Below are positions 1-64,000 of a DNA stretch of 64,000 nt, one piece after another. Location: assembly GCA_017347445.1 (NCBI GenBank), contig AP021856.1, positions 1,558,613 to 1,622,612 on the forward strand, written 5' to 3'. The stretch is from Candidatus Brocadia pituitae (lineage in GTDB: Bacteria; Planctomycetota; Brocadiia; Brocadiales; Brocadiaceae). Below the pieces are notes generated by a model. That model had not been told where the DNA came from. It ran no database searches and was given only the letters and a program-made list of their open reading frames with translations. The translations under genes were made by a program, and so were the position numbers. How positions within the stretch are numbered: position 1 is the stretch's first letter; every line of letters starts with the position of its first letter.

Positions 1-2
1 CG

Positions 3-413
3 AGATATCAGAATGTCTGTGTTATTATATTGACGGGGTATCCTTCATTCAAAACGGCGGTTGAAACGATGAAGCACGATGCCTTTGACTATTTGAAAAA
101 GCCGTTTGACTTAAACGATTTGCGGAAGGCACTGACTAACGCGCAAAAGACGTATTGTCTTGTGGGAAGCTCAAAGGACAGGTTGAAGAGCTCTGTGGGG
201 AAAAAACTGAAATCGTTGCGAAAGGGCAAAAAAATTACGCAAAAACAACTGGCAAATCGTACCGGCTTATCACCCAGTTTATTATCCCAGATCGAAAACG
301 GACAAATTGCAGCTTCTCTGATTACCCTTGATAAATTATCTGCAGCATTGAATGTGAAGATAGCATACTTTCTGGATGAAGAAACGGATAAACCGGCTGT
401 AACGATTAGCTAA
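3..413 (+). CDS. Response regulator receiver domain fused to XRE-type HTH (5' truncated by window edge)
   Basis: The reading frame is open from base 3, so the gene begins left of the window. The visible part starts in the second half of a CheY-like receiver domain: the conserved Thr sits in ILTGYP and the conserved Lys in KKPFD. A linker of about 25 residues follows, then a Cro/C1-type helix-turn-helix (ITQKQLANRTGLSPSLLSQIENG) typical of XRE regulators. The phospho-acceptor Asp would lie upstream and is not visible. A receiver coupled to an XRE output is uncommon; OmpR, NarL or NtrC outputs are usual. The gene ends 44 bp before hldE on the same strand, so it may share its transcript, but control of hldE is only inference. 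A TTG inside the receiver domain is not the true start. Confidence 0.85.
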   Translation, partial: RYQNVCVIILTGYPSFKTAVETMKHDAFDYLKKPFDLNDLRKALTNAQKTYCLVGSSKDRLKSSVGKKLKSLRKGKKITQKQLANRTGLSPSLLSQIENGQIAASLITLDKLSAALNVKIAYFLDEETDKPAVTIS

Positions 414-457
414 AAGCAAAAACGGAGCATCATTATTTTTAAAGGAGCCTTTCGTGC

Positions 458-1981
458 ATGGATAACTTACTCAATATTATTTCAAACCTCGGTTCTCCGA
501 AGATTATGGTTATCGGTGATTTTATGCTTGACAAATACGTGTGGGGGGAAGTTAAACGCATCTCGCAGGAGGCACCGATACCCGTAATTAGTGTTTCTTC
601 TGAAGACGTTCGGCCCGGCGGCGCCGGAAGCGTTGTGAACAATCTGCAGACCTTGGGCGCACAGGTACTTGCATGCGGAATTATCGGCGATGATGCTCAC
701 GGGCACACCCTTATGGATATTTTCCGCGGCATGGGAGTTGATGTTGAGGGAATCAGTATTGATAAAAGCCGTCCAACCATTCTGAAAATGCGTTTCCTGG
801 GCCATTTGCAAACCGCAGGGAAGGGAATTCAGCAACTGTTGCGTGTTGATTATGAAAAGACTCATCTTATCTCTGAGGAAATTGAGACACGCCTTGCCGG
901 TTATTTGAGGAAAAACATGCCGCTGTGTGATATCGTTCTGGTTTCTGATATGAATAAGGGCCTGCTTTCTCATTCACTGTTGAAAACCATCGTGGCTCTC
1001 AGTAAGAAGCATAATAAGATGGTGATCGTTGATCCGAAACTTATGAGCGATTATTCCTGTTACGAGGGCTTTACCGCCATGACTCCCAACAGAAACGAAA
1101 CGGAGATTGCCACTGGAATAAAAATCAGCGACATCGATAGTCTAAATCGCGCTGGAAACAAGCTGGCCTCCAGCCTTTCTCTGGAATATTGCGTCATTAC
1201 CATCGATAAAGACGGCATGTTTCTCTACCATAAGAATGGTAGCGGAAAGATTATCCCGACGGTTCCACGGGCTGTGTTTGACGTAACGGGGGCGGGCGAT
1301 ATGGTGTTGAGCATGTTTGGTATGGTGGCCGGCAGTGGGCATAGTTTTGAGGATGCCGCAATTCTTGCAAATATCGCAGCGGGAATAGAAGTGGGCAAAG
1401 TTGGGGCAACGCCGGTCAGCAGGAGTGAAATTCTTAGCGAACTTATGGGGGGAAGAAGCCAGATATCAGGCAAGATTAAAGACGCCGAAGGAATACAGGG
1501 CATTGTAAACGAGCATAGGAAGAAAAATGAGAAGATTGTATTCACCAATGGTTGTTTTGATATATTACACGTGGGACACATTGAGTACTTGAAATTTGCC
1601 CGTAAACAAGGAGATTTGCTCGTAGTGGGGCTAAATACCGACCGCTCTGTCAGAAGCCAAAAGGGACCCACTCGACCCTTTGTTTCTGAAACGGAACGGG
1701 CAAAAATGCTTGCAGCATTAGAGGACGTAACGTATGTGGTGCCATTTGATGAACTGACGCCCTTGAGTCTAATCAATGCCGTAAAACCGGATGTGCTGGT
1801 AAAGGGAGAAGATTGGAAGAGCGCCGGGGCGGTAGGGGGCGAATTTGTGGAATCCTATGGGGGAAAAGTTGTCTATGCACCTTTTGTGGAAGGTGTTTCT
1901 ACCACCAACATCGTTTCCCGGATAATCAAGCGGCATAGCCAGCTGGAATCTTTAAAGGATGCGGCGAGTCAAATTCAATAA
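458..1981 (+). CDS. hldE: Bifunctional D-glycero-beta-D-manno-heptose-7-phosphate kinase / heptose-1-phosphate adenylyltransferase
   Basis: HldE (RfaE) catalyses two cytoplasmic steps of ADP-heptose synthesis for the LPS inner core: phosphorylation of heptose-7-phosphate at C1, and adenylylation of heptose-1-phosphate. Residues 1 to about 330 form a PfkB-type kinase with a glycine-rich segment (RPGGAGSVVNN) and the GAGD signature, whose catalytic Asp is residue 281. Residues about 355-500 form a cytidylyltransferase-like domain with TNGCFD and HVGH (residues 371-374). At 507 residues it is slightly longer than the E. coli protein, with both domains in the usual order. An AAAGGAG element precedes the ATG. 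gmhA follows after 21 bp and gmhB overlaps gmhA, so the three form an operon lacking only the epimerase hldD. Confidence 0.96.
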   Translation: MDNLLNIISNLGSPKIMVIGDFMLDKYVWGEVKRISQEAPIPVISVSSEDVRPGGAGSVVNNLQTLGAQVLACGIIGDDAHGHTLMDIFRGMGVDVEGISIDKSRPTILKMRFLGHLQTAGKGIQQLLRVDYEKTHLISEEIETRLAGYLRKNMPLCDIVLVSDMNKGLLSHSLLKTIVALSKKHNKMVIVDPKLMSDYSCYEGFTAMTPNRNETEIATGIKISDIDSLNRAGNKLASSLSLEYCVITIDKDGMFLYHKNGSGKIIPTVPRAVFDVTGAGDMVLSMFGMVAGSGHSFEDAAILANIAAGIEVGKVGATPVSRSEILSELMGGRSQISGKIKDAEGIQGIVNEHRKKNEKIVFTNGCFDILHVGHIEYLKFARKQGDLLVVGLNTDRSVRSQKGPTRPFVSETERAKMLAALEDVTYVVPFDELTPLSLINAVKPDVLVKGEDWKSAGAVGGEFVESYGGKVVYAPFVEGVSTTNIVSRIIKRHSQLESLKDAASQIQ

Positions 1982-2002
1982 TGAAGAAAAGAGAGGGCGT
2001 TC

Positions 2003-2581
2003 ATGGATGACATTGAAATTCAACTGCAAGAAAGTATCGACACGCAAAAAGCCTTAATATTAACGCATCTTGATGTTATAAGAAATATAGCCGGTGCACT
2101 CGTTACTGCATTTAAGAACGGTCACCGCTTGTATCTTATGGGTAATGGAGGAAGCGCAGCCGATGCCCAGCATATTGCCGGGGAATTGATCGGGAGGTTT
2201 AAGATGAGCCGGCGCCCCCTTCCGGCGGTTGCCTTGACAACTGACACCTCTGTTATTACTGCTCTTGCAAATGATTTTGGATATGATACCTGTTTTGCCA
2301 GGCAGGTGGAAGCCCTGTCAAGCCCGGGTGACATTGTTCTGGCTCTGAGCACCAGCGGAAATTCAAAGGGCATTCTCAGTGCCGTTCAAATAGCGAGGGC
2401 CCGTGGCGCAATTACCATCGGGTTTACCGGGAAGGATGGCGGTCTCTTAAAGGAATCTGTGGATATCTGCTTAAAAGTTCCCTCAGCCAATACACCGCGG
2501 ATACAGGAATGCCATATCACCATTGGACACATCTTGTGTTCTATGATTGAGAAGGAACTTTTTGGAAACGTACCGAAATGA
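2003..2581 (+). CDS. gmhA: Sedoheptulose-7-phosphate isomerase
   Basis: GmhA is the first enzyme of the heptose pathway and converts sedoheptulose-7-phosphate to D-glycero-D-manno-heptose-7-phosphate. The 192-residue length matches the family. The protein is a single SIS domain: the phosphosugar-binding loop GNGGSAADAQH is near residue 50 and STSGNSKG follows near residue 117. The C-terminal TPRIQECHITIGH segment carries the family's catalytic His region. An AGAGAGG element precedes the ATG by about 7 bases. The stop codon overlaps the gmhB start (ATGA), which points to translational coupling. The product feeds the kinase domain of HldE just upstream. Confidence 0.96.
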   Translation: MDDIEIQLQESIDTQKALILTHLDVIRNIAGALVTAFKNGHRLYLMGNGGSAADAQHIAGELIGRFKMSRRPLPAVALTTDTSVITALANDFGYDTCFARQVEALSSPGDIVLALSTSGNSKGILSAVQIARARGAITIGFTGKDGGLLKESVDICLKVPSANTPRIQECHITIGHILCSMIEKELFGNVPK

Positions 2582-3144
2582 AAAAGAGAAAGGCCGTATT
2601 TCTCGATCGGGACGGTACAATAGTTGTCCACGAGCATTACCTTAGTTCCCCGGATCAACTGAAATTATTGCCTCATGCCTCACAAGGGATTCGTCTTTTT
2701 AAAGAGCATGGTTATCTGGCCATTGTTATTACGAATCAATCTGGCATTGCCAGGGGATTTTTTGATGAGGAACGGTTGATGCTTATCCATGAGAAATTGA
2801 CGGACATGTTGAAAAACGAGGGGGTATTCATTGATGATTGGTATTATTGTCCGCATCACACGGAAGGTGTTATCGAACACTACAAGGTGGACTGTGATTG
2901 CAGAAAACCCAAGCCAGGAATGATCCTGACTGCTGCACGAAAACACCACATTGACTTGGCACAATCACTCATGATTGGCGATGCAGAAACAGATATGCTG
3001 GCAGGGAAAAATGCGGGTTGCACGTCTATATTGATAAGGAACGGCTGTACGGAAAGCACAAACACTGCCTCTATATCAGGCATGGATTACGTCGTAAAAG
3101 ACTTGCTTGAGGCTGCACAGCTTTTTATTCGGCATAAAAATTAG
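2578..3144 (+). CDS. gmhB: D-glycero-beta-D-manno-heptose-1,7-bisphosphate 7-phosphatase
   Basis: GmhB removes the C7 phosphate from heptose-1,7-bisphosphate, between the two HldE reactions. It is a HAD-superfamily histidinol-phosphatase-like enzyme of 188 residues. Motif I is FLDRDGTIV with the two catalytic Asp residues, motif II lies in VITNQSGIARG, and motif III/IV is the MIGDAETD segment. A Cys/His loop (CPHHTEG ... CDCRKPKPGM) matches the structural zinc site of GmhB. The ATG overlaps the gmhA stop by 4 bases. It is the last gene of the trio; 38 bp downstream lies the target duplication of an IS4 insertion, so the operon end may have been altered. Confidence 0.95.
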   Translation: MKKRKAVFLDRDGTIVVHEHYLSSPDQLKLLPHASQGIRLFKEHGYLAIVITNQSGIARGFFDEERLMLIHEKLTDMLKNEGVFIDDWYYCPHHTEGVIEHYKVDCDCRKPKPGMILTAARKHHIDLAQSLMIGDAETDMLAGKNAGCTSILIRNGCTESTNTASISGMDYVVKDLLEAAQLFIRHKN

Positions 3145-3182
3145 TGAAAGAGTGAAAAAAGTGTTAGATAGATAAAAGAGGT

Positions 3183-4510
3183 CACTACTGTCCGGACGTT
3201 TAAATAAATATTTGTTGTAAGTATTATAATTCAAGAGAGATACAAGGGAAAAAGGACATAATCGATTTGAAATTCAACGTATACTATAGCCATTCTATTC
3301 TTCATAACAAACAGAAAGGAATGGCTCATGAATATAGGAAAAACTGTTTTCTCACAAGTAATCGATTTTTTACCCATGCATGAATTTCGCAAATGTGTTC
3401 AGCGTTATGAAGGCAATCACAAAGTAAAAAGCTTTTCATGCTTTGATCAATTTCTCTGTATGGCATTTGCTCAATTAACCTACAGAGAAAGCCTCCGGGA
3501 TATTGAAGCCTGCCTGCGCTCGATGCAAGAGAAACTCTACCATATGGGAATTCGTGGTAAGGTTTCTCGCAGTACTCTAGCGGATGCAAATGAGAACAGA
3601 GACTGGCATATTTATGCTGATTTTGCTCAAGTATTGATTCATAGAGCAAGAGACCTCTACAGTAATGATGAATTTTGTATAGAACTTGATCAGACCGTTT
3701 ATGCCCTGGATTCCACAACGATTGACTTATGCCTTTCCCTTTTTCCTTGGGCAAAATTTAGAAAGTATAAAGGAGCTATAAAACTGCATACTCTCATGGA
3801 TTTGCGCGGCAGCATTCCTTCGTTTATCAAAATTACCGACGGTAAGGTTCATGATATAAACGTTCTTGACGACCTTATTCCAGAGCCTGGTTCTTTCTAC
3901 GTAATGGATCGTGGGTATCTCGACTTTGCACGGTTGTATAACCTCACCTTGTGCTTGGCATTCTTTGTTATTCGTTCTAAAACAAATCTCAAATTTCGGA
4001 GAATCTACTCACATCCGATTGATAAATCACTTGGTCTGATATGCGATCAAACCATAGTTCTTTCAAATGCCGACTCAGCAAAAGATTATCCGGAAAAGTT
4101 ACGGCGAGTGGGCTATTACGATGCTGAAAATCAAAAAAATCTTACTTTCCTGACGAACAACTTTTCCCTTCCCGCCATTACCATTGCTCTTATTTATAAA
4201 TCTCGCTGGCAGATTGAATTATTTTTCAAGTGGATAAAACAACACTTGAGAATAAAAGCCTTTTACGGTACTTCTGAAAACTCGGTAAAAACTCAAATAT
4301 GGATTGCAATCTCTGTTTACGTGCTTGTTGCAATTATCAAAAAGCGCCTCAATTTGGACATAAGTCTCTACACAATTTTACAAATTTTGAGTATTACCCT
4401 ATTTGAGAAAGTCCCTATTTTACAAGTACTTGCAAATTCTGATCACAAAAGCGAACCACGCGCCCTCTATAAGCAATTGCCTTTGTTCAACTTATAACCG
4501 GACACTAGTG
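3183..4510 (+). mobile_element. IS4-family insertion sequence, complete, with 9-bp target duplication
   Basis: The element is 1328 bp. The left end reads CACTACTGTCCGG and the reverse complement of the right end reads CACTAGTGTCCGG, a 13-bp inverted repeat with one mismatch. It is flanked by the direct repeat AAAAGAGGT (3174-3182 and 4511-4519). One transposase gene fills most of the element. Intact ends and an undecayed duplication suggest a fairly recent insertion. It lies just upstream of the remains of an HNH-like ORF, probably in that gene's leader. Confidence 0.92.
3328..4497 (+). CDS. IS4-family DDE transposase
   Basis: This 389-residue protein has the RNase H-like DDE fold of IS4 transposases. 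The catalytic residues appear to be Asp128 (in LDSTTIDL), Asp194 (in VMDRGYLDF) and Glu297 in the Y-(2)-R-(3)-E-(6)-K signature (YKSRWQIELFFKWIK). The N-terminal part (LTYRESLRDIE and KVSRSTLADANE) matches the usual DUF4372/DNA-binding region of IS4 proteins. The frame is intact with no internal stop, so the protein may be active. It ends 13 bp before the element's right end, as is normal. Confidence 0.93.
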   Translation: MNIGKTVFSQVIDFLPMHEFRKCVQRYEGNHKVKSFSCFDQFLCMAFAQLTYRESLRDIEACLRSMQEKLYHMGIRGKVSRSTLADANENRDWHIYADFAQVLIHRARDLYSNDEFCIELDQTVYALDSTTIDLCLSLFPWAKFRKYKGAIKLHTLMDLRGSIPSFIKITDGKVHDINVLDDLIPEPGSFYVMDRGYLDFARLYNLTLCLAFFVIRSKTNLKFRRIYSHPIDKSLGLICDQTIVLSNADSAKDYPEKLRRVGYYDAENQKNLTFLTNNFSLPAITIALIYKSRWQIELFFKWIKQHLRIKAFYGTSENSVKTQIWIAISVYVLVAIIKKRLNLDISLYTILQILSITLFEKVPILQVLANSDHKSEPRALYKQLPLFNL

Positions 4511-4618
4511 AAAAGAGGTATATGAAAATAGACTATTAAAATTATGGGCGAGAAAATCGTTTGTATTTATTGTTTGAAAGATAGTTCTAGCACAAGAAAT
4601 TTGGAACATGTCATTCTA

Positions 4619-5763
4619 GTGCTTAATTGCATAAATTCATTATAGTATTTCTTAATTGCGAACCCTTAACCTCTCTCTTACGCCACACGAAAGGTTTTGC
4701 ATTCGGTTGATAAGCTTCGATGAATGCCTCGATTGCACACCTCAATTGCTCAACACTTTTAAAGCTGGCGTTCTTCAAAGCTTTTCTCGAAAGAATACCA
4801 AACCATATTTCCACCTGATTGAGCCAACTTGCAGAAGTAGGTGTAAAATGGAATTTAACATTCGGGTGTGCTGCCAACCATTCCCCGTTTCGCTTGTGAA
4901 TACAGTAGTTGTCGAGAATAACATGGATTTCCTTCTTGTCGCTATCCGGTAAATCCAAAAGCAGTTGATCCATGAATGCCAGAAATTCCACTCGTCTTTT
5001 TAATTCTGTTGTTTGCGTATGAATAGTTCCTGTTGCCACGTTGAGAGCTGCAAACAGGTTCAGCGTCCCATGACGCTTATAGGTACTTTTAAGACCATGT
5101 ACGATTTTTCTGTTGCTTGTACATACATAGCCTTTGGTTCGCTCTAAAGCTTGTATACTTGGCTTTTCGTCAACAGAAATCACTATGGCATTCTCTGGCG
5201 GGGACAGGTATAAACCTACGATATCAGCCGCCTTGGTCGTAAATTCCGGGTCAGTACTCACACACCAGCTTCTTTGCCGCGCAAGGCAAATGCCTTCCTT
5301 TCGAAGAATACGCCAGATGGCATCGTCTGATGCCCCCAAATGCTTTGCAAGGGAGGGACCATCCCAACTTGCCTGTCCTTTTGGCGGCTCAAGCTCCAAT
5401 GTCTTCAAAACCTGATTGCGAAACTCCTTATCATATTTCGCAGGTTTGCCGGAACGAGGCAGATCGTACAAGCCTTTGATCCCGTTTGTACTAAAGCGAC
5501 CACGCCACTCAATAACAGTTTTCTGGGATGTCCCAAGGGCTGTGGCCACCTTATTCACCTGCTCTCCGGCAAGCAGCATGTTCATGATTTTAGCTCGTCC
5601 AACAAGCCTCCACTCTGCACTCCGACTATTAGCCCATTCGGCAAGAATCTGCCGATCTTGCTCCGAACAACAAGGTATTGGTGCTTTTCTTGGCATGGCA
5701 GACCTCCTTCATATAGAAATAAAAGGAGTCTACTATATTTAACTTATTTTTGCAAGTATACAC
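4619..5763 (-). mobile_element. IS630-family insertion sequence, copy 1
   Basis: The element is 1145 bp and is flanked by the TA dinucleotide (4617-4618 and 5764-5765), the hallmark of IS630/Tc1-mariner insertion. The left end begins GTGCTTAATTGCA and the reverse complement of the right end begins GTGTATACTTGCA, an imperfect inverted repeat. It carries one transposase gene. Copy 2 (59429-60573) has the same length and reads the same wherever I compared them, so both are recent and probably active. Confidence 0.92.
4623..5696 (-). CDS. IS630-family transposase (copy 1)
   Basis: This 357-residue protein has an N-terminal helix-turn-helix region (VNKVATALGTSQKTVIEWR), a winged-helix segment and a DDE_3 catalytic domain. 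The likely catalytic residues are the Asp in VISVDEKP, the Asp in VILDNYCIHK and the Glu in WLNQVEIWF. The stop lies 4 bp inside the element's left end. The upstream region, about 67 bp, holds an AGGAGGTC ribosome-binding site directly before the ATG. The protein is identical to the one encoded by copy 2 at 59433-60506. Confidence 0.95.
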   Translation of the reverse strand: MPRKAPIPCCSEQDRQILAEWANSRSAEWRLVGRAKIMNMLLAGEQVNKVATALGTSQKTVIEWRGRFSTNGIKGLYDLPRSGKPAKYDKEFRNQVLKTLELEPPKGQASWDGPSLAKHLGASDDAIWRILRKEGICLARQRSWCVSTDPEFTTKAADIVGLYLSPPENAIVISVDEKPSIQALERTKGYVCTSNRKIVHGLKSTYKRHGTLNLFAALNVATGTIHTQTTELKRRVEFLAFMDQLLLDLPDSDKKEIHVILDNYCIHKRNGEWLAAHPNVKFHFTPTSASWLNQVEIWFGILSRKALKNASFKSVEQLRCAIEAFIEAYQPNAKPFVWRKREVKGSQLRNTIMNLCN

Positions 5764-6023
5764 TAGAAGCGTCATGCAATTCAGAAAACAGGAGTTTCTC
5801 TACTTTGCTAGAAACAAACTTGGGTATTTTTGTAGAGTTGCGTCTTTTATCTCTGGATATTTTTAGATTACTTACGGGCTGGAGAAATGAAATAGAGCCA
5901 GAAATTATTAATAATGGTTATATTATTAACCTGAACCATTTGTCATTTTAATAGATTTTGCAATTATTAAAGCTAACGGCATGACCCCCTTTGACAGGAA
6001 TCAATCTGGCCCATACATGTTGA

Positions 6024-6134
6024 CTGATGGAACTGCATGGGGGGGACATCAGCGTCGAGAGCAAACCGGGCAAAGGGAAATATCTTTTGGTTTACCGTGC
6101 CACTAAAAAGGGTATTACGCAAAAAATCTATTAA
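6024..6134 (+). pseudogene. 3' remnant of a sensor histidine kinase (HATPase C-terminus)
   Basis: The translation gives LMELHGGDISVESKPGKG, the G2-box end of a HATPase_c domain. After a one-base frame change it continues as [18 protein letters not shown] and a stop at 6132-6134. The same ending occurs in the two intact kinases downstream ([23 protein letters not shown]). No start or kinase core is present upstream, so this is the tail of a kinase deleted or displaced before or during the IS events. It sits 17 bp before the next kinase gene, whose AGGAGGAGG ribosome-binding site lies in that gap. Confidence 0.75.
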
Positions 6135-6151
6135 GTAGGAGGAGGACTAAC

Positions 6152-7783
6152 ATGGTGGAGTTTTTTCAGAATCTCTTTACCCAAGATTTTATGCCTCATG
6201 GGCAATGTTTACTATGGAGGCCTGAAATCTTATGGCTATTCGTAATCTCAGACGGCATTATTACCGCATCATACTATTCTATTCCTGTTGCACTACTTTA
6301 CTTCGTGCGGAGACGAAAAGACCTGGAGTTTAAGTGGATGTTCATCATGTTTGGTTTATTCACTTTCTCATGTGCCAACACGCACTTTCTGGATATCTGG
6401 ACCCTATGGAGTCCTTCTTATAGGCTTGAAGGTGTCGCAAAGTTTTTTACGGCCATAGTATCCGCATTTTCCGCCATAGCCATCTGGCCCCTTATCCCCA
6501 AGGCACTTGCACTACCGAGCCCTTCCCAACTAAGAAATGCAAACCTCGAAATGACGCGAGAAATGAATGAACGAAAGAAAGTGGAAAAAGAATTGCGCAC
6601 GTCTTACAAAAACCTTGAAGCTGCTAAACTCTTGCAGGAACAGGCCAACAGAGCCAAAACTCAATTCCTCTCGAATATGAGTCACGAATTGCGTACGCCG
6701 CTCAATGTCATCATTGGCTATACCGATCTTTTAAGTGAGCAATTACCTGGAAAACTCAATGAAAAACAGTTAAAATTTATTAGCGAAATCAGCAGTAGTG
6801 GAAAATTCCTGTTGTCTCTTATCAACGATTTGCTTGATATGTCCAAGATAGATGCGGGAGCAATGGAACTCGAAATGGAGGATGTTTCAATCGATGAATT
6901 AATTAATGGTATAGTATCCACGATGAGTCGCCAGTTTGTGAAAAAAAAGATAACAGTGAAAACAATAATTGAACCGAAGCTGCCAGTCGTGACGGCAGAT
7001 ATTAGGAAGTGTAAGCAGATCCTTATGAACCTGCTTACAAATGCAGTAAAGTTCACACCAAAGGATGGACGGGTTGAGATTTGTGCTGTTAGTGACGGAG
7101 ACTCCAGAGTCCGAATAGAAGTCAGGGATACCGGGATCGGAATCGCAGAAGATAAGATCGATAAGATTTTTTCTGAATTCTACCAGGCAGAGAATGTGAT
7201 CGATGAACAGCTTGGTGGTACCGGGATTGGGTTGGCCATAACACGACGGCTGGTAGAACTACACGGTGGGGAAATTGGTGTTGAAAGCAAATTGGGGAAG
7301 GGGAGTACCTTTTGGTTTACTTTACCACTGAAAAAATTGCCGCGAAACGAACCTTCCGAAGAAAAAGAGGTGGAGGAAGTTTTAAAAGAAAATGGTGTCA
7401 CTACTCCTAAAGGACGTCGTATATTGATAGCGGAGGATAACGAGCATAATCTGGCGATGGTCATTGAAATGTTGAATGCCCATAACCACCAGGTCGTGGT
7501 TGCTAGAAATGGACAGGAGGCGGTTGAGATGGCTAAGCTGCATAAACCGGAATTGATTTTGATGGATATTCGCATGCCGGTGGTGAATGGCCTGGAGGCA
7601 ACTCAAAAGCTTCGAGCTATACCTGAATTTGTTAATACTCCCATTATCGCCATGAGTGCCAGTACAGGTTTTGAAGCCGAAAAAACTTATTTTGCTAAGG
7701 GTTGCACCGCACACCTGGCAAAACCTATCCATTTAAAGCTACTGTATGCGGTTCTTAAAAAGTATTTAAGCGTCGAAAATTAA
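6152..7783 (+). CDS. Ethylene-receptor-like hybrid sensor histidine kinase / response regulator
   Basis: The first ~125 residues are three hydrophobic helices that match the ethylene-binding domain of plant ETR1: [15 protein letters not shown], then [13 protein letters not shown]. Asp34, Cys74 and His78 correspond to ETR1 Asp25, Cys65 and His69 with a constant offset of nine, and Cys/His bind the copper cofactor in ETR1. A short coiled linker follows, then HisKA with His178 in [12 protein letters not shown], a HATPase_c domain ([24 protein letters not shown]) and a C-terminal receiver with Asp472 (LILMDIRMP). There is no GAF domain between sensor and kinase, unlike in ETR1. Ethylene or another small hydrophobic ligand is inference. 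The AGGAGGAGG site before the ATG is strong, and the receiver-kinase gene begins 14 bp downstream, so the two are probably cotranscribed. Confidence 0.9.
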
Positions 7784-7797
7784 CTAAGGGAAATTTC

Positions 7798-9012
7798 ATG
7801 ACAAATCCAGCAAGAGTTCTTATCGTTGAGGATAAAAAGGCTAGCCGCGATATCCTAAACGAGAGGGTTATTGCACTTGGACATATTTCTATCCCTGCGG
7901 AGAATGGACTTTCTGCATTGGCTCAAATAAGAGAACAGCCTCCAGATCTCATCCTGCTTGATATAATGATGCCTGAAATGGATGGATACGAAGTTTTGTG
8001 TCATTTGAAGGACAGTGCTTCTTGGCGTCATATTCCTGTTATCGTGATCTCAGCCATCGATGATATGAAAAGTATCATACGGTTTATTGAAAAAGGTGCG
8101 GACGACTACTTAACAAAACCTTATAATCCCGTATTGCTCAAGGCGAGAATCGATTCTTGCTTGATGAAAAAGCGCCTGCATGACCAGGAAGAGCAGTATC
8201 GCCATCTGCTTGAAAAAAAAGTGCAGGAAAAAACTAGTGATCTTCAAAAAGCAAATATTGCATTAGAAAAGGCCTATAGATTGAAATCCGAATTCTTGGC
8301 AACCATGTCGCACGAACTTCGTACTCCGTTAAATGCAATTATTGGATTTGCAGAAGTCTTAAAGGATGAATTGATTGGGCATATAAATGATGAGCAAAGA
8401 GAATATGTAGACGATATTCACAGCAGCGGAAAACATTTACTCAGCATGATAAACAACGTGTTAGACCTTTCTAAGTTTGAAGCGGGAAAACTAGAGCTAA
8501 AATATGAAGAAATTTGCGTGAAAGAAGCAATAGATGACGTATTAAATACGGTGTCAGGAATTGCAAATAAAAAAAATATTTCAATAAAGAATACTATCCA
8601 ATCCGATATTCCTACTCTCGTTGTAGATCAATTGAAATTAAAACAAATACTGTTTAATCTTTTATCTAATGCAATAAAATTTACCCCCAAAAATGGTAAT
8701 GTGTGTATAGACATAACATTGAAAGATCTCTATGTACAATTTGCCATTGCAGATACAGGAATTGGTATAAAACAAGAAGATAGAGAAAAAATATTTGAAG
8801 CATTCAGCCAAGTGGATTCTTCATTAGCACGGAATTATGAAGGGGCTGGCCTTGGTTTAGCGCTTACAAAACGTTTAGTTGAATTACATGGTGGTGAGAT
8901 TTGGGTGGAGAGCTTTTATGGAAAAGGAAGTACTTTTACATTTATACTACCTTTACATCCTCTGAATCACAAGGAAATGGGTTTACACCTTGAAAAGGGC
9001 GTCGTATGCTAA
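7798..9012 (+). CDS. Receiver domain-histidine kinase (REC-HisKA-HATPase)
   Basis: This 404-residue soluble protein has an N-terminal receiver (acidic pair EDKK, phospho-acceptor Asp55 in LILLDIMMPEMDG, Lys in LTKPYNP), a coiled linker, HisKA with His172 ([12 protein letters not shown]) and HATPase_c (NLLSNAIKF, DTGIGI, GAGLGLAL). Receiver-first kinases usually receive phosphate from, or are allosterically set by, an upstream kinase. The ethylene-receptor-like kinase 14 bp upstream is the obvious candidate. Its receiver is nearly identical to that of the gene at 9105, so one arose from the other by duplication. An AAGGGAAA site precedes the ATG. Confidence 0.92.
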   Translation: MTNPARVLIVEDKKASRDILNERVIALGHISIPAENGLSALAQIREQPPDLILLDIMMPEMDGYEVLCHLKDSASWRHIPVIVISAIDDMKSIIRFIEKGADDYLTKPYNPVLLKARIDSCLMKKRLHDQEEQYRHLLEKKVQEKTSDLQKANIALEKAYRLKSEFLATMSHELRTPLNAIIGFAEVLKDELIGHINDEQREYVDDIHSSGKHLLSMINNVLDLSKFEAGKLELKYEEICVKEAIDDVLNTVSGIANKKNISIKNTIQSDIPTLVVDQLKLKQILFNLLSNAIKFTPKNGNVCIDITLKDLYVQFAIADTGIGIKQEDREKIFEAFSQVDSSLARNYEGAGLGLALTKRLVELHGGEIWVESFYGKGSTFTFILPLHPLNHKEMGLHLEKGVVC

Positions 9013-9104
9013 TACCAGAAGTTGCTAATTCTATCATTATTGCTAAAATTGCCAGTACAGGTGTCGAAGCCTAAAAAACTCATATTGTTGCAAAAGGAAA
9101 TTTC
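9013..9104 (+). pseudogene. Decayed copy of a receiver-domain 3' part between duplicated genes
   Basis: This spacer is similar in DNA to 7618-7710 inside the receiver of the hybrid kinase gene: both contain CCAGTACAGGT followed by a GAAGCC stretch and a run resembling AAAAACT(T/C)AT. The frame is broken by stops. It therefore looks like the leftover 3' part of a duplicated hybrid kinase receiver, now serving as a spacer. Its end (AAAGGAAATTTC) supplies the ribosome-binding site of the next gene and matches the equivalent leader at 7785-7797. Confidence 0.6.
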
Positions 9105-9920
9105 ATGACGAATCAGGCAAGAATTCTTATCGTTGAGGATCAAAAGGCTAGCCGCGATATCCTAAACGAGAGGGTTAATGCACTTGGACATATTTCTATC
9201 CTTGCTGAAAATGGACTATCTGCATTGGCTAAAGTAAGAGAGCAGCCTCCGGATCTTATCCTGCTTGATATATTGATGCCGGAAATGGATGGATACGAAG
9301 TTTTGTGTCATTTGAAAGACAGTGTTTCTTGGCGTCACATTCCTGTTATCATGATCTCAGCTATCGATGATATGGAAAACGTCGTACGATGTATTGAAAA
9401 AGGTGCTGACGACTACTTAACAAAACCTTTTAATCCCGTATTGCTCAAGGCGAGAATCGACTCTTGCTTGATGAAAAAGCGCCTGCATGACCAGGAAGAG
9501 CAGTATCGCAAGCGGCTTGAAGACTATAACTTGGACTTGGAACGCCGTTTAAAAAAGGTGGCTCGTGTTGGTACTCAATATCTTCGCAACTATGCCTCTG
9601 ACCTCCCTCGAAACTGGGCGGGCATATTCGTAATCATATTGGGAGTGGTGTACATCCTATCTTTGCTTTCATATTTTATCATAGGACTACTTCTACCCGA
9701 GGATTATATCCTGAAATTTCTCCATAAGTTACATAAGGCGGCAATTATTTCTTATGTTCCCTTATTATTTATAGTGGAAGGTTACTATATAGTCAGGGGA
9801 CTTGGAGAGAACAAAAAACATTCTGAGTTAATTATTCACGTGTTGGTTAGTTTATTCCTTTTTTCCATCCTAATTCTTGGAAATCATTTGGCTTTTAAGT
9901 GGTGGCTATCGTATATGTGA
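9105..9920 (+). CDS. Receiver domain fused to a C-terminal membrane domain
   Basis: Residues 1 to about 140 are a CheY-like receiver almost identical to that of the preceding gene, with Asp55 and LTKPFNP, followed by the same KKRLHDQEEQYR linker. The kinase domains are then replaced by a short coiled segment and three predicted membrane helices (roughly residues 175-200, 220-242 and 245-268), ending in KWWLSYM. No output domain is recognised. It could be a membrane-tethered phosphate acceptor for the two upstream kinases, but that is inference. The gene seems to have formed by duplication of the receiver and joining to an unrelated membrane segment. The membrane part is not a family I recognise. 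Confidence 0.8.
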   Translation: MTNQARILIVEDQKASRDILNERVNALGHISILAENGLSALAKVREQPPDLILLDILMPEMDGYEVLCHLKDSVSWRHIPVIMISAIDDMENVVRCIEKGADDYLTKPFNPVLLKARIDSCLMKKRLHDQEEQYRKRLEDYNLDLERRLKKVARVGTQYLRNYASDLPRNWAGIFVIILGVVYILSLLSYFIIGLLLPEDYILKFLHKLHKAAIISYVPLLFIVEGYYIVRGLGENKKHSELIIHVLVSLFLFSILILGNHLAFKWWLSYM

Positions 9921-10086
9921 CTCTGTTGAAAAACCCTTATAATTGAAAAACAGATGAAAGCAGTAGTTTTGAACATTGAAAAGTTAAAATGAAGCGATTT
10001 TCAATCAGAGAAAAAAATTTATGTGTTGGTTAAATAACAGGGGAATCGGGTTTTTCTAGAAGAAATATCAGTAGAGAGGTTCAATC

Positions 10087-10383
10087 ATGCTCAATAAAGA
10101 CGAGATAAATGGAATTCTTAAAAAACACAAGGAGTATCTCCAATTGCAGTTTCATATAACACAAATCGGATTATTTGGTTCGTATACGAGGGATGAACAA
10201 CATAAAAAAAGCGATGTTGATATTCTTGTGGAGTTTGAAAAAGGATACAAAGACTTTTTTAACTATTTACGACTAAAAAGTTATCTTGAAGAAATTCTGG
10301 GGGCATCTGTTGATCTCGTGATGAAGGAAGCTGTCAAGCCGAAGTTAAAAGATACAATATTGAGACATGTCAATTATGTCTGA
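10087..10383 (+). CDS. mntA: MntA-type minimal nucleotidyltransferase (antitoxin of a HEPN/MNT pair)
   Basis: This 98-residue protein is a minimal nucleotidyltransferase. The motif GLFGSYTRDEQHKKSDVDIL has the GSx(10)DxD pattern: Gly-Ser near residue 30, then Asp-Val-Asp as the catalytic pair. In characterised MntA/HepT pairs the MNT protein neutralises the toxin by AMPylating a Tyr near the HEPN active site. A GAGAGG element lies 7 bases before the ATG. The 3' end overlaps hepT by 17 bases in another frame. Assignment as the antitoxin follows from family knowledge; nothing here tests activity. Confidence 0.88.
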   Translation: MLNKDEINGILKKHKEYLQLQFHITQIGLFGSYTRDEQHKKSDVDILVEFEKGYKDFFNYLRLKSYLEEILGASVDLVMKEAVKPKLKDTILRHVNYV

Positions 10384-10738
10384 GAAAAAGCGCGATTGGG
10401 GCATTTTCATTGATGATATACTTGGGTCAATTGAGAAAATTGAACGATATACCGAAGGCAAAACCTTTGAAGAATTTTCACATAATGAAATAGTGATTGA
10501 TGCGGTTATAAGAAATTTTGAAATCATTGGAGAGGCTGCCAGGAATATCCCTGAAGAAATCAAAGGAAAATACCCGTTTGTGGAATGGAAGGAGATGCTT
10601 GGCTTCAGAAACGTTCTCATCCATGATTATTTTCATATAGAGGTAGAATCTGTATGGGACACTGTACAGAATAACATTCCAATCTTGAAAAAACATGTGC
10701 TGGAAATGAAGTCGAATTATGAACGGACAAACCTCTGA
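10367..10738 (+). CDS. hepT: HepT-like HEPN ribonuclease (DUF86 toxin)
   Basis: This 123-residue all-helical DUF86 protein has the RX4HXY motif of HEPN RNases (RNVLIHDYF, near residues 84-92). The conserved Tyr of that motif is the AMPylation target of MntA in studied systems. It overlaps mntA by 17 bases; a second in-frame ATG at 10376 is possible and leaves less overlap. Together they form a complete HEPN/MNT toxin-antitoxin module. A second HepT-like gene without an MNT neighbour lies at 57489-57809. Confidence 0.9.
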   Translation: MSIMSEKKRDWGIFIDDILGSIEKIERYTEGKTFEEFSHNEIVIDAVIRNFEIIGEAARNIPEEIKGKYPFVEWKEMLGFRNVLIHDYFHIEVESVWDTVQNNIPILKKHVLEMKSNYERTNL

Positions 10739-10833
10739 ACAAATTCTTTCAAAAATATCACATTGATTTAACCTAATCCCTGATGATTGGCGACTCGGAG
10801 GTAGATACCCAGTGTCTTTGGTATTCTGCAGAG

Positions 10834-11160
10834 TTATTGGATATGTCCGGTTTCTTGTGCTACCCAATCCAGGTAATTCTTTGAACCCTGAATAATCGGC
10901 AGAGCAATAATCTCCGGCACTTCATAACTATGCAATTGCCTTACACGTTTTTCCACGGTATTGAACAGGTCTTCCCGCGTCTTACATATCATGAGTACCT
11001 CTTCTTCATGGTGCAAGCTGCCTTGCCACTTGAAAATAGACTCAATAGATTGAATGATATTACAACAGGCGACGAGATTTTCTTCGACTAAAAGTTGGCC
11101 GATCTTTTTTGCCTCATCCCGTGAGCTGGTTGTGATAAAAATGACAATCGTTTTTGACAT
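10834..11160 (-). CDS. cutA: CutA1 divalent-ion tolerance protein
   Basis: CutA is a small trimeric ferredoxin-fold protein linked to tolerance of copper and other divalent metals; its molecular role is unsettled. The 108 residues carry the family pattern TTSSRDEAKKIGQLLVEE, LVACCNI, FKWQGSL, EEEVLMICKT and the C-terminal YEVPEIIALPI. It is the first of a minus-strand group read away from hepT: the stop at 10834 faces hepT across a 95-bp gap in which no terminator hairpin is clear. It follows the small membrane protein gene (11172-11582) by 11 bp, so it may be the last gene of that operon. Confidence 0.93.
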   Translation of the reverse strand: MSKTIVIFITTSSRDEAKKIGQLLVEENLVACCNIIQSIESIFKWQGSLHHEEEVLMICKTREDLFNTVEKRVRQLHSYEVPEIIALPIIQGSKNYLDWVAQETGHIQ

Positions 11161-11171
11161 AGGGAGAGGTC

Positions 11172-11582
11172 TTACCCGATTCTATTCCGCTCAATGATTT
11201 TCCGATCGCACATGCCACCGTGTTTTTTGAGAAGAGATTCTATTTCTCTGCTGCCATCTTCGTCACGTGTCACATATACCAGCGTGCAACGACACCCTTT
11301 GTGACTTTTACATCCGGCGTGCGGGGGTTTAATTTGTTGTAGAAGTTTATGGTGGGGAAGCATATGTTTCCCATCTAATTCCATACATATATCACAGGTA
11401 TCATCATCTTTCGTTGCTGTATAAAAGACATAGGCAATTTCTTTTACGTGTGCAACAACGGTATCTGGTTTTTTAGCTTTCTGGTGTTGAACGTTGTTCT
11501 CGGGAGGTTTGCCTTTTAAACTATTTCTAACGAGGGAGTAAACAACATAGGCGGCTATCAAAAGTACAACAAAACGTGTCAT
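11172..11582 (-). CDS. Membrane-anchored protein with Cys-rich SPP1 gp7/Mu F-like C-terminal motif
   Basis: The 136-residue protein opens with one hydrophobic helix (residues 3-20) and a basic linker. The C-terminal half contains CDICMELDGK and then PPHAGCKSHKGCRCTL. This Cys-x-x-Cys ... LDG ... PPH...CRC pattern is the signature at the end of phage Mu gpF / SPP1 gp7 minor head proteins. Here it is outside any phage context and attached to a membrane anchor, so the motif probably acts as a metal-binding or fold element. The gene is 3 bp from its upstream neighbour and 11 bp from cutA. Function is unknown. Confidence 0.6.
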   Translation of the reverse strand: MTRFVVLLIAAYVVYSLVRNSLKGKPPENNVQHQKAKKPDTVVAHVKEIAYVFYTATKDDDTCDICMELDGKHMLPHHKLLQQIKPPHAGCKSHKGCRCTLVYVTRDEDGSREIESLLKKHGGMCDRKIIERNRIG

Positions 11583-11585
11583 TAA

Positions 11586-11816
11586 TTATTTTGTACCTTT
11601 TGGCTTTCTCAGCATAAATAAAAACAGTCCGCCTATTACCAACACAGTTTGTGTTAATATAATACACTTGATCCATATCGCACAAGATTTCCACATTAAT
11701 TCCGGTCCGCGAACCATCTCAATTGCGTGAGACACACTCCTGAATGCATAGATTGCTATCAGTGAGATCAGCGCCGCCATGAATATTATGATAAATGCCT
11801 TAAGTTTTTGTTTCAT
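11586..11816 (-). CDS. Small two-helix membrane protein, unknown function
   Basis: The ORF can be opened at a TTG at 11849, but the ATG at 11816 (MKQKLKAF) is preferred because a GAGGAAAG element precedes it at about 9 bases. The 76-residue product has two hydrophobic segments (about residues 5-22 and 48-67) and a basic C-terminus (MLRKPKGTK). No family is recognised. It lies between the TPR lipoprotein gene and the gp7-like membrane protein with close spacing, so it is likely part of one minus-strand operon ending in cutA. Confidence 0.55.
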   Translation of the reverse strand: MKQKLKAFIIIFMAALISLIAIYAFRSVSHAIEMVRGPELMWKSCAIWIKCIILTQTVLVIGGLFLFMLRKPKGTK

Positions 11817-11859
11817 CGCTCCCGTCTTTCCTCGTATCGCATCAGTCAAATCTTAAACA

Positions 11860-13134
11860 TTATTTGGTAACAATTACCTGCTCAGGATCATCCGGGGTAT
11901 TTACGGATTCTCTGTTTTTACTCTGATCGCCTGAATTCACCTTGATTGCCTTTTTGTATTCTGCAACGGCCTCATCGATCATGCCTTTTTCCTCATAGGC
12001 ATATGCCAAATTATACCGTGCATCGGTATTCAGGGGATTGGAGCCTACGGTCTTCTTAAATTGAGTTATGGCGTCTTCCGTCATATTTTTACCTGCATAT
12101 GCCAGTCCCAAATGGAAATGAGCCCTTGAAGAAACCGGATTAAGTTCCAGCAATTTTTTCCATGAAGAAATAGCTTCATCATAAAAACCCTGTTGCAGGT
12201 AAACCGTGCCCAGTTTGTCATATGCCTCAGTAAAATTTGGATTCATTGCAATCGCTTTATGAAAGACTGCAGTGGCTTTGTCGAAGAGTCCTTTGTCTGC
12301 ATAGGCATCGCCCAGTTTATACATGGCACGGGAGTTATCAGGGTGAGTCTTGAGTATCTTTTCATATTCCTGAATTGCTTCATCACAAAGTCCTTTTCCA
12401 AGGTATGCGTCGCCAAGATTTAATTGCGCCAGAACATTTGATGGATCCTGAGCAAGAGTTTCTTCATATACGCGGATTGCATCATCCAGCATCCCTTTCA
12501 TGCTGTAGGCATTGCCTAAATAGTAAGATGCCATGATATCCTTAGGATCATCAGCCAGCACCTTTTTAAAGGAGAGGATCGCCTCATCAAAAAATCCTCT
12601 TACATATTGGTTATATCCAGCAATATTTCCGGGAGCTATTCCTTTATTCGCAACATGATACGTCTTGGTTTTTTCATATCCCTTTTTTTCTTTGTACGCG
12701 ATATCCAAATTCTTTTTGGCTTCCATGTCTTTTGGATTTATTTTCAGCGCTAGATTATGTTGTGCGATAGCCTCATCAAACATATTCTTTTGCCGGTATG
12801 CAAATCCCAGGTTATCATGTGCCTTGGAATAGTCGGGATTAATCTTAATAGCTAATTCAAATTCTTCAATTGCCTCATCATACAACTTTTGTCTGCTATA
12901 GGCTACCCCAAGATTATTATGTACTTCTGCGAAATCCGGTTTGATTAAAATGGCTCTCTTAAATTGGATGATTGCCTCATCAATCATGCTTTTATTTACA
13001 TATTTTGCACCCAGATTATTAAACTGCATTGCTAAATGATATTGGTCAGCTTTGCTCGCATCATGTTTTTTGTTCGGAGAAGCACAACCGAGGAAACACA
13101 GGATAATACCTATGCCTAACAGCGTTTTTTTCAT
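11860..13134 (-). CDS. TPR-repeat lipoprotein
   Basis: The 424-residue protein starts with a lipoprotein signal (MKKTLLGIGIILCFLGCAS), with the lipobox Cys at residue 17. The rest is a run of about ten tetratricopeptide repeats of 34 residues, recognisable by the recurring pattern A-x-N-L-G-x-A-Y and the loop D-E-A-I-x-x-(Y/F)-K-K-A. The repeats are very regular, each phased by P-D/N-P at the turn. A short charged tail follows. Such proteins act as periplasmic or outer-membrane scaffolds; no partner is evident. It is the first gene of the minus-strand group that runs to cutA. Confidence 0.9.
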   Translation of the reverse strand: MKKTLLGIGIILCFLGCASPNKKHDASKADQYHLAMQFNNLGAKYVNKSMIDEAIIQFKRAILIKPDFAEVHNNLGVAYSRQKLYDEAIEEFELAIKINPDYSKAHDNLGFAYRQKNMFDEAIAQHNLALKINPKDMEAKKNLDIAYKEKKGYEKTKTYHVANKGIAPGNIAGYNQYVRGFFDEAILSFKKVLADDPKDIMASYYLGNAYSMKGMLDDAIRVYEETLAQDPSNVLAQLNLGDAYLGKGLCDEAIQEYEKILKTHPDNSRAMYKLGDAYADKGLFDKATAVFHKAIAMNPNFTEAYDKLGTVYLQQGFYDEAISSWKKLLELNPVSSRAHFHLGLAYAGKNMTEDAITQFKKTVGSNPLNTDARYNLAYAYEEKGMIDEAVAEYKKAIKVNSGDQSKNRESVNTPDDPEQVIVTK

Positions 13135-13285
13135 GCCGCTTGCTCCTTATTAGTTGGCGAATTGTTCATTGCCGATTCCTAAATCCTTGTATAAATGTAT
13201 ATTGAATCAACATCAAAGTCAATAGTAAAAATGATTTACCTCATCTCCTTTACCGGTTTTATGAGAACCGGGATTGCAATGGGAT

Positions 13286-13430
13286 TGGGAGCATTCCCGA
13301 TTTTTGTGACTTCTGCCAGATTTTAATGAAACGTACAGTAGTTTTAACCCTGACAGGGTTTGAAACCCTATCAGGGTTGTTGGATTGCCCTGATCCCATG
13401 AACGGTTACAAAAAATCGGGAATGCTCCCA
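13286..13430. repeat. Nested palindromic repeat element, copy A
   Basis: This noncoding stretch is a fold-back element. The outer arms TGGGAGCATTCCCGA (13286) and its inverse ending GGGAATGCTCCCA (13430) extend over about 22 bases with one gap. Inside lie two linked palindromes, AACCCTGACAGGGTT and ACCCTATCAGGGTT (13346-13378). A related copy lies at 33738-33810. Another small hairpin (ACCGGTTTTATGAGAACCGGG, 13252-13272) adjoins it. The gap 13135-13448 holds nothing else that I can see. Transcripts from either strand would form a long hairpin. Confidence 0.75.
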
Positions 13431-13448
13431 TGGGATTTCCTGCACGAA

Positions 13449-13940
13449 TTATACAACTATATCAAAGAGGAGACTCTTACGTGGAAGAAACTTACAGCCC
13501 AATTCAAACATTTCCAGCAATTCCTTTACCCGAATAACTTCCGCAAAGATCTTATTTCCATCGTGGTCATATTCAGGAGAAATAGTCAGAATGCTTGCAT
13601 CTGATTTTTTCCCAGGGAAGATGACTAAAAGGCTGCCCCTGGCTATTTTTTCCTTTGTTTTTAATCGTAAACCGTTTTTGGAAATATCAACAACGGTGCC
13701 TTCGTAAGCTAATTTTTTGAGTTCATTCACTTTTTTAAACTTACAGGCAAATATATGGTAAAATCGCTCAGGTCTTATTAAGTCAGAGAGATTATCCGTA
13801 GCTCTATCCGTTCCTTTTTGCGATGTTATCACAGGTTCCTTAGACGTATTGATCAGGGTGTCAATACAATTTCGTGCCTCATGAAGTTCGTCCTGAGACA
13901 AATCCGTTAATAATTTTATCACCTTCTTGACTGAAGACAT
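13449..13940 (-). CDS. PilZ-like domain protein
   Basis: The 163-residue protein has a helical N-terminus (KKVIKLLTDLSQDELHEAR) and a C-terminal half that resembles a PilZ domain. An Arg-containing strand (PERFYHIFACKFKK) is followed by GTVVDISKNGLRLKTKEKIARGS, matching the D/N-x-S-x-x-G core of PilZ c-di-GMP-binding domains, and a later FAEVIRVKEL ... FELGCKFL strand pair. The RxxxR half of the ligand motif is not clearly present, so c-di-GMP binding is uncertain. It is monocistronic and no target gene is adjacent. Confidence 0.6.
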   Translation of the reverse strand: MSSVKKVIKLLTDLSQDELHEARNCIDTLINTSKEPVITSQKGTDRATDNLSDLIRPERFYHIFACKFKKVNELKKLAYEGTVVDISKNGLRLKTKEKIARGSLLVIFPGKKSDASILTISPEYDHDGNKIFAEVIRVKELLEMFELGCKFLPRKSLLFDIVV

Positions 13941-14045
13941 ATTCTGAATGTTATAATTCCAATGCTGTTACGGGGTCGTGCACACGAGAGACTTTCGGCA
14001 TGCCGATTCATATTTGTGGAATGAAAAAAACCATGGTTTTATTCC

Positions 14046-14780
14046 TCATGCATGCAACAATTTTGATACCTCTGCCTGCAAGGTGTTTGTTACGTAAAGT
14101 GTGTATTCCCGATCTGTCCGTGCACTGTTAAATGACAGTGGCTTGCCAAACGATATTTTGACATGTCTTTTTTCTGGATGGGATAACCAGCCGCGCTTCG
14201 GCATAAACTGGTTACTACCGCAAATTGCCATGGGTACAACTCTTTTCCCTGATTTTAAGATTATCAGGGAAATTCCTCTTTTGAAGGTGCCCAGGTTACC
14301 ATCCTCGCTTCTCGTTCCTTCGGGAAATACCACAAGTGATTTCTTTGATGACAGTTTCCTGATGGCAGTCAGAAGGGTTTCGTAAGCCTTTCTGTCATCA
14401 GTCCGTTGAATGGGGATATGTCCCGATGCCGTCATGTATGAACCCAGGATTGGGACGTGGAAGACGGTATCCTTTGAGATAAAGCTGAAGTTTGTTGGAA
14501 TAAAGGCCAAGGAGAGTTTGATGTCCATCATGCTTTGATGGTTTGAGATAAAGATCACGGGCTCATTTTCAGGGATGTTCTCTCTGCCTTGAATTATTAC
14601 CCGCATCCCCAGGAGCTTAAATGCAATGCGGCTAAAGACTCTTTCTATCGTATTAAATGCGTTTTCTTTCTTTTTCGTGTCCATGCTCACAATCATAGCA
14701 GTTAACGTAGAAAGCATCCAAAGTGAGACGAATAACGTCCACGAATATACCGTAAAAACTATTTGATACAATTTGTACAT
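14046..14780 (-). CDS. plsC: 1-acyl-sn-glycerol-3-phosphate acyltransferase
   Basis: PlsC transfers an acyl chain to the sn-2 position of lysophosphatidic acid at the inner membrane, producing phosphatidic acid. This 244-residue protein has an N-terminal membrane helix (LYQIVFTVYSWTLFVSLWML region). The catalytic block I is NHQSMMD (HX4D) and block III is VFPEGTRSEDG; GHIPIQR corresponds to block II. Length and motif order are typical. It is transcribed away from a divergent gap next to bioF. Related acyltransferases act on other lipids, so exact substrate preference is not provable here. Confidence 0.92.
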   Translation of the reverse strand: MYKLYQIVFTVYSWTLFVSLWMLSTLTAMIVSMDTKKKENAFNTIERVFSRIAFKLLGMRVIIQGRENIPENEPVIFISNHQSMMDIKLSLAFIPTNFSFISKDTVFHVPILGSYMTASGHIPIQRTDDRKAYETLLTAIRKLSSKKSLVVFPEGTRSEDGNLGTFKRGISLIILKSGKRVVPMAICGSNQFMPKRGWLSHPEKRHVKISFGKPLSFNSARTDREYTLYVTNTLQAEVSKLLHA

Positions 14781-14872
14781 GACGCTATTGTAGCTATAAA
14801 TTTATGATTTTCAACAAGAAGATTTATATCGTATTATAAAATGTCTATAAGCACAGAAAAGTGCGATAGAGC

Positions 14873-16060
14873 TTACCCGGACGTAGCCCTTGCTTGTTCA
14901 CATTTTAACAGACCAATCAATTGTAGCGTTTCTGTTAACCTCTTGATATCATACTCGTTATGGGTGGCCATTAAGGAAATCCGTAACCTGCTCGTGTCTG
15001 GTGGCACAGTAGGTGGTCGAATTGCCGGTATCTGGATACCATAGTGATAGAGTTTTTGTGATGCACTCAGTGTTTCCTCTGCCGATCCAAGAATAATGGG
15101 AACGATAGGGCTTCCGATGGTGATAGTATTCATAAATTTCGAGAGCTGAGACTTTAAACAGGCAATATTCTTCCATAACCTGTTAATAAGTGACGCATCT
15201 TCCTGGATAAGTGTCAATCCTGTCAGTGAGGCGGCGCAGACAGCAGGCGGCAGAGCCGTTGTATAAATGAAAGGACGTGCCTTGTTCTTTAAAAAATCGA
15301 TGAGAGGTTTGCTTCCCGCAATAAATCCGCCAACACTGCCAATCGCCTTGCTGAAAGACCCCATGACAATATCGATCTTTCCTTCGAGACTGTAATGTTC
15401 GATCAAACCTTTGCCTTGTTTCCCGAATACCCCCGTGGCGTGGGCATCGTCCACCATAAGTATGGCATCATATTTTTTGGCAATGCCTGCAATCTCTGTA
15501 AGCGGGGCGGTATCGCCATCCATACTAAACACGCTGTCAGTAACCACCAGTTTCCGCCGATACCCTGAAGACCTTTGTAACAAAGATTCCAATTGGCTGA
15601 CATCCTTGTGCGGGTAAATGCGAAACGTGGCGCCGGACAATCGGCAGCCGTCAATTATGCTGGCATGGTTCAGCTTGTCGCCGACGACTATATCCCCTTT
15701 CGAGACAAAAGCGCACAGAGCGCCCAGATTTGCCATGTATCCTGTCGGAAACAGAAGCGCCGCTTCTGTCCCTTTAAACTCCGCAATTTTCTTTTCTAGC
15801 TCCTGGTGAAGTGTCATAGTTCCGGAAACCAGTCGCGATGCGCCGGCACCCCACCCGTATTGATGAATTGAATCAATGGCAGCCTGCTTTATCTTTGGGT
15901 GATTGGCGAGTCCGAGGTAGTCATTTGAACAAAACGAAAGATACGATTTGCCGTTTATGTATACGTAAGGCCCTTGTGCACCTTCAATAGTTTTATACTC
16001 GCGGAGCAGGTTAAGGGCTTTTAACTCTCTCAATTCATCTAAGATAAAATCGGTACTCAT
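14873..16060 (-). CDS. bioF: 8-amino-7-oxononanoate synthase (alpha-oxoamine synthase)
   Basis: BioF condenses pimeloyl thioester with L-alanine in biotin synthesis, using PLP. The 395-residue sequence has the fold-type I pattern: YLGLANHPKI, the GAGASRLVSGT loop, VDDAHATGVFG with the PLP-binding Asp, and SFSKAIGSVGGF with the Schiff-base Lys. The family also includes glycine C-acetyltransferase and 5-aminolevulinate synthase, so the name is by best overall resemblance. No other biotin gene is nearby. No strong ribosome-binding site precedes the ATG at 16060. Confidence 0.85.
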   Translation of the reverse strand: MSTDFILDELRELKALNLLREYKTIEGAQGPYVYINGKSYLSFCSNDYLGLANHPKIKQAAIDSIHQYGWGAGASRLVSGTMTLHQELEKKIAEFKGTEAALLFPTGYMANLGALCAFVSKGDIVVGDKLNHASIIDGCRLSGATFRIYPHKDVSQLESLLQRSSGYRRKLVVTDSVFSMDGDTAPLTEIAGIAKKYDAILMVDDAHATGVFGKQGKGLIEHYSLEGKIDIVMGSFSKAIGSVGGFIAGSKPLIDFLKNKARPFIYTTALPPAVCAASLTGLTLIQEDASLINRLWKNIACLKSQLSKFMNTITIGSPIVPIILGSAEETLSASQKLYHYGIQIPAIRPPTVPPDTSRLRISLMATHNEYDIKRLTETLQLIGLLKCEQARATSG

Positions 16061-16218
16061 CAGATAAATTTTTCTTCGATTCTCTTAATTATTGCAGATA
16101 CAAATAGTCACATATTATAATGAAAATAAATCTCAATTCAGCAATAATTCTGTAATTATTGGCCTAAGGTTTAGGAATTTCAATATATTTTAGTTTTTGC
16201 CCTCTTCCTGCCTCCTCT

Positions 16219-17445
16219 TTAATCAATTGAATCGCCGGCAAGGTATCCTGATGAAAATGCCGCCTGGAGATTAAATCCCCCCGTGGGACCGTCAATATCC
16301 AATACCTCTCCGGCAAAATATAACCCTTCTATGAGTTTCGATTTCATGGTCTTTGCATCAACTTCGTCCAGACGAATGCCGCCTGCTGTGACAATAGCCT
16401 CCTCGATAGGTCGGTGACGCATGCAGGTGAGAGGCAGACCCTTGATCTGTTTCACTATTCTCTTTCTTTCCGGTGCTGTTATCTGAGATGTCTTTTTGTG
16501 TGGTTCAATATCACAAAGATTCAACAGAACAGGGGCTAATTTCTCTGGAATGAAAAAGACCAGGCAGGATTTAATAGCTTTATTACCATGTCGTTTTATC
16601 TGGTTCACGAGGATTTTGTCTAGTTCTTCTGATGTGTGATGGGGTTTAAAGTCTATGCGTATTGGCACATGTCCATTTGACAGGCATTCGACAATGCGTT
16701 TACTCATGTCCAGTATGGTTGGGCCAGATACACCATAATGGGTAAAAAGTGCCTCACCAAACTGTCCTGCGATCTTCTTGCCTGATTGATATGCTGTGAT
16801 ATTTACATTTTTCATGGGTGTTCCTTGTAAGGATTTCATCCATGTTTCTTCCGTCTCGAAGGCGATAATAGCGGGATATGTTGAGCAAATGGCATGGCCA
16901 ACAGAAGAAGCTAAGGTATAGCCGTCCCCGGTACTGCCGGTGGCAGGGTAACTACGTCCCCCCGTTGCAATCAAAATATTCCTGCCAAACACGCTTCCGT
17001 GATTGGTTTCTACGCCCGACACACGATTGTTTTCTAAAGTTAGCTGCAAAACATGCGAGTTTGTTTGTATCTTTACCTTGTGGTTATGCATATAAGTCTC
17101 AAGTGCCTTCAAAACAGAAGCTGCCCTCTGGCTCTTTGGAAAGACCCGCCCTTTATTTTCTATAACTGTTTCTACGCCGTATGATAAAAGGAACAAGCGT
17201 AATTTTTCGTTGTCGAATGTTTGCAATGCAGTGCGAAGAAAATGGCCGCCCTTACCGTATGCCTTTATCAATGAATCAGGAGCGGCTGTATTGGTAACAT
17301 TGCATCGGCCGGAGGCGCATATAAGGAGTTTCTTTCCCAATTGATCCTTTTTTTCTAAAAGGACAACCTTTTTCCCTCTTGCACCGGCCCGTCCAGCTGC
17401 CATCATGCCAGCTGGACCGCCACCAATAATAATGAAATCATACAT
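16219..17445 (-). CDS. HI0933/YhiN-type FAD-dependent oxidoreductase
   Basis: This 408-residue flavoprotein of the HI0933 family begins with a dinucleotide-binding motif (IIGGGPAGMMAAGRAG) and the family block LGKKLLICASGRCNVTN. A second glycine-rich segment (IATGGRSYPATGSTGDGY) and the C-terminal LYFAGEVLDIDGPTGGFNLQ complete the FAD-binding pattern. The reaction of this family is unknown, although members act in the cytoplasm and are widespread. A CTGGAG element lies about 9 bases before the ATG. It is apparently monocistronic and lies next to an IS3 remnant. Confidence 0.9.
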   Translation of the reverse strand: MYDFIIIGGGPAGMMAAGRAGARGKKVVLLEKKDQLGKKLLICASGRCNVTNTAAPDSLIKAYGKGGHFLRTALQTFDNEKLRLFLLSYGVETVIENKGRVFPKSQRAASVLKALETYMHNHKVKIQTNSHVLQLTLENNRVSGVETNHGSVFGRNILIATGGRSYPATGSTGDGYTLASSVGHAICSTYPAIIAFETEETWMKSLQGTPMKNVNITAYQSGKKIAGQFGEALFTHYGVSGPTILDMSKRIVECLSNGHVPIRIDFKPHHTSEELDKILVNQIKRHGNKAIKSCLVFFIPEKLAPVLLNLCDIEPHKKTSQITAPERKRIVKQIKGLPLTCMRHRPIEEAIVTAGGIRLDEVDAKTMKSKLIEGLYFAGEVLDIDGPTGGFNLQAAFSSGYLAGDSID

Positions 17446-17713
17446 AAGACTTTAGCTCCAGGTGTCCAACACATGAAACACTGAAATAATATATTGCTCC
17501 GGTGAAGCTTAAGATAGGGGTATTACAAATTTCATACTCTTCATAAATATAACTCGTTGATTTTATCTTAATTCCTCTAATGCGTATGTGGTAATTACCA
17601 CTGCAGTGCGACACGTTAATTATACACCACTCCCTCATGTATGCTAAGCTATCCTCCATAAAGTGTATGAGGACTACATGGGTTAGTCAACCGAAGACTG
17701 CAAGCTTGTAATT

Positions 17714-18336
17714 CGAGGGTTTTAAATTGTGACTCTGAATAGGGGTTGTCGTTACTGACGTAAGGACGAGAATGGCTTTTTGTTATTCCCAGATCAGACA
17801 GAAGAAACGCCACGGGCTTGGATGTCATACGTGATCCACGATCAGCGTGGATCACCAGTTGTTCAGGCTTGATAGCCTTTTTTTACAGCTGTCAGCGATA
17901 AGCCGTTGTGCCAATATAGCCTGTTCACGGTGCGCAACCATCCATCCGACGACATAACGGCTGAAGATGTCGAGAATGACATAGAGATAGAAATAGGTCC
18001 ACTTTGCAGGTCCGCTGAGTTTTGTAATATCCCATGACCATACCTGACTAGAAGCCGTTGCCAGGAGCTCCGGTTTCTGGTAATTGGGTCTGAGCACCTG
18101 GTTTCTTATTTCCCGTACTTCACCATGTTTTGTAAGGATACGATACATGGTTATCGGAGAACACCGGTAGATTCCTTCATCAAGCAAAGTTGCATAAATC
18201 TCATGCTCCTTCCGTTTCCACAGACAGATTATCTGGTTTCAGACTTATTGTATTACTATTTTTCATAATTTTTTTCCTTTACGCCCTACACTAAACTCTA
18301 TGGGGTAAAGTGTCCAACTATTATTGACACAGAGGG
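17714..18336 (-). mobile_element. Truncated and internally deleted IS3-family copy
   Basis: This segment matches the full IS3 element at 61001-62611 in three ways: the orfB catalytic region (broken by a frame change near 17853), then a junction near 18206 that skips the start of orfB and nearly all of orfA, then the right terminal 120 bp including CTCTATGGGGTAAAGTGTCC and the outer CAGAGGG. The left end of the element is missing. The deletion removes about 640 bp relative to the full copy. It cannot encode a working transposase. It is useful because its right boundary fixes the end of the intact element. Confidence 0.85.
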
Positions 18337-18384
18337 TGGGCGGATCAGAAAATCAGGTGCATTTCTTTATTAATAAGGTGAAAA

Positions 18385-18727
18385 ACCACGCGCTGTGGGC
18401 GTGGTCAGAGTTCCAAGGCTTTGCCAGTAAAACGACTCATTGTTACAATCTGAGTTGAGTTGTCCCCACAACATCAACAAAGGAGTAACAAATGGGCCGA
18501 TTTCGCAAATTATCGCATACGATATGGCATTGTCAACATCATATTCTTTGGACACCAAAATATCGTTTCAGGATACTTACCGGTCAAGTAGCAGAAGAAG
18601 TAAGTGTATCAGAGCATTTTCTGAGCAAAAAGGCTGTGAAGTTGTGGAGTTAAATGTGCACATTGACCACGTTCATCTGCTTGTCTAGGAATTACGGATT
18701 TCCACAAGAATCTCCCGGAATTCCGGG
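18385..18727 (+). pseudogene. IS200/IS605-type TnpA remnant with end hairpins
   Basis: A hairpin ACCACGCGCTGTGGGCGTGGT (stem of 7, 18385-18405) is typical of the left end of IS200/IS605 elements. An AGGAG element and ATG at 18492 open MGRFRKLSHTIWHCQHHILW, the start of a Y1 (HUH) transposase. A frame change near 18595 is needed to continue with KCIRAFSEQKGCEVVELNV and IDHVHLLV, which includes the HUH-like H-x-H motif, and a stop follows at once. The catalytic Tyr region is absent. A 14-bp perfect palindrome CCCGGAATTCCGGG (18714-18727) may be the right-end hairpin. I see nothing else in 18728-18930. Confidence 0.75.
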
Positions 18728-18930
18728 GTGTCAGTGTATACAACTAATACCCTGTATAACCAATTGATCTAATGGCTTTCGAATGTCTTTTGATTTCGTT
18801 TGTAATAAACTCACGCTAGGTATCAGAGCCAAAAGCCAGACAAAAGATAAAACAAGACTTGAAATTAATGGATTGGTTTCGGTAATATCGTATATATTTC
18901 ATAATCACCATTGTAAGTCTGGAGATACAA

Positions 18931-20049
18931 ATGTATGAGATCGTTAAACAGTCTGGTATTACGGAATCCATGTGGCAGGAGTCTCTGGAAAGACATGATG
19001 TTATCAGAGAAGAATTCGATGGCATTCATTTTTTCAGGGTAACAAAAAAGGTTGGTGCCTTGGGAAAAGGATCTATTGTTACCGAGAATGGGATCATTTT
19101 TGGTTTTCCCAGTATAGCGAGAATAGTACATTTGGAAAATGGTGTTCGTAAAGCCTATACACAGCCTTTTTATGTTGAAGAGAAAGTTGACGGTTACAAT
19201 GTCAGGGTAGTGCGTATTCATGACCGCGTGCTGGTTTTTTCCCGCGGTGCGTATGTATGCCCGTTTTCTACAGACCGGATTGAGGATTTTTTAGAAGTAA
19301 AAAAAATATTTGACGATATTCCGGGACTGATCGTTTGTGGTGAATTTGCCGGGCCAGAGAATCCTTATAACATTGCATACCCGCCTTATGTAAAGGAAGA
19401 CGTCAGGTTTTTTGCCTTTGATTTAATGTTGATCAATCAATCTCATGCAATCTCTGTTAATGAACGGTACAAGATCTTCGATCGCTATTGTATACCCGTA
19501 GTGAAGAGGTTTGGGCAGTTTTCAGCATCGGATGTTTCGGGCCTGAAAAAGATTGTCAAAGAGGTGGACGCGGCAGGGGGTGAAGGGGTAGTAATGAAAC
19601 CGACCCATCCTGCGGAAAAGATTTTAAAGTATGTGACACTCGGCTCTTGTTTGCGTGATATTAACGTTACTGCCCCTTTGATGACGGAAATGGCATCCGA
19701 ATTTTTTATTCACCGGATTATTCGTGCAGCGATGTTTATTCATGAACAGATGCACGTATTGCAACCAGAAGTTTTTCCGCAGCTGGGTGAGGCATTGCTA
19801 AAACCTGTCTATGAAAGTGTTGTGAAGGCCGCACGGAATGAAGTCATTGAAGAAAAATTTCTGCTCAGGTTTCGGGAAGAGAGAAATATCCAGCGTATGA
19901 TAGAGCATCTTCATAGATGTAAAGTAAAGTTCGAGGTGTTATCGAAAAATTACTTAGGAAATTACTGGCATGTCAAGTTTGCCAGAAAGTGTTATGCTTC
20001 TTATGAAATACTTCAAAAACATCTGCAGGGTGCACCTCATGTGGATTAA
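18931..20049 (+). CDS. ATP-dependent RNA ligase, Rnl3 (archaeal Pab1020/MthRnl) type
   Basis: The 372-residue protein belongs to the homodimeric archaeal-type RNA ligases. Nucleotidyltransferase motif I is EEKVDGYNVR, with the adenylated Lys near residue 76. Motif III is in IVCGEFAGPENPY, motif IIIa in VRFFAFDLML, motif IV is GEGVVMKP and motif V is ILKYVT. A helical C-terminal domain follows, as in Pab1020. The enzyme joins 5'-phosphate and 3'-OH RNA ends, and circularises RNA in vitro in studied members. A GGAG element lies 6 bases before the ATG. The gene faces the PIN-type RNA ligase partner gene across 122 bp, a pairing seen in archaea and some bacteria. Confidence 0.88.
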   Translation: MYEIVKQSGITESMWQESLERHDVIREEFDGIHFFRVTKKVGALGKGSIVTENGIIFGFPSIARIVHLENGVRKAYTQPFYVEEKVDGYNVRVVRIHDRVLVFSRGAYVCPFSTDRIEDFLEVKKIFDDIPGLIVCGEFAGPENPYNIAYPPYVKEDVRFFAFDLMLINQSHAISVNERYKIFDRYCIPVVKRFGQFSASDVSGLKKIVKEVDAAGGEGVVMKPTHPAEKILKYVTLGSCLRDINVTAPLMTEMASEFFIHRIIRAAMFIHEQMHVLQPEVFPQLGEALLKPVYESVVKAARNEVIEEKFLLRFREERNIQRMIEHLHRCKVKFEVLSKNYLGNYWHVKFARKCYASYEILQKHLQGAPHVD

Positions 20050-20171
20050 TTTTACTTTTGATCGCAAAGTTCATGTCAATAATAAGGAAGAGCTTAGCGG
20101 GTGTTCATGGCAAAGAGGTGAACCAACTGCCGCAGGACAAGCGAAGATGACAGAATATCTTCACGGAAGAT

Positions 20172-20888
20172 TTATTTCATCTCCTGCGTCAGCTTGTCAA
20201 GCACACCGCGCAATATACGGGGATCGAGGTAACGGATACCAAGCTTGTCTGCCCATTTAACGATACCGGTATCGGCCGTTACCAGGATGCCATCAAGTTC
20301 CTTAGCCAGGAGAATCAGATCAACGTCCTCCTTGCTGTCAATAATTCCTTCTCTCAGGGCAGAACGATATTTTTTTCTCAGATCAGCAATAGCGGCAGCC
20401 TCTAACGTTTCTGATTCAGTTTTGTAGGGAATTTCTTCTGTCATCCGCACGTCCGGAAAAAGAAAAACTGATTTTTCGCGTGATGCCTTTCGCCTCCGTT
20501 CCATCGCTTCTGATGTCTTTAAACCCTTATCAATCTTTTTCCTTACGGCTTCTTCAGCTACCCGCAACCCCTTGTCTATTCTGTGGCGTACATCCTCAAT
20601 AAGCTCGTATAGCAAAAAAGCCGGGACGGAAAGTTCATACCGCTTTGGAGGTTTTTGGATAATACGAATTTGAAGCTCGGGAGGGATATCCTTTGGTTCA
20701 ATAAAATTGAGTAATTCCAGGTAAATCGATGGAGGCATATAAAAAGATGTTCCTTCCAATTTGCCGACGATCTCCAGGAATGTATGTAACGCCTCTGTTG
20801 GATTTAAACCAAACGAATGATACACGTCCGGATTAGTAAAAATACTCGTATCGATAATAATTCGTCCGTGTTTAATATCTTTTTCCAT
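20172..20888 (-). CDS. RNA ligase partner protein (PIN-like domain)
   Basis: The frame stays open to 20939, but the ATG at 20888 ([17 protein letters not shown]) follows an AAAGG element by 6 bases and leaves a 10-bp gap to the upstream gene, so it is preferred. The 238 residues form a PIN-like nuclease fold: IIIDTSIF at the start, an acidic [16 protein letters not shown] segment and [15 protein letters not shown] near the end supply the four expected acidic residues. Between them is a charged helical insert (residues about 90-150). This matches the RNA ligase partner family that accompanies Rnl3 ligases. A role as the nuclease that creates ends for the ligase is inference. Confidence 0.82.
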
Positions 20889-20898
20889 AAAAAGCCTT

Positions 20899-22143
20899 TC
20901 AGTTGGATAGGGATTTTCTCTCTTTTTTGGTAAGCTCAAAAACTCTTCGAAAGAGTTGTTCTTCTGCCGAAGTCATTTCTTTGCCCCGTCTTTTCATCGC
21001 GATCTTTGCCACAAGCAATGCCTTTTCCATATTGTAGACCACCATGCCATGGTTTGAGTGCCACGTAAAAGAAGGTAAATATTTCGGAAGGTAGGAAGTG
21101 CTTATAAGGTTACAGGCAAAACCTATGATACTTCCCGTCATGATCGTCGTATGAATGGCAGTTTTCGTATGATCTCCCATTGCCATACCCAGAAACATGT
21201 GATTGGTATCCACAAGATCATCTTCCATTTCAACCTTTATATTCCCATAGGTGTTAAGAAGGTTGCTGTTTACCGTATTTGCTCCGATATTAACCCATGA
21301 GCCAACGTAGGAATCACCGATGAATCCGTCATGTTGCTTGTTGGTGTAGCTGTGAAAAATAGTATTGACAATTTCTCCTCCGACCTTGCAAGCCTCGCCA
21401 ATATTTGAACCTTCCCGTACCCTTGTTTGAGATTGAACGACAGTATGATCACCAATGAAAACGGGTCCCTCAACGGTAGTGTTCGGGGCAATGGTAACAT
21501 GTCTTCCCACATAAATAGGTCCTTCTTCCGCATCAAATACGCACCCGGGTTTAATACGGCTATCTTCACCGATAGATATCTGACCTTCATTCACAAAGTA
21601 AACACCGTCATAGACTTTTCCTAAAATTGTTCCCTTTTTGACAAATAACAGATAATCCTTTTCTATTTGGGACTTATTGTATTTAATAAGATCCCAAAAA
21701 TAATGGATAACGGGCGCATGGATATTACGTGACCGAACAGAACCTTGTAAGATCCTAACGGGGTCATCTGAGAGAAACATTTCCGGCGACAGTTTTTTTG
21801 CGTTTTTTCCCGTAAGTCGGACATACACCAGGGTGTTATCTTGAATTCCAATTTCCTCAGGACCTTCTGTTGAAATAGGGAAAGAGAGAAGTTGTCGGCC
21901 ATTTAAAAAAAGGCAAGTATCGTCTGTTGTATGCAGGCTATTAATGCGATAGGAATACCGTTCATGCATGACGTCAGATAGATAATTTCTGCAGAAAAGA
22001 GTAATTGTGGCATGAGGATACTGTCTGATAGCCCTTTCCAAGGCGGAAAACAGCCCGCATCGAAGCTCAAAGACTGCTCGTGCATGTACGAGAGGGAGTA
22101 GCTTTGCATATTGGTTATCTTCAAATACATAAACATATTGCAT
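20899..22143 (-). CDS. GlmU-family putative sugar nucleotidyltransferase / acetyltransferase
   Basis: The ATG at 22143 (MQYVYVFED) is preferred because GGTGG lies 8 bases upstream; a GTG at 22155 adds four residues. The N-terminal ~170 residues resemble the variant GlmU family common in Bacteroidetes: [16 protein letters not shown], and later NGRQL. The C-terminal half is a left-handed beta-helix of hexapeptide repeats, for example [26 protein letters not shown], with [20 protein letters not shown] near residue 290. Expected products would be UDP-GlcNAc precursors for the envelope. The canonical GxGTRM pyrophosphorylase motif is not seen. The RNA ligase partner gene follows after 10 bp. Confidence 0.8.
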
Positions 22144-22356
22144 CTGAAAATCCACCTTTCCTCATCAACAAAAAAATTTTTTGCACCTACGTCTGTGTGA
22201 CGGTAGCATACTGAGCCTTATAATTTTTGTCAAGGTAATACGTCTATATTATTTCACAATAGTGCATCTTTTTTGACTTTTTACCATACTGTTGAACCAG
22301 CAATTGAAACCAACGGCAAGTAAATATGCGTAATATAAAATAAATTTTTTATAGCC

Positions 22357-22385
22357 TTGACATTAAATGAGTTACATAATAGAAT
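22357..22385 (+). promoter_or_regulatory. Candidate sigma-70 promoter in divergent intergenic region
   Basis: TTGACA (22357-22362) and TAGAAT (22380-22385) are separated by 17 bases, reading toward the hotdog-domain gene about 240 bp downstream. The surrounding gap (22144-22628) is AT-rich and contains the run ATAAATTTTT three times (near 22340, 22405 and 22460), which may give curved DNA. No terminator or small gene is visible there. Confidence 0.4.
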
Positions 22386-22628
22386 CAAGGCCATTTAGAT
22401 GGGATAAATTTTTCTTGATTGTTGTGTTTGCTAGACAAAGACATTATCAAATACAGAATAAATTTTTTATTTAACAAATTCTGATTTGTCCTATTAAATT
22501 TTAGCGATACTAACCGAACATAATGTTGAAATAAGTAAGCGAAAAAAGAGTTATAGGTAAATTAGTTGTTTTTTATCATTTTTATGTCTTTTATTACAAA
22601 GTGATTATTATTTTATCCGGTATTATTT

Positions 22629-23606
22629 ATGACACGAGCAGAAACACCAATATTTGCTATCCCGCTTAAGCGGATTGACGGTTTTTTGGCTGATAAAATT
22701 TGTTTTCGAGATGCAAAGGCGCGAACACCTCATCCTGGCTTAGTAATTGAAATTGGTGTTCATAACGAACGACGCTTATTGGTATGGGATAAATTTTTAA
22801 TCAAGCATGAGTATACGATCTCTAAACAGCACGGTGAATGCTTTGTAGATGTCACGAACGATAGTAATCTCATTCATAGAAAAGGAAACATTGTTCCTGG
22901 TGCAATGACCGTTTCTAAGATTATTCTCCCATTGGAAATCATTTTCTCGGAACTGGAAATATCCTCGGTAAATATAAAATTTACCGGTTCGGCTTACTAT
23001 AGCGAAAGGACATGCAATCTGTTTTTGTGGCAGTTTGTAAGCAATGATTATATTCAAATTGAAGTAAAGACATATCAACATGACAGGACAATTGCCACGA
23101 CTATTATCTTAGGGAGATTGAAAACTGCTGGTAGGCAGGTTAAAGAAATAGATGAATCGACGGTAAATAAAAAATGTTTAGCAAGGGTGCAAACCTATTT
23201 TGAGACCTTGGGAATTCGAAGTGATTTTTATTTACAGAAAGAGGGATACAAGGATTATACGTATCCTCTGGCATTTATTGCCTCATTACCATCAGCAGAA
23301 ATTGTTAATCAACTGTCCGGACAGGGCGGTATGATCAATATATTACGTATGGATTTTGGCAGTTACGAAAGAATTCCTATTACGGGCGATAAAGGTCCGG
23401 AAGTGAAGCTTGCAAGAGCGAAGAAACGAAATACTTTTAATAAGATTATGGCCGAGATTGCCGAAGGGCTTGTTACGTATTATCGAGGTCTTGCCATCGT
23501 AAATCCTATTGCCAAATTCCACAATTCAAAAGAACCGGTTATGGACGTAATTAACAAACTGATCAATACCGATCCCAAGGATAAAGAATTTATAACGCCT
23601 ACCTGA
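22629..23606 (+). CDS. Hotdog-fold (MaoC/FabZ-like) domain protein, unknown function
   Basis: The 325-residue protein has no signal peptide or membrane helix. Residues about 60-130 look like a hotdog-fold thioester dehydratase or hydratase: FVDVTNDSNLIHRKGNIVPGAMTVSKII resembles the D-x-N-x-x-H ... G-x-(V/I)-x-P-G-M motif of MaoC-type enzymes, with Asp-Asn-His as candidate active-site residues. The second half (LRMDFGSYERIPIT and later) could be a second, more diverged hotdog. It would then act on acyl thioesters, but no fatty-acid gene is adjacent. It is monocistronic, with a candidate promoter upstream. Confidence 0.55.
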   Translation: MTRAETPIFAIPLKRIDGFLADKICFRDAKARTPHPGLVIEIGVHNERRLLVWDKFLIKHEYTISKQHGECFVDVTNDSNLIHRKGNIVPGAMTVSKIILPLEIIFSELEISSVNIKFTGSAYYSERTCNLFLWQFVSNDYIQIEVKTYQHDRTIATTIILGRLKTAGRQVKEIDESTVNKKCLARVQTYFETLGIRSDFYLQKEGYKDYTYPLAFIASLPSAEIVNQLSGQGGMINILRMDFGSYERIPITGDKGPEVKLARAKKRNTFNKIMAEIAEGLVTYYRGLAIVNPIAKFHNSKEPVMDVINKLINTDPKDKEFITPT

Positions 23607-23700
23607 TTGTCGTATGCACACTCCGGCCTGAAGCTTATTTCTCATTTCTGCACATTAGAAAAAGATATTTCAATAGTCTTTATAATTCCTGAACTAAACC

Positions 23701-23828
23701 ACCCGCTATACGGGTGAGAATTGCAAAAGCTAAGGCGGTGTCAATAAATAAAGGCATCAAGTCTATGTCTGGCTAAGGCCAAATGGCTATGTTTTCTGAC
23801 AACAGTTGTAACCATTATTTATTGACAC
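23701..23828. repeat. Small fold-back sequence with 13-bp perfect arms and adjacent hairpin
   Basis: GTGTCAATAAATA (23738-23750) and its perfect inverse TATTTATTGACAC (23816-23828) enclose about 65 bp. Just upstream is the hairpin ACCCGCTATACGGGT (23701-23715), similar in form to IS200/IS605 end hairpins. Together they may be the remains of small mobile elements. The rest of the gap 23607-23904 shows nothing recognisable. Confidence 0.5.
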
Positions 23829-23904
23829 TTCCTAAACTGCAGTATTTAACAATTTAATACGATAAAACATCGAAGAGGTCATATAGTCAAAAGAATCTGT
23901 TCGT

Positions 23905-24510
23905 ATGAAACGATATTGTAAACAAGTATCAAAAAAGAATAAAAAAGAGATACAAGGCGAAATGGAAGAGGCGGGAAAACAGTATACTGAGACAGGACGA
24001 GCATCCAGGGTGTATAAAGACTTTTTCTATAAAACGGTGAAGCGTTGGTCCCTGGAACGTCGGGTCGTGGGCAAGGCGGAACCTTGAGAGAAGGGGCCAA
24101 ATCCCCGGTTTGTAGTAACATCACTAAAATCGGAGGAGAGAGACGCCAGGAGTCTTTACGAGCAAGAGTATTGTGCACGTGGGGAGATGGAAAACAGGAT
24201 CAAGGAACAGCAGTTGCATTTGTTTGCCGACCGGACAAGCACAGAGACGATGCGTGCCAATCAACTGAGGCTGTGGTTCTCGTCGGTGGCGTATGTATTA
24301 CTCAACGAATTAAGACGGATAGGGCTTTGTTCCACAGAATTCTCACAGGCACAGTGCAACACAATCCGCACAAAACTGCTCAAGATTGGCGCACAGGTAA
24401 AGGTGAGCGTAAGGAGAATAGCCGTTTGCCTGTCCAGCGCTTATCCCTATAAAGAAATCTTTCGGCTTGCTTTTCAAAACATTCGCAAAGCGTATCCAAT
24501 GCTCTGCTGA
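23905..24510 (+). pseudogene. IS1380-family transposase remnant (C-terminal part)
   Basis: The frame reads YKDFFYKTVKRWSLERRVVGKAE, a TGA at 24085-24087, then PNPRFVVTSL, SLYEQEYCARGEMENRIKEQ, ADRTSTETMRANQLRLW and AYVLLNELRRIGL. These are the characteristic C-terminal blocks of IS1380 transposases, including the Glu of YCARGEMENRIKE. The internal stop, local frame disturbance around it and absence of the N-terminal half make it a pseudogene. No inverted repeats were identified. The overlapping ORF at 24045-24452 is a shadow in another frame. Confidence 0.82.
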
Positions 24511-24709
24511 GGTTCAGAAAAAATTTACCCGTGTAGTAGGTTGCTAAGCCGAAGGGGAGTGCTACGCCCAAAATATGCCTTTTTGCGGTATGTCCCGGTG
24601 ATAGTATCAGTGAAATCATGAAACTATTCATTTTTATTGCAGAACAACCGAAAAATCTGTCCGATAAAGCAACCTTGTAACGCATCCTGAGACCTTTTGA
24701 TATCACCAA

Positions 24710-25044
24710 TTACCCTCCGTGAGAAATGCGGGCTAAGTCTCCATCAATCTGTAATGGTTCCGCACACCTTTCGAATTCCTTGAAAGTACGGCCACTTAAT
24801 GATACACATACCACCAAATCCCAAGAGAATCTCCTGATCCCTTCTATGATATCCCGGTAAACTTCTCATCGGTAAGTGGGTTCGCCAGTTTTTTCATCTC
24901 GTGCATGAAGATGAACCATACTAATACCAATCTCAACTGCTTCGTGTATCTGCTCTACAATCTCTGTAATACTTATAGGTACATGGGGGTAAGTTCCTTG
25001 GTTGGTATCATGCCAGTCGGTGTGAAATTAATGATCAGATTCAT
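24710..25044 (-). pseudogene. Decayed beta-keto acid cleavage enzyme (BKACE, DUF849) fragment
   Basis: Read on the minus strand from the ATG at 25044, the translation gives MNLIINFTPTGMIPTKE. A one-base frame change leads to HVPISITEIVEQIHEAVEI and MVHLHARDEKTGEPTYR, an in-frame stop, then EVYRDIIEGI and LVVCVSLSGRTFKEFER. These are the first ~110 residues of a BKACE/DUF849 zinc enzyme (HLHARD is the metal-binding motif). The rest of the gene is missing. The flanks 24511-24709 and 25045-25534 contain no gene that I can support; the latter is the AT-rich leader of clpX. Confidence 0.8.
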
Positions 25045-25534
25045 GTAGTATACCCAAAAATAGTTAGTCTGGCAGAAAGCAGGATAGGGAACGAAAGCTG
25101 TATAAGACTGTTTTTTTGAGCAGAGCGAGGAATCTTTCCGATCATTGAATGACGGAATGAATCGATTCTCATTTGTTCAAAATGACAAACGTATGACTTT
25201 TCCTCCGGCGCTCAACAGACCCATGCATTATTGAAAGTATTCATATATAATCCATTCTTATTATGTCAAAAAAAAGACAATCAAATGTGTCTATCGGCAT
25301 TATAATATGGTATTTTAAAAAGATTTGCATAATATAAGATTGTTTGTTATTATTTTACCTTATCTTAGCGCTAAAAATATTATATGGTTCTACGCTTTAT
25401 TACCATACACACAACATATAGCATATTTTTGACAAAGAAGTGTGCTATATAGCGGTAACGGCGGTCAAGCGTCTAACCATAAAATATTATAAATATACTC
25501 TACCATCACCACAATTGATTGAGGCATAAATACT

Positions 25535-26776
25535 ATGGCAAAAAAAGCCGCGGGAGTAAAAAAAAGTTGTTCCTTTTGCGGAAAGAACTATGATGCGGTA
25601 AGCCGGTTGATTCAGGGCGATGAAGATATCTTTATCTGCAATGAATGTGTAGAAGCATGCCATATGCTGCTAAAAAAGGATCAAAAGAGTCCCCCGTCGA
25701 AACCTATCGGAAAAATACCCACCCCAGCGCAGATTAAACAACATTTAGATGAATACATAATAGGTCAGGATAAGGCAAAAAGGACGCTTGCCGTTGCCGT
25801 CTACAATCATTACAAACGATTAATCACAAGGGCCAGCAGTGAGGGAGTCGAAATAGAAAAAAGTAATATTTTGCTGATCGGTCCTACTGGTTCCGGAAAG
25901 ACACTTCTTGCACGCACCCTTGCCAAAATCCTTGACGTGCCTTTTACCATTGCTGACGCAACCACTCTTACCGAGGCCGGGTATGTAGGAGAAGATGTAG
26001 AAAATGTGCTTTTAGGCTTGTTAAGAAACGCAGATTTTAATCTCCAGCGTGCCCAGCAAGGCATTATTTATATTGACGAAATTGACAAGATCGCCAGGAA
26101 AAACACGAATCCCTCTATTACCCGGGATGTCTCCGGCGAAGGGGTACAACAGGCACTTCTGAAGATGCTGGAAGGGACGATATCAAACATTCCTCCTCAA
26201 GGCGGCAGGAAGCATCCGGAACAGCAGTATATCCAAATGGACACGCGAGATATTCTTTTTATCTGCGGTGGCACCTTTTCCGGGATAGACGAGATTGTCC
26301 GGCGGCGGATAGGAAAAACCAACATCGGATTTGATTCTCGGAAAGAGGACAAGCGGGAAGAATCCCTCGCTGACATTCTAAGCAAAATAGAAGTTGAGGA
26401 TATCATTGATTACGGAATGATTGTGGAGTTTGTCGGACGTCTGCCGATCATTGCGCCCCTCATGCCCCTGACAGAAGAAGACCTGATTAAGGTTATGACG
26501 GAGCCTAAAAATTCACTGGTCAAGCAGTATCAAAAATTCTTTGAGATGGAAGAAACAAGATTGGAATTTTCTCACGAGGCCTTAAAAGAGATCAGCAAAA
26601 AGGCCTTTGAAAAAAAGACGGGAGCGCGAGCGCTCCGGGCTATCTTTGAGAGCTTTATGCTGGACGCTATGTATCATTTACCTTCCCAAAAAGGTGACTC
26701 TTCTTTTTTAGTCACTCAGGAAGTTGTCAGCGGCAAAACACCGTTATTAGCCCAAAAATACAAAAAAACCGCTTAA
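25535..26776 (+). CDS. clpX: ATP-dependent Clp protease ATP-binding subunit ClpX
   Basis: ClpX is the AAA+ unfoldase that feeds substrates into ClpP. The 413-residue protein starts with the C4 zinc-binding domain (CSFCGKN ... [10 protein letters not shown]). The AAA+ module follows, with Walker A GPTGSGKT near residue 113, Walker [12 protein letters not shown], the pore loop GYVG and the sensor-2 region [13 protein letters not shown]. All expected motifs are present and the length is typical. It stands alone here, without clpP or tig next to it. A 490-bp AT-rich gap precedes it and a palindromic MITE-like repeat begins 6 bp after its stop, possibly serving as its terminator. Confidence 0.97.
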
Positions 26777-26781
26777 AAATT

Positions 26782-26920
26782 TTCGTAACAATCTAGTTTT
26801 TTGAAAAATTTCAACAATGACAACGGTATGCCGTTAGGTAGGGGCAGGTTTGAAACCTGCACCTACCGTAATGTCGATGATACATGGTTATTGTTTTTCA
26901 AAAAACTAAATTGTTACGAA
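26782..26920. repeat. MITE-like palindromic element with 27-bp terminal inverted repeats
   Basis: The left arm, 26782-26808 (starts TTCGTAACAATCTAG), and the inverse of the right arm, 26894-26920 (starts TTCGTAACAATTTAG), match at 26 of 27 positions. The centre holds a second hairpin, GGTAGG-GCAGGTTTGAAACCTGC-CCTACC, at about 26836-26867. The element exactly fills the gap between the clpX stop and the convergent gene's stop. It could terminate transcription from both sides. A single diverged arm is present at 48589-48615. Confidence 0.8.
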
Positions 26921-26924
26921 TTTT

Positions 26925-28619
26925 TTATTTCGTCAGCATCATGAGTCGCCGGAGTTCAACCGCGGCATCCTCTTTCATGTCCAGTTTATCATACAATTGC
27001 GCAAGGTTTTTGTGGATGATAGGATTGAAGGGATTGATGTAATTGGCTCGTAACAGGGTTTCTACCGCATTATCATACTCGCCTTTTCTTTGATAGAGTT
27101 CTCCCAGTGAAATATAGGTGGTAAGGTATTCCGGGTAATATTCCAGGGCCGTCTTCAGGATTTCCTCCGCCTTTGCATACTGAGTGTCCATGATATATGA
27201 CATAGCTAATTTATTCTGGATTTGCGGAGAAATGCTACCCGCTTTTTTGCTTGCCTTTTCATACTCTAAAATTGCTGCGCTGTGCAACCCTTCACGACGC
27301 AGGAGATCGCCCAAAATAGCAAACTTCCTGGCATCCTTTATCTCAATATCAGCAACGCTTTCTACATCATCCACAATGGTTGAAGTTTCTTTTAGCCGGG
27401 TAGGGAGTATCTGAATACCGTGAATCCGCCGGAATTTTTTCTGTTTCAAGTCCTGTAACCAATTCTTTTCAAACTCGACAAAGGAAACCCCCGTTGCCAA
27501 TGACACCGCTTCTTCCGGAGATTTTCCACCCTTGATACCGTCCAGAATGGACACGAGTAAAGGATAACCGCCCCGATTGAAAAGGTATTCAATTACCGTA
27601 AAGACTTCGGCAAAGGCAAGGGCGGTATCCTCCTTCCTTTTTAATTTTGCCAGGGAGGGATGCATCTGCTCGAACGTGATAAAATAATTCTTTTCTATAG
27701 CCTCGGCTACCAGACTTTCCAGAGAGACCGGAAGTTTTGGAGATATATCTTTAAGCCAGCGTGCTTCTTCGTACTTGGCAATACCTTCGTGCAGCCAGAT
27801 GGGCACACGATTATATGTCTTTTTCATAATTACGTAGTGAACATACTCGTGGGTCAGGGTATCAAGCCACTGATACCCCCTCGGCAGAAGACGCGGGCTG
27901 GTGACAATTACCCGATTGAATAAACAAATCGCTACGGTACCCGAGGTTTCAATCTCACCTTTCGTAAGAGTTGAGATGGTACAAAAGCTCTCTGCATCGG
28001 GAAATACTTCGACAAGAACAGGCTTCCTGGGGAAGTACTGAAGGTCGTTTCCGATCGCATGATAAGCCTTTTCAAGGGCATTCAAGGCGTAATCAGCCAG
28101 AATCGCATCCTTTTCGTCTAGGTATCGAAATAGAAAGTGCTCGGTCTTGACCTCTTTGAACTTGCTTGTCGTTTGATAAATTTTATCTACAAAGTCATAA
28201 AACTTTTTCCCCTTTTGCGCTAATTCAGGGTCTTTCAACGCCTTAAGCAGATACGATAACGACTCTTGATAATTTCCCTCATAGAAACGCACCTCGCCAG
28301 CAAAAAAGCACACATAGGGATTCTCACGGGCAATCAAAAGTAGTTTTTCGGCAATCGCTGATGCCTCCTCAATCTGCCATGACTGCAAACACTCCTCTCC
28401 GTACGTTATCTCACCGATAACATCGAAAAACTTTTCTTCCTGTGCAGCATGAGCCTTAAAGGCAAATAAGGTTAAAAATATTACTATAATAAAGACCAAG
28501 AGGGCATTGTCATTGCGAACACATTTGCGGAACAATCCAAGACCTGGAGATTGCTTCCGGCCATCGCCCTCGCAATGACGCCTGCAAGAATTCTTATTTA
28601 TTCCATTTCCTATACACAT
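26925..28619 (-). CDS. TPR-containing peptidase MA-like protein
   Basis: The mature part begins near the hydrophobic signal ALLVFIIVIFLTLFAFKAHA. A metallopeptidase region follows, with the zinc motif HEYVH inside LTHEYVHYVIMKK and a downstream WLHEGIAKYEE that supplies the third ligand, as in the peptidase MA family. The C-terminal ~150 residues are TPR repeats (YTTYISLGELY, NPIIHKNLAQLYDKL). The 5' end is uncertain: the frame is open to a GTG at 28739, and a 71-bp dispersed repeat (28509-28579) is read in frame between the ATG at 28619 and the signal segment. A TTG at 28499, after the repeat, is also possible. An envelope protease or chaperone-like role is inferred. Confidence 0.75.
   Translation of the reverse strand: MCIGNGINKNSCRRHCEGDGRKQSPGLGLFRKCVRNDNALLVFIIVIFLTLFAFKAHAAQEEKFFDVIGEITYGEECLQSWQIEEASAIAEKLLLIARENPYVCFFAGEVRFYEGNYQESLSYLLKALKDPELAQKGKKFYDFVDKIYQTTSKFKEVKTEHFLFRYLDEKDAILADYALNALEKAYHAIGNDLQYFPRKPVLVEVFPDAESFCTISTLTKGEIETSGTVAICLFNRVIVTSPRLLPRGYQWLDTLTHEYVHYVIMKKTYNRVPIWLHEGIAKYEEARWLKDISPKLPVSLESLVAEAIEKNYFITFEQMHPSLAKLKRKEDTALAFAEVFTVIEYLFNRGGYPLLVSILDGIKGGKSPEEAVSLATGVSFVEFEKNWLQDLKQKKFRRIHGIQILPTRLKETSTIVDDVESVADIEIKDARKFAILGDLLRREGLHSAAILEYEKASKKAGSISPQIQNKLAMSYIMDTQYAKAEEILKTALEYYPEYLTTYISLGELYQRKGEYDNAVETLLRANYINPFNPIIHKNLAQLYDKLDMKEDAAVELRRLMMLTK
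28509..28579. repeat. REP-like dispersed repeat at the 5' end of the peptidase MA gene
   Basis: The 71-bp sequence begins GTCATTGCGA and ends with the exact inverse TCGCAATGAC. It contains TGCTTCCGGCCATCGCCC, resembling repeats that recur in many bacterial genomes. It lies between candidate start codons of the downstream gene and would be translated as CEGDGRKQSPGLGLFRKC if the upstream start is used. Confidence 0.7.
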
Positions 28620-28766
28620 ACTGAGAGAACAAAAAATCTTTTCACTTAAAAATATTCTAACCCGAACGAGTCGGAATATGTAGCGCGAATGGTGCCCCCC
28701 CGACGGTGGGGTTGTACATCCCCCGCACAAGCCGACCACAAGGGATCAGAACAACAATCATTGTTA

Positions 28767-31700
28767 CTAATCCACCAATCTCTGATAATAGTCTTTATTT
28801 AGATCTTTGTATTTTTCTGGCAACCCTTCCTTTAAGGCGTTCAAAATATCCTCCCTGAATTCCTTGGGTACCTTGTATGCCTCTTCGGATGGTATTTCAA
28901 CCTTTTCTGTGGAAGCGCCAAACTGTCCTTCAGTCCCTTGACCGCGGAAGGGCATGGGCATAGGCATACCGCTCCCCTTCATCCCTTTCGCAATACGATC
29001 CTTTGCCATTTCCATGCCTTTCTTTGCTTCGGCGAGGCGGTAGAGCGATTCCCGTTCATCATTGAGGGCGCCTTGCACATCCTGTTTCTCCAGCTTCTTG
29101 CCTGCCCCATCCATCGATTTTGATGCAAGGTCGAGCTGGTTGTCCGCATTTTCGTCCATAAAGGGATTTTGCTGAGAAAGCTCGTCCGCCGCTTCCCTGA
29201 GGTCGTCTGCCTCTTCCTTTAATTCCTTTTGTTTTTCGGCATATTTCTGTAATGTATCACGGTCTTCCTGTGTCATACCGGCAAGTTGCTGATCTTCAAG
29301 CCTCTGCATCATTGCCTCAAGATCCTTAATAATCTGCTGGTTTTGCCGCGCAGCGTCATCAACTCTTTCCGGTACTTCCCGGTCTCTTTGGGAAACTTCC
29401 CCTTTTCTGGCGTTTGCCTTCTGCTCTAGGGAATGTTTCATACGGCTATTCCATTGATTTAGATTATTCGACAATTCCTTTGCCAGGCTCAGCGACTCTT
29501 TTGCCTCCCACGCACTTAACATCTCTTCCAGATGGGACAGGGTTTCTTCCGCCTGGGGAAGATCCCGGGACATCGATAGAAAATCTTGCTGCAAAAGATC
29601 TTTATTAATTGCCCGATTTAATTCGGCATTTTTTTTAGCTGTTTCCGTCACTTTATCGAATCCGTTCTGATAGTCACCACCTTCTTCTTCACCGCCAAAC
29701 AATTCGCTAAAACGTCCTGCCATCGCATTGCCTTCTTCCGACATCCGTTTTAATTCACGATTTACCTGTAAATACTCCTGCAATAATTCGTTTTTTGCCA
29801 GGATGTCTTTTGCTTCGGCAATATCTTTTTTGATTGCTGCCACCCGTTTCTCCTGCTTTTGGAAAAATGACTGAAAGGCCTCCTCCGTAGACTCCGAAGT
29901 ACGTTTCTGGATATCTCTTTTCAAGGCGTCGGTGTCTTCTGTTAGTTTTTCTTCTTTCTGTTCCAATTCAGATATTTTGTCCAGGAGCTGGCTGGTGTTC
30001 TTCAGCATCTCATCATATGATGAGTCAGCAAGGTTCTGCGCAGCAGATTCCATCTGGTTCATCATACCCTGAAGCGCTGAAAGAAGTCTCTGTGATGCCT
30101 TCAGTGCCGCATCCAGGTCTCCCTTGTTAAACGCTTCTTTCATAGCATTCAGTTCCTTCATAATATCGTTCTCTTCGGTCTGTTTAAGGGCATCTGCATT
30201 TAAGAATTCATCCATCTGCTCCCCCTGCGCCATCTGCATGAGCTTTTCCATCATCTGCCGGATGGTTTCTTCAATTCGTTTGAGTTCTGAGAGCACCTTT
30301 TCATTCAGTTTGGTGTCTTCGCCTTCCCGTAATTTATCAAGCAGCTTTTCGATCGTATTCTGGGATTGAACCAAATTTTTCCCCGTATCCAAGACTTCTT
30401 CCATCTTTTGCTTCCTTATTAAATCGTTCAGGAAGATGATACTATCTTCTACCTCAATCACCTCTTCGTCCTGGAATTTTTGTAACCCATGCAACCGTGA
30501 AACAGAAATCGTGGTTTCCTGAGAACTGAGGACGGCATCACGAATAGCCATCCGCTTTTTCTCCGTAACGGTGCGGAAGGTGTTCTTCAGGTTTTCAAGG
30601 GAATAATAGACGCTATAATTTGCCATGGCATCGTCCTGCATGCCCACCAGGATATCGGTGAAAAGACCAATAATCTTCTCCCCCCGTTCAAAAATACCAT
30701 CCTGAATCATCACGAGATATTCTTTCACCGTACCTCTTTCATCATCGACCCTTTTCGTGAGATCGTCTGATAGCATATGGATCATTTCTTGCAAAAGCGC
30801 CTCCTGGAGCTGCACTAACTCAAGGTGTTTTTTCCGGGAACTGTATATCTCCAGATAATACGTTGTGGATCTGCCGACCTTGGGGCCTGAGATCGTATCA
30901 TTATCTTTCACCTCAACGTGGTACGCAATTTTATCATCCGGCTGCAAGGCCAATTCGCTCAACGACCATGCATATGCGCCACTATACTGGAGTTGCTTTT
31001 TACTAAAGCTGGCAAGCACCCGTTCCTTCCTTTCCTCTCCCTGTTCAAAAATAAGGGAAATTTCACTCATGCCGAAGTCATCTTTTGCAGTGTACCGAAG
31101 CTCAACCGTATCTTTCTCATGCACGGAGAGATCTTTTGCCGGCACATTGATCGTTACTTCGGGGTAGTTATCCGGATCTAACTGTATAGTATGTGTCGTT
31201 GTGTCCTGAATCGTCCTTCCTTTGGAGTCTGTAGTTTCAAAGACATAGGTACCGCTCTCAAACAACGACAAAACGCCCTTTACGGTATGACCGTTTTCTA
31301 TGAGGAGAGGTATCTTGGCTGTATGATTAATAATAATGGCTGCCGATACCAGGGATTGATCGCTCATGGCGCTCATCTGAATCTCACTTCCCTTTAATGC
31401 CCTGATATCACCGCTGGTATTGTATACCGTCTTTGGTGGTAATCCTGAGTAAAGCGGGTACCGATAATTTATGGTAATATCTCCAATCACCGGGCTGGGG
31501 GAAACCATGAGTCCGGATACTCCCAAAACCTTGCCATTTCTTAAATAGCTCAAAAGGATGGGGATATTTTTTTTAAGGCAGACAGGTTTGATAATGCATA
31601 CCGCACTGAAGACAAATATGGATGCAATCAGCATGACACAGCACAGCCGGAAAAACCGATTACTAATCACACGGTTAAGATCCATCTGTTTTAATTGACT

Positions 31701-32228
31701 TGCGGTATTATCTACAAGCATCGAGATCAGGTATTGAGAATACCTTGCGGTCTTTTTGTATGATTTACCCGAAGACAATTGTATCGAGCTGATAAGGCCG
31801 TTGTTTAAGGAGGGATACTTCTGCTCTATCAGGAGTGCGATTTTTTCTCTGTTTAGTAAAGACAGCAAGGGAAACAGCAATACCCTGAAAAACAGATAGC
31901 AAAGCACCGCAAGGCTTCCTGCATAAAAAAGACCAGGGCCAAAGGGGAAATGGAAAACAACAGAGAATCCTATTCCGCCCATCATGAGGAGAAGCAGAGT
32001 GGTGGAGAGTAAGAGCATCGTTCCTCCATAAATCCTGTTTACAACGGCATGCTTGCAGACAGTCTTCAAGGACGACTTTATAATACTTTGGCTATCCTGC
32101 GCCCCCTTGTCCATAAAATCGAGGAGGGATAAGAAGTCGACAAGATCTCTCCGTATCTGAATCAACTTACAAACCAATTCCTTGACACACTTTTTTGCCG
32201 TTGTATAGTAACGAACATCCCTCTTCAT
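28767..32228 (-). CDS. Large coiled-coil membrane protein (DUF4175-like)
   Basis: The 1153-residue protein has three hydrophobic helices in its first ~200 residues (around 65-90, 92-120 and 180-205). A beta-rich region of about 230 residues follows (LSGLPPKTVYN, SMLRYTAKDDFGMSEISLIFE-like strands), then a long charged helical region (residues ~470-1080), rich in Glu, Lys and Gln, which will form coiled coils. A Met/Pro segment (GSGMPMPMPFRG) and a short conserved-looking tail ending QRLVD close it. The layout resembles DUF4175-type proteins and large envelope proteins of planctomycetes. It is 28 bp from the peptidase MA ORF, so the two are likely coexpressed. Function is unknown. Confidence 0.7.
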   Translation of the reverse strand: MKRDVRYYTTAKKCVKELVCKLIQIRRDLVDFLSLLDFMDKGAQDSQSIIKSSLKTVCKHAVVNRIYGGTMLLLSTTLLLLMMGGIGFSVVFHFPFGPGLFYAGSLAVLCYLFFRVLLFPLLSLLNREKIALLIEQKYPSLNNGLISSIQLSSGKSYKKTARYSQYLISMLVDNTASQLKQMDLNRVISNRFFRLCCVMLIASIFVFSAVCIIKPVCLKKNIPILLSYLRNGKVLGVSGLMVSPSPVIGDITINYRYPLYSGLPPKTVYNTSGDIRALKGSEIQMSAMSDQSLVSAAIIINHTAKIPLLIENGHTVKGVLSLFESGTYVFETTDSKGRTIQDTTTHTIQLDPDNYPEVTINVPAKDLSVHEKDTVELRYTAKDDFGMSEISLIFEQGEERKERVLASFSKKQLQYSGAYAWSLSELALQPDDKIAYHVEVKDNDTISGPKVGRSTTYYLEIYSSRKKHLELVQLQEALLQEMIHMLSDDLTKRVDDERGTVKEYLVMIQDGIFERGEKIIGLFTDILVGMQDDAMANYSVYYSLENLKNTFRTVTEKKRMAIRDAVLSSQETTISVSRLHGLQKFQDEEVIEVEDSIIFLNDLIRKQKMEEVLDTGKNLVQSQNTIEKLLDKLREGEDTKLNEKVLSELKRIEETIRQMMEKLMQMAQGEQMDEFLNADALKQTEENDIMKELNAMKEAFNKGDLDAALKASQRLLSALQGMMNQMESAAQNLADSSYDEMLKNTSQLLDKISELEQKEEKLTEDTDALKRDIQKRTSESTEEAFQSFFQKQEKRVAAIKKDIAEAKDILAKNELLQEYLQVNRELKRMSEEGNAMAGRFSELFGGEEEGGDYQNGFDKVTETAKKNAELNRAINKDLLQQDFLSMSRDLPQAEETLSHLEEMLSAWEAKESLSLAKELSNNLNQWNSRMKHSLEQKANARKGEVSQRDREVPERVDDAARQNQQIIKDLEAMMQRLEDQQLAGMTQEDRDTLQKYAEKQKELKEEADDLREAADELSQQNPFMDENADNQLDLASKSMDGAGKKLEKQDVQGALNDERESLYRLAEAKKGMEMAKDRIAKGMKGSGMPMPMPFRGQGTEGQFGASTEKVEIPSEEAYKVPKEFREDILNALKEGLPEKYKDLNKDYYQRLVD

Positions 32229-32332
32229 ATGACGTTTAGGTTATGTCTTATGTATCTAATTGTCAAATAAAATCTTCTACCGTTTTTACCTTGCTTCATG
32301 TCCAAGAAACGAGGTTATAAACTTCACTTTGC

Positions 32333-32361
32333 TTGACTTGACTGCATAACAGTAATATAAT
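32333..32361 (+). promoter_or_regulatory. Candidate sigma-70 promoter upstream of the radical SAM gene
   Basis: TTGACT (32333-32338) and TATAAT (32356-32361) with a 17-base spacer read toward the gene at 32564, leaving a leader of about 195 bases. The gap 32229-32563 is otherwise without recognisable features; it separates divergent genes. Confidence 0.5.
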
Positions 32362-32563
32362 TTGTGATAAGGAATTTAACTCTCCCAACCTCTGCCATCG
32401 ATGAATGGGAAATATTTAGTCGCAGAAGGAAGCTTGACTCAATATTCAATATACCATGTAAAACAATACATGGAAACCGAACCCAGTGAATTGTCTGAGA
32501 CACGCTCCTATTCTGTATTCTGGTTATTGAATTCCCGCGGGTTGTTTTTATTTATGGTGTTGT

Positions 32564-33706
32564 ATGATTGACCGAAGATCGTTGTTAAAAGCTGGTGTAT
32601 TTGGGGCGTGTAGCCTCTGTCTTGGAAGCGCCTTGAGTGCATGGGCGGAAGATGTGTATAGCCCGGAGACACTGAAAGGGATAAATCAGGGATTCCCGGT
32701 AAAGGAGGCCATGCATTACAAGAAACTGGAAGATATAAGGGTAGAGTGCGAGCTCTGCCCACGGAAATGCACGATTGCCGATATGGAACGGGGCTATTGT
32801 GGCGTCCGGGAAAACCGGGGTGGCACCTATTACACCCTGGTGCATTCACGTGTCTGCGCCCTAAACGTCGATCCGATTGAGAAAAAGCCACTGTTCCACT
32901 TTTTGCCTGGCACAAAGGCCTATTCCCTTGCCACAGCAGGATGCAACGTTGAGTGTAAATTTTGCCAGAACTGGCAGATCTCGCAATACCGTCCGGAGCA
33001 GATAGAAAGTATAACACTCACCCCTGAAGATGTTGTAAAAGAAGCCGGGCGGAACGGCAGCAAGACGATCGCCTACACCTATTCAGAGCCTGTGGTTTTT
33101 TATGAATACATGTACGATACCGCCCGCATAGGGAAGGAACACGGGTTAAAAAGTGTTATGATATCAAACGGTTATATCCAGGAAAAGCCGTTAATGGAAT
33201 TATGCCAGCACCTGAGCGCCGTAAAGATTGACCTGAAAGGCTTTACAGAAAAATTTTATCAGGAAACCTGTACCGGTGAGCTGAAGCCCGTTCTCCATAC
33301 CCTGACAACCTTAAAGAAGATTGGGATTTGGTTTGAAATTGTTGTGCTGGTAATACCAACGCTCAATGACAGCAAAAAAGAATTTCAGGATATGTGTATC
33401 TGGATACGGGAAAATCTTGGGACTGATGTACCTGTGCATTTTACCCGTTTTCATCCGACCTACAAGATAAAAAATCTACCCCCGACTCCGGTAAAGACCC
33501 TGGAAATGGCAAGAAAAATTGCCCTTGATACCGGTTTGCACTTTCCCTATGTAGGCAATGTACCCGGGCACGAGGGTGAAAATACCTATTGCCCGCACTG
33601 TAAAGACATCGTCATCAGACGGGCAGGTTTCTCCATACGGGAAAACCATCTGAGGGATAATAAGTGTAAAGGGTGCGACCATCTCATACCAGGTCTATGG
33701 ATGTGA
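32564..33706 (+). CDS. amrS: Tat-signal radical SAM protein, AmrS (AmmeMemoRadiSam) type
   Basis: The protein opens with a twin-arginine signal (DRRSLLKAG followed by a hydrophobic stretch and an AWA|ED cleavage-like site). A first Cys cluster (CELCPRKC ... YCGVR) precedes the radical SAM motif CNVECKFC near residue 125. The family pattern continues with YTYSEPVVFYEYMYD, KIDLKGFTEKFY, HFTRFHPTYK and a C-terminal Cys pair set (YCPHC ... CKGC). This is the AmmeMemoRadiSam-system radical SAM enzyme family, whose reaction is poorly known. The companion AMMECR1 and Memo genes are absent from this window. Export of an oxygen-sensitive enzyme by Tat is unusual; the signal might instead act as a maturation tag. 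A promoter lies upstream. Confidence 0.85.
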   Translation: MIDRRSLLKAGVFGACSLCLGSALSAWAEDVYSPETLKGINQGFPVKEAMHYKKLEDIRVECELCPRKCTIADMERGYCGVRENRGGTYYTLVHSRVCALNVDPIEKKPLFHFLPGTKAYSLATAGCNVECKFCQNWQISQYRPEQIESITLTPEDVVKEAGRNGSKTIAYTYSEPVVFYEYMYDTARIGKEHGLKSVMISNGYIQEKPLMELCQHLSAVKIDLKGFTEKFYQETCTGELKPVLHTLTTLKKIGIWFEIVVLVIPTLNDSKKEFQDMCIWIRENLGTDVPVHFTRFHPTYKIKNLPPTPVKTLEMARKIALDTGLHFPYVGNVPGHEGENTYCPHCKDIVIRRAGFSIRENHLRDNKCKGCDHLIPGLWM

Positions 33707-33737
33707 GTTTACCGTTGAGAACCAACCATTCCAGAGG

Positions 33738-33810
33738 AGCATTCCCGTTTTTTGCAACCATAATGGGACATACAAAAACCCTGGCAGGGTTCCACACCCT
33801 GTCAGGGTTA
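33738..33810. repeat. Nested palindromic repeat element, copy B
   Basis: GAGCATTCCCGTTTTTTGC (33738) is followed by two linked palindromes, AACCCTGGCAGGGTT and ACCCTGTCAGGGTT, at 33778-33810. The same order (GAGCATTCCCG, then AACCCTG.CAGGGTT twice) occurs in copy A at 13287-13378. The second outer arm seen in copy A is not obvious here. It lies between the radical SAM gene and the convergent OB-fold gene and could terminate both. Confidence 0.65.
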
Positions 33811-33908
33811 ATCACTCAAGATAATAACGATACAATATGTCAACCGACAGGCAGGTGCAAATATCTACAACTAATTGAGGCTGCACCTCAATGACAGTTA
33901 CATATTAT

Positions 33909-34700
33909 TTATTTTTTAAAACTTGCCTGCTCCACAATCACGTCATACCTGTAACCGCTCCCAAAGTCCTTGTCCTTGTGTAAAATACCACTGACGGTAA
34001 CAACATCACCCACCGCAGCCATATCATTTGACGTTACCACGAGGTCATTATTTCCGTCCTTCTGATTTCCACTTCCATCCTGAATGTGGAACCAGTTCTT
34101 TCCCATAATTCCCGATGAGACTTTTACTACCTTGCCTTTGACCGTAACGTTTTTCGTATCAAGCCCGGCCTTTTTCCCGTAAAGCTCGGCTACGGTGTAA
34201 GCATCCGGAGCGGAAGCCTTCTCCACCAGTATCTTCTCAGCAGGGGCAGCCTCTGCTGTCTTGCTTTCTGCAGCTTTGCCATGGAAACTCTTTACATCAA
34301 CGCCATCCTCCGCCGAGGCGGGTCCGGTAGAGAAGATGATCTTATCAAATGTCCGGTTCAGGGTCTTGCTGGCAAAGTTGACCATTTCATAACCGGGCTG
34401 CAAGGCAATCTCCTGTCCGACGGTTACCTTTGTTTCCAGTATAGCTGCCCAGGTCTTTTTACCATCCTTCTCAATACAGAGATAGGTGTAACCACCGCTA
34501 TTCATGGTTTCCACAATCTTGCCGGAGAGCGCCGACGTTTCCTGATGGGGAAGGGAAGGGGCAGCTTGCTTTTCCTTCATATATAAGTGCTCCGGTGGTG
34601 TCTTGTCCAACCTCTTCGTTTCAGCATACGCGCTGTATCCTGACACTATCGGGAGCATAGTTAAAAGAGAAGCAGTGAATAATGTAGATACTCTTTTCAT
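33909..34700 (-). CDS. Secreted OB-fold protein, unknown function
   Basis: The ATG at 34700 is chosen because AAGGAGG lies 7 bases upstream; the frame stays open a few codons further. The 263-residue product has a signal peptide (MKRVSTLFTASLLTMLP ... SAYA). A middle beta-rich part (GKIVETMNSGGYTYLCIEK) and a C-terminal part (VTVKGKVVKVSSGIMGKNWFHI, DLVVTSNDMAAVGDVVTVSG) both look like OB-fold nucleic-acid-binding-like domains; the latter is a typical GKNWFH(I/L)QDG OB motif. A low-complexity Ala/Glu linker joins them. The protein is presumably periplasmic. The role is unknown; family members often sit near cytochrome or copper genes, which is not the case here. Confidence 0.7.
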   Translation of the reverse strand: MKRVSTLFTASLLTMLPIVSGYSAYAETKRLDKTPPEHLYMKEKQAAPSLPHQETSALSGKIVETMNSGGYTYLCIEKDGKKTWAAILETKVTVGQEIALQPGYEMVNFASKTLNRTFDKIIFSTGPASAEDGVDVKSFHGKAAESKTAEAAPAEKILVEKASAPDAYTVAELYGKKAGLDTKNVTVKGKVVKVSSGIMGKNWFHIQDGSGNQKDGNNDLVVTSNDMAAVGDVVTVSGILHKDKDFGSGYRYDVIVEQASFKK

Positions 34701-34886
34701 TTCAGACCTCCTTACCATATAGATTTACCTGATGAATATGATACGAATACTCCAAACAAATTAAGCATACTTTTTTTATCTCAAAAAACAAGCATTTTAT
34801 AAATTCAGGTAATTTTAACCATTTTGTGATCGTCCCCGTGCCTTTCGCTTTGATTTTCCCGGCGTTTAATGCTTAAATAATACCCT

Positions 34887-35552
34887 ATGAAAGAAACCCG
34901 AATCCTCTCGATTCAGGCTGGCTTGCCGATAACCATGAACGGGTCTCACGTAACCGGATCGGCTGACAAACCGTGGAAGACGGGCATCTTCAAAACACCC
35001 GTCTGCGGCTCGGTATGGTTGGGAAAGCTTAATCTTGACGGTGATGCGCAGGCCGATTTATCGGTACACGGCGGACCACACAAGGCGGTTAATGCCTATC
35101 CTTCCGGGCATTACCCCTATTGGAAAGAGACGTTTCGCCTGCCGGACATGCCGTACGGCGCCTTCGGCGAGAATTTCACGACCAGCGGTTTGCAGGAAGA
35201 TGAGGTTTGTATCGGCGATATATTTCAGGCCGGTGAGGCACTTGTTCAGGTTTCACAGCCCCGTCAGCCCTGCTGGAAAATCGAACAACGATGGGGAATC
35301 AAAGATTTCGGCGCGCGCATAAAAGAGACCGGAAGGACGGGATGGTATTTCCGTGTCCTGCAGGAAGGGTATGTGGAGGCAGGGAACCTATTGGTTCTTA
35401 CCAAGCGGTCTTTCCCTCAATGGTCCGTTGCTACGGCATACCTTATTATGCGCAATCGCAGGATTGATGTTGTCTCAGCACATGAGTTAGCCCGTTGTCC
35501 CGCCCTTTCGCCACGATGGCAGGAGAATTTGATTACGGTAAAATCCGGGTAA
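34887..35552 (+). CDS. MOSC domain-containing protein (YiiM-like)
   Basis: This 221-residue protein has the MOSC beta-barrel pattern: DLSVHGGPHKAVNAYP near residue 60, the FGENFTTSGL block near residue 96, and SQPRQPCWKIEQRWG with the conserved Cys (residue about 130) proposed to bind the molybdenum cofactor or its sulfur. YiiM relatives reduce N-hydroxylated compounds; the true substrate here is unknown. A small C-terminal helical domain (VATAYLIMRNRR) is also typical. A moeB gene involved in sulfur transfer lies at 53170. A hairpin near 35637-35665 (GTGGAGCG ... CGCTCTCCAC) could be its terminator. Confidence 0.85.
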   Translation: MKETRILSIQAGLPITMNGSHVTGSADKPWKTGIFKTPVCGSVWLGKLNLDGDAQADLSVHGGPHKAVNAYPSGHYPYWKETFRLPDMPYGAFGENFTTSGLQEDEVCIGDIFQAGEALVQVSQPRQPCWKIEQRWGIKDFGARIKETGRTGWYFRVLQEGYVEAGNLLVLTKRSFPQWSVATAYLIMRNRRIDVVSAHELARCPALSPRWQENLITVKSG

Positions 35553-35675
35553 TGCAATACGGACAAACGAAGCTTGTTGTTCGATTAAGCGCTTCTGATG
35601 AATCCATGCCACCGATACAACTCACACCTTGTGATGGTGGAGCGACCAGACTGGCCGCTCTCCACTGTTGCTTAT

Positions 35676-36746
35676 CTAAGGTATGAAACCTTTCAGCCGT
35701 TTTATGGCATCCATCTTTTCGCTGTTTCCCACTTTTGCCTGCCGTAGGGCATTCTTTAATATTTCAATGATACGGTCGTAAACCTCCCTGTCAACCGGAT
35801 ACGGATGTCCGTCCTTACCACCATGTGCAAAGCTGTACCTGACGGGGTCATGAAAACTCGGGCTTTTCCCGTACACAATTTCAGAAATCAGGGCCAGTGC
35901 CCGGATGGTTTTGGGGCCCACCCCTTCAATTCCCAACAGCGATTCGAAATTTTCAGGCGACTGCTCGTACGTTTTTACGAAGATCTTATATAACCTGTCA
36001 GGGTGAATGTCACGGATATCAACGTGGTGGCGGGACGGCAGATGTAAGTTCTGGATCTTCTTTATTTCACTCACTAAAGCATCGGGTTTGAGCTGTGACA
36101 GGGTGGCGGTGGATTGCCGTGCCTCTTCACTTGCGACGGCCACCATATTTAGAGTATTTCCCCGTGAATCACAGCAAATGGCCTGGTGAGGTTCTACCAC
36201 GAAGTTTGTCACCCTGCTGCCAAGCCAGTGATACCGGCGCGCGTATCTGTTTGCATCATTCATTCCCTGTTGAACAACAGCCCAGTCTCCGGACTTCGTG
36301 AAGATAAATGAATGATGATACAGCTGGTAACCATCCTGCACGGCGCTGCTGTCCACCTTGGCGCTCATTCTGCTGGCATAGACGAGTTTTTCAGGATCGC
36401 ACGACAACTGATCGCCTGCGTGGATGATCTCTGACGGTGTTTTCCGGGAAGTTCCTCCCTTCCCGCCGGCAATGAACAGGCCTAATTCCCGCTCAAGTCC
36501 TTTCACGCCTTCCTTCAGGGCACCGCACGTAGTAGTCGTAACGCCGCTTGAATGCCAGTCAAATCCCAATACACAGCCGAATGCCTGAAACCAGAACGGG
36601 TCGGAGAGTCTTTGGAGCATCTCCTGCGGCCCGTATTCGCGTACCACGGCAATGGTAATTTCCCGTGCAAGACGTTTCATCCGCTGGAATAGCCATGATG
36701 GCGCCTTGCCACCGTGAAGCGGCAAATGCGCAATGCCGGTTTTCAT
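35676..36746 (-). CDS. DUF763 domain-containing protein
   Basis: The 356-residue protein starts TGIAHLPLHGGKAPSWLF, the hallmark of the DUF763 family, and contains GFDWHSSGVTTTTCGALKEG and HHSFIFTKSGDWAVVQQGM. A helix-hairpin-helix-like segment (LLGIEGVGPKTIRALALI) near residue 270 suggests nucleic-acid binding. The family is frequent in archaea and scattered in bacteria, and its activity is unknown. It is probably coexpressed with nothing else: topA lies upstream on the same strand, 168 bp away. A possible link to DNA repair rests only on the HhH motif. Confidence 0.88.
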   Translation of the reverse strand: MKTGIAHLPLHGGKAPSWLFQRMKRLAREITIAVVREYGPQEMLQRLSDPFWFQAFGCVLGFDWHSSGVTTTTCGALKEGVKGLERELGLFIAGGKGGTSRKTPSEIIHAGDQLSCDPEKLVYASRMSAKVDSSAVQDGYQLYHHSFIFTKSGDWAVVQQGMNDANRYARRYHWLGSRVTNFVVEPHQAICCDSRGNTLNMVAVASEEARQSTATLSQLKPDALVSEIKKIQNLHLPSRHHVDIRDIHPDRLYKIFVKTYEQSPENFESLLGIEGVGPKTIRALALISEIVYGKSPSFHDPVRYSFAHGGKDGHPYPVDREVYDRIIEILKNALRQAKVGNSEKMDAIKRLKGFIP

Positions 36747-36914
36747 AAATATCTGTTAAGGAATTTCAAACAAATAGTTTCGCTCAGTGGGGGGAGGCTA
36801 AAGCGGTGGTGAAAGAAGCATACTTACCCTTTCCCAGCCCCGCCTCTTCAAAGAGACGGGAATACTCATCCCTAAAATCCTCTCCCAGGAGGGGACTTTT
36901 CAAATTCCCTGGTT

Positions 36915-39266
36915 TTAACCCGGGACATCTTCTTTAACGGTATCAGGCGTGCTGGGTAATTCTTTTGTAATATAATCGCATTCCGGATATTTGCTGCACC
37001 CGAAGAACGCACCACCCTTCTTCGAGCGCCGTTGCACCAGGTCGCCCCCGCAGCCCTCGTTTGGACATTTTACTCCCGTGGGAAGCGACTTGATATTTCT
37101 GCATTTGGGATAGCCGGAACATCCCATAAAACGGCCTCTTTTGCTGAACCTGATCACCATAGGACTACCGCACTTTTCACACTTTTCATCTGTCGGTTCC
37201 ACCTTGGTTATTTCACCGGTAAGTGATTTGGTATTCTTGCAGGTGGGATATGCAGAACATGCCAGAAACTTCCCGTGCCGGCTTGTCTTCACTACCATGG
37301 CGTTTCCACATTTCTCACACTTCTGGTCGGTTGCCTCCGGCGGCGCCGGCGCACCTTTTTCATCTAAAGGAAGGGTGCTTTTACAGGTGGGAAATGCTGA
37401 ACATCCCAGAAACTTACCGTGTCTTCCCCATCGGATAACCATTGGTTGTCCGCAGAGGGTGCATTTCTGGTTGCTTTCTTCCGGCGTTCCCTTTACGCTT
37501 TTCATCTCTCCCACCGCCTTTTCCAAATCAATTTTAAACGGTTCATAAAATTCCCTGAGCACCTTCAGCCACCCAACCTTTTCATCCTCGATCTTGTCCA
37601 GTTCATCCTCCATGTGCGAGGTAAATTTTACATCCATAATTTTCGCAAAATGTTCAATAAGTTTTTCCGTAACCAGGGTTCCCAATTCCGTTGCATAAAA
37701 GGCGCGTTTTTCTTGCTTGACATATCCCCGGTCTTGTATGGTGGAGATGATCGCAGCGTAGGTGCTGGGTCTTCCGATACCCATTTTTTCCAGCGTTTTC
37801 ACCAGAGACGCCTCAGTAAAACGGGGAGGTGGCTGGGTAAAGTGCTGGCTAGGCACGACTGCTACTAATTCAAGCTGTTGGTCTTTCTCTAGTGTCGGGA
37901 GGTTTTGTTCGTCCTTTTCCATTTCCTGACCTGAAACACGGGTATGGCCGTCAAAGAGCATCTCCCTTCCCCTTGCTTTCAACAGGTACTGTTTCGGAGG
38001 GGGAACCATCTTTTTGTTCGTATCTATTGCAGGTTGCGTAACAATTTCAACATCTGTTACCGCGTAGAGCGCCGGCTTCATCTGACTGGCTACAAACCGG
38101 TTCCAGATGAGTTCGTACAGCCTATACTGATCTTTCGTTAAAGAGTCTTTTATCGATTCAGGCGTGTATTCAACCATCGTAGGCCGGATAGCCTCGTGAG
38201 CGCCCTGGGTGCCTTTTTTATCCGAGGCATGCATATTGGATTTTTCCGGAACGTAATTTTTCCCATAGCTATCTTCAATCAGCTTCCGGCAGGATGTTAT
38301 CGCCTGTTCCGCTATGTGAAAAGAATCTGTTCTCATATACGTGATAAGCCCCACGGCACCCTCGGTGCCGATATCGATACCTTCATATAATTGCTGGGCA
38401 ATGAGCATCGTTTTTTTTGCAGTGAACTGCAACCGGGTGGACGCCTGTTGCTGCAAGAGACTGGTCGTAAATGGCGGAGGGGCGTTGTTGCGTTTCGTTT
38501 GTTTTTTAACGTTAGCGACACAATAGCCCGCCTTGTGCAGATCGCTGACAATATCCGTAGCCTGTGCCTCATTTTTTATTTCGATATTTTCGTTGTTGAG
38601 CTTTTGCAGGATGGCCTTAAAGGTTTTTACATCCCCGGCTGCCTCCTTATCCCCTGAAAAGGTTTTTAATTCGGCAGTGACCTTCCAATACTCTTGTGGC
38701 TTGAATTCCCTGATCTCCTTTTCACGCTCCACAATAAGGCGAACTGCCACGGACTGGACACGGCCCGCGCTAAGTCCTTTCGAGATCTTTTTCCACAAGA
38801 GTGGGCTTATCTGGTAACCGACAATCCGATCGAGTATCCGCCGCGTCTGCTGGGCATTCACCTTTGCCATATTGATAGGACTGGGATGATTAAAGGCTTC
38901 CAGAATGGCATCTTTCGTAATTTCGTTGAAAGTAACCCGCTTTGCCCTTTCGTCGGGTATTCCAAGTGCCTGAGTCAAATGCCAGGCAATTGCCTCTCCT
39001 TCGCGGTCGAGATCAGACGCCAGGTAGATAGCGTCTGCCTTTTTTGAATCTGCCAGTAACTCTGTAATAAGCTTTTTTCGGCTCGGGATGATCTTATATT
39101 CCGGAGTAAAATTGTTTTCGACATCAACGGATAATTTCTTTTCTGGCAGGTCACGCACATGTCCCATCGACGACCGGACGAAAAAGGATGCGCCGAGATA
39201 TTTACCAATGGTCTTCGCCTTGGCAGGAGATTCAACAATTACCATATTTTTCTTCGCTTTGGCCAT
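36915..39266 (-). CDS. topA: DNA topoisomerase I
   Basis: TopA relaxes negative supercoils by single-strand passage. The 783-residue protein begins with a Toprim domain (VIVESPAKAKTIGKYLG) that holds the acidic DxD pair (ASDLDREGEAIAWHL). The nucleophilic Tyr is in GLITYMRTDS near residue 310. Four C-terminal zinc-ribbon repeats follow, for example CTLCGQPMVIRWG ... CSAFPTCK, with the last in CPNEGCGGDL ... CSKYPECD. This is the full bacterial arrangement, with four fingers rather than the three of E. coli. It is transcribed divergently from the SurA/PpiD-like gene across a 345-bp gap. Confidence 0.97.
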   Translation of the reverse strand: MAKAKKNMVIVESPAKAKTIGKYLGASFFVRSSMGHVRDLPEKKLSVDVENNFTPEYKIIPSRKKLITELLADSKKADAIYLASDLDREGEAIAWHLTQALGIPDERAKRVTFNEITKDAILEAFNHPSPINMAKVNAQQTRRILDRIVGYQISPLLWKKISKGLSAGRVQSVAVRLIVEREKEIREFKPQEYWKVTAELKTFSGDKEAAGDVKTFKAILQKLNNENIEIKNEAQATDIVSDLHKAGYCVANVKKQTKRNNAPPPFTTSLLQQQASTRLQFTAKKTMLIAQQLYEGIDIGTEGAVGLITYMRTDSFHIAEQAITSCRKLIEDSYGKNYVPEKSNMHASDKKGTQGAHEAIRPTMVEYTPESIKDSLTKDQYRLYELIWNRFVASQMKPALYAVTDVEIVTQPAIDTNKKMVPPPKQYLLKARGREMLFDGHTRVSGQEMEKDEQNLPTLEKDQQLELVAVVPSQHFTQPPPRFTEASLVKTLEKMGIGRPSTYAAIISTIQDRGYVKQEKRAFYATELGTLVTEKLIEHFAKIMDVKFTSHMEDELDKIEDEKVGWLKVLREFYEPFKIDLEKAVGEMKSVKGTPEESNQKCTLCGQPMVIRWGRHGKFLGCSAFPTCKSTLPLDEKGAPAPPEATDQKCEKCGNAMVVKTSRHGKFLACSAYPTCKNTKSLTGEITKVEPTDEKCEKCGSPMVIRFSKRGRFMGCSGYPKCRNIKSLPTGVKCPNEGCGGDLVQRRSKKGGAFFGCSKYPECDYITKELPSTPDTVKEDVPG

Positions 39267-39520
39267 TTAGAAAAACCTCAAAAAACCTGAAGGTGAAAGT
39301 GCAAATTTAAGCAGAGGTTGCAAATCGTGTCAAGACATTTCTGTGCGGCAATCTGATGTTTGCTTCTTTTTTATCACCAGGATGCTACAAACATTTCCGG
39401 TTTATTGAGGCATTATTTAGACTGCTGAGGCCTAATTTGTCCGCGTCGAACAGATCACATGTGCTTCTTGTCAAGGAATATGTTTTCCTGATGATAGTAA
39501 AACAATTTGTAAAAAACCAT

Positions 39521-39549
39521 TTGATAATTGTAAATATTGTATATAAAAT
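39521..39549 (+). promoter_or_regulatory. Candidate sigma-70 promoter upstream of the SurA/PpiD-like gene
   Basis: TTGATA (39521-39526) and TAAAAT (39544-39549) are 17 bases apart. They read toward the ATG at 39612, which has a GAGGGAGA ribosome-binding site. The divergent gap 39267-39611 shows no other feature that I can support; the short ORF at 39356-39766 overlaps the real gene in another frame. Confidence 0.4.
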
Positions 39550-39611
39550 GATACTTTATTTTATTTTTTTCACTGTCACGCGGGTAGCATATACAATATT
39601 AAGAGGGAGAT

Positions 39612-41360
39612 ATGGTCGCGAGTTCTTGGTTCAGAAGGCATCAAAAGACGGTTTATATCGTCATGATCTTTGCTATGTGTGTGTGGGGAGTTGGTTATTC
39701 TGCTATGGAAATGATCCCGAAAAAACCGGTTGGAAAGGTATTAGGCAGAAAGATTACACAGGATGAGTTTGCTGATATGTTAGGCCGGTGGCAAAGATTA
39801 TTCTTCTCCCAGGCAAAAGAATCAGTTGTTTCCCTGGTCTGGAAACAACTGATGTATGTTGAAAAGGCAAAATCAATGGGTCTTACGGTAACGATGCAGG
39901 AAATCGACGAAGGCCTTCAGCGGTTCGCTTTTCAGATCTTTGGAGAAAGTAAAAATCTCGACAAATCGAGACTCCTTCAGTTTCTCTGCGTGAATTTCAG
40001 ACTGAATCAGGAGCAGATAGCACGCACCTTACGGGAAGCAATTCTCGTTGAGAAGCTTGATTCCATGATGCGGATGTCAGTAAAGATGACCACAGACGAA
40101 ATTTGGCAAAGGTATTCTTTAGAAAACGAGCAGGTAAAGCTGAAGGCGCTTGCATTAAAGGCGAAGGACTTTAAGGATTCAGTTCAAGTAACGGAAGATG
40201 AAATACGCGCCTTTTATGAAAGGCACAAGAATGATGACTATCATGCCGATGCTGAAAAACCTGGGTATAAGTTCCCTGAAAGGGTAAAACTGGAATGTCT
40301 GATTGCGAGATATCCAGACCTGGAAAAGCAAGTGCCGGTTACCGATGACGAAATGAAAAAATATTATGAAGACAACAAAGATGCCCAGTATAAGATTACC
40401 ACGAAAGATGAGTCTCCGGCTGAAAAAAAGACGGTGAAAAAAGAAGGGAAGACATCCTCTGATGCGGACAAATCCAAGGAACAAAAGACCATTACCACCT
40501 ATAAACCCTTTTCTGAGGCAAAAGGCGACATCCAAAAGATACTTGCAAGGCAAAAGGCCATAGCAAAAGCGAAGGAATTAATGAATACCCTGGATGAAGA
40601 AATTTACGAGACCTTGGACAAGGCGGATCGTCCAAGCTTTAAAGATCTGGCGCTTAAGTATAACGTGGCTTACGAAATTCCAAAAGGCAAGAAATCGAAC
40701 GACGAATTTCTCACGGAAAATGACTTGTTCGAGATATTTCCTGGTTCAGATCAACTGGTTCAGATTGCATTTGATAGGGAAAAACATGAGGCTTCCATCC
40801 CACTCGAATTCGTAGAAGGCAGAATTGTTTTCCAGCTCATTGATAAAAAAGTGGCGGCTGCACCACCTTTGGAAGAGATTCGTAATGTAGTAATTAATGA
40901 CCTCAGAATGGAAAAGGGACTCCAGAAGGCAAAGGAACTTGTGGAAAAATATACAGGCACTACCGCAAACACCTCCTTTGATGACTTGGTAAAGGCGATA
41001 AAGGCAGAAAGCGGACTGAAGGAGATTCCGGTTTATGAAACAAATTATATTAATCGTCCGATGAAGCTTTTCAATAAGGAATCACGATATATCGAAGCGA
41101 TGAAAGAGGACAGGCCAAATGTGGCAAAGAAGGGTTTTGAGCTGAAACCGGGTGAACGGGGAATTGCGGTAGAAACATCCGGAGAAAAAGCATGCTACAT
41201 TCTCCAGATGATTGACAAAAAGGCTGCGGATAAGACGGCCTTTGAAAAGGATAAAGAATCGGTGACGCAACGTTACCTGTACGAGAAGCAAGAGTCTTTT
41301 GTGACTGACTGGCAAAATGATCTGAGCCGGCATACAGAACTCTACACAAAATTCCAATAA
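39612..41360 (+). CDS. SurA/PpiD-like periplasmic foldase (membrane-anchored)
   Basis: The 582-residue protein has one N-terminal membrane helix (IVMIFAMCVWGVGYSAM) with a basic start, then a SurA-type N-terminal chaperone domain (KVLGRKITQDEFADMLGRW, then VSLVWKQLMYVEKAKSMGLTV and MTTDEIWQRYSLEN-like helices). The rest is charged and helical, with repeated KPG/VPVTDDEMKKYYED segments like those of PpiD. A parvulin-type active site is not clear, so isomerase activity is doubtful. A Lys/Glu-rich insert (PAEKKTVKKEGK) lies near residue 275. It probably helps fold exported proteins at the inner membrane. ribF follows 59 bp downstream. Confidence 0.8.
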   Translation: MVASSWFRRHQKTVYIVMIFAMCVWGVGYSAMEMIPKKPVGKVLGRKITQDEFADMLGRWQRLFFSQAKESVVSLVWKQLMYVEKAKSMGLTVTMQEIDEGLQRFAFQIFGESKNLDKSRLLQFLCVNFRLNQEQIARTLREAILVEKLDSMMRMSVKMTTDEIWQRYSLENEQVKLKALALKAKDFKDSVQVTEDEIRAFYERHKNDDYHADAEKPGYKFPERVKLECLIARYPDLEKQVPVTDDEMKKYYEDNKDAQYKITTKDESPAEKKTVKKEGKTSSDADKSKEQKTITTYKPFSEAKGDIQKILARQKAIAKAKELMNTLDEEIYETLDKADRPSFKDLALKYNVAYEIPKGKKSNDEFLTENDLFEIFPGSDQLVQIAFDREKHEASIPLEFVEGRIVFQLIDKKVAAAPPLEEIRNVVINDLRMEKGLQKAKELVEKYTGTTANTSFDDLVKAIKAESGLKEIPVYETNYINRPMKLFNKESRYIEAMKEDRPNVAKKGFELKPGERGIAVETSGEKACYILQMIDKKAADKTAFEKDKESVTQRYLYEKQESFVTDWQNDLSRHTELYTKFQ

Positions 41361-41419
41361 AATCAAAGCCTCTGAGCAACGGGCGTTGTTTACCATGGAA
41401 ACACGAAAAGGATGCTGTA

Positions 41420-42373
41420 TTGGAAACGATTTATGGCATAAATGCACTTACCAGAAGGATTCCTTACCCTGTTGCTACCATTGGAATGTTCGATGGGGTG
41501 CACCGGGGACATCAAAAGATCATCGAATGCATAAGACATCACGCCTTTGCGGGGCAAGGTAAGTCAGTTATTATTACCTTTAATCGTCACCCCAAAAATG
41601 TGCTTGAAAACAGGACGCCTTCTTTTATCACCTCTTTGGAGCATCGGTTGAAATTATTCGGCCATCTGGGGGTAGATTATGCGGTCGTGCTTCCCTTTGA
41701 CAGGAAACTTGCCCATTTGAGCGCTGAAGATTTCATCCGCGAAGTCCTGGTTAATTGGTTGGGTGTGAAGTGTCTCGTATTAGGATTTAACTGCCGTTTC
41801 GGCAAAGATCGTGAAGGAGACTTCCATCTGGTTCGTAGCCTGGCAAATACCTATGGCATTGCAGTATTCGAATGTCCTCCAGTCATGTATCAGGGGCAGG
41901 TCATTAGCAGCACAGCAATCCGGCAAGCCATTCTGAACGGGAAATTGGAAATTGCCGGAAGGATGCTTGGCCGACCTGTTTCTGTCCTGGGTACGGTCGT
42001 GGGGAAATCCGGCAGAGGAAAAACTCTTGGGTACCCTACTGCAAATCTGGATTTGCATCATGAGGTGAAGCCACCCCGGGGTGTTTACGGAACAAAGCTT
42101 TGTTGGGGCCAACACGAGTACCTTGCACTGACTAACATAGGCCTGCGACCAACATTTCCCAGAGAGCCGGTTACGAGTGAGGGCGAAAGGCTGGAGGTTG
42201 AAGTGCATATTCTCGATTTTCATGAGAATATCTATGGACAAAACCTCGAAGTCCAGTTCCTCTTTAAAATAAGGGACGAGATACCGTTTACCACCGCTGA
42301 TGAACTCAAGTCACAAATCGAGAGAGACAAAGAGGTGCTCCTGAGAAGAGAGCATCTTCACACCTTCTCCTGA
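41420..42373 (+). CDS. ribF: Bifunctional riboflavin kinase / FAD synthetase
   Basis: RibF makes FMN from riboflavin and then FAD. In this 317-residue protein the N-terminal FAD synthetase domain has TIGMFDGVHRGHQKI (HxGH-like) and the conserved LGFNCRFGKDREGD and ISSTAIRQAI segments. The C-terminal flavokinase domain has GRGKTLGYPTANL and RGVYGTKL, with ALTNIGLRPTF. The start is a TTG with an AAGGA element 8 bases upstream; no better ATG is in frame. No FMN riboswitch is visible. It is probably in one transcript with the foldase gene and ends before a good terminator hairpin at 42450. Confidence 0.95.
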   Translation: METIYGINALTRRIPYPVATIGMFDGVHRGHQKIIECIRHHAFAGQGKSVIITFNRHPKNVLENRTPSFITSLEHRLKLFGHLGVDYAVVLPFDRKLAHLSAEDFIREVLVNWLGVKCLVLGFNCRFGKDREGDFHLVRSLANTYGIAVFECPPVMYQGQVISSTAIRQAILNGKLEIAGRMLGRPVSVLGTVVGKSGRGKTLGYPTANLDLHHEVKPPRGVYGTKLCWGQHEYLALTNIGLRPTFPREPVTSEGERLEVEVHILDFHENIYGQNLEVQFLFKIRDEIPFTTADELKSQIERDKEVLLRREHLHTFS

Positions 42374-42449
42374 GATATATTCAAGAGGCTCACAATGGGT
42401 GATTTACAAACCTGATACCGCGTCGCCATAATCTCACGGGGGGGGGCAT

Positions 42450-42476
42450 GGACAAGCTGTGCTTGTCCGTGTTTTT
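42450..42476 (+). terminator. Rho-independent-like terminator after ribF
   Basis: GGACAAGC-TGT-GCTTGTCC forms a perfect 8-bp stem (42450-42468), followed by GTGTTTTT. It lies 77 bp past the ribF stop. Confidence 0.7.
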
Positions 42477-42574
42477 GTATCCCTGCTTACTTCCGTGTGC
42501 TTGCGCGGTTTGCCTTGTATTGTCTATCCACATGTTACAATAAATATTTCGTAAACAATCTTGTGCAAGTCCAA

Positions 42575-42599
42575 CACGGACAAACGGAGTTTGTCCGTG
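42575..42599. repeat. Perfect 11-bp stem hairpin related to the ribF terminator
   Basis: CACGGACAAAC-GGA-GTTTGTCCGTG is a perfect inverted repeat sharing GGACAA/TTGTCCGTG with the hairpin at 42450. No T-run follows on the plus strand. The pair looks like a dispersed palindromic repeat between the convergent ribF and EF-G-like genes (gap 42374-42724, otherwise empty). Confidence 0.6.
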
Positions 42600-42724
42600 C
42601 CACCCTGTTATCAATGTAAAATTCACCTTATGAACATCTTGAGTATAGTTTACATCAATTCCACTATAATAAACGGCGAACTGAGCACGATAATTTGGAT
42701 AAAAACAATTTACAGTTTAGTTAT

Positions 42725-44782
42725 TTATTCTTTCCTGGCATGAGTTCCTCGTGCTGTATGTGCGTGGCTTATAATCTGCTGCATTAGGTGCGCTGGCACA
42801 ACATCATAATGTGAAAATTCTATTGTAAACGCGCCCTGCCCACCTGTCATGGACTTCAATTCTGTTTCGTAATTGGCTATGGATGCCATTGGTATGGTGG
42901 CACGGACAACCTGCAAATCCCCAAGGGTATCCATACCTTTGATGTGTCCGTGGTGACTGGAAAGGTTTCCGGTAATCTCACCCATAAATTTTGCCGGAAT
43001 AGTAACTTCAATATTTACGATAGGCTCAAGCAACACGGGTCTGGCATGATTGAAGGCATCGTGAAAGGCATGTGAGGCTGCCATCTTAAATGCAGCCTCG
43101 GAAGAATCCACATCATGAAAAGTGCCGTGGAACAATCGTACCCGTACGTCCACAATATGATGCCCCATCAGTATGCCCTTGTCAAGAACCTCACGAATCC
43201 CTTTTTCAACGGCTGGGATATATTGCCGCGGGATAGAGCCGCCGACAATCTCATCCACAAACTCAAACCCGGCTCCCCTCGGTAACGGTTCGATCCAGAT
43301 ATGAACTTCACCATATTGCCCGTGGCCACCCGTTTGCTTCTTGTGTTTATATTGTGCCTGCGCCCTGGCGGTAATCGTTTCTTTATAAGGAATTTTTGGG
43401 GTATGGGCATCCACGTCGATCCCAAAACGCCGTTTTAACCGGCCGATCATTATCTGTAAGTGAAGTGTGCTCATACCCGTAACAACCAGCTCGTTGGTCA
43501 ATGCATCATGGGAAATCCTGAAGGTCTTGTCCTCTTCGGTAAGTTTATGAAGACACTCGCTGATCTTCTTCTCCGCTCCTTTGTTTAACGGTACCACGGC
43601 AAGGGAGCACAGGGGATGCGGAAAAACGATTTCAGGAAATTTCACCAGGTGTTTTTGGTCGCAGATGGTATCAGAGATGTGCAAGTCTTCCAGTTTCGGC
43701 ACGGCAACAATATCCCCTGGAATTGCCCTTGAAACGGGTTGCTGTTCTTTTCCCAAGATCCGGTACAGATGTCCGGCCTTATCTGTCTTCTTGCTTGTCA
43801 CGTTATAAAATGAGATGTCTCCCTCCAGCTTGCCGGAGATGACGCGAAAATAACTCAATTTTCCCACATAGGGATCTACAACGGATTTAAATACGTACGC
43901 ACTAAATGGGGCTTCTTTTGAGGCTTCTAAGGTAATCTCCTTATTCGTTTGCATATCAACCGCAGTCCTCCTGATCCCCTCCAGGGGTGAGGGAGAGAAA
44001 TACGCGATTGCGCCCAGCAGGTCTTCAATCCCCAACATCTTTTTGTTAGAACAGCACAGGACAGGGACAATATACCCTCCCGCAATGGCCCTCACAAAAC
44101 AAGGTTGCAAGACTGCATTGTCAAGTTCCTTTCCATCAAGATACTGTTCCATCAGTGCATCATCGGCTGAAACGATCGTTTCTATCAGGGCGTCGTGAGA
44201 GGTGTGAACATCACCGGCAACTCCATCCGGTAAAGGGTTTGGCAAGGCCAGCAGGTTAACAACCTCCCGGAAATCATGTCCTGCTCCAACGGGCAAATTT
44301 AAAGGGACACAGGTATCCCCAAAGGTGTTTCGGAGGGATTCAAGCAGGGTATGATAATCAACATTTTCAGCGTCTGCCTTCGTCACCACCATGATCTTTC
44401 CGAGTCCTTTTTGGCAGGCCAGATCCCACAGTTTTCTGGTATTCACCTGAATACCATCTGTGGCTGATATGACGATGATGGCCGTTTCAGCGGCAACAAG
44501 CGCAGTAATCGTGTCGCGGATAAAATCTGCATAGCCCGGCGTGTCAATGATATTGATTTCACGCCCTTTCCAATTGCAGTGCAGGATGGAAGAGTCTATC
44601 GAGTGTTTTTTCTCTTTTGCATCCGGGTCGTAATCAGATGCTGAAGTACCGTTTTCAACACTACCAAGGCGTGCAATCGCCCCGGCCTTGAAAAGCATCG
44701 ATTCAATCAGCGAGGTCTTTCCTGAAGCTCCGTGACCCAGAAGTACAATAGACCGGATGTCTTTTGTCTCATACGGAATCAT
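42725..44782 (-). CDS. Elongation factor G-like protein (EF-G2 type)
   Basis: The 685-residue translational GTPase has the EF-G domain order. G1 is GHGASGKTSL, G3 is DTPGYADF and G4 is TKAD rather than the usual NKxD. Domain II follows (FKSVVDPYVGKLSYFRV), with domains III-V (GMSTLHLQIMIGRLK, GGSIPRQYIPAVEKGI, MEGITGNLSSHHGHIKGMD-like). The altered G1 (GHGASGKT) and G4 are seen in EF-G paralogues that do not replace canonical EF-G. Its specific role is unknown. It lies 27 bp after hisA on the same strand, at the end of the his-associated group. Confidence 0.88.
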   Translation of the reverse strand: MIPYETKDIRSIVLLGHGASGKTSLIESMLFKAGAIARLGSVENGTSASDYDPDAKEKKHSIDSSILHCNWKGREINIIDTPGYADFIRDTITALVAAETAIIVISATDGIQVNTRKLWDLACQKGLGKIMVVTKADAENVDYHTLLESLRNTFGDTCVPLNLPVGAGHDFREVVNLLALPNPLPDGVAGDVHTSHDALIETIVSADDALMEQYLDGKELDNAVLQPCFVRAIAGGYIVPVLCCSNKKMLGIEDLLGAIAYFSPSPLEGIRRTAVDMQTNKEITLEASKEAPFSAYVFKSVVDPYVGKLSYFRVISGKLEGDISFYNVTSKKTDKAGHLYRILGKEQQPVSRAIPGDIVAVPKLEDLHISDTICDQKHLVKFPEIVFPHPLCSLAVVPLNKGAEKKISECLHKLTEEDKTFRISHDALTNELVVTGMSTLHLQIMIGRLKRRFGIDVDAHTPKIPYKETITARAQAQYKHKKQTGGHGQYGEVHIWIEPLPRGAGFEFVDEIVGGSIPRQYIPAVEKGIREVLDKGILMGHHIVDVRVRLFHGTFHDVDSSEAAFKMAASHAFHDAFNHARPVLLEPIVNIEVTIPAKFMGEITGNLSSHHGHIKGMDTLGDLQVVRATIPMASIANYETELKSMTGGQGAFTIEFSHYDVVPAHLMQQIISHAHTARGTHARKE

Positions 44783-44809
44783 CGATCACCTCCCGCACAA
44801 AGGTTTTTT

Positions 44810-45541
44810 TTACTTTTTGGCGCAGAGTGAATTACAGAGTTGTTTCGCTTCTGAAAATCTGATATGTCCCGTGTACAATGCCTTTCCGATAATCATGCCT
44901 GACAGGGATAACTGGCTCAATGCTTCAATATCTTTCAAGGATGAGATTCCGCCCGATGCAATAACCGGGGTGGTAACAGCCGCTAAAAATTCTTTTAAAC
45001 TGGCAACATTCGGCCCTTGCAGCATCCCGTCCTTTGCGATGTCGGTAAAGATCATGGCGCACGGGGCTGCTTTTTCCATTTCCCGGGCAAAGGCAACGGC
45101 GTCCCATTCGCACACGGAAGTCCATCCCTTTACGGCCACCTTCCCGTTTTTCGCATCAATGCCGACGGCAATACGCCCCGGGAATGCCGCACAGAGTTCA
45201 TGCACCCACGATGGTGAATCTATGGCCTTTGTTCCCACGATCACACGGTCGGCGCCCAAATTGAGGAGAGTCCTGACAGACTCGGTTGTCCTCAAGCCGC
45301 CACCAAATTCGACCGGGATCTTTATCTGCCTGACGATTCGCTCAACAAGAGTAAGGTTTCTTGGCACGCCTTCAAACGCTCCGTCGAGATCAACGATGTG
45401 AAGATATTCAGCACCCTGATCCTCCCATGACCTGGCCACGTCCACCGGGTCGTCAGAAAACACGGTCTCTGCATCCTTCTGTCCCTGGGTCAGTCGCACA
45501 CATTTACCATTCTTTAAATCGATGGCCGGAATGATGAGCAT
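44810..45541 (-). CDS. hisA: Phosphoribosylformimino-5-aminoimidazole carboxamide ribotide isomerase
   Basis: HisA catalyses the fourth step of histidine synthesis. The 243-residue TIM barrel has the catalytic Asp in MLIIPAIDLKNGKCVRLTQG near residue 8 and the second in IFTDIAKDGMLQGPN near residue 130. Phosphate-binding Gly segments are VEFGGGLR and VIASGGISS. Length and motifs are typical. hisH lies 292 bp upstream on the same strand, separated by a strong hairpin repeat; hisF is not in the window. Confidence 0.96.
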   Translation of the reverse strand: MLIIPAIDLKNGKCVRLTQGQKDAETVFSDDPVDVARSWEDQGAEYLHIVDLDGAFEGVPRNLTLVERIVRQIKIPVEFGGGLRTTESVRTLLNLGADRVIVGTKAIDSPSWVHELCAAFPGRIAVGIDAKNGKVAVKGWTSVCEWDAVAFAREMEKAAPCAMIFTDIAKDGMLQGPNVASLKEFLAAVTTPVIASGGISSLKDIEALSQLSLSGMIIGKALYTGHIRFSEAKQLCNSLCAKK

Positions 45542-45691
45542 GTTGTCTCTTGAATTTCAAAATGGATAATCCATACAGCGGCAATGCCGCAACCAAATTC
45601 CCCTTAGTAAGGGGTGTGTAGGGGGTTGTGCAAAACTTGCCAAAAACATATCCTCATGAAACGGGTGTGTTCCCAATTTCTGGCAAATCGG

Positions 45692-45774
45692 GTAGGGTGG
45701 GCATCGCCCACCAAACACCAAACATCACGCACCCGTTTACATTACCTGTTTTTGGTGGGCGATGCCCACCCTAC
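45692..45774. repeat. Perfect 24-bp-arm palindrome between hisH and hisA
   Basis: The left arm at 45692-45715 (starts GTAGGGTGGGCATCGCCCAC) and the right arm at 45751-45774 are exact inverse complements over 24 bases, around a 35-bp loop. Nearby CCCCTTAGTAAGGGG (about 45600-45614) is a second small palindrome. The gap 45542-45833 contains only these. As RNA this forms a very stable stem inside the presumed his transcript. Confidence 0.85.
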
Positions 45775-45833
45775 TGCTATAGCAAGGCACACCTTACCGC
45801 TACAATTTTATAAAATGTACTCGGTTCAATTTG

Positions 45834-46457
45834 TTACATATTACCAAAATTTTTAAGGATCGCAAGTCCGTACTCCTGGCTTTTTTCAGGATGGAACTGG
45901 GTCGCAAAGATGTTTTTGTGCCAGATCATGGAGGTAAACCGCACGCCATACTCAGTTTCCGTAGCAATAACACCCTCATTATCGGGACAGACGTAATAAG
46001 AATGCACAAAATACATATAGGCGTTATTGGGCACATTGTTCAGGACCGGTATTCCCTCTTTCCGGAAACCGATCTGATTCCATCCCATGTGAGGGATCTT
46101 TAATTTTCCGTTTGTCTTATCTTCGGGAAAAGAAAAACGGACTACCCTTCCTGGAATAATATTTAACCCCTCATGCTCGCCGTCTTCATATCCTTTAGAA
46201 AACAGCAATTGCAAACCAAGACATATGCCAAGAAAAGGTTTGCCCGACCGAATACCCTGTGTCACTGGCTCTATGAGTCCCCTGAGACGTAAACCATCCA
46301 TGGCGTCCCGGAATGCCCCAACGCCGGGAAGCACCAACTTCTCCGCACAAACGACCTCGCCGGGGCTGTCGGTAACCCTGACCGGAAAGCCGCACCGTTC
46401 AAAGGCCTTCTCTACACTGCGGAGATTCCCCATACCGTAATCTACAATCACAATCAT
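45834..46457 (-). CDS. hisH: Imidazole glycerol phosphate synthase subunit HisH
   Basis: HisH is the glutaminase that supplies ammonia to HisF. The 207-residue class I amidotransferase has the oxyanion segment [14 protein letters not shown], the nucleophile Cys in [12 protein letters not shown] near residue 80, and the His/Glu pair in [10 protein letters not shown]. The start [17 protein letters not shown] is typical. It is separated from the upstream OmpA-like gene by 9 bp, so the two are cotranscribed. The enzyme needs HisF, which must be elsewhere. Confidence 0.96.
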
Positions 46458-46466
46458 GGTAAAATT

Positions 46467-47120
46467 CTATCCGCCGGTGCCCCTTGGAACGATCACAAAC
46501 TCCACGCGCCGGTTTTGCGACTTACCAGTCTTCGATTTGTTGTCCGTTATAGGCTGATATTGCCCGAATCCGGCAAGGTAAACCCTCGTGGGAGAAATGC
46601 CACATTCTTCCACCATGTAATGGAGCACAGCAGACGCCCGTGCCGTGGATAATTCCCAGTTTGATTTGTATTTGTCTTTTTGTTTGCTGATCGGATCATC
46701 ATCGGTATGGCCTTCAATTCTGACAATTTCAGAAGAAGCCTCTGACTTCAGGATACCGGCAATTTTTTTCAGGGTTTCTTTCGACTGGGGGCGCAAGGTG
46801 GTTTGTCCGGAATCAAACAGTACCGAGCCTGGGAGCGTCACCGAAACCGCACCGTTTTTTATCCGCACCGACGCCCCGGTACCCTGTAATTTTGCCTCTA
46901 ATTCCCTCTTTGAACTTTCAAGCTGACTCAGCTCGCTCTCGTATTGGCCAATCTTCGACGACAAACCCGAATTCTCCTGCTGCAGTTTCGCCAGGTTTTC
47001 ATTTAACTGCTGATTTTCCTGCCTCAGCCTTTTCAGCTCTCCACATCCTGTACCTGCCACTAACACCCCTGCTATCCCTATCAGGCAAAAACCCCGCACC
47101 AAACCATGCCCTTTCACCAT
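46467..47120 (-). CDS. OmpA-family lipoprotein
   Basis: The 217-residue protein has a lipoprotein signal ending VAGTGCGEL (Cys near residue 26). A coiled-coil segment of about 55 residues (ENQQLNENLAKLQQENS) follows, then an OmpA/MotB-type peptidoglycan-binding domain: VTLPGSVLFDSGQTTLRPQS, IVRIEGHTDDDPI and LSTARASAVLHYMVE, then NRRVEFVIVP. The Asp and Arg that bind diaminopimelate are in the TDDDP and NRRVEF positions. It should tether the outer membrane to peptidoglycan. It is 9 bp upstream of hisH. An alternative start a few codons downstream is possible. Confidence 0.9.
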   Translation of the reverse strand: MVKGHGLVRGFCLIGIAGVLVAGTGCGELKRLRQENQQLNENLAKLQQENSGLSSKIGQYESELSQLESSKRELEAKLQGTGASVRIKNGAVSVTLPGSVLFDSGQTTLRPQSKETLKKIAGILKSEASSEIVRIEGHTDDDPISKQKDKYKSNWELSTARASAVLHYMVEECGISPTRVYLAGFGQYQPITDNKSKTGKSQNRRVEFVIVPRGTGG

Positions 47121-47193
47121 ATAAGCTTTTCTCCTTTCACGGTAAAGAAATTTTCACTGAGTACAAATAAGGTATTTTACATTCGGTAATATG

Positions 47194-48123
47194 TTATGAA
47201 TGGAATCCGCTAAACAACACGGTAAAAAGCTGAACATAGGAATTAATAAGTCCCAGAAAATAATCCTGCAGAAGGATGCACACCAGCGTGGCAAGCGATA
47301 AAAATGGTCCATAGGGTATCAGATGCTTTTTTTTCATGAACAATACTGGGATACCCATAAAAAGTCCGAAGAAAGGAGCAACGAAAAATATCGCTACCGC
47401 CAGTTTCCAACCCACTATTCCCCCTACCATGCCCATGAGCTTGACGTCTCCAAAGCCCATGGCATCTTTCCTGAATACCCATTTTCCCACGACACTGCAA
47501 AAAAACACCAGGCCACCACCCGCCAGCACCCCCCATAAGGATGCGATCAGGGCGTCTAACCGGACAATACCGGACAGAGAAAAATTTCTCAGGGTGTCAG
47601 GCTCGTTATGCAAACCAGGGCAGAGCACACTGAAGACAAGTGCAAGGGGAATACCCACCAGGGTGACTTCATTCGGGATAATGAGTAATTCAAGATCCAC
47701 AAAGGTCGAAATAACCAGGGCACAACAAAGAGCCAGATAACCAGCAAAAACGCACGGCGATTCATGCCGGTATTGAACAAAGACATACAAATGCACAAAG
47801 AGATAGCCGGTCAATAACTCAACGAACGGATACCGTATCGATATGGCAGCCTTGCAGGTGCGGCAACGCCCCAGAAGTAACAGGTAGCTGAACACGGGGA
47901 TATTATCATACCACCGGACAGGGGTATTGCATGCCGGACAAAACGAACGCGGTGATACGAGAGACTTTTTCTTAGGGATGCGATAGATACAGACATTTAA
48001 AAAACTTCCTATCGTTAACCCAACGATAAAAAAAAGTACTCCAAAATATGGACTACCCACCAGGAGATTTTTCTGGATACCAGCTCCCCTTTTTAGAATG
48101 ACAACGGTTTTAATTACCTGCAA
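47194..48123 (-). CDS. pilD: Prepilin peptidase (type IV leader peptidase)
   Basis: PilD cleaves type IV prepilin leaders and may methylate the new N-terminus. The 309-residue polytopic protein has the GSFLNVCIYRIP signature and a cytoplasmic zinc region CPACNTPVRWYDNIP ... CRTCKAAI. The catalytic Asp residues lie in FVDLELLIIPNEVT and the GFGDVKLMGM (GxGD) motif. There are about seven membrane helices. The first ~20 residues look like a spurious extension, and a later start near VGSPYFGVLFF is possible. No pilin or secretion gene is adjacent. Confidence 0.93.
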   Translation of the reverse strand: MQVIKTVVILKRGAGIQKNLLVGSPYFGVLFFIVGLTIGSFLNVCIYRIPKKKSLVSPRSFCPACNTPVRWYDNIPVFSYLLLLGRCRTCKAAISIRYPFVELLTGYLFVHLYVFVQYRHESPCVFAGYLALCCALVISTFVDLELLIIPNEVTLVGIPLALVFSVLCPGLHNEPDTLRNFSLSGIVRLDALIASLWGVLAGGGLVFFCSVVGKWVFRKDAMGFGDVKLMGMVGGIVGWKLAVAIFFVAPFFGLFMGIPVLFMKKKHLIPYGPFLSLATLVCILLQDYFLGLINSYVQLFTVLFSGFHS

Positions 48124-48629
48124 CCATAAATTTTCGGCATCCTATCAAAATGAGTAGACAAATGCAAGACAAATGAATTGATTCTGAAGTCTCTGCTGCT
48201 TTTTTCAGTCGGCGGCAAAAAAATGGCTGGGACAATCGCGCATTGATTAACATCAAAAAATATGGTATCGTATCTGACAATAAACGATTGCGGTAATGCT
48301 TTAGCAAATTTCCAATACTGCCACAGAAGTCGGAATCAAGCTTGTCCTGGTTTTGCTAAGGGCAAAGCGAATCCATCATTAAGAAAGATGTGGAATATAA
48401 ATCAGGCGCAAGGGATAGCGCCGTAAGCCACCTTACCAAACACGATTTTTAACTCTAAGAAAGGGTGAATTGCCTCCCATAGTTTCTGCAATTTTCAGAG
48501 GAAGAGGACGCCATTATTCTTCCTTATATGATCAATCCATGCAGGTTGTGCAAACGGTGCGCAGTTCCAAATTTCAGACAGTGCTTCCTTCGTAACAATT
48601 CAGTTGTTTGAAAAAACCTAATTTCACCC
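48124..48629. other. 506-bp intergenic region with a solo MITE arm
   Basis: No gene or structured RNA could be supported. GGCGC-AAGGGATA-GCGCC (about 48397-48414) is a small hairpin. At 48589-48615 lies a 27-base sequence starting TTCGTAACAATTCAG that matches the arm of the palindromic element at 26782-26920 at about 25 of 27 bases, directly upstream of the SUMF1-like gene. No ribosome-binding site is clear for that gene. Confidence 0.55.
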
Positions 48630-49532
48630 ATGACACAAGCAAAAGCGGCGAAACTATCTAAACCTGAAATAGCAGCCTCATTCATGGTGCATATTGGCGG
48701 CGGCTGCTTTAGCATGGGCAGCAATGAAGGCGATGATGAAGTGATTCACGAGGTATATATCAATGATTTCTCCGTGGGGAAATACGAAGTAACGGTTGGC
48801 GAGTTTCACGAGTTTTTAAGGGTTACCCATTATCGCACTGATACAGAAAAAAGCGGTGGTTCGTATGTATACAATGGATCAAAATGGGAGCAAAGAAACG
48901 ATGCCGGTTGGCTTAATCCCTACTTTAATCAATCTCATGATCATCCTGTAGTATGTATAAGCTGGAACGATGCAATCGCCTATTGCAACTGGCGCAGCCA
49001 AAATGATGGGTTAACACCCGTTTATACCTTTGTAAAAAACACCGTAGCCGCTAATTTCAGCGCCAACGGTTACCGCCTGCCCACCGAGGCAGAGTGGGAA
49101 TATGCTGCACGCTGTGGCAAGAAAGGATATCCCTACTCCTGGGGAGATGGCATGCCTGCCGGCAAGCGTGGTGGAAATATCGCCGACGAGGCGTTGAAAC
49201 GCACACTTTCTCAATGGCAGTGGGATATTTGGAAGAAATATGATGATGGATATGTTTATACAGCCCCGGTTGGTTCCTTTGAGCCTAATGAGTTTGGATT
49301 GTACGACATGACGGGAAATGTATGGGAATGGTGCTGGGATTGGTATGGCGTAGATTATTATGAGAAAAGCCCTAAGCGCAATCCACAGGGACCTTCCCGC
49401 GGAACCATTCGTGTCGTTCGTGGCGGCTCGTGGGTCAGCATACCGAGGAGCCTGCGTACGGCATACCGTAACTACGATAATCCCGCCGGTTCGGCTAGCA
49501 GCATCGGTTTTCGTTTGTCGAGGACTATTTAA
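48630..49532 (+). CDS. SUMF1/formylglycine-generating-enzyme family protein (non-canonical)
   Basis: The 300-residue protein is one SUMF1-type C-lectin-like domain: GGGCFSMGSNEGDDEVIHEVYI near the start, PVVCISWNDAIAYCNWRSQ, YRLPTEAEWEYAARCG, GNVWEWCWDWYG and RVVRGGSWVSIPRSLRTAYRN ... IGFRLSR at the end. Formylglycine-generating enzymes need two active-site Cys near the C-terminus; neither is present in the last 60 residues. A sulfatase-activating role is therefore unlikely. Such proteins often act as effectors, binding proteins or partner domains. No signal peptide is clear. cysH follows 117 bp downstream. Confidence 0.85.
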   Translation: MTQAKAAKLSKPEIAASFMVHIGGGCFSMGSNEGDDEVIHEVYINDFSVGKYEVTVGEFHEFLRVTHYRTDTEKSGGSYVYNGSKWEQRNDAGWLNPYFNQSHDHPVVCISWNDAIAYCNWRSQNDGLTPVYTFVKNTVAANFSANGYRLPTEAEWEYAARCGKKGYPYSWGDGMPAGKRGGNIADEALKRTLSQWQWDIWKKYDDGYVYTAPVGSFEPNEFGLYDMTGNVWEWCWDWYGVDYYEKSPKRNPQGPSRGTIRVVRGGSWVSIPRSLRTAYRNYDNPAGSASSIGFRLSRTI

Positions 49533-49649
49533 TCTTCATGCTCTGCATTGCTGTTTTTTTGTTGAAAGGAAGCGGGCATTCAAATTATACTTTAAAAGTA
49601 ATAATGACTAACACGAAAGCATCTATTCCTTACTGAGAAGGAAACAGCA

Positions 49650-50390
49650 ATGAAAGATACGGTAGATCTCGACCTAACAACCGCAAACAAGCAACTGGAG
49701 GGCTTCACTGTCATGGAGCGTATCTCCTGGGCAATAGAAACCTTCGGCAGGGATGCCGTGCTCTTAAGCAGCATGCAGAGTTCCGCCTCCGTTCTCATGC
49801 ATTGCTTTTACCGGATGGAACTGGAAAATGAGGTGCTCTTCGTAGATACAGGCTACCACTTCCGGGAAACCCTTCAACTCAGAGATGAATTTATGCGACG
49901 TTACCATTTACCCATCGTGACTTTATACCCTGAATTGACCCCGGAACAGCAGGAAAAAAAATTTGGAAGGAAATTGTACCTTTCTGTCGACGGACAGAAA
50001 GAATGCTGTCGCTTGCGTAAAACAGTGCCATTTATCAACTATATGAAACAGTTTGGACGCAGGCTTGCAATGGTTGGGTTGCGCCGCAGCGAGGGCGGCA
50101 GGCGCGCTAAATTGGCGCCTCTTATCCATGACCCACGGACAGGAGGATACACCCTGCACCCGATATTTGACTGGTCTGACAAAGAGATTCAGACCTACCT
50201 TCAGAAACATGACGTACCCGTGCATCCCCTGCATAAGCAAAACTATCCCAGCATCGGATGCGAATGTTGCACCACACCGGTTGAACCGGGAGAAGACCCT
50301 CGGGCAGGCCGCTGGCGACATCTGGCAGGCGCCGGTGACGACGGGCCAAAGTACTGTAATATCAACTGTTCAGATGGCTCCGGAATTTGA
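49650..50390 (+). CDS. cysH: Phosphoadenylyl/adenylyl-sulfate reductase
   Basis: CysH reduces (phospho)adenylyl sulfate to sulfite using thioredoxin. The 246-residue protein has the PP-loop-like start (LLSSMQSSASVLMHCFY), the LFVDTGYHFRETLQ block, a Cys pair in KECCRLRKTVP and a second in SIGCECCTTPVEPGEDPRAGRW. The two Cys pairs are the mark of the [4Fe-4S] APS-reductase subgroup, so APS rather than PAPS is the likely substrate. The usual nucleophilic Cys near the C-terminus is present in YCNINCSDGSGI. The aldo/keto reductase gene follows at once. Confidence 0.92.
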   Translation: MKDTVDLDLTTANKQLEGFTVMERISWAIETFGRDAVLLSSMQSSASVLMHCFYRMELENEVLFVDTGYHFRETLQLRDEFMRRYHLPIVTLYPELTPEQQEKKFGRKLYLSVDGQKECCRLRKTVPFINYMKQFGRRLAMVGLRRSEGGRRAKLAPLIHDPRTGGYTLHPIFDWSDKEIQTYLQKHDVPVHPLHKQNYPSIGCECCTTPVEPGEDPRAGRWRHLAGAGDDGPKYCNINCSDGSGI

Positions 50391-50401
50391 CAAACGCACT
50401 T

Positions 50402-51400
50402 ATGGAATATATCAACATCACGGGAACAGAACTGAGCGCTTCACGGATTGGTTTGGGAACATGGGCCATCGGCGGCTGGATGTGGGGCGGTACGGATGAG
50501 GAAACCTCGATCCTCACCATCCACAAAGCGCTGGAACGGGGCATTAATCTCATTGATACCGCACCCGTATACGGACATGGCCGTTCGGAAGAGATCGTCG
50601 GGAAGGCAATAGAGCGGTACGGCAGACGGAAAGAAGTTATCATCGCCACCAAGGTTGGCCTGGACTGGAGCGGGAAAAAGATTGTCAGAAACTCCACCCG
50701 CGAGCGTATCTTCAAAGAGATTGCGGACTCGCTGCAGCGTCTGCGCACCGACGTCATTGATATCTACCAGGTACATTGGCCTGACCTGCTCGTCCCGATA
50801 GAGGAAACCGCCGGGGCCATGAATCAGCTCTACCGGCAAGGCAAAATCCGCGCCATTGGCGTAAGCAATTACTCACCGGAACAAATGAGCGTCTTCCGTC
50901 AGGCTGCACCACTCCACGTCGCTCAGCCACCCTATAATCTGTTCGAACGTCAGATTGAACAGGAGATACTTCCGTATGCCCGTGCACACCACCTGACAAT
51001 GCTTACCTACGGCGCCCTGTGCCGCGGGCTGCTCACGGGAAGAATGAAACACGATACGCAGTTCACCGGAGATGACCTGCGCAAAATCGACCCAAAATTC
51101 CAACAACCACGGTACGCCCAGTTCCTGGAAGCCGTAGCACAACTCGACCGCTTTACCCGCGGACGCTTTAAAAAGGGTGTAATGGCACTGGCGGTTCGAT
51201 GGTTGCTTGACCAACCTGGTGTGGGCATTGCCCTGTGGGGTGCACGCAGACCTGATCAGGTAGATGCTGTAGACGAGGTGATGGGATGGACCATTGACAA
51301 TACATCGCGCACAACCATCGACCAAATACTTCAGGACACCATCAAGGAGCCAATCGGCCCGGAGTTCATGTCGCCACCATCACGTGATACCGGTGCATGA
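50402..51400 (+). CDS. Aldo/keto reductase
   Basis: The start at ATG 50402 (MEYINITGTEL) is preferred; a TTG at 50387 overlaps the cysH stop by 4 bases and is also possible. The 332-residue TIM-barrel protein has the catalytic tetrad pattern: Asp and Tyr in GINLIDTAPVYGHGRSEE, Lys in IIATKVGLDW and His in DVIDIYQVHWPD. Cofactor-binding blocks AIGVSNYSPEQM, WGARRPDQVD are present. The substrate is not predictable. No ribosome-binding site is good for either start, and coupling to cysH is likely. Confidence 0.9.
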   Translation: MEYINITGTELSASRIGLGTWAIGGWMWGGTDEETSILTIHKALERGINLIDTAPVYGHGRSEEIVGKAIERYGRRKEVIIATKVGLDWSGKKIVRNSTRERIFKEIADSLQRLRTDVIDIYQVHWPDLLVPIEETAGAMNQLYRQGKIRAIGVSNYSPEQMSVFRQAAPLHVAQPPYNLFERQIEQEILPYARAHHLTMLTYGALCRGLLTGRMKHDTQFTGDDLRKIDPKFQQPRYAQFLEAVAQLDRFTRGRFKKGVMALAVRWLLDQPGVGIALWGARRPDQVDAVDEVMGWTIDNTSRTTIDQILQDTIKEPIGPEFMSPPSRDTGA

Positions 51401-51414
51401 GATTGTGTTAGTAT

Positions 51415-51757
51415 CATGCAATTAGCCAGAAGATTCCGGGCTTTTGTCCTTTTCACCCGACCTCTTTTCCCCTTCCGGTTTGTTTCGTCAGGGGGAGGGC
51501 TTTCGGCTTCTGCGTTTTGCAAAATTGCCCGGTACCTTTGCCGGTATTTCTCGGACTAGCAGGTTTCCAACACACCTCCCGCATCCTTTACTGCACGGTT
51601 TATCTCTTCGAGCAATACTTTCATCTCTTTCGCCTTTCGCCTTGCTTTCTCTCTTGCGATTCGGATCGTTTGAGGGAGGTTTACTGCTATTGCGACTGTT
51701 CCGGTTCAGACGTCCTACCAGCAGCGTTATCACTAACCCGACTTTCGCAATTTGCAC
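51415..51757 (-). pseudogene. IS66-family TnpC remnant (deleted)
   Basis: On the minus strand, RLNRNSRNSSKPPSNDPNRKRES matches the N-terminal block of IS66 transposases. Frame-shifted downstream pieces include GKRGRVKRTKARNLLAN, like the G-R-x-K-Q-S-K-x-x-N-L-L block that lies much later in the protein. The middle and the catalytic domain are gone. Its upstream side abuts the dispersed repeat at 51735. The rest of 51845-52088 shows only a candidate promoter. Confidence 0.55.
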
Positions 51758-51844
51758 CCCAAAACGGTTATTTTTAGGCAGAAATCACCGGGAGACCCTA
51801 GATATGAAAGGGGTGAATTTTCAAAACGGCTTGTAGTGCCGGCC
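51735..51844. repeat. Dispersed R280 repeat, partial copy 1
   Basis: This sequence contains CCGACTTTCGCAATTTGCACC, then ACGGTTATTTTTAGGC and AGGGGTGAATTTTCAAAACGGCTTGTAG in the same order as the copies at 55143 and 57813. Only about the first 110 bp are present. Confidence 0.75.
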
Positions 51845-52051
51845 TTTTTACATGACCCCTTGATTTTACTGGCTCAGCGGCTTGCCTACCCCTCGAATTA
51901 CGAAGGTAGGGCTAAGTGCCATTCCCTTGCCTTTTTTGCCCCTTTTCTCGAGTCGTTACTCTTTCTCCCCTATTCACACTCATCCGTCCTCTTGTCTTCT
52001 CACCCCTGCTTGCCTGGTTCTCAGGACTTTGATATTACCCTGCTAATTCAA

Positions 52052-52080
52052 TTGACAATTTTGTACTTTATTTTTATCAT
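52052..52080 (+). promoter_or_regulatory. Candidate sigma-70 promoter upstream of the DUF362 gene
   Basis: TTGACA (52052-52057) and TATCAT (52075-52080) are separated by 17 bases. The gene starts at 52089, so transcription would begin almost at the start codon, implying a leaderless or very short-leader mRNA if this promoter is used. Confidence 0.35.
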
Positions 52081-52088
52081 AACATTTT

Positions 52089-53117
52089 ATGAAGATAGAT
52101 AAGGAACGAAGATTATTTCTTAAAAAAGCGTTGTCCATCGGAGGTGGTGTATGCGCTTCGGCTTTCACGGGAGGACATATAATGAATTCCTTCCCAATTA
52201 TTTGGGCAGGAGGTTATGGTACGTTTGATCCATCCACGGTAATTATCGCACGTGATGACAATGTGTGTGATACAACAGGCATGGTGAAAGAGCGGCAGGT
52301 TTCATCTTTACTTCATAAAGCGGTCATGCAGTTGACCAACGCTTCATCACAAGAAAAGGCATGGCAATCCCTGTTTAAGCCAAATGATGTTGTTGGTATC
52401 AAATTGAATTGCCTATCGGGAAAAACCATGTCTCCCCATATCGCAGTAGTGGAAGCTATCATTCAGGGTCTGAAAATGGCGGGCATTAGAGAGAAGCAAA
52501 TCATTGTTTTTGAGCGTTTCAATCGGGAACTTGAAACTGCCGGTTTTCGTGTCCGCCGCATGACTGATGGAATCCAATGTTTTGGCACTGACGAACTTCC
52601 GGGGGGTGGCTATGAAGCGGAGCCTGCGTTAGCTGGCAGTGTTGGAACCTGTTTTAGTAAAATTGTCTCCCGTCTCTGTACGGCTATTGTTAATGTTCCG
52701 GTTCTGAAGGACCATGATTTGGCTGGTATAAGTGTAGCCATGAAGAATTTTTTTGGTGTTATCCACAATCCCAATAAATATCACGGGAACAATTGTAACC
52801 CTTTTATTGCTGAACTCAATACCCATCCCTATCTTGCTGATAAAGTGAGGTTAATTGTATGTGATGCGCTTCTGGCTCAGTATCACGGCGGTCCGGGCTA
52901 TAAACCACAATGGACATGGAAATTCAACGGAATAATTGTTGGCAGAGACCCGGTGGCCCTGGATCGGATATGCCATACCATTATTGAAGAGAAGAGAAAA
53001 GAGGTAAAGCTTCCTTCATTAAAGCAGGCGCATCGCGAACCCGCATATATATCCACTGCCGCCATGTTGGGTTTAGGCACGGACGAACCATCGAAAATAA
53101 AGGTGGTGCAGTTATAA
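52089..53117 (+). CDS. Tat-exported DUF362 protein
   Basis: The 342-residue protein opens with a twin-arginine-like signal (KERRLFLKKALSIGGGV). The remainder is a DUF362 domain: VGIKLNCLSGKTMSPHIAVVEAIIQGL, a central VNVPVLKDHDLAGISVAMKNFFGVI and VGRDPVALDRICHTIIE. DUF362 proteins are often fused to iron-sulfur domains; no ferredoxin cluster is present here. The function is unknown. moeB begins 52 bp downstream on the same strand and a rhodanese follows, so a sulfur-related context is possible but not proven. Confidence 0.85.
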   Translation: MKIDKERRLFLKKALSIGGGVCASAFTGGHIMNSFPIIWAGGYGTFDPSTVIIARDDNVCDTTGMVKERQVSSLLHKAVMQLTNASSQEKAWQSLFKPNDVVGIKLNCLSGKTMSPHIAVVEAIIQGLKMAGIREKQIIVFERFNRELETAGFRVRRMTDGIQCFGTDELPGGGYEAEPALAGSVGTCFSKIVSRLCTAIVNVPVLKDHDLAGISVAMKNFFGVIHNPNKYHGNNCNPFIAELNTHPYLADKVRLIVCDALLAQYHGGPGYKPQWTWKFNGIIVGRDPVALDRICHTIIEEKRKEVKLPSLKQAHREPAYISTAAMLGLGTDEPSKIKVVQL

Positions 53118-53169
53118 ATGAATTCATTCAGGCATTCATGATAAATACAAACTTACATAAGGGAATACG

Positions 53170-53979
53170 ATGTCATCATCATTTACAGAAGAACAGATAA
53201 ACCGGTACTCACGGCATATCATCCTTCCTGAGGTAGGTGGAAGGGGACAGCAAAAGCTTCTCAATGCAAAGGTGTTTTTAGTAGGTGCAGGCGGTTTGGG
53301 TTCCCCTGCGGCATTTTATCTTGCCGCAGCGGGTATAGGAAAGATTGGTATTGCCGACGGTGATTGCGTGGACCATTCCAATCTGCAACGGCAAATTTTA
53401 CATACTACCAAAGACGTTGGCCGTTCCAAGGCGCTTTCTGCCAAAGAAACCCTGGAGGCATTAAACCCGGATGTTGAGGTAATCCCTTATACCGATCGCT
53501 TAAATTCAGAAAATATTATGGATATCATCAAGGATTACGATGTAATCCTTGATGGCGCTGATAATTTTCCTACGAGATACCTCGTGAACGATGCATGTGT
53601 ATTTCTTAAAAAACCTCTCTCTCATGGTTCTATCTTCCGGTTTGAAGGCCAAGTTACTACGATCGTACCATTTGAGGGCCCCTGTTACCGGTGTCTTTAC
53701 GAAACACCTCCGCCTCCTGGTCTGGTCCCTTCATGTCAGGAAGCAGGAGTCCTGGGGGTTTTGCCCGGTGTGATTGGTTCTATTCAGGCAACAGAAGCCG
53801 TGAAACTTATTCTGGGCAAGGGAGAGGTTTTAAAAGGGAAATTGCTCATGTATGATTCCCTAACGATGGACTTTAAAAAGGTCAAAATACACAGAAATCC
53901 TCATTGCCCGGTGTGCAGTGATAAGGCTACAATCCGGGAACTTATTGATTACGAGGAATTTTGTCAGGTTCGCAATTGA
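53170..53979 (+). CDS. moeB: Molybdopterin-synthase adenylyltransferase / ThiF-family E1-like protein
   Basis: MoeB adenylates the C-terminus of the sulfur carrier MoaD; related ThiF proteins do the same with ThiS. The 269-residue protein has the nucleotide-binding loop VGAGGLGSPAAFYLAAAGIG, the Asp/Arg block DHSNLQRQILH, a metal-binding Cys pair in GPCYRCLYE and another in HCPVCSDKA, plus SCQEAGVLGVLPGVIGS with the conserved Cys. The family cannot be divided reliably by eye, so moeB is the best fit. The rhodanese gene 66 bp downstream could deliver sulfur in the same pathway. Confidence 0.9.
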   Translation: MSSSFTEEQINRYSRHIILPEVGGRGQQKLLNAKVFLVGAGGLGSPAAFYLAAAGIGKIGIADGDCVDHSNLQRQILHTTKDVGRSKALSAKETLEALNPDVEVIPYTDRLNSENIMDIIKDYDVILDGADNFPTRYLVNDACVFLKKPLSHGSIFRFEGQVTTIVPFEGPCYRCLYETPPPPGLVPSCQEAGVLGVLPGVIGSIQATEAVKLILGKGEVLKGKLLMYDSLTMDFKKVKIHRNPHCPVCSDKATIRELIDYEEFCQVRN

Positions 53980-54045
53980 TAGACTTCGAGAGAAGTTTTT
54001 CTGATAACATACTTTTCAGGATGAGCAAATGAAAGGAGTAATGAA

Positions 54046-54498
54046 ATGAGTACACCGTGGAATTCGCGATGTATCGTTATTGCAGTATGTTTTGCCGGTG
54101 TTATCTTCTTTTGGCATACTGCAGTTTGCACCTTTATTTTCAAAAGACTTTATGCGACAGAGGCCGGTGCACAAACTGCGGTAAAGAATATATCTCCAGG
54201 CCAGGCCAGGGAGATTATTGAAAAGGCAAAGGATGGATTCATTCTGGACGTGAGAACCCAGGATGAATACAACGAATTTCATCTCAAAGGGGCGAATCTT
54301 ATTCCAATCCAGGAACTCGAAAAAAACATTAATAAGATTCCAAAAGATAAAATTGTGGTTGTTTATTGTGCAAGGGGGAAACGCAGCGCCAAGGCATGCG
54401 AAATTCTAAAAGACAAAGGGTTAAAAGAATTGTACAACGTAGAGGGTGGGGTTAATCAGTGGAAAGCTGAAGGTTTTCCTGTTGAAAAGTCTCAGTAA
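54046..54498 (+). CDS. Rhodanese-like protein with N-terminal membrane anchor
   Basis: The 150-residue protein has a hydrophobic N-terminal segment (residues 9-25) and a single rhodanese domain. FILDVRTQDEYNEFHLKGA is the N-terminal signature and the active-site loop is VVYCARGKRSAK, with the catalytic Cys near residue 105. The loop length is that of sulfurtransferases. A membrane-anchored or exported sulfurtransferase would act outside the cytoplasm, so a direct link with the soluble MoeB is uncertain. AAAGGAG precedes the ATG by 9 bases. Confidence 0.9.
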   Translation: MSTPWNSRCIVIAVCFAGVIFFWHTAVCTFIFKRLYATEAGAQTAVKNISPGQAREIIEKAKDGFILDVRTQDEYNEFHLKGANLIPIQELEKNINKIPKDKIVVVYCARGKRSAKACEILKDKGLKELYNVEGGVNQWKAEGFPVEKSQ

Positions 54499-54598
54499 TT
54501 TAAAGTTTAGGAATTTCAATTATCACTCATAATCCCTCGTTTACTGAGCGAAACAGAGAGAGAAGTAGCCGATGGCCTTATGAGTTACAAAAATACAA

Positions 54599-54745
54599 AC
54601 CGGTTTACGTGTGAAAGCTAAAAGAGATAAAAGAAAAGATCCAACCGGTATTAAAATCTCTGATCGGGATATGGTGAAAATCAATCTGATATAGGATCTA
54701 TTTCACGGTGAATGGAACTATACAATATTAGAATCTACTAAATGA
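54599..54745 (+). pseudogene. ISAzo13-family transposase C-terminal remnant
   Basis: TGLRVKAKRDKRKDPTGIKISDRDM is followed by one stop and then DLFHGEWNYTILESTK and TGA. The DxFHGEWNYTI ending is typical of ISAzo13-family transposases. Nothing N-terminal is present. The rest of the gap (54499-55142) contains no gene that I can support; it includes a fragment-like ELEKLKQTLDS stretch near 54800. Confidence 0.55.
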
Positions 54746-55142
54746 AGTTGTTCGGGTTATTCGTTGTCACTCCCCTTTACCCTTAAACACCCTGCTCACG
54801 AACTGGAAAAATTAAAACAAACCCTTGATTCTTCCGCCGTTGACCTGAACCTCACCATATAGACACCGCCTTGTTTGGCTTTAATCGGCCTCTTTCAAAC
54901 GGATGCTCGCCCCAGGGTGAACATCCACTTCAACATCGTGGTGATGTTCTCTGTTTGCCGTGCTTTTTCTTGTCCCCTTATGGTTCATGAAATTAGTGTA
55001 CAAGAACCGTTTCGAAAGAGCCGGTTTCATTTCTTCCTTTTTTATCTATAATTACTTGCACTTATCATGATTACATTCGCGACATGCGAAACTGGGCGAG
55101 TGCAGCGCACCCAAATCAGAACAAACTTACTGGTTTCCAGCT

Positions 55143-55420
55143 AGCCCGGCTTTCGCAATGCGCACCCCAAAACGGTTATTTTTAGGCAGAAATCGCCGGG
55201 AGACTCTTGATAAGAAAGGGGTGAATTTTCAAAACGGCTTGTAGCGCCGATCTGCCCTGTTGGCGCATGCAGGGGAAACTGCGAAAATACTTGCATGTTT
55301 CTCCAAGCAAAATAACGGACGAAAGATGAGAAAACACACCGGTATTGGGGCGCGGTAGAAAACTGCCGAGCCAGCGGAAGAAGGGGGGGACAGCGTCAAA
55401 TTCCTAGGGATATTTCGTTA
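55143..55420. repeat. Dispersed R280 repeat, copy 2
   Basis: This copy of about 278 bp shares with copy 3 (57813-58095) the blocks CGGTTATTTTTAGGC, AGGGGTGAATTTTCAAAA, GCATGCAGGGGAAACTGCGA, ACTTGCATGTTTCTCC, and TTCCTAGGGATATTT at the right end. The minus strand has an open frame of about 73 codons (GETCKYFRSFPCMRQQGR ... HPF) ending in a stop, which is retained in copy 3. It is followed by the IS256 copy. Confidence 0.78.
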
Positions 55421-55456
55421 TGAATGCTTAGCCTATTTTTCGATATCACGCAATGT

Positions 55457-56831
55457 GGGTAGTATAATAAATTTTGTGTAAATTCGGAAGAGGGGTAGAA
55501 AAAAAGCGCATTCGTTTCTATACTTGGAGTTGATTAAAAGGAACAACAATAAACCAAGAAAGAGGGAATGCGCAATGATGGAATTGAGAATAAATGTACC
55601 AGAAGTAAAGGAATATATCAAGGGGATAGCAGAAGCGCCTGGGAAGATATTTCAGTTTGTGAGGTATAACGTAAAGGAGAGCGTAGGGAAGTATCTTTCG
55701 GAGTTGATGGAAGCGGAATTGTCAGTATTCATAGGCCGAGAGCGTTACCAGAGGGATAAAGGAAGGGGGGGGGAATTATAGAAACGGAGGCTATAGCCGA
55801 CGTTTTACGCTCAAAGGGATAGGGGAAGTCGTTGTCAAAATACCCCGTGATCGTAATGGGGAATTCCGGACATCGGTAATGCCGAGGAGTCGTCAATATG
55901 AGGACCAGATACGGGAGGATTTGGGACTGATGTACTTGACGGGGGTAAGTACGCGGACGTTGAGTTTAATAACCCATCGTCTGGTGGGCAGAAGACTGTC
56001 TCACGAAGAGGTAAGTAAGGCGAATCTGACGTTAACCGAAGGGGTGGAGAAGTGGAGGAACCGCGACCTTTCAAAAGAGTCGGTAAAATACCTGTTTTTA
56101 GACGGGGTAACCTTTGCCATGCGTATTGGCAGGGGTATTGAAAAAGTGCCCGTATTGGTGGCAATAGGGGTAACAGAGGTGGGACATAAACTGGTATTAG
56201 GCTTACAGTCAGGAGATAAGGAATCCGCCGGAAGCTGGAGAGAGTTTTTCAGAGACCTGAAAAGGCGTGGTTTGGAGAGCACGAAAGTTACCTTGGGCAT
56301 CATGGATGGCCTTCCTGGATTGGAAAAGGTATTCCAGGAGGAATTTCCTCAAGCCAAAACGCAACGGTGCCAGGTTCATGTCGCGAGAAATGTTTTGGCT
56401 AAGGTTCCGAGAAAACAGAAAAAGACAATGGTCGATGACTTGCGTTCGATTTTCTACGCATCAACGAAAGCAAAGGCACTTGAGTTTTACGAGAGATTTC
56501 AAAAGGACTGGCAGACAGAATGTCCATCAGCAGTAAAGTGTCTTGGGAATTCTATCGATTCGTGCCTTACTTTTTTCTCGTTTCCTCAGGAAGAGTGGAT
56601 ATCTCTCAGAACAACAAACATCATCGAGAGATTAAATAAGGAGTTTAAAAGAAGGACAAAGCCTATGGAGATCGTAGCAGGAGAAAATTCTTGTTATCGG
56701 CTCCTGGCCTTTATCTCATTAAAAATGGAACTCGCATGGAGGTCAACTCCTCTGGGAAAGGTGAATGCAAATTTGCCCTTCTTTCAACAAATCGCTGAAA
56801 AAGAATTTACACAAAATTGTTGACATTACCC
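55457..56831 (+). mobile_element. IS256-family insertion sequence
   Basis: The left end begins GGGTAGTATAATAAATTTTG and the inverse of the right end begins GGGTAATGTCAACAATTTTG; 24 of the first 29 bases agree. AATGT is present directly outside both ends (55452-55456 and 56832-56836), shorter than the 8-9 bp typical for IS256. The element is 1375 bp and holds one frameshifted transposase. It lies between R280 copy 2 and the toxin-antitoxin genes. Confidence 0.82.
55575..56823 (+). pseudogene. IS256-family transposase with frameshift in a G9 run
   Basis: The ATG at 55575 begins MMELRINVPEVKEYIKGI and the frame fails at a run of nine G (55765-55773). One base shift later it resumes with NYRNGGYSRRFTLKGIGE and runs to 56823. 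The catalytic region has Asp in YLFLDGVTF, Asp in GIMDGLPGLEKV and a downstream Glu in IIERLNKEFKRR. If the G-run is an assembly error the gene would be intact, or frameshifting could occur there; as written it is disrupted. Confidence 0.8.
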
Positions 56832-56892
56832 AATGTGTAATGTTAACAAGTTAGAACTTATGGTAATGAGAATTTTGTATGTCAATTATAGC

Positions 56893-56920
56893 TTGATTTA
56901 CGCTATACTATTTGTATATT
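56893..56920 (+). promoter_or_regulatory. Candidate promoter of the toxin-antitoxin group
   Basis: TTGATT (56893-56898) and TATATT (56915-56920) with a 16-base spacer lie 61 bp before the antitoxin ATG, which has an AAAGGA site. The nearby CTTGTTGGTAAC and TGTTAACAAG may be operator half-sites, but this is speculative. Confidence 0.35.
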
Positions 56921-56980
56921 TAGGGAAAACTTGTTGGTAACATTGTTAGGTGTAAAAAATTACTAGAAAGGAATACAAGT

Positions 56981-57184
56981 ATGTCAGTTAATAACGCATT
57001 AATCGAAAAAGCATTGGAATTAAAACCGCAGGACAAAATTATTTTAATCGAGGCTTTGGTAACCAGCTTAGATAAACCAGATCCGGAGATATCAAAAAAA
57101 TGGATACAGGAAGCTGAGACCAGACTTAAAGATTACAGAGCAGGTAAAACAAAAGGGATACCTGCAGAAGAGGTATTTAGATAA
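56981..57184 (+). CDS. Addiction-module antitoxin of the ParE-type pair
   Basis: This 67-residue acidic protein matches the short addiction-module antitoxin family: ALIEKALELKPQDKIILIEAL, SLDKPDPEISKKWIQEAETRL and the C-terminal AGKTKGIPAEEVF. The family has a helical N-terminus for dimerisation/DNA binding and a toxin-binding tail. The toxin gene starts 5 bp downstream. The predicted pair would stay together under a common promoter. No DNA-binding motif can be proven by eye. Confidence 0.88.
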   Translation: MSVNNALIEKALELKPQDKIILIEALVTSLDKPDPEISKKWIQEAETRLKDYRAGKTKGIPAEEVFR

Positions 57185-57189
57185 GCTTT

Positions 57190-57486
57190 ATGAGAGTGAT
57201 CTTCGACGAATTGGCTAAAAAAGAATTTGATGATGGAAAAGAATATTATGAAATTGAAGTAACAGGTTTGGGAAAAAGATTTGAACAAGAAGTCAAAAGA
57301 GCCATTAATATAATCAAAAAAATGCCAGAAATTGGTTCTCAAGAAAGTGAAAACATTAGAAGGTATATTCTTCATAAGTTTCCTTACAAGGTATTATACT
57401 CTATTGAAAAAGGCCATATTTATGTTATTGCTATTGCACACTTACACCGTGAACCAATGTATTGGGTTAACAGAATCAAAACCTAA
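57190..57486 (+). CDS. RelE/ParE-type toxin
   Basis: The 98-residue protein has the RelE/ParE fold: FDELAKKEFDDGKEYYEI at the N-terminus, GKRFEQEVKRAINIIKK, IRRYILHKFPYKVLYSIE and YVIAIAHLHREPMYW with the conserved H-x-x-R-x-P-x-Y. The last motif is the usual end of ParE toxins, which poison gyrase. RelE relatives cleave mRNA; the sequence is closer to ParE, but the target is not shown. It is tightly linked with the antitoxin upstream. Confidence 0.88.
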   Translation: MRVIFDELAKKEFDDGKEYYEIEVTGLGKRFEQEVKRAINIIKKMPEIGSQESENIRRYILHKFPYKVLYSIEKGHIYVIAIAHLHREPMYWVNRIKT

Positions 57487-57488
57487 CA

Positions 57489-57809
57489 ATGCTGTACCAG
57501 ACGGCTGAACTGATTGCCACCTTTACGCAAGGTAAACAATTGCGGGATTATAAGGCTGACGCTTTTTTACGTTCAGCCGTAGAACGGCAATTTGAGATTG
57601 TAGGAGAAGCTCTCAATCGGCTCAAAAAAATTGAGCCAGACGTAGTTGTTCGGATAAGTGATTATCAGCGGATTATTGGGTTTCGGAATGTTCTGGCACA
57701 CGGATATGATATTATTTCTGATGAAATTGTGTGGGACATCATACAGAACAAGCTGGCAGGGCTGCGTCAAGAAGTAGCTGAAATAAATGGTGGTTTTGGA
57801 ATAGAGTAA
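57489..57809 (+). CDS. HepT-like DUF86 HEPN protein (no MNT partner seen)
   Basis: The 106-residue protein is DUF86: TQGKQLRDYKADAFLRSAVERQFEIVGEALNRL, then RNVLAHGYD as the RX4HXY motif. The N-terminus lacks the first ~10 residues usual in HepT proteins (MLYQTAELIATF). It begins 2 bp after the ParE-type toxin stop, so it is cotranscribed with the toxin-antitoxin pair. No minimal nucleotidyltransferase lies beside it. It could be an orphan or could be controlled by the MntA at 10087. Confidence 0.85.
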   Translation: MLYQTAELIATFTQGKQLRDYKADAFLRSAVERQFEIVGEALNRLKKIEPDVVVRISDYQRIIGFRNVLAHGYDIISDEIVWDIIQNKLAGLRQEVAEINGGFGIE

Positions 57810-57812
57810 AAA

Positions 57813-58095
57813 ATTAGCCCGACTTTCGCAATTCGCACCCAAAAAACGGTTATTATTGAGCAGATATCGCAGTGAGGTCGTTGATTTTTAAGGGGTGAAT
57901 TTTCAAAATGGCTTGTAGTGCTGATCTACCATCCTGGTGCATGCAGGGGAAACTGCGAAAATACTTGCATGTTTCTCCGGGTAAAACCACGAACAAAAGA
58001 TGAGAAAACCCAACGGTATTAGAGCGCGGAAGAGAACTGCCGGACCAGTGGAATAAGGGCGGTACAGCGTTAAATTCCCAGGGATATTTAGTTAG
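57813..58095. repeat. Dispersed R280 repeat, copy 3
   Basis: This copy is aligned with copy 2 over its whole length, from the CCCGACTTTCGCAATTCGCACC block to the TTCCCAGGGATATTT block. It lies between the HepT-like gene and the SIR2-like gene. The minus-strand frame of about 75 codons (for example GETCKYFRSFPCMHQDGR ... IHPLK) is conserved. The gap 57810-58218 holds nothing else. Confidence 0.78.
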
Positions 58096-59428
58096 TGTTT
58101 GAACGGAAACACACCAAAGCCAAGAAGAATAAGGCAAGGCAGGTGAAAATAGTTAATGAAGAGCGTTGAATATTTGGCGTGAGATAGGGTAAAATAGAGC
58201 GAAAACAAAGGGTTTCTGATGAGCGCGATCTTTACTGTGACGGAATTATCCGACATTCTTGGGAGCGAATTCGTCATATTCGCCGGTAGTGCTATTTCTG
58301 GTGTAGCGGCGCCACGCTTGGCCATGAGTAATGCAGTTCGAGATGAGCTTGTTCGATGTTTGTCCAGCCGAGCATGCGCCCATCTGTACGTAGATGCGCT
58401 ACGTCGCGCGTATCTAAACCATTTACTATGCAACAAGAGCTTACTAGAGGAGACGAAGTTTGAGGAGTTTCTCTGGTACGTTCGGCAAGCGTCGTCTGTA
58501 GACTCACTAAATGATCTGCTTTGCAGATTGTATTGTTGTAGTGACGGCGAGTTTGGCCCAAATCATCTAGCCATCGCAGAGCTCATCAGATCGGGTAAAT
58601 GTTGCGCTTGCATCACCACCAATTTCGATGATGCAATCGAAAGGGCGTGCAAGGCACTTGGTGTCCGTGTCCGCATATGGGATGTCATTAGGCGTGGCTG
58701 TTATCCGAATACAATTGGAGCCGATGGCTGTGCGGATCTAATAAAGGTGCATGGCAGTGCAAGAGATTATACATGTGCGGCGGAATCGCCCGTGTTGCTT
58801 GCGGCGAAAGCGAATGAGTCGCACGGGCACCTACGAGAGCTCTTGGCCAACAAACGCGTTTTTGTCGTAGGCTACAGCGGTTTCGGTGACATAGACATCT
58901 CACCGCACCTTCAGCAATCAACTGCAGAGTACCTGTGGGCGGTCAGACCAGGTTCGCACTCGCTTCTCGGGCTTGAAGTTGAGTGTGATCTCAGCCAGAC
59001 TGGGGCCGGTGGGCAGAATTTGCTGGTCAGCCTCGCGAGCCCGATGCTGACGGTTTCAAAGGCAAAGAACCTCGATCATGAAGCGCCTAGTCAAGTGATT
59101 GGGGCCTGGCTCAACTATGTTGAATTCAATCTGGATGTATTTTTAACGTCGATCTTCCAGTGGCGGAACGCGAAAGTGCTAGCGCACTTGCAGTCGGCGC
59201 AGCACTTTTCTCAGAAGATATCGTCGGTCGAACTAGTTAAGCTTCATGCGCAAAATGGAGTTTATATAACTGCGCTGTGCGGTGCCCGTAGCGTGAAGCG
59301 CAAGCTGGGAAGCTCTGACGACATTTATGAACTATGCGCATTTGCCTTGTGGCGATTGGGTTGTTTTGGACTTGCGCGATGGGTGCTGTCGAAGAGTGTC
59401 GCGGTGATATTGGACCATGAGCAATCTA

Positions 59429-60573
59429 GTGCTTAATTGCATAAATTCATTATAGTATTTCTTAATTGCGAACCCTTAACCTCTCTCTTACGCCACACGA
59501 AAGGTTTTGCATTCGGTTGATAAGCTTCGATGAATGCCTCGATTGCACACCTCAATTGCTCAACACTTTTAAAGCTGGCGTTCTTCAAAGCTTTTCTCGA
59601 AAGAATACCAAACCATATTTCCACCTGATTGAGCCAACTTGCAGAAGTAGGTGTAAAATGGAATTTAACATTCGGGTGTGCTGCCAACCATTCCCCGTTT
59701 CGCTTGTGAATACAGTAGTTGTCGAGAATAACATGGATTTCCTTCTTGTCGCTATCCGGTAAATCCAAAAGCAGTTGATCCATGAATGCCAGAAATTCCA
59801 CTCGTCTTTTTAATTCTGTTGTTTGCGTATGAATAGTTCCTGTTGCCACGTTGAGAGCTGCAAACAGGTTCAGCGTCCCATGACGCTTATAGGTACTTTT
59901 AAGACCATGTACGATTTTTCTGTTGCTTGTACATACATAGCCTTTGGTTCGCTCTAAAGCTTGTATACTTGGCTTTTCGTCAACAGAAATCACTATGGCA
60001 TTCTCTGGCGGGGACAGGTATAAACCTACGATATCAGCCGCCTTGGTCGTAAATTCCGGGTCAGTACTCACACACCAGCTTCTTTGCCGCGCAAGGCAAA
60101 TGCCTTCCTTTCGAAGAATACGCCAGATGGCATCGTCTGATGCCCCCAAATGCTTTGCAAGGGAGGGACCATCCCAACTTGCCTGTCCTTTTGGCGGCTC
60201 AAGCTCCAATGTCTTCAAAACCTGATTGCGAAACTCCTTATCATATTTCGCAGGTTTGCCGGAACGAGGCAGATCGTACAAGCCTTTGATCCCGTTTGTA
60301 CTAAAGCGACCACGCCACTCAATAACAGTTTTCTGGGATGTCCCAAGGGCTGTGGCCACCTTATTCACCTGCTCTCCGGCAAGCAGCATGTTCATGATTT
60401 TAGCTCGTCCAACAAGCCTCCACTCTGCACTCCGACTATTAGCCCATTCGGCAAGAATCTGCCGATCTTGCTCCGAACAACAAGGTATTGGTGCTTTTCT
60501 TGGCATGGCAGACCTCCTTCATATAGAAATAAAAGGAGTCTACTATATTTAACTTATTTTTGCAAGTATACAC
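59429..60573 (-). mobile_element. IS630-family insertion sequence, copy 2
   Basis: The element is 1145 bp, as in copy 1, and the ends and transposase read the same. It is flanked by TA (59427-59428 and 60574-60575). It splits the SIR2-like gene between Ser codons; the frame is exactly restored when it is removed. Confidence 0.95.
59433..60506 (-). CDS. IS630-family transposase (copy 2)
   Basis: The 357-residue product is identical to that of copy 1 (4623-5696), with the same DDE triad (VISVDEKP, VILDNYCIHK, WLNQVEIWF) and the same AGGAGGTC ribosome-binding site. Identity of the two copies suggests transposition in the recent past. Confidence 0.95.
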   Translation of the reverse strand: MPRKAPIPCCSEQDRQILAEWANSRSAEWRLVGRAKIMNMLLAGEQVNKVATALGTSQKTVIEWRGRFSTNGIKGLYDLPRSGKPAKYDKEFRNQVLKTLELEPPKGQASWDGPSLAKHLGASDDAIWRILRKEGICLARQRSWCVSTDPEFTTKAADIVGLYLSPPENAIVISVDEKPSIQALERTKGYVCTSNRKIVHGLKSTYKRHGTLNLFAALNVATGTIHTQTTELKRRVEFLAFMDQLLLDLPDSDKKEIHVILDNYCIHKRNGEWLAAHPNVKFHFTPTSASWLNQVEIWFGILSRKALKNASFKSVEQLRCAIEAFIEAYQPNAKPFVWRKREVKGSQLRNTIMNLCN

Positions 60574-61051
60574 TAGTACGTTCGGTGATGCAGCACAAAG
60601 GGCATGTAATCTTCGACTTTACATAGAGATCTGTCTTGATCTATTGCAATTAATGCCGCCGGCGTTGTGCTTGCGAATGGCAGAGCACTGGCGACTAAAA
60701 CAGGTGGATGATGCGCTATCAAACTTGGCGATAACTAGTCCCCAGGACAATTTGCTCACGAGGATTGAACAATTGCATTTGAGATGGCTGTTAGGGGCTC
60801 CGGTGACATTCGAGTCGGTCCAAGATCTTGTCGAAGTTGCGAAGAATAGTGGCTACCCAAACATAACTTACGTCGGGGTTCGGGCATTGTTGCAAATCTC
60901 CATTGATCGGGGATACTCTCATTTCAAGGAGCTTCATGAAATCTTTCATCTCATTGGGCGATGGCATTACTTGCGCAAGAATGAGGAGTCATTGAAGATT
61001 CGGAATATGTCAATGGAAATTAGACACTTTTAAAAATAATTTAGACTCTAA

Positions 61052-62053
61052 TCATAGAGTATTTTCCGTTTTTGGTTTATTAATCCAAGCCGCCACAGGC
61101 GCACTTGGTGGTTTAGGAGGTATCCCTTTGAATCGTTCAGGATGATTTTCAAAGGCGGTTTTTAAGACAAGACAACGTTCTTTCATAATGTGATCCGTAC
61201 GTCCATAGTGGACGTCTTCTGGTTTTAGGAGACCGATGCCGGAATGATGATGTTCTCCGTTGTACCAGGTAAAAAAGCTTTTGCAGAACACCCTGGCGTC
61301 CTCAATTGAACCGAAATTGCCAGGGAAATCTGGTCTGTACTTGAGGGTTTTAAACTGTGCCTCTGAATAAGGGTTGTCGTTACTGACGTAAGGACGAGAA
61401 TGGCTTTTTGTTATTCCCAGATCAGAAAGAAGAAACGCCACGGGCTTCGATGTCATGCTTGAGCCGCGATCGGCGTGGATTACCAGTTGTTCAGGCTTGA
61501 TAGCCTGTTTTTGGCAGCTATCAGCGATAAGCCGTTGTGCCAATACGGCCTGTTCACGGTGTGCAACCATCCATCCGACGACATAACGGCTGAAGATGTC
61601 GAGAATGACATAGAGATAGAAATATGTCCACTTTGCAGGCCCCTTGAGTTTTGTAATATCCCATGACCATACCTGATTAGAGGCCGTTGCCAGAATCTCC
61701 GGTTTCTGGTAATGGGGTCTGAGCAACTGGTTTCTTCTTTCCTGTACCTCACCATGTTTTTTCAGGATACGGTACATGGTTCTTGTGGAACACAGGTAGG
61801 TTCCTTCGTCAAGCAGGGTCGCGTAAATCTCATGCGGGGCCTTATCAATAAAGCGTTCACTATGTAAGATATCAAGTACCACGTGCTGTTCCTGCTCTGA
61901 CAATGCCAGGGGAGGAGTCGAAGATACCCTTTTGCAAAAAAGGTCTTTTTTGTACTTTTGGTAGTAATAATAACTCGCTCTTGGTATACCCAGCGCCTGG
62001 CAGGCCTTTTTGATACGCACAGTGTGAGCAAGAGATTCAGCGGCATGCATCAT
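61052..62053 (-). CDS. IS3-family transposase OrfB
   Basis: The 333-residue protein has an N-terminal HTH_21 region (ACQALGIPRASYYYYQK) and an rve integrase core with Asp in VWSWDITKLKGP, Asp in VIHADRGSSM and Glu in NPYSEAQFKTLKY. The start overlaps the stop of orfA by 4 bases (ATGA), so it may be made by translational coupling or as a frameshifted OrfAB fusion. A related but broken copy lies at 17714-18336. Confidence 0.93.
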   Translation of the reverse strand: MMHAAESLAHTVRIKKACQALGIPRASYYYYQKYKKDLFCKRVSSTPPLALSEQEQHVVLDILHSERFIDKAPHEIYATLLDEGTYLCSTRTMYRILKKHGEVQERRNQLLRPHYQKPEILATASNQVWSWDITKLKGPAKWTYFYLYVILDIFSRYVVGWMVAHREQAVLAQRLIADSCQKQAIKPEQLVIHADRGSSMTSKPVAFLLSDLGITKSHSRPYVSNDNPYSEAQFKTLKYRPDFPGNFGSIEDARVFCKSFFTWYNGEHHHSGIGLLKPEDVHYGRTDHIMKERCLVLKTAFENHPERFKGIPPKPPSAPVAAWINKPKTENTL

Positions 62054-62541
62054 ATCTTCTCTCCTGTTGAATCGGGTGGTATCTGAAGTATTTCCGAGAG
62101 TTTTTTTTGGACGTCAATAATGGTTGCCGCTTGTTTGAGTTCCTTCTTAAGCCGAGTGTTTTCTTTTTCCAGTTCAGCAATACGATAAACGGAAGGATCA
62201 ATATTTTTCGTCTTTGGGCCACGATGTTTTGGGGAAAGCGCTTCCAGTGCGCCTTGTTTGCGTTGACGACGCCACGTAGTGAGATTGGACGAGTAGAGTC
62301 CTTCACGGCGTAAAAGCGCCCCCATTTGACCCTGCGTAGCACAGGCTTCCGCCTCTTGAAGGATGCGGAGTTTGTACTTAGCGGTGAATTTCCGGCGAAC
62401 AGCCTTTTCTGTTACCTCAGGGTCAGGAAAATGGCCGCTTTGAGTTGCGCCGCCAGGGGAAACTCCAGTCGCCCTACGGGCTCCTTCCGTTTCCCCTGGC
62501 GTGTTATCTGTTTTCAGACTTATTGCACTACTATTTTTCAT
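62050..62541 (-). CDS. IS3-family transposase OrfA
   Basis: This 163-residue DNA-binding protein has a homeodomain-like HTH_Tnp_1 segment (RRKFTAKYKLRILQEAE ... LLRREGLYSSNLTTWRRQ) and a C-terminal leucine-zipper-like coiled coil (AELEKENTRLKKELKQA). It is preceded by AGGAGAAA before the ATG. The stop overlaps the orfB start. In other IS3 elements OrfA binds the terminal repeats and pairs with OrfB. Confidence 0.92.
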   Translation of the reverse strand: MKNSSAISLKTDNTPGETEGARRATGVSPGGATQSGHFPDPEVTEKAVRRKFTAKYKLRILQEAEACATQGQMGALLRREGLYSSNLTTWRRQRKQGALEALSPKHRGPKTKNIDPSVYRIAELEKENTRLKKELKQAATIIDVQKKLSEILQIPPDSTGEKI

Positions 62542-62954
62542 AGTTTTTCTCCTTTACGCCCTACACTAAACTCTATGGGGTAAAGTGTCCAACTATTATT
62601 GACACAGAGGGATTGCCCGCTTGCGGCAAAGTCACCCTAAGTATCGTCGCCTCATATATTGGCGCTGGAGAGTGCAGTCATCGCTTGTCTATTTCTTCCG
62701 AACGCTCTTTGTCGAAATGCACTATAGGCTTCGCAGTTTTAAATGGTCGATTTGGCGAGTGCAATGGCGGCGGGACGCTATTGTTCGCTTGGAAACGGGT
62801 GACACGCGATCACAGAAAAGTTAGTCTGCGATTTCAGGGTGGTGCGAAGGAGCCCGTGGCGGTTCGGACGACCGCTTCAGGCCGAATGCTGCATCACAAC
62901 CAGTTCGAAGGGACTGTTTGGAAGCTGAGCTTCGCTTTGCTCTCAACTTGGGCG

Positions 62955-64000
62955 TTATGTATTGCGTGAGGCATTGTTACCAGCCTTTCTGGTGATGGTA
63001 TCTGTTTTCCCTTTTGGTTTTTGTTGGGTCGACAGGTTCACATGCTTTATCCCGTCGGGCCGCCAGGATGGGGAGATGACACCTTTGTGATGATACCGCT
63101 CGGTTAACGTACCCCAAGTGATGCAAAAATCGCCGTACCGGTCATTGATCTCGTCCATAGCGCGTGTGGCGGACTGTTTGTCCCTGTCCGAGCGGAAAAG
63201 CGATATCTGGGCAAGATGCTTTGTGAGATTACTGACACTGATGCCTACCAACCGGACCGGTTGCCGGAGTCGCCCGGCAGAGAATATCTCCCGTGCAACG
63301 AGAAAGATGTCGATGCTGTGGCTCATATACATCCCCACGGTATTACGCTTTGTAACGGTATGGAAGTCGTGATACCGGAGGGTAAGGGCGACCGTCCTCC
63401 CTGCGTATCCGCCACGACGCAATCGTCGTCCCACCATTTCAGACAACTGGAGGATATGCCGTTCCAGCGTCTCCGTATCGCTTACATCTTTATCAAGGGT
63501 CATACTATGGCCAACCGATTTTGCATCGGGTTCCTGTCCGGCGGGAATAACGGGACTCGTGTCGATACCCTGTGCCATAAGCTTGAATCGTTCACCAATG
63601 ATGCCAAACCTGCTCCTTAATGCATGGATGGAAGCCCGTTTCAGTTCACCACAGGTTGTAATACCCATGTCAGTCAGATGTTTTTCCATGCGTGCGCCTA
63701 TGCCGCAGAGTGCTTTTGCGGGCAAGGATTCCATCAACTGCTCAACATCTTCCTGCTGAATGATGACGAGGCCGTCCGGTTTTTTCATGTCGCTGCCCAG
63801 TTTTGCAAGGAGCTTATTGGGTGCTATTCCAACAGAGCAGGTGAGTCTGCTGAAATGCCTGCGAATGTCTTCCTTGATACGGTGAGCAATGGTCACGGCG
63901 CTTTCAAAGAGGGGTATCGAGCCGGTAATATCCAGAAATGCCTCATCGATGGAATAGACCTCGACGATAGGGGTGTATTGCTGGTATATCCCGACGAGCC
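62955..64000 (-). CDS. dinB: Y-family DNA polymerase IV (5' end beyond window)
   Basis: The frame is open through the right edge, so the N-terminus is missing. The visible part has YSIDEAFLDITG with the catalytic Asp-Glu pair, SVGIAPNKLLAKLGSDMKKPDG (finger/palm region), GIGARMEKHLTDMGITTCGEL (HhH-like thumb) and the little-finger region (SVGHSMTLDKDV, YAGRTVALTLRYHDFHTVTK). It is an error-prone polymerase that bypasses lesions. The GTG at 63894-63896 opens a shorter frame but lies inside the palm domain. The C-terminus ends with a basic tail without an obvious clamp-binding motif. The 130-bp gap to the SIR2 remnant shows no clear promoter. Confidence 0.92.
   Translation of the reverse strand, partial: LVGIYQQYTPIVEVYSIDEAFLDITGSIPLFESAVTIAHRIKEDIRRHFSRLTCSVGIAPNKLLAKLGSDMKKPDGLVIIQQEDVEQLMESLPAKALCGIGARMEKHLTDMGITTCGELKRASIHALRSRFGIIGERFKLMAQGIDTSPVIPAGQEPDAKSVGHSMTLDKDVSDTETLERHILQLSEMVGRRLRRGGYAGRTVALTLRYHDFHTVTKRNTVGMYMSHSIDIFLVAREIFSAGRLRQPVRLVGISVSNLTKHLAQISLFRSDRDKQSATRAMDEINDRYGDFCITWGTLTERYHHKGVISPSWRPDGIKHVNLSTQQKPKGKTDTITRKAGNNASRNT

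What the first reader, a model, noticed from the sequence alone, without database searches (positions are those of the whole stretch)
6152..7783. Ethylene-receptor-like histidine kinase in a bacterial two-component cluster
The N-terminal domain has Asp34, Cys74 and His78, matching ETR1 Asp25, Cys65 and His69 with the same offset of nine. Surrounding residues (ISD...YYSIP, CANTH..DIWT) also match. In ETR1, Cys and His hold copper for ethylene binding. Kinase and receiver are intact. This would be a bacterial sensor for ethylene or a similar small molecule; what it senses in this organism is unknown.
Basis: partly seen in the sequence, partly recalled or inferred. Interest (0 to 1): 0.78.

Follow-up and report, generated by a model that had tools for sequence, protein, structure and literature searches.

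The report
Ethylene-receptor-type sensor kinase in anammox bacterium
An anaerobic ammonium-oxidising bacterium carries a sensor kinase whose membrane part is a true relative of the plant ethylene receptor, with the copper-holding residues intact but two otherwise near-invariant pocket residues changed, so it probably senses ethylene or a similar small molecule and this can be tested directly.

Summary
The ORF at 6152-7783 encodes an ETR1-type ethylene-binding domain (Pfam ETR1_N, 127 bits against a cut-off of 27) joined to a complete kinase and receiver. D34, Y41, I44, P45, C74, H78 and K97 match ETR1 D25, Y32, I35, P36, C65, H69 and K91.

ETR1 Ile62, one of seven residues required for ethylene binding, is Thr71 here, and Gly66 is Ala75. 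Among 46 bacterial domains aligned, this protein is the only one with Thr or Ala at those positions. Its two anammox orthologues keep Ile and Gly.

The host is an anammox bacterium of the Brocadia group. The gene heads a three-gene cassette: receptor kinase, receiver-kinase, and a receiver fused to an unnamed membrane domain. The cassette sits in different surroundings in two other anammox genomes. The membrane domain was found in exactly the same 3 of 33 family genomes as the receptor. Ca. Brocadia carolinensis keeps only the cassette's two ends.

Bacterial ethylene receptors are already known, and the domain occurs in about 10% of Planctomycetota genomes sampled. This is therefore a new member of a known kind, with an unusual pocket and an undescribed partner. 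Ligand and output are untested.

The parts
6152..7783 (+). Ethylene-receptor-type hybrid histidine kinase (ETR1_N - coiled coil - HisKA - HATPase_c - receiver), 543 aa
6227..6514 (+). ETR1_N / ethylene-binding domain, aa 26-121; predicted membrane helices 24-54, 61-84, 90-120
6251..6253 (+). codon of Asp34 (= ETR1 Asp25)
6371..6373 (+). codon of Cys74 (= ETR1 Cys65, copper ligand)
6383..6385 (+). codon of His78 (= ETR1 His69, copper ligand)
6362..6364 (+). codon of Thr71 (= ETR1 Ile62): the only Thr among 46 aligned domains
6374..6376 (+). codon of Ala75 (= ETR1 Gly66): the only Ala among 46 aligned domains
6440..6442 (+). codon of Lys97 (= ETR1 Lys91)
7798..9012 (+). second cassette gene: receiver - HisKA - HATPase_c, 404 aa, no DNA-binding domain found
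9105..9920 (+). third cassette gene: receiver - coiled coil - three predicted C-terminal membrane helices, 271 aa; membrane domain has no Pfam match over cut-off
6024..6109 (+). degraded remnant of a kinase C-terminus upstream of the receptor; similar to the HATPase end of the receptor gene itself

Best explanation
It is a membrane sensor kinase of the bacterial ethylene-receptor family. Inferred mechanism: Cys74 and His78 on helix 2 hold Cu(I), with Asp34 and Lys97 supporting the site. Ethylene or a similar small unsaturated or gaseous molecule binds the copper from within the membrane. The change passes through helix 3 and the coiled coil (no GAF or PAS domain lies between) and alters the phosphorylation state of the kinase. 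Phosphate then goes to its own receiver and to the receivers of the two neighbouring genes. Those two receivers are 87.5% identical to each other and so are probably served by the same kinase. Neither partner has a recognised DNA-binding domain, so the output is a second kinase and a membrane-bound receiver protein. Shown here: homology, site residues, intact kinase and receiver domains, cassette linkage. Inferred: copper, ligand, direction of signalling, phosphotransfer.
For: ETR1_N far above cut-off. Cys65, His69, Tyr32 and Ile35 are invariant and Asp25 and Pro36 near-invariant in 46 domains, and all are kept here. AlphaFold model of aa 1-166 has three long helices plus a signalling helix, pLDDT 86. 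The same alignment contains AzoEtr1, which is shown to bind ethylene (PMC11819568). The kinase part is under purifying selection, dN/dS about 0.13-0.15. The three-gene cassette recurs in two other anammox genomes in different surroundings, and the third gene's membrane domain occurs in exactly the family genomes that have ETR1_N.
Against: Thr71 replaces Ile62, which is required in AtETR1, and Ala75 replaces near-invariant Gly66. The ethylene-binding domain's dN/dS against the G020 orthologue is raised (0.51 against 0.13 for the kinase, on few sites). No binding, copper or expression data exist. I found nothing beside the cassette that links it to ethylene metabolism.
Confidence: 0.6

Rival explanations
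1. The copper site is intact but the pocket has shifted: Thr71 and Ala75 (and Asn76) make it bind another small molecule (for example CO, an alkyne, or another copper-binding gas or redox species met by anammox cells) or bind ethylene only weakly.
For: Two positions that are 44/46 Ile and 45/46 Gly across bacteria are changed to Thr and Ala only here, while the copper residues are kept. The two anammox orthologues keep Ile and Gly. Six of the 24 nucleotide differences from the G020 orthologue in the domain fall within 11 bases over codons 75-78 (permutation p 0.002, post hoc).
Against: Thr is a modest change and may be tolerated. No ligand other than ethylene is supported by any data here.
Confidence: 0.25
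2. The receptor is losing its sensory function: a relic of a cassette that is being lost in anammox bacteria, with relaxed selection on the sensor domain.
For: Found in only 3 of 33 Brocadiaceae. Ca. B. carolinensis has lost nearly the whole cassette, a deletion of about 3.6 kb leaving the first ~30 codons and the end of gene 3. Domain dN/dS is raised. Transposases and a kinase remnant lie upstream.
Against: All three reading frames are intact, the kinase is strongly conserved, and six of seven binding residues are unchanged.
Confidence: 0.12
3. Resemblance without kinship: a generic three-helix membrane sensor that happens to carry Asp, Cys and His.
For: The PDB fold comparison gave only common helical arrangements, and no relative by sequence is in the held PDB copy.
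Against: 127-bit ETR1_N match and 51% identity to the Azospirillum receptor domain.
Confidence: 0.01

Closest known systems
AzoEtr1 of Azospirillum brasilense (plasmid ABSP7_p1)
   Same: ETR1_N domain with about 51% identity, same copper-site residues; Cys75, Asp35, His79 and Lys98 there are Cys74, Asp34, His78 and Lys97 here; two-component receptor with a neighbouring response regulator (PMC11819568).
   Different: AzoEtr1 keeps all seven required residues and has a PAS domain and no fused receiver. Here Ile62 is Thr, there is no PAS, and a receiver is fused.
SynEtr1 of Synechocystis PCC 6803
   Same: Bacterial ethylene-binding domain driving a histidine kinase and a response regulator.
   Different: SynEtr1 also carries a cyanobacteriochrome photosensor (PMC6682694); this protein has no such domain. 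SynEtr1 itself was not aligned here.
Arabidopsis ETR1
   Same: Asp25, Tyr32, Ile35, Pro36, Cys65, His69, Lys91 and Ser98 conserved; N-terminal membrane domain and a C-terminal receiver.
   Different: No GAF domain here; Ile62 and Gly66 changed; one conserved N-terminal Cys instead of two, as stated for cyanobacterial receptors in PMC6682694.
Other planctomycete ETR1_N kinases and the Eleftheria terrae kinase
   Same: The Eleftheria terrae protein has the same domain order without GAF or PAS.
   Different: Most planctomycete domains form a separate cluster from the anammox ones, though a joint clade is not rejected (p-AU 0.14).

Membership tests
ETR1-type ethylene-binding domain proteins (Pfam PF25487) | Profile match over the curated cut-off across the whole domain | tested here: met
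   127.4 bits against 27; profile 2-97 of 97
ETR1-type ethylene-binding domain proteins (Pfam PF25487) | Cu(I) ligands Cys65 and His69, with Asp25 | tested here: met
   Cys74, His78, Asp34
ETR1-type ethylene-binding domain proteins (Pfam PF25487) | Three membrane helices N-terminal to the kinase | tested here: met
   AlphaFold helices 24-54, 61-84, 90-120, pLDDT 86
Functional ethylene receptor | All seven residues required for ethylene binding in AtETR1 | tested here: not met
   Six kept; Ile62 is Thr71
Functional ethylene receptor | Saturable ethylene binding and a copper cofactor | not testable with these tools
   Needs expressed protein and a 14C-ethylene assay
Functional ethylene receptor | Histidine kinase with downstream receiver (bacterial type) | tested here: met
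   HisKA, HATPase_c and receiver present, partner receivers adjacent; activity itself not tested

The most novel reading that the evidence does not exclude
An anammox bacterium uses a copper-based membrane receptor of the ethylene-receptor family with a re-shaped pocket to sense a small molecule other than ethylene, and passes the signal to a new type of membrane-bound response regulator rather than to DNA.
Probability: 0.15. Interest if true: 0.75.

Novelty: new member of a known kind. Interest (0 to 1): 0.45.

Why it matters
Ethylene receptors outside plants have so far been studied mainly in cyanobacteria, plant-associated proteobacteria and fungi. A receptor in an anaerobic, ammonium-oxidising bacterium would extend small-gas sensing to a key nitrogen-cycle group. 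The natural contrast between this pocket (Thr/Ala) and two close orthologues (Ile/Gly) makes the role of Ile62 and Gly66 in ligand choice directly testable. The linked membrane receiver offers a new type of output to study.

Tried and rejected
Fold comparison with solved structures gave only generic helical matches, so it is no evidence either way; sequence searches of the PDB found no relative. The AlphaFold model of gene 3 was poor (pLDDT 52, three sequences), so it was not used for a fold search. Weak hits of the gene 3 membrane domain elsewhere are unconvincing; the best, in G331, lies among ORFs that read as an ABC transporter and its permease, not a receiver protein; no plasmid match. 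A clear transfer origin was sought by tree: the anammox domains group with alphaproteobacterial and cyanobacterial ones rather than the main planctomycete cluster, but the AU test does not reject a joint planctomycete clade. The idea that the two partner receivers evolve in concert was checked: true in G010 (98.5% identical) but not in the window or G020. Window-specific residue changes near the pocket are not clustered beyond chance at the amino-acid level (p 0.40), only at the nucleotide level. Papers on anammox together with ethylene receptors: none found in the held library. Surveys centred on cyanobacteria or proteobacteria could not be run with the tool, so those groups are sampled from plasmids only.

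Full report
Observation. The ORF at 6152-7783 is intact (543 aa) and preceded by a strong ribosome-binding site. Pfam finds ETR1_N at aa 26-121 (127 bits, cut-off 27), then HisKA, HATPase_c and a receiver. It is the only ETR1_N match in the 4.08 Mb genome, and none of 14 control genomes has one.

Host. The genome carries two hydrazine synthase alpha matches, and the nearest named DNA is Ca. Brocadia carolinensis, so this is an anammox bacterium of the Brocadia group.

Site residues. In an alignment of 46 bacterial domains (the window's included) plus Arabidopsis ETR1 (typed from my knowledge), Cys65, His69, Tyr32, Ile35, Phe58, Phe61 and Ser98 are invariant, and Asp25 and Pro36 nearly so; all are kept here, as is Lys91. 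Two positions stand out: Ile62 is Ile in 44 of 46 and Thr only here; Gly66 is Gly in 45 of 46 and Ala only here. Ile62 is one of seven residues required for ethylene binding in AtETR1; I62A lowers binding (reported in PMC8879215, citing earlier mutant work), and it lies close to the modelled ethylene sites (PMC6586836). The two anammox orthologues keep Ile and Gly. The nucleotide differences from the G020 orthologue cluster over codons 75-78 (6 of 24 in 11 bases, p 0.002, a post hoc test), which may be one local event.

Structure. An AlphaFold model of aa 1-166 from 33 sequences has three long helices and a signalling helix (pLDDT 86). Asp34 lies on helix 1, Cys74 and His78 on helix 2 and Lys97 on helix 3. 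No GAF or PAS lies between sensor and kinase, unlike ETR1 (GAF) and AzoEtr1 (PAS).

Cassette. Downstream lie a receiver-kinase (7798-9012) and a receiver joined to three predicted membrane helices (9105-9920). The same three genes in the same order occur in G010 and G020, each in different surroundings. ETR1_N occurs in 3 of 33 family genomes, and the gene 3 membrane domain in exactly those three. Ca. B. carolinensis shares the flanks, but its sequence jumps from about codon 30 of the receptor gene to the last ~40 bases of gene 3, with about 14 bases of overlap at the junction: a deletion of about 3.6 kb. The cassette was therefore probably present in a common ancestor of these two and was lost there. 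A remnant of a kinase C-terminus lies just upstream in the window.

Distribution. ETR1_N is found in 41 of 392 sampled Planctomycetota genomes and on plasmids of alpha- and betaproteobacteria, cyanobacteria and Deinococcus. In the tree the anammox domains group with the alphaproteobacterial and cyanobacterial ones, which hints at transfer, but a joint planctomycete clade is not rejected (p-AU 0.14).

Selection. Against G020, dN/dS is 0.51 in the sensor domain, 0.13 in the kinase and 0.23 in the receiver; against G010, 0.31, 0.15 and 0.23. The sensor domain changes faster than the kinase, on small numbers.

Interpretation. Membership in the ethylene-binding-domain family is secure. Function as an ethylene receptor is likely but unproven, because one of the seven required residues differs. 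Copper binding, ligand, phosphotransfer and output are inferred. Bacterial ethylene receptors are already known (PMC11819568, PMC6682694), so this is a new member of a known kind, with an unusual pocket and an undescribed membrane receiver partner.

Noticed in passing
window 9105-9920: Receiver fused to three predicted membrane helices, no Pfam match over cut-off for the membrane part, found only alongside the ETR1-type receptor in 3 of 33 family genomes.
   Followed up: partly
window 10087-10738: Nucleotidyltransferase plus HepT-like ribonuclease pair, a likely MntA/HepT toxin-antitoxin system, directly after the cassette.
   Followed up: no
window 3328-5696: Two transposase genes (DDE_Tnp_1 with DUF4372; DDE_3) just upstream of the receptor gene.
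   Followed up: no
window 9912-10018: Short sequence after gene 3 that recurs several times in another genome of the family (G013), possibly a small mobile element or an insertion-sequence end.
   Followed up: no
L032 10968-11423: In G020 the ORF next to the cassette reads like an alpha-acetolactate decarboxylase (judged by eye).
   Followed up: no
L033 5880-8001: In G010 the receivers of cassette genes 2 and 3 are 98.5% identical, a sign of recent gene conversion.
   Followed up: partly
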